Shown here in pieces: positions 1 to 6,985 of a stretch of DNA of 6,985 nucleotides. A program made the translations under genes and the position numbers. Every line of letters starts with the position of its first letter. Position 1 is the stretch's first letter. Source of the DNA: a bacterium (lineage in GTDB: Bacteria > CG2-30-53-67 > CG2-30-70-394). The stretch covers positions 1 through 6,985 of the forward strand of contig JAJRSX010000129.1 in assembly GCA_024278555.1 (NCBI GenBank). Reading direction: 5' to 3'. Under the pieces are notes generated by a model that worked only from the letters and a program-made list of their open reading frames with translations, was not told the origin of the DNA and did no database searches.

Positions 1-242
1 CCCCTACTTCCGTGCCCTTCCGTGGATTCCGTGGCCAAAAAATCGCCTTCCGGGCCATTGCACGCCGGTGGTCTACGCCGATGACGTCAGACTGGCGGCA
101 CCCACCATTCGCGCCAACTCGCGCCCTGTTCGCGGCTCGATCTAGGAATTGGCCTTCCGGGCCACATCGGCACTGCATTGCAACACTGACGACACCTGGA
201 CCCTCCGCGCCGCCCGAAGGTGGTGTGATGGCGCGGCCGGCT
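1..242. other. Non-coding stretch downstream of leuS
   Basis: No convincing gene is seen between the window edge and the leuS stop codon. The one open frame on the plus strand has low-complexity, Arg/Pro/His-rich composition and no recognisable family. The stretch contains a TTCCGTG tandem repeat at its left end, a 13-bp direct repeat (GCCTTCCGGGCCA at 45-57 and 152-164), and CATTGCA twice (56-62 and 176-182). A short plus-strand frame at 65-142 reads VVYADDVRLAAPT before a stop; this is discussed as a weak finding. No hairpin with a T-run that would serve as a leuS terminator was found. Confidence 0.5.
8..33. repeat. Short tandem TTCCGTG repeat
   Basis: The heptamer TTCCGTG occurs three times, at 8-14, 18-24 and 27-33, with start-to-start spacing of 10 and 9 bases, and is followed by GGCCAAAAAA. 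On the minus strand this reads as repeated CACGGAA. From memory, degenerate CACGGAA-type arrays of this kind are scattered through intergenic DNA of many environmental Proteobacteria and give rise to spurious low-complexity ORF calls. Further copies may lie left of the window edge. Function is unknown. Confidence 0.5.
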
Positions 243-2864
243 CTACACCACGACGTTCACTAACCGGCCGGGGACGACGATGACCTTGCGCGGCGGCTTG
301 CCGGCGAGCCATTTCTGGATCGTGGGGTCGGCGAGGGCGGCCTGCTCCAGGGCGTCGCGGTCGGCGTCGGCGGCGACGGTGAGGCGGGCGCGGACCTTGC
401 CGTTGACCTGGCAGACCAGCTCGAGGGTCTCCTCCTTGGCGAGCGCCGCGTCGAAGCTCGGCCAAGGGGTCGCGTAGAGGGGCTCGTCGTGGCCGAGGCT
501 CGCCCACAGCTCCTCGGTGATGTGGGGGGCGAAGGGGTTGAGGAGGTGGACGATCCCCTCCACCGCCGCCCGCGCCACCGGCGCTGCGACGGCGTCGCCG
601 GCGAGATAGGCCTGGAGGGCGTTGGCGAGCTCCATGGTCGCGGCGATGGCGGTGTTGAAGTGGAAGCCGGTGGCGCAGTCACCGGTGACCTTGCGGATCG
701 TCTGGTGGAGGCGGCGGGTGAGGGCGCGCCCCCCCTCCGACTCCCCACCCCCCCCCTCGGGCAGCGCCACCACCTGCCGCACCAGCCGCCACACCCGGCC
801 GAGGAAGCGGTAGCACCCCTCCACCCCCTCCTCGTTCCACTCCAGGTCTCGCTCGGGCGGCGCGGCAAAGAGGGAGAAGAGGCGGGCGGTGTCGGCGCCG
901 TACCGGTCGATGAGGGCGTCGGGGTCGACGACGTTCTTCTTCGACTTCGACATCTTGGTCACCCGGCCGCGCTCGGCCTCCTGACCACAGTGCGCACAGC
1001 GCCCCTCGGCCACCTCCTCGGGCAGGAGCCAGCCGTGGGTCGCGCACCGCCACGTCTCCTTGCACACCATCCCCTGGGTGAGGAGCCGCTCGAAGGGCTC
1101 ATCCACCCCCACGTGGCCGAGGTCGCGCAAGACCTTGGTGAAGAAGCGGGCGTAGAGCAGATGCAGCACCGCGTGCTCGATACCGCCGATGTACTGGTCG
1201 ACCCCCATCCAGTAGTCGACCTCGTCACGCTCGAAGGGGCCGCGGGCGAGCTCGTCGGCGGTGAAGCGCAGCGCCTCGCCGGTGGCGTGGGCGCGCGGGT
1301 CGGGGGAGGCGTAGCGGAGGAAGTACCACGACGACTCGACAAAGGTGTCGAAGGTGTCGGTCTCCCGCCGTGCCGCGCCGCCGCACTTCGGGCAGGTGGT
1401 GTGGACGAAGGCCTCGGAGGCGGCGAGCGGCGAGCCCCCCTCGCCGGTCAGCGCCACCGCCTCGGGGAGGAGCACCGGGAGCTGCTCCGCGGGGACCGTC
1501 TGCATGCCGCAGGCGTCGCAGTAGACCACCGGGATCGGCGTCCCCCAGTACCGCTGGCGCGACACCCCCCAGTCGCGCAGGCGAAAGGTGACCTCCGCCC
1601 GCCCCTGGGCCGTCTCCTCCAGCCAGCGGATGACGGCCTGCTTGCCCTCCGATGAGGGGAGGCCGTCGAAGTCGCCGGAGGCGGCCATGATGCCGGCCTC
1701 CTCGTACGCCCCCTCCATGGTCGCCGGGTCCAGGGGTAGCCCCGCACCGGGCCGCTCCGGGTCGGGGGGGAGGATGACCGGACGGATCGGCAGGCCGTAC
1801 TTGTGGGCGAAGTCGAAGTCGCGCTGGTCGTGGGCCGGGACCGCCATGACCGCGCCGGTGCCGTACCCCATGAGGACGAAGTTCGCCGCGTAGATGGGGA
1901 CCGGCTCGCGGGCCCCCGGCGGCAGGCAGTAGGCGCCGGTGAAGACCCCCTCCTTCTCCTGCTCCACCTCCTCCGCGCCGCTCTGCTCGGCACGCTCGCG
2001 CGCCAGCCGCTCGCGCAGGGCCTCTACCGCCGGCCGCTGTGCGTCGCTGACGATCTCCTCCACCAGGGGGTGCTCCGGGGCGATGGAGAGGAAGGTGACC
2101 CCGAAGAGGGTGTCGGGGCGGGTGGTGAAGACCTCGACCACCGCCTCGTGGCCGACCACCGGGAAGCGGATCCGCGCCCCCTCCGAGCGGCCGATCCAGT
2201 GGCGCTGCATGGTCCGCACCCGCTCGGGCCAGCCGTCGAGACGATCGAGGCCGGCGAGGAGCTCGTCGGCGTAGTCGGTGATCTTGAGAAACCACTGGTC
2301 CAGCGGCTTGAGCCGCACCGGCTCGCCGCACCGCCAGCAGGCGCCGTCCTCCACCTGCTCGTTGGCCAGGACGGTGGCGCAGGTGTCGCACCAGTTCACC
2401 TCGCCGTACCGCTTGTAGGCGATCCCCCGCTCCACCATCTGGGTGAAGAGGAGCTGCTCCCACCGGTAGTAGGCCGGATCGCAGGTGGCGAATTCCCGCT
2501 CCCACGGGATGGAGAGGCCGAGCTTGTCGAGCTGGCCGCGCATGTAGGCGATGTTCTCGCGCGTCCACTTGGCCGGGTGGATCTTGCGCTCGATGGCGGC
2601 GTTCTCCGCCGGCATCCCGAAGGCGTCCCACCCCATCGGGTGGAGCACGTCGAACCCCTGGCGTCGCCGCAGCCGGGCGATCACGTCGCCGATGGCGTAG
2701 TTGCGCACGTGGCCCATGTGGATGCGCCCCGACGGGTAGGGGAACATCTCCAGGCAGTAGAACTTCTTCCCCGGGTGGCCCTCGGCGACGCGAAAGGCGG
2801 CGGACTCCCGCCACCGCTCCTGCCACCGCGCCTCCACCCGCTTCGGCTCGTACCGCTCGTCCAC
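243..2864 (-). CDS. leuS: Leucyl-tRNA synthetase
   Basis: This cytoplasmic class I aminoacyl-tRNA synthetase charges tRNA-Leu with leucine using ATP. From the chosen start it is 873 residues, close to the 860 of E. coli. The HIGH signature is HMGH at residues 49-52 (context [14 protein letters not shown]) and KMSKS is at 637-641. The CP1 editing domain has TTRPDT at 247-252, matching E. coli numbering, and the later [18 protein letters not shown] segment with its editing aspartate. A Cys-rich zinc module (CDTC...CWRC) precedes the editing domain, and further CxxC pairs lie around CDAC and CPKC. An extra Cys/His insertion (CATHGW...CAHC) sits just before KMSKS. The open frame runs upstream to a GTG at 2909, but I chose the GTG at 2864: it follows a GGGGGTG purine-rich stretch, and the protein then begins [15 protein letters not shown], aligning with the E. 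coli N-terminus. The gene is divergent from the kinase-like gene. Identification is very secure; the start is likely. Confidence 0.97.
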
Positions 2865-2973
2865 TCGGCACCCCCACAACCTGGATTGAGAAGGCGCGGA
2901 GGCTACCACCTCGCCCCCCGCCTTTCAGCCCTCCACCCGGTCGCCCCCCGCTCCGACCACCTACACTTGGGCC
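2865..2973. promoter_or_regulatory. Divergent spacer between leuS and the kinase-like gene
   Basis: This 109-bp spacer must drive leuS leftward and the kinase-like gene rightward. On the plus strand TACACT at 2962-2967 resembles a -10 box. It sits so close to the ATG at 2974 that transcription would begin at or next to the start codon, and no Shine-Dalgarno sequence precedes the ATG. A leaderless mRNA is therefore possible. No good -35 box is visible. An 11-bp direct repeat, TCGCCCCCCGC, occurs at 2911-2921 and 2941-2951, exactly 30 bp apart. No clear leuS promoter could be picked. Promoter assignment is inference. Confidence 0.35.
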
Positions 2974-3960
2974 ATGGCTACCCCTGTCGCGACCACCCGC
3001 CGCCTCCCCGACGAGGCGAACCTGCGAGCGCTCATCGGCCGCCACCTCGGGGGTGGGGCGGTGCCGCGGCGGATCGTCGTGGTCGAGGACACCACCGAGT
3101 TCTTCCAGATCGACTACAACGCGGTGGTGGTCCTCGGCGGCACGCCGTACCTGATGCGCAACTACGAGCGCGAGGGGCGGTTCGGCCTCGACGACGAGCC
3201 GAAGTACTGGGTGCGGCGCGCCATCGACCTGACCACCGGCGCCACCAAGGTGATCAAGCTGGTCTTCGAGGAGCGGATCGAGACGCGGCTGGGGGCGATG
3301 ACCATCGAGTGTGTCCGCTCCGCCGCCAAGGAGGCGGCGATCCTGGAGCTGGTCGGCGACCACCCGAGCTTCATGCACGGCCACTCGGTGGTCGACGCGG
3401 CGGGCAACGTGGTCCGGGTGATCGACTACATCCCCGGCCCGCGCCTCGACCGGGTCGTCGAGCGGTTGGCGAAGGACCACGAGCGGTACTACTTCACCGA
3501 GCTGGCGCCGCTGTTGGACCGCTACCGCGACATCTGCCGGGCGATCCAGTTCCTCCACAACCGTGGCTTCCGCCACGGCGACATCCGCCGCGACCACGTG
3601 ATCCACGACCGCGACACCGGCCGCTGGCGGTGGATCGACTTCGACTACGACTACAGCAGCGGCGCCAACCCCTTCGGCTACGACCTCTTCGGCCTCGGCA
3701 ACATCCTCATCTTCCTGGTCGGTGGCGGCGACGTGACCCGCCACGGCCTCGCCGCGGCCGGCTCCCCGGCCCTGGCGCGGCTGGCTCCCGAAGACATGAA
3801 CATCGTCCTCGGCCACCGGGTCGCCAACCTGGAGAGGGTCTACCCCTACATCGACCCGGCGCTGGCGCGGGTGCTGCGCCACTTCTCCGCCGGCGCCAAC
3901 CTCTTCTACGAGACCACCGACGCCCTGCTCGAAGAGCTGGAGGAGGTGGTCTTCCGCTAA
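2974..3960 (+). CDS. Atypical protein-kinase-like (PKL fold) protein
   Basis: This 328-residue soluble protein has the order of motifs of the protein kinase/aminoglycoside phosphotransferase fold. The likely ATP-binding Lys is K95 in KVIKLVF, and the likely helix-C Glu is E120 in AAKEAAILEL. The catalytic loop is HGDIRRDH at 201-208 with base D203. The metal-binding Asp is D222 in WIDFDYDY, and D237 in GYDLFGLG matches the helix-F Asp. HGD rather than HRD resembles the APH/RIO-like branches. The position usually held by the metal-binding Asn is His208. No classic glycine-rich loop is obvious; the stretch at 59-82 probably fills that role. There is no signal peptide or membrane segment. Phosphotransfer is inferred from the motifs and the substrate is unknown. 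A universal stress protein gene follows 17 bp downstream in the same direction, so the two probably share a transcript. The ATG at 2974 lacks a clear ribosome site. Confidence 0.8.
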   Translation: MATPVATTRRLPDEANLRALIGRHLGGGAVPRRIVVVEDTTEFFQIDYNAVVVLGGTPYLMRNYEREGRFGLDDEPKYWVRRAIDLTTGATKVIKLVFEERIETRLGAMTIECVRSAAKEAAILELVGDHPSFMHGHSVVDAAGNVVRVIDYIPGPRLDRVVERLAKDHERYYFTELAPLLDRYRDICRAIQFLHNRGFRHGDIRRDHVIHDRDTGRWRWIDFDYDYSSGANPFGYDLFGLGNILIFLVGGGDVTRHGLAAAGSPALARLAPEDMNIVLGHRVANLERVYPYIDPALARVLRHFSAGANLFYETTDALLEELEEVVFR

Positions 3961-3977
3961 TCGACGAGGATCGAGCC

Positions 3978-4460
3978 ATGAGCGAGCCCACGACCTGCCC
4001 CGAGGTAAGCGACCGCCACCTCCTTCTCGCGGTCGACGCATCCCCCTACGCCCGCCACGCGGTCGACTTCGTCGGCGACCTCTTCGGGGGCCGGGACGAC
4101 TGCCGGATCACCCTCCTGCACGTGGTCCAGCGGCCGGCGGCGGAGCAGTTCGCCGACGAGGCCGCGTGCATCGCGTGGACCGAGGCGCACGCGGCCGCCG
4201 CGCAGGCGATCCTCGACGGGGCACGCGAGCGGCTCGCGGTGCGCGGAATCCCGGCGGCGCGGATCGCGGTGGAGGTCGAGGCCATCGAGGTGGCGACGGT
4301 GGCCGACGCGATCCTCGCCGCCCGCCAGCGCCTGGGGTGCTGCACCGTGGTGGTGGGCAGGCGCAGGCTGTCGAAGCAGGAGGAGTTCCTCTACGGCTCC
4401 ACCTCCAACCGCATCCTCCACGAGGCCCACGGCTGCGCGGTCCTGGTGGTGCAGTCGTAG
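3978..4460 (+). CDS. Universal stress protein (UspA family), single domain
   Basis: This 160-residue cytoplasmic protein covers one complete Usp domain. It begins with strand 1, HLLLAVDAS (D20 at the nucleotide-binding position), and continues with ITLLHVV at 44-50. Its C-terminal signature is VVVGRRR...YGSTSNRILHEAHGCAVLVV. The ATP-binding Usp consensus is G-2x-G-9x-G(S/T). Here G127, a nine-residue spacer and G140-S141 are present, but the middle Gly is Arg130, so nucleotide binding is likely but not certain. GAGGA at 3966-3970 lies seven bases before the ATG and supports the start. It lies immediately downstream of the kinase-like gene, which suggests co-expression and perhaps a functional link such as stress-related phosphorylation; this is inference. 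It ends upstream of the palindromic element that separates it from the convergent pyrE. Confidence 0.9.
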   Translation: MSEPTTCPEVSDRHLLLAVDASPYARHAVDFVGDLFGGRDDCRITLLHVVQRPAAEQFADEAACIAWTEAHAAAAQAILDGARERLAVRGIPAARIAVEVEAIEVATVADAILAARQRLGCCTVVVGRRRLSKQEEFLYGSTSNRILHEAHGCAVLVVQS

Positions 4461-4488
4461 GCGGCGATCCCGACCCCCAGGGCCAGGC

Positions 4489-4549
4489 GGAGTCGGGGTC
4501 AAAATCGGGGTCTACCTTCGGATTATGTCCGAAGGTAGACCCCGACTCC
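4489..4549. repeat. Palindromic REP/MITE-like element with two alternative folds
   Basis: The inner palindrome has a perfect 18-bp stem: TCGGGGTCTACCTTCGGA at 4505-4522 pairs with 4528-4545 around the 5-base loop TTATG. TCGGGGTC occurs twice on the left side (4493-4500 and 4505-4512, period 12). As a result GGAGTCGGGGTC at 4489-4500 is also perfectly complementary to 4538-4549, giving a second, mutually exclusive 12-bp outer pairing. The element lies between the convergent usp-like gene and pyrE. Its size, perfect dyad and intergenic position fit a REP-type or small non-autonomous element; whether other copies exist in the genome cannot be seen from this window. Confidence 0.7.
4501..4545 (-). 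terminator. Probable intrinsic terminator of pyrE
   Basis: Read on the minus strand, the 18-bp GC-containing hairpin (4545 down to 4505) begins 33 bases after the pyrE stop codon and is followed immediately by TTTT (4504-4501). That is the arrangement of a Rho-independent terminator, although the T-run is short. On the plus strand the hairpin is followed by GACTCC, with no T-run, so it would stop usp-like transcripts less efficiently. It coincides with the repeat element, which suggests that a mobile palindrome supplies the terminator. Confidence 0.55.
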
Positions 4550-4583
4550 TGAGAGGGAGAAGGAAGACGGTCTTCCCCTCAGG
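4548..4583. other. Imperfect hairpin over the pyrE stop codon
   Basis: CCTGAG at 4548-4553 pairs with CTCAGG at 4578-4583, and an inner GGAAGA/TCTTCC pair (4562-4567 with 4571-4576) forms the tip. AGGAAGACG is also directly repeated at 4561-4569 and 4581-4589. The structure includes the pyrE stop codon (4579-4581). It could assist 3'-end stability of the pyrE mRNA, but it is a modest fold and the role is speculative. Confidence 0.3.
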
Positions 4584-5145
4584 AAGACGCCGCCATCACC
4601 GCCTCGCGGGTCGCCAGGGCGGTGACCTCCACCCCCGCCGCCTCGATCGCCTCGCGCCCCCCCTCCTGGCGGTCGACCACCACGCAGCAGTGGACCACCT
4701 TCAACCCCGCGTCGCGGCACGCCTCGATCGCCCGGATCGCGGAGCCGCCGGTGGTGATCACGTCGTCCACGACCACCACCCGGTCGCCCTCCCTGACGTT
4801 ACCCTCGATCGGCAGGCGGGTGCCGTGGTCCTTCGGCTGCTTGCGGACCACGAAGGCCTCGATGGGGGTACCGTGGATCTCCGAGCAGTAGGCGCAGGCA
4901 AAGGCGAGGGGGTCGGCGCCGAGGGTGAGGCCGCCGATCGCCGCCGCCCTCATGGGCGCCACCACCTCGAAGAGGCAGCGGCCCACCAGGACCAGCCCCT
5001 CCGGGTGGTAGAGGGTGGTCTTGCAGTTGAAGTAGTAGGGCGAGGTTCGCCCGGAGGCGAGGCGAAAGGGGGCGTCGGGCTGGTGGCGAAAGGAGCGCTC
5101 GGCGAGGAGCTCGATGAGGCGGGCACGGTTGGTGTCGAGGTCCAT
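4579..5145 (-). CDS. pyrE: Orotate phosphoribosyltransferase
   Basis: This 188-residue cytoplasmic enzyme converts orotate and PRPP to orotidine 5'-monophosphate in de novo pyrimidine synthesis. The type I PRTase PRPP-binding loop is VVVVDDVITTGGS at residues 123-135. SGRTSPYYFN at 31-40 is the N-terminal substrate-region signature. RKQPKDHG at 101-108 supplies the catalytic-loop Arg/Lys residues, and VVDRQEGGRE at 156-165 is typical of the family. The length is slightly shorter than E. coli PyrE (213). The ATG at 5145 fits the family N-terminus, although the upstream bases on the minus strand (CCCTCGGCCG) give no good Shine-Dalgarno site. It is convergent with the usp-like gene and divergent from the receiver gene, so it is likely transcribed alone. 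A hairpin followed by TTTT lies just downstream. Confidence 0.95.
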   Translation of the reverse strand: MDLDTNRARLIELLAERSFRHQPDAPFRLASGRTSPYYFNCKTTLYHPEGLVLVGRCLFEVVAPMRAAAIGGLTLGADPLAFACAYCSEIHGTPIEAFVVRKQPKDHGTRLPIEGNVREGDRVVVVDDVITTGGSAIRAIEACRDAGLKVVHCCVVVDRQEGGREAIEAAGVEVTALATREAVMAASS

Positions 5146-5467
5146 CGGCCGAGGGTCGCAGAGCGCGGCCCTGCCCTCAACCGCTCCCCAATCCCATCAT
5201 CGTCGGCTCACCATGGGGGACATGGAGCAGCCGCTTTGGGGTCCAGCAGCGGCTCTGCGGCTTTGGGGTCAGGTCTTGCCTCGTCACATTTCTTGCGGCT
5301 TTGGGGTCAGGTCTTGCCTCGTCACATTTCTTGAAGACTCGTCACATTTCTTGAACAAATGTGACGAGGCAAGACCTGACCCCAAAGCCGCTGCTGACCC
5401 CAAAGCCGCTGGTTGTGGAGAGGGCCGCGACCGGGCAAGAGAGGGGGGTACATTTCCGGGAGACCCC
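5146..5467. other. pyrE / receiver-gene intergenic region holding a repeat cluster
   Basis: This 322-bp spacer separates the divergent pyrE and receiver genes. About 180 bp of it is the nested repeat cluster at 5230-5409. The pyrE-proximal part (5146-5229) and the receiver-proximal part (5410-5467) show no clear promoter. An open frame crosses the region in phase with the receiver gene but encodes repeat-derived sequence without family resemblance. GGGAG at 5458-5462 is the ribosome site for the receiver gene. Confidence 0.6.
5230..5409. repeat. Nested direct and inverted repeat cluster (REP/MITE-like)
   Basis: A 38-bp unit is present as two perfect tandem copies at 5257-5294 and 5295-5332. 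An inverted perfect 35-bp match to the same unit lies at 5357-5391. Between them, an 18-bp tail piece CTCGTCACATTTCTTGAA is repeated (5318-5335 and 5338-5355, period 20). Partial copies flank both sides: GCCGCTTTGGGGTC at 5230-5243 (one mismatch to the unit) and the inverted CTGACCCCAAAGCCGC at 5394-5409. The core CTTTGGGGTC therefore occurs five times, three forward and two inverted. The single-stranded form could fold as a long 35-bp hairpin with a 27-base loop, or as a shorter 12-bp hairpin (5338-5349 with 5357-5368, loop CTTGAAC). No transposase gene is present in the window. Confidence 0.85.
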
Positions 5468-5824
5468 ATGGCCACCGTCCTGCTCGCCGTCAACGACCTC
5501 TTCTTCACCGCCAAGCTGGAGACGCTCCTGCGCCAGGCGGGCCACACCCCGCAGAAGGGGGGTGGTGACCCCCTGGCCGCGGCGGAGACCGCCCCGCCCG
5601 ACCTCTTGATCGTCGATCTCAACGCGAGCCACCTCGACCCCCTCGACCTGCTCCGCCGCTGGAAGGCGGGCGAGGCGACCGCCACGCTGCCGGTCCTCTG
5701 TTATACGAACCACGCCAACGTCGACGGCATGCGGCAGGCGATGGAGCTCGGCGCCGACAAGGTCGTCGCCCGCTCGGAGATCGCCGCCCACCTCCCGGGG
5801 CTGGTGACGCGGCTCACCGGGTAG
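5468..5824 (+). CDS. Stand-alone response-regulator receiver domain protein
   Basis: This 118-residue protein is a single receiver (CheY-like) domain with no output domain. Strand 1 is TVLLAVND. The usual acidic pair is N9-D10, so the first acid is replaced by Asn. The phospho-acceptor candidate is D50 in LLIVDLNA, the Thr/Ser switch residue is T80 in VLCYTNH, and the segment GADKVVARS at 95-103 matches the usual GADDYLTKP. The invariant Lys therefore appears to be R102. Phosphorylation is possible but metal binding and switching may be altered. No histidine kinase lies nearby, and the partner is unknown. GGGAG at 5458-5462, five bases before the ATG, supports the start; the same frame is open far upstream through the repeat cluster, but that part is not receiver-like. 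The 3' end overlaps the convergent hepT end by 11 bp. Confidence 0.85.
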   Translation: MATVLLAVNDLFFTAKLETLLRQAGHTPQKGGGDPLAAAETAPPDLLIVDLNASHLDPLDLLRRWKAGEATATLPVLCYTNHANVDGMRQAMELGADKVVARSEIAAHLPGLVTRLTG

Positions 5825-6263
5825 GTGCGTCACCCTCTGCGGCCTTCGCGTCCAGGAACGCCTGCACGTGGGCCAGGTAGCGCGGCACGTCACGGAGGAT
5901 CGAGGTGAGCGCCTCGCGGACCCGGCTTGGCTCCACCTCGTCATACTCGTGGATGATCCGGTCGCGCAGCCCAGCCGCCGGGGCAATCTCACGCGCGAAC
6001 GGTCCGGGCAAGAGACCGACCTTCGACAGCGCCGTGAAGGAGGTGAAGTAATCGCGCGGCGGAGGCTCCCCGAGGGCGGTGAGGAGGTGGTAGTTGATAT
6101 CGACCATCCGCCCCACGACGCGCTCGATGTACCGCTCGACCACCAGCTCGGTGACCGGATCCTCCAGATAGTCTTCCAGATCCATCGCCCCATACGCACG
6201 GAGCGCCTCCACGTCGGCGGCGATGAGGACCATCTTGCGGTCCACAAGCGCCTTGTCGATCAC
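5814..6263 (-). CDS. hepT: HepT-like toxin (HEPN domain, former DUF86)
   Basis: This 149-residue, mainly helical protein resembles the HepT toxin of HepT/MntA toxin-antitoxin systems. The signature R-X4-H-X-Y is intact: R100, H105 and Y107 in LRDRIIHEYDEV. In characterised HepT proteins this motif supports RNase activity, and the Tyr is the site adenylylated by MntA. The N-terminal pattern, a long first helix, DLEDYL, then an ERYIERVVGRMVDINYHL helix, is also typical. The start is GTG at 6261-6263, which overlaps the TGA of the nucleotidyltransferase gene as GTGA, indicating translational coupling. The protein ends at the tail of the convergent receiver gene. By eye the region is slightly less GC-rich than leuS, in keeping with an accessory module. 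A cellular RNA target cannot be read from sequence. Confidence 0.88.
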   Translation of the reverse strand: MIDKALVDRKMVLIAADVEALRAYGAMDLEDYLEDPVTELVVERYIERVVGRMVDINYHLLTALGEPPPRDYFTSFTALSKVGLLPGPFAREIAPAAGLRDRIIHEYDEVEPSRVREALTSILRDVPRYLAHVQAFLDAKAAEGDAPTR

Positions 6264-6640
6264 GGTGTCACTCCCGCCCGGGTAAGAAAACGGCGCACAT
6301 ACTCACGCTCCATCACCAGGTAGGGGCGGTGGTCCTGGTAGCGCCGGAAGGCGTACATCTGAAGCTCGGCCAGCTCCCGCTCGGAGCCGTGGAGGAGCAC
6401 ACACCCCTCGGCGATCTGCTTCAGGAAGAGGGGATCGGCGCGGTTGATGATCGCCAGATCTACCTTGCGCTCGGGGAAGAGCTCCTGGAGCGCCATCTGC
6501 ACCCGGCTCACCACGGCCATCTTCGGGACGACGCCTGCGAACCGCACCGCCAGGTCGAGGTCGCTGTTGGCACGCGCCCGCTGTTCCCGGCTGATCTCCA
6601 CGACGGCACCAATCTTCAGCCGCCCGCGGCCACGGCACAA
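6260..6640 (-). CDS. mntA: MntA-like minimal nucleotidyltransferase antitoxin, atypical or N-terminally truncated
   Basis: The protein is up to 126 residues. The nucleotidyltransferase core is visible as NSDLDLAVRF (D27, D29) and KVDLAIIN (third acid D61), followed by the family-typical DPLFLKQIAEG and LLHGSERE segments. In this family the signature is GS-X10-DXD. Here the residues before the acids read EISREQRARANSDLD, so Gly is Ile and the spacing is nine. No other frame restores a clean GS motif. Known MntA proteins are about 139 residues with more sequence before GS. In those systems MntA adenylylates HepT to neutralise it; whether this copy still does so is doubtful. Start is uncertain: TTG at 6640 after GAGG is one option, GTG at 6601 another. 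Its stop overlaps the hepT start, and the TPR gene ends 14 bp upstream in the same direction. Confidence 0.7.
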   Translation of the reverse strand: MCRGRGRLKIGAVVEISREQRARANSDLDLAVRFAGVVPKMAVVSRVQMALQELFPERKVDLAIINRADPLFLKQIAEGCVLLHGSERELAELQMYAFRRYQDHRPYLVMEREYVRRFLTRAGVTP

Positions 6641-6654
6641 CCGGCCTCGCGCCC

Positions 6655-6985
6655 CTAGTCGTCGCCGCTCGCCAGCCCTACCCCCGCCACTGGCTCGCCC
6701 GGCGTACCCTGCCCGCCGCGCAGGGCGGCGAGGTGGCGGCGCAGGCGGCCGGTGAGCTCCGCATCGTGGGGCGCGGCGGTGGCAAGGTAGAGCTCGAGGT
6801 GGGTGGCCGCCTCGGCGCGCCGGCCGCGCGCCTCCAGGAGGAGGGCGAGCTGCAGATGGGCCTGGGGCTCCACCACCGCACGGGTGAGGGCGCGGCGGAG
6901 GGTCAGGAGCGAGGCCTCGCTCTCGCCGTGGGCCGCCTGCAGGCGGGCGAGGTTGACCAGGGGGGCGGCGTCGTCCGGGTCGAGG
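6655..6985 (-). CDS. TPR-repeat protein, C-terminal part
   Basis: The frame is open from the window edge to a TAG at 6655-6657, giving 109 visible residues; the start lies outside the window. The sequence (LDPDDAAPLVNLARLQAAHGESEASLLTLRRAL, then PQAHLQLALLLEARGRRAEAATHLELYL) has the paired-helix rhythm of tetratricopeptide repeats, with small residues at the A-helix positions and about 35-residue spacing. It ends in a short Gly-rich tail, GVGLASGDD. Such repeats bind partner proteins; the partner here is unknown. A GTG at 6874-6876 could be called as a start, but the TPR pattern continues upstream of it, so I treat the gene as partial. It is co-oriented with mntA and hepT. Confidence 0.8.
   Translation of the reverse strand, partial: LDPDDAAPLVNLARLQAAHGESEASLLTLRRALTRAVVEPQAHLQLALLLEARGRRAEAATHLELYLATAAPHDAELTGRLRRHLAALRGGQGTPGEPVAGVGLASGDD

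Follow-up and report, generated by a model that had tools for sequence, protein, structure and literature searches.

The repeat cluster that separates two divergent genes in the window, i.e. the whole stretch of 6,985 nucleotides that was analysed, is in all likelihood a gene-less, MITE-like derivative of a TIRYT, whose nested appearance would result from a stutter at its ends, where pieces of the host flank have been copied together with truncated element tips. The array belongs to a repeat family that is dispersed over the host genome and associated with a Y1 transposase, the orthologous site in a congener is empty, and the underlying arrangement, in which a piece of host flank (hereafter X) is joined to an element tip, recurs in many genomes. 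The original prediction had described nested palindromes. However, these are not separate palindromes stacked onto each other but units that each consist of a truncated element tip and a piece of the local host flank. The stutter accounts for complex nested palindromes that would otherwise resemble separate repeats.

The array extends from about 5226 to 5411, slightly beyond the limits of 5230-5409 given previously, and lies between a putative pyrE gene on the minus strand and a receiver gene on the plus strand. CTTTGGGGTC occurs in forward orientation at 5234, 5261 and 5299 and in inverted orientation at 5378 and 5396, and the segment 5357-5391 is the exact reverse complement of 5295-5329; the five copies and the perfect 35-bp inverted repeat are thus located precisely where the original prediction had placed them. 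Moreover, the array contains a perfect tandem duplication of 38 bp (5256-5293 and 5294-5331). The following features can be distinguished:

4579-5145, minus strand: putative pyrE (name taken from the original prediction), flanking the array
5226-5411, no strand: probable whole stuttered, palindromic, non-autonomous element of the TIRYT type with amplified host flank (repeats and fold; no array at the orthologous site of the same-genus genome G001)
5230-5243, plus strand: outermost left unit, a variant of the flank piece X (GCCGCTTT) and the tip GGGGTC (repeat table and unit decomposition)
5244-5256, plus strand: tipless, partial extra copy of the flank, CAGCAGCGGCTCT (sequence; a gap in the unit decomposition)
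5257-5293, plus strand: first copy of the left arm, X GCGGCTTT (5257-5264) and the element end GGGGTCAGGTCTTGCCTCGTCACATTTCT (38-bp tandem duplication)
5295-5331, plus strand: second, inner copy of the left arm, X (5295-5302) and the element end (part of the 35-bp inverted repeat)
5338-5355, plus strand: partial inner copy of the element end, CTCGTCACATTTCTTGAA, in the loop region (repeat table, family D2)
5357-5391, minus strand: right arm, inverted element end (5357-5383) and inverted X (5384-5391) (35-bp inverted repeat)
5394-5409, minus strand: outermost right unit, tip GGGGTCAG and X, inverted (repeat table)
From 5468, plus strand: Response_reg receiver gene (Pfam, 31.1 bits)

The earlier statements that the cluster is beyond chance and encodes no protein both hold. 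As a single strand, the segment 5226-5415 folds with -76.5 kcal/mol, the mean of the shuffled sequences being -29.1 (z = -15), and none of 200 shuffles equalled this value. The z-score of the fold is the better figure, because the shuffle test for the length of the inverted repeat (35 observed; shuffled mean 8.5, maximum 22) relied on a shuffler that may be imperfect. Only mechanical ORFs cross the array, and the intergenic region that holds it gave no match to an Rfam family, a sigma-70 promoter or a terminator.

The array sequence (a region of 206 bp) matches many further loci in the 3.06-Mb host genome. Indeed, GGGGTCAGGTCTT was found 63 times with at most one mismatch and the reversed pattern not once. 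Contigs C90 and C106 of this genome end inside arrays. The repeats probably break the assembly, which would make the number of array copies a lower bound. The host genome has four Y1 transposase genes, of which P0004 on C27 lies between inverted copies of the array's end (GGGTCAGGTCTTGTCTTGCCACATTT and AAATGTGGCAAGGCAAGACCTGACCCC); the ends of the C27 element can be written as inverted copies of (G)GGGTCAGGTCTTG(C/T)CTTGCCACATTT. The mobile repeat family and its link to a Y1 transposase, both proposed before, were thus recovered, and instead of a single locus lacking a related transposase the genome contains more than 20 dispersed loci with gene-less arrays and a Y1 gene bounded by the same ends. 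However, the C27 end has CTTGCCACA at the place where the window has CCTCGTCACA, and the C27 TIRYT may therefore not be the actual partner of the window element. The remaining Y1 genes have ends of their own (GGGGTCAGGTCTTTACCTTATA at C185, GGGGTCAGGCTTGCAA-like at C170 and GGGGACAGGACCC at C70). Moreover, C27 carries an internal-deletion derivative (about 2650-2790) that retains both gene ends. The origin of a MITE by internal deletion is thus represented in the family; the window copy shares the ends only.

According to Di Nocera et al. (2013; PMC3733652), the TIRtron/TIRYT class comprises Y1 genes located between terminal inverted repeats (TIRs) with GGGGWSAS and is set apart from the REPs, of which GTAG is the defining tag; gene-less TIR copies of these elements occur in dimers and clusters. 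Quentin et al. (2018; PMC6006769) assign the TIRYT transposases mostly to the TnpA-REP subclass 2.1, with C-terminal HTH domains. In the window, GGGGTCAG, which is a form of GGGGWSAS, is found at 5265 and 5303 and inverted at 5376-5383, and neither GTAG nor CTAC occurs within 5226-5411. With the NCBIfam model REP_Tyr_transpos (NF047646; cut-off 80 bits), the C185 transposase scored 85.4, above the cut-off, and the C27 transposase 74.4, just below it. Among the C-terminal HTH profiles, Bac_DnaA_C exceeded the cut-off for C170, and HTH_38 (C27) and Sigma70_r4 (C185) stayed below. The cluster is filed with the TIR family of TIRYTs because the ends and the flanking of a Y1 gene fit, the HTH evidence being partial, and judged by its sequence it is a non-autonomous member of that family and not a GTAG-type REP/BIME. 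The REP/BIME label of the original prediction was accordingly given up. The cluster is palindromic, extragenic and clustered like a classical GTAG REP/BIME array and is associated with a REP-type Y1 transposase (NF047646 match), but this identity is very improbable, as GGGGWSAS ends take the place of GTAG or CTAC, the arms are about 27-43 bp long and do not form a stem-loop unit of 20-40 nt, and the associated Y1 genes are flanked by TIRs.

Throughout the family in the host genome, each GGGGTC is preceded by a locus-specific piece of host flank of 5-12 nt, and the tandem units each consist of a truncated element tip and this X. While X is GCGGCTTT in the window, it is GACGCATT at C171, GAACCTT on the left and CGGAATT on the right of C145, and GAAGCCGT at C149. 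For the 7 nt before GGGGTC at 23 loci of the host genome, identity was 5.42 within a locus and 3.09 between loci, the best of 1000 permutations reaching 3.53. Since the X on the left of an element is unrelated to the one on its right, X comes from the flank of its own side. A target-site duplication was rejected, as the left and right flanks of 51 full elements agree at 2.6 of 7 nt; its absence is as expected for Y1 enzymes. C49 and C171 share GACGCATT as X together with the same core subtype, and GATTTT recurs as X at several loci. Thus, array and X may sometimes move as a unit, or a target may be preferred. Such recurring X sequences would also suit a scenario in which tips inserted separately, and for the most part abortively, at one preferred target X, every unit being the scar of one such event. 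The same applies to one side of C55 (2435-2555), where one and the same flank word, GAATT, follows tips from two element families, GGGGTCTACCTTC as well as GGGGTCA, and the units look as if they were derived from different elements. We nevertheless consider separate insertions unlikely because almost every locus has an X of its own, which also varies from one side of an element to the other, and because the tips are fragments of 7-45 nt from a single end and thus not what a full insertion would leave behind.

The same-genus genome G001 lacks arrays at the loci orthologous to the window, C145 and C171, and from this comparison we read the three arrays as insertions that differ between the congeners; the empty-site junctions are not base-exact, the intergenic DNA being too diverged. 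For the flanks of C57, there was no G001 match among the matches listed. A two-mismatch pattern remained near background across seven genomes of the same class, G001 excepted. A similar stutter was seen in a genome of another genus of the class (G006:C51, 235-310), where TGACCCCAAAGCCCTC is repeated. A plasmid search returned few TIRYT matches and no pair with and without an insertion, and a phage search for TIRYTs returned one partial match.

The stutter extends to many other bacteria. We surveyed 80 relatives of the C27 and C185 proteins, nearly all of them from other genomes, and examined 79 genes with 158 sides. GGGTCA was found outside the gene on 128 of the 158 sides (5 in the reversed control) and in at least two copies on 41, 117 sides having fewer than two. 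On 24 sides, belonging to 21 of the 79 loci, the X of an outer copy agreed with that of the inner copy at 6 or more of 7 bases; permutation gave a mean of 0.9 and a maximum of 5. Judging by their record titles, the stuttered loci span Beta-, Gamma- and Deltaproteobacteria, Nitrospirae, Aerophobetes and others. An isolate genome of Undibacterium amnicola displays the same X-plus-tip anatomy, and the complete Legionella adelaidensis plasmid NZ_LR134433.1 stutters too (CACTCTGGAGGGTC/CACTCTGGAGGGTCAGGCC). With these two sequences in hand, faulty assembly of a fragmented genome becomes a negligible explanation for the units, even if contigs such as C90 and C106 break off inside arrays. Furthermore, local tandem repeats were present in 42 of 151 TIRYT flanks, and distant windows taken from these loci had them in 46 of 1853 cases (p = 3e-26); in the control flanks, which are small sets from other genomes, they were present in 1 of 42 cases for IS200 and in 2 of 36 for DDE-IS.

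The composition of the units can be read from 127 tandem copies, whose last bases match the outermost host flank over 4.73 nt on average, versus 0.63 nt for the flanks of other loci. The 71 units with at least five flank-matching bases mostly consist of a prefix of the element end and 5-12 nt of flank, and the prefix length of the units peaks at 7-8 nt, which is after GGGGTCA(G). Full-length ends tend to lie inside and truncated units outside. The junctions are blunt in 25 cases, overlap by 1-2 nt in 17 and contain two extra bases in 9; the restart thus mostly involves little microhomology or none. Among 29 junctions that were compiled by hand, 15 have an X starting with C (p = 0.0007) and 17 a tip ending with CA, which is suggestive only. 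Cleavage between C and T or between C and A at both junction partners, by analogy to TnpA-REP, was considered as well, but the list of junctions does not agree with it.

The autonomous form of the element would consist of a gene for a Y1/HUH transposase of the REP-associated type between inverted GGGGTCAGGTCTTG...ACATTT ends. Upon loss of the gene, the two ends would form a near-perfect hairpin; a TIRYT like that of C27 presumably recognises this hairpin in trans, and the window element would be moved in trans in this way. Copying that enters the element tip from the host flank would break off about 7 nt in (GGGGTCA) or later and resume 5-12 nt back in the flank, thereby generating tandem copies of X and truncated tip outside the full-length end. 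The inverted X in the right arm of the window array would be explained most simply by snap-back hairpin copying. The restart is probably tied to an end that is recognised or cleaved by the transposase, rather than being plain polymerase slippage, as blunt junctions and a preferred break point suggest; HUH cleavage would leave a 3'-OH from which synthesis could start. For TnpA-REP enzymes, which both cut and rejoin single-stranded DNA, such priming has been proposed (PMC8266576). We infer the link between the stutter and transposase activity from the arrangement of the repeats; against it stands that the majority of TIRYT ends have fewer than two copies of the motif.

The main rival explanation accepts the same element family and attributes the stutter to replication slippage or template switching by host polymerases, provoked by the hairpin after insertion and without participation of the transposase. 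This is a serious possibility, albeit the less probable one, as the window hairpin is very stable, an existing duplication can gain further copies and the 17 overlapping junctions would agree with slippage. However, slippage would account poorly for the 25 blunt junctions and for a break point that is concentrated after GGGGTCA in unrelated bacteria. Moreover, elements that retain the transposase gene of about 850 bp, and whose ends are therefore far apart, stutter as well, and the small sets of IS200 and DDE-IS flanks are without stutter. Thus, restarted or re-primed copying at a transposase-recognised end is favoured over plain hairpin slippage. More tentatively, and with considerable doubt, we suggest that TIRYTs may be inserted or maintained by iterative, transposase-primed end copying, in which the 3'-OH from HUH cleavage close to the flank repeatedly copies 5-12 nt of host DNA and at least 7 nt of the element. 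Iterative copying before productive synthesis would leave its abortive products at each junction as a kind of fossil ladder. If true, it would represent a new kind of end processing in DNA transposons.

For the question of how RAYT and TIRYT transposases spread their repeats, the stutter offers numerous genomes in which the formation of junctions is already recorded. This record indicates the boundary of the element (GGGGTCA), the reach into the host (5-12 nt) and the direction from flank to element, with no long homology. Because the stutter records junction formation, mechanisms become testable by counting sequences and by cleavage and extension in vitro. Both clustered TIR repeats and tandem clusters of REPINs that take in flanking sequence (PMC3116915) are already on record. 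No earlier report of a tip-plus-flank stutter at TIRYT ends was found in the literature searched (main texts available without subscription). The present family resembles TIRtrons and TIRYTs in having a Y1 gene between GGGGWSAS inverted repeats and extra gene-less TIR copies in dimers and clusters (PMC3733652; PMC6006769), but that 5-12 nt of host flank are copied along with truncated tips is not described in the available main text of these papers. REPINs are likewise gene-less hairpins tied to a Y1 transposase, and flanking sequence is part of some of their tandem clusters (Bertels and Rainey 2011; PMC3116915). However, REPINs are repeated whole with their flanks, whereas the present family has truncated tips with 5-12 nt of flank and no GTAG. 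Like bacterial MITEs, the window element is short and non-coding and has TIRs in common with a full-length element; it differs from them by perfect palindromes with amplified host flank and by the lack of a visible target-site duplication. The ends of IS200/IS605 elements are subterminal imperfect hairpins rather than TIRs. Their HUH/Y1 catalytic domain is homologous (Pfam PF01797), but the IS200 control flanks were almost free of local tandem repeats.

Other features were noticed as well. A second hairpin of another family (GGAGTCGGGGTCAAAATCGGGGTCTACCTTCGGATTATGTCCGAAGGTAGACCCCGACTCC) is located at 4489-4548 of the window, downstream of the convergent usp and pyrE genes, and has relatives at C19, C49, C54, C198, C15 and C55. 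On the minus strand of the window, at 5814-6640, adjacent HepT-like and nucleotidyltransferase (Polbeta) genes resemble a HEPN/MNT toxin-antitoxin pair. Finally, a stuttered array at C109 (about 2945-3159) adjoins a putative RNase P RNA gene, as judged from its likeness by eye.
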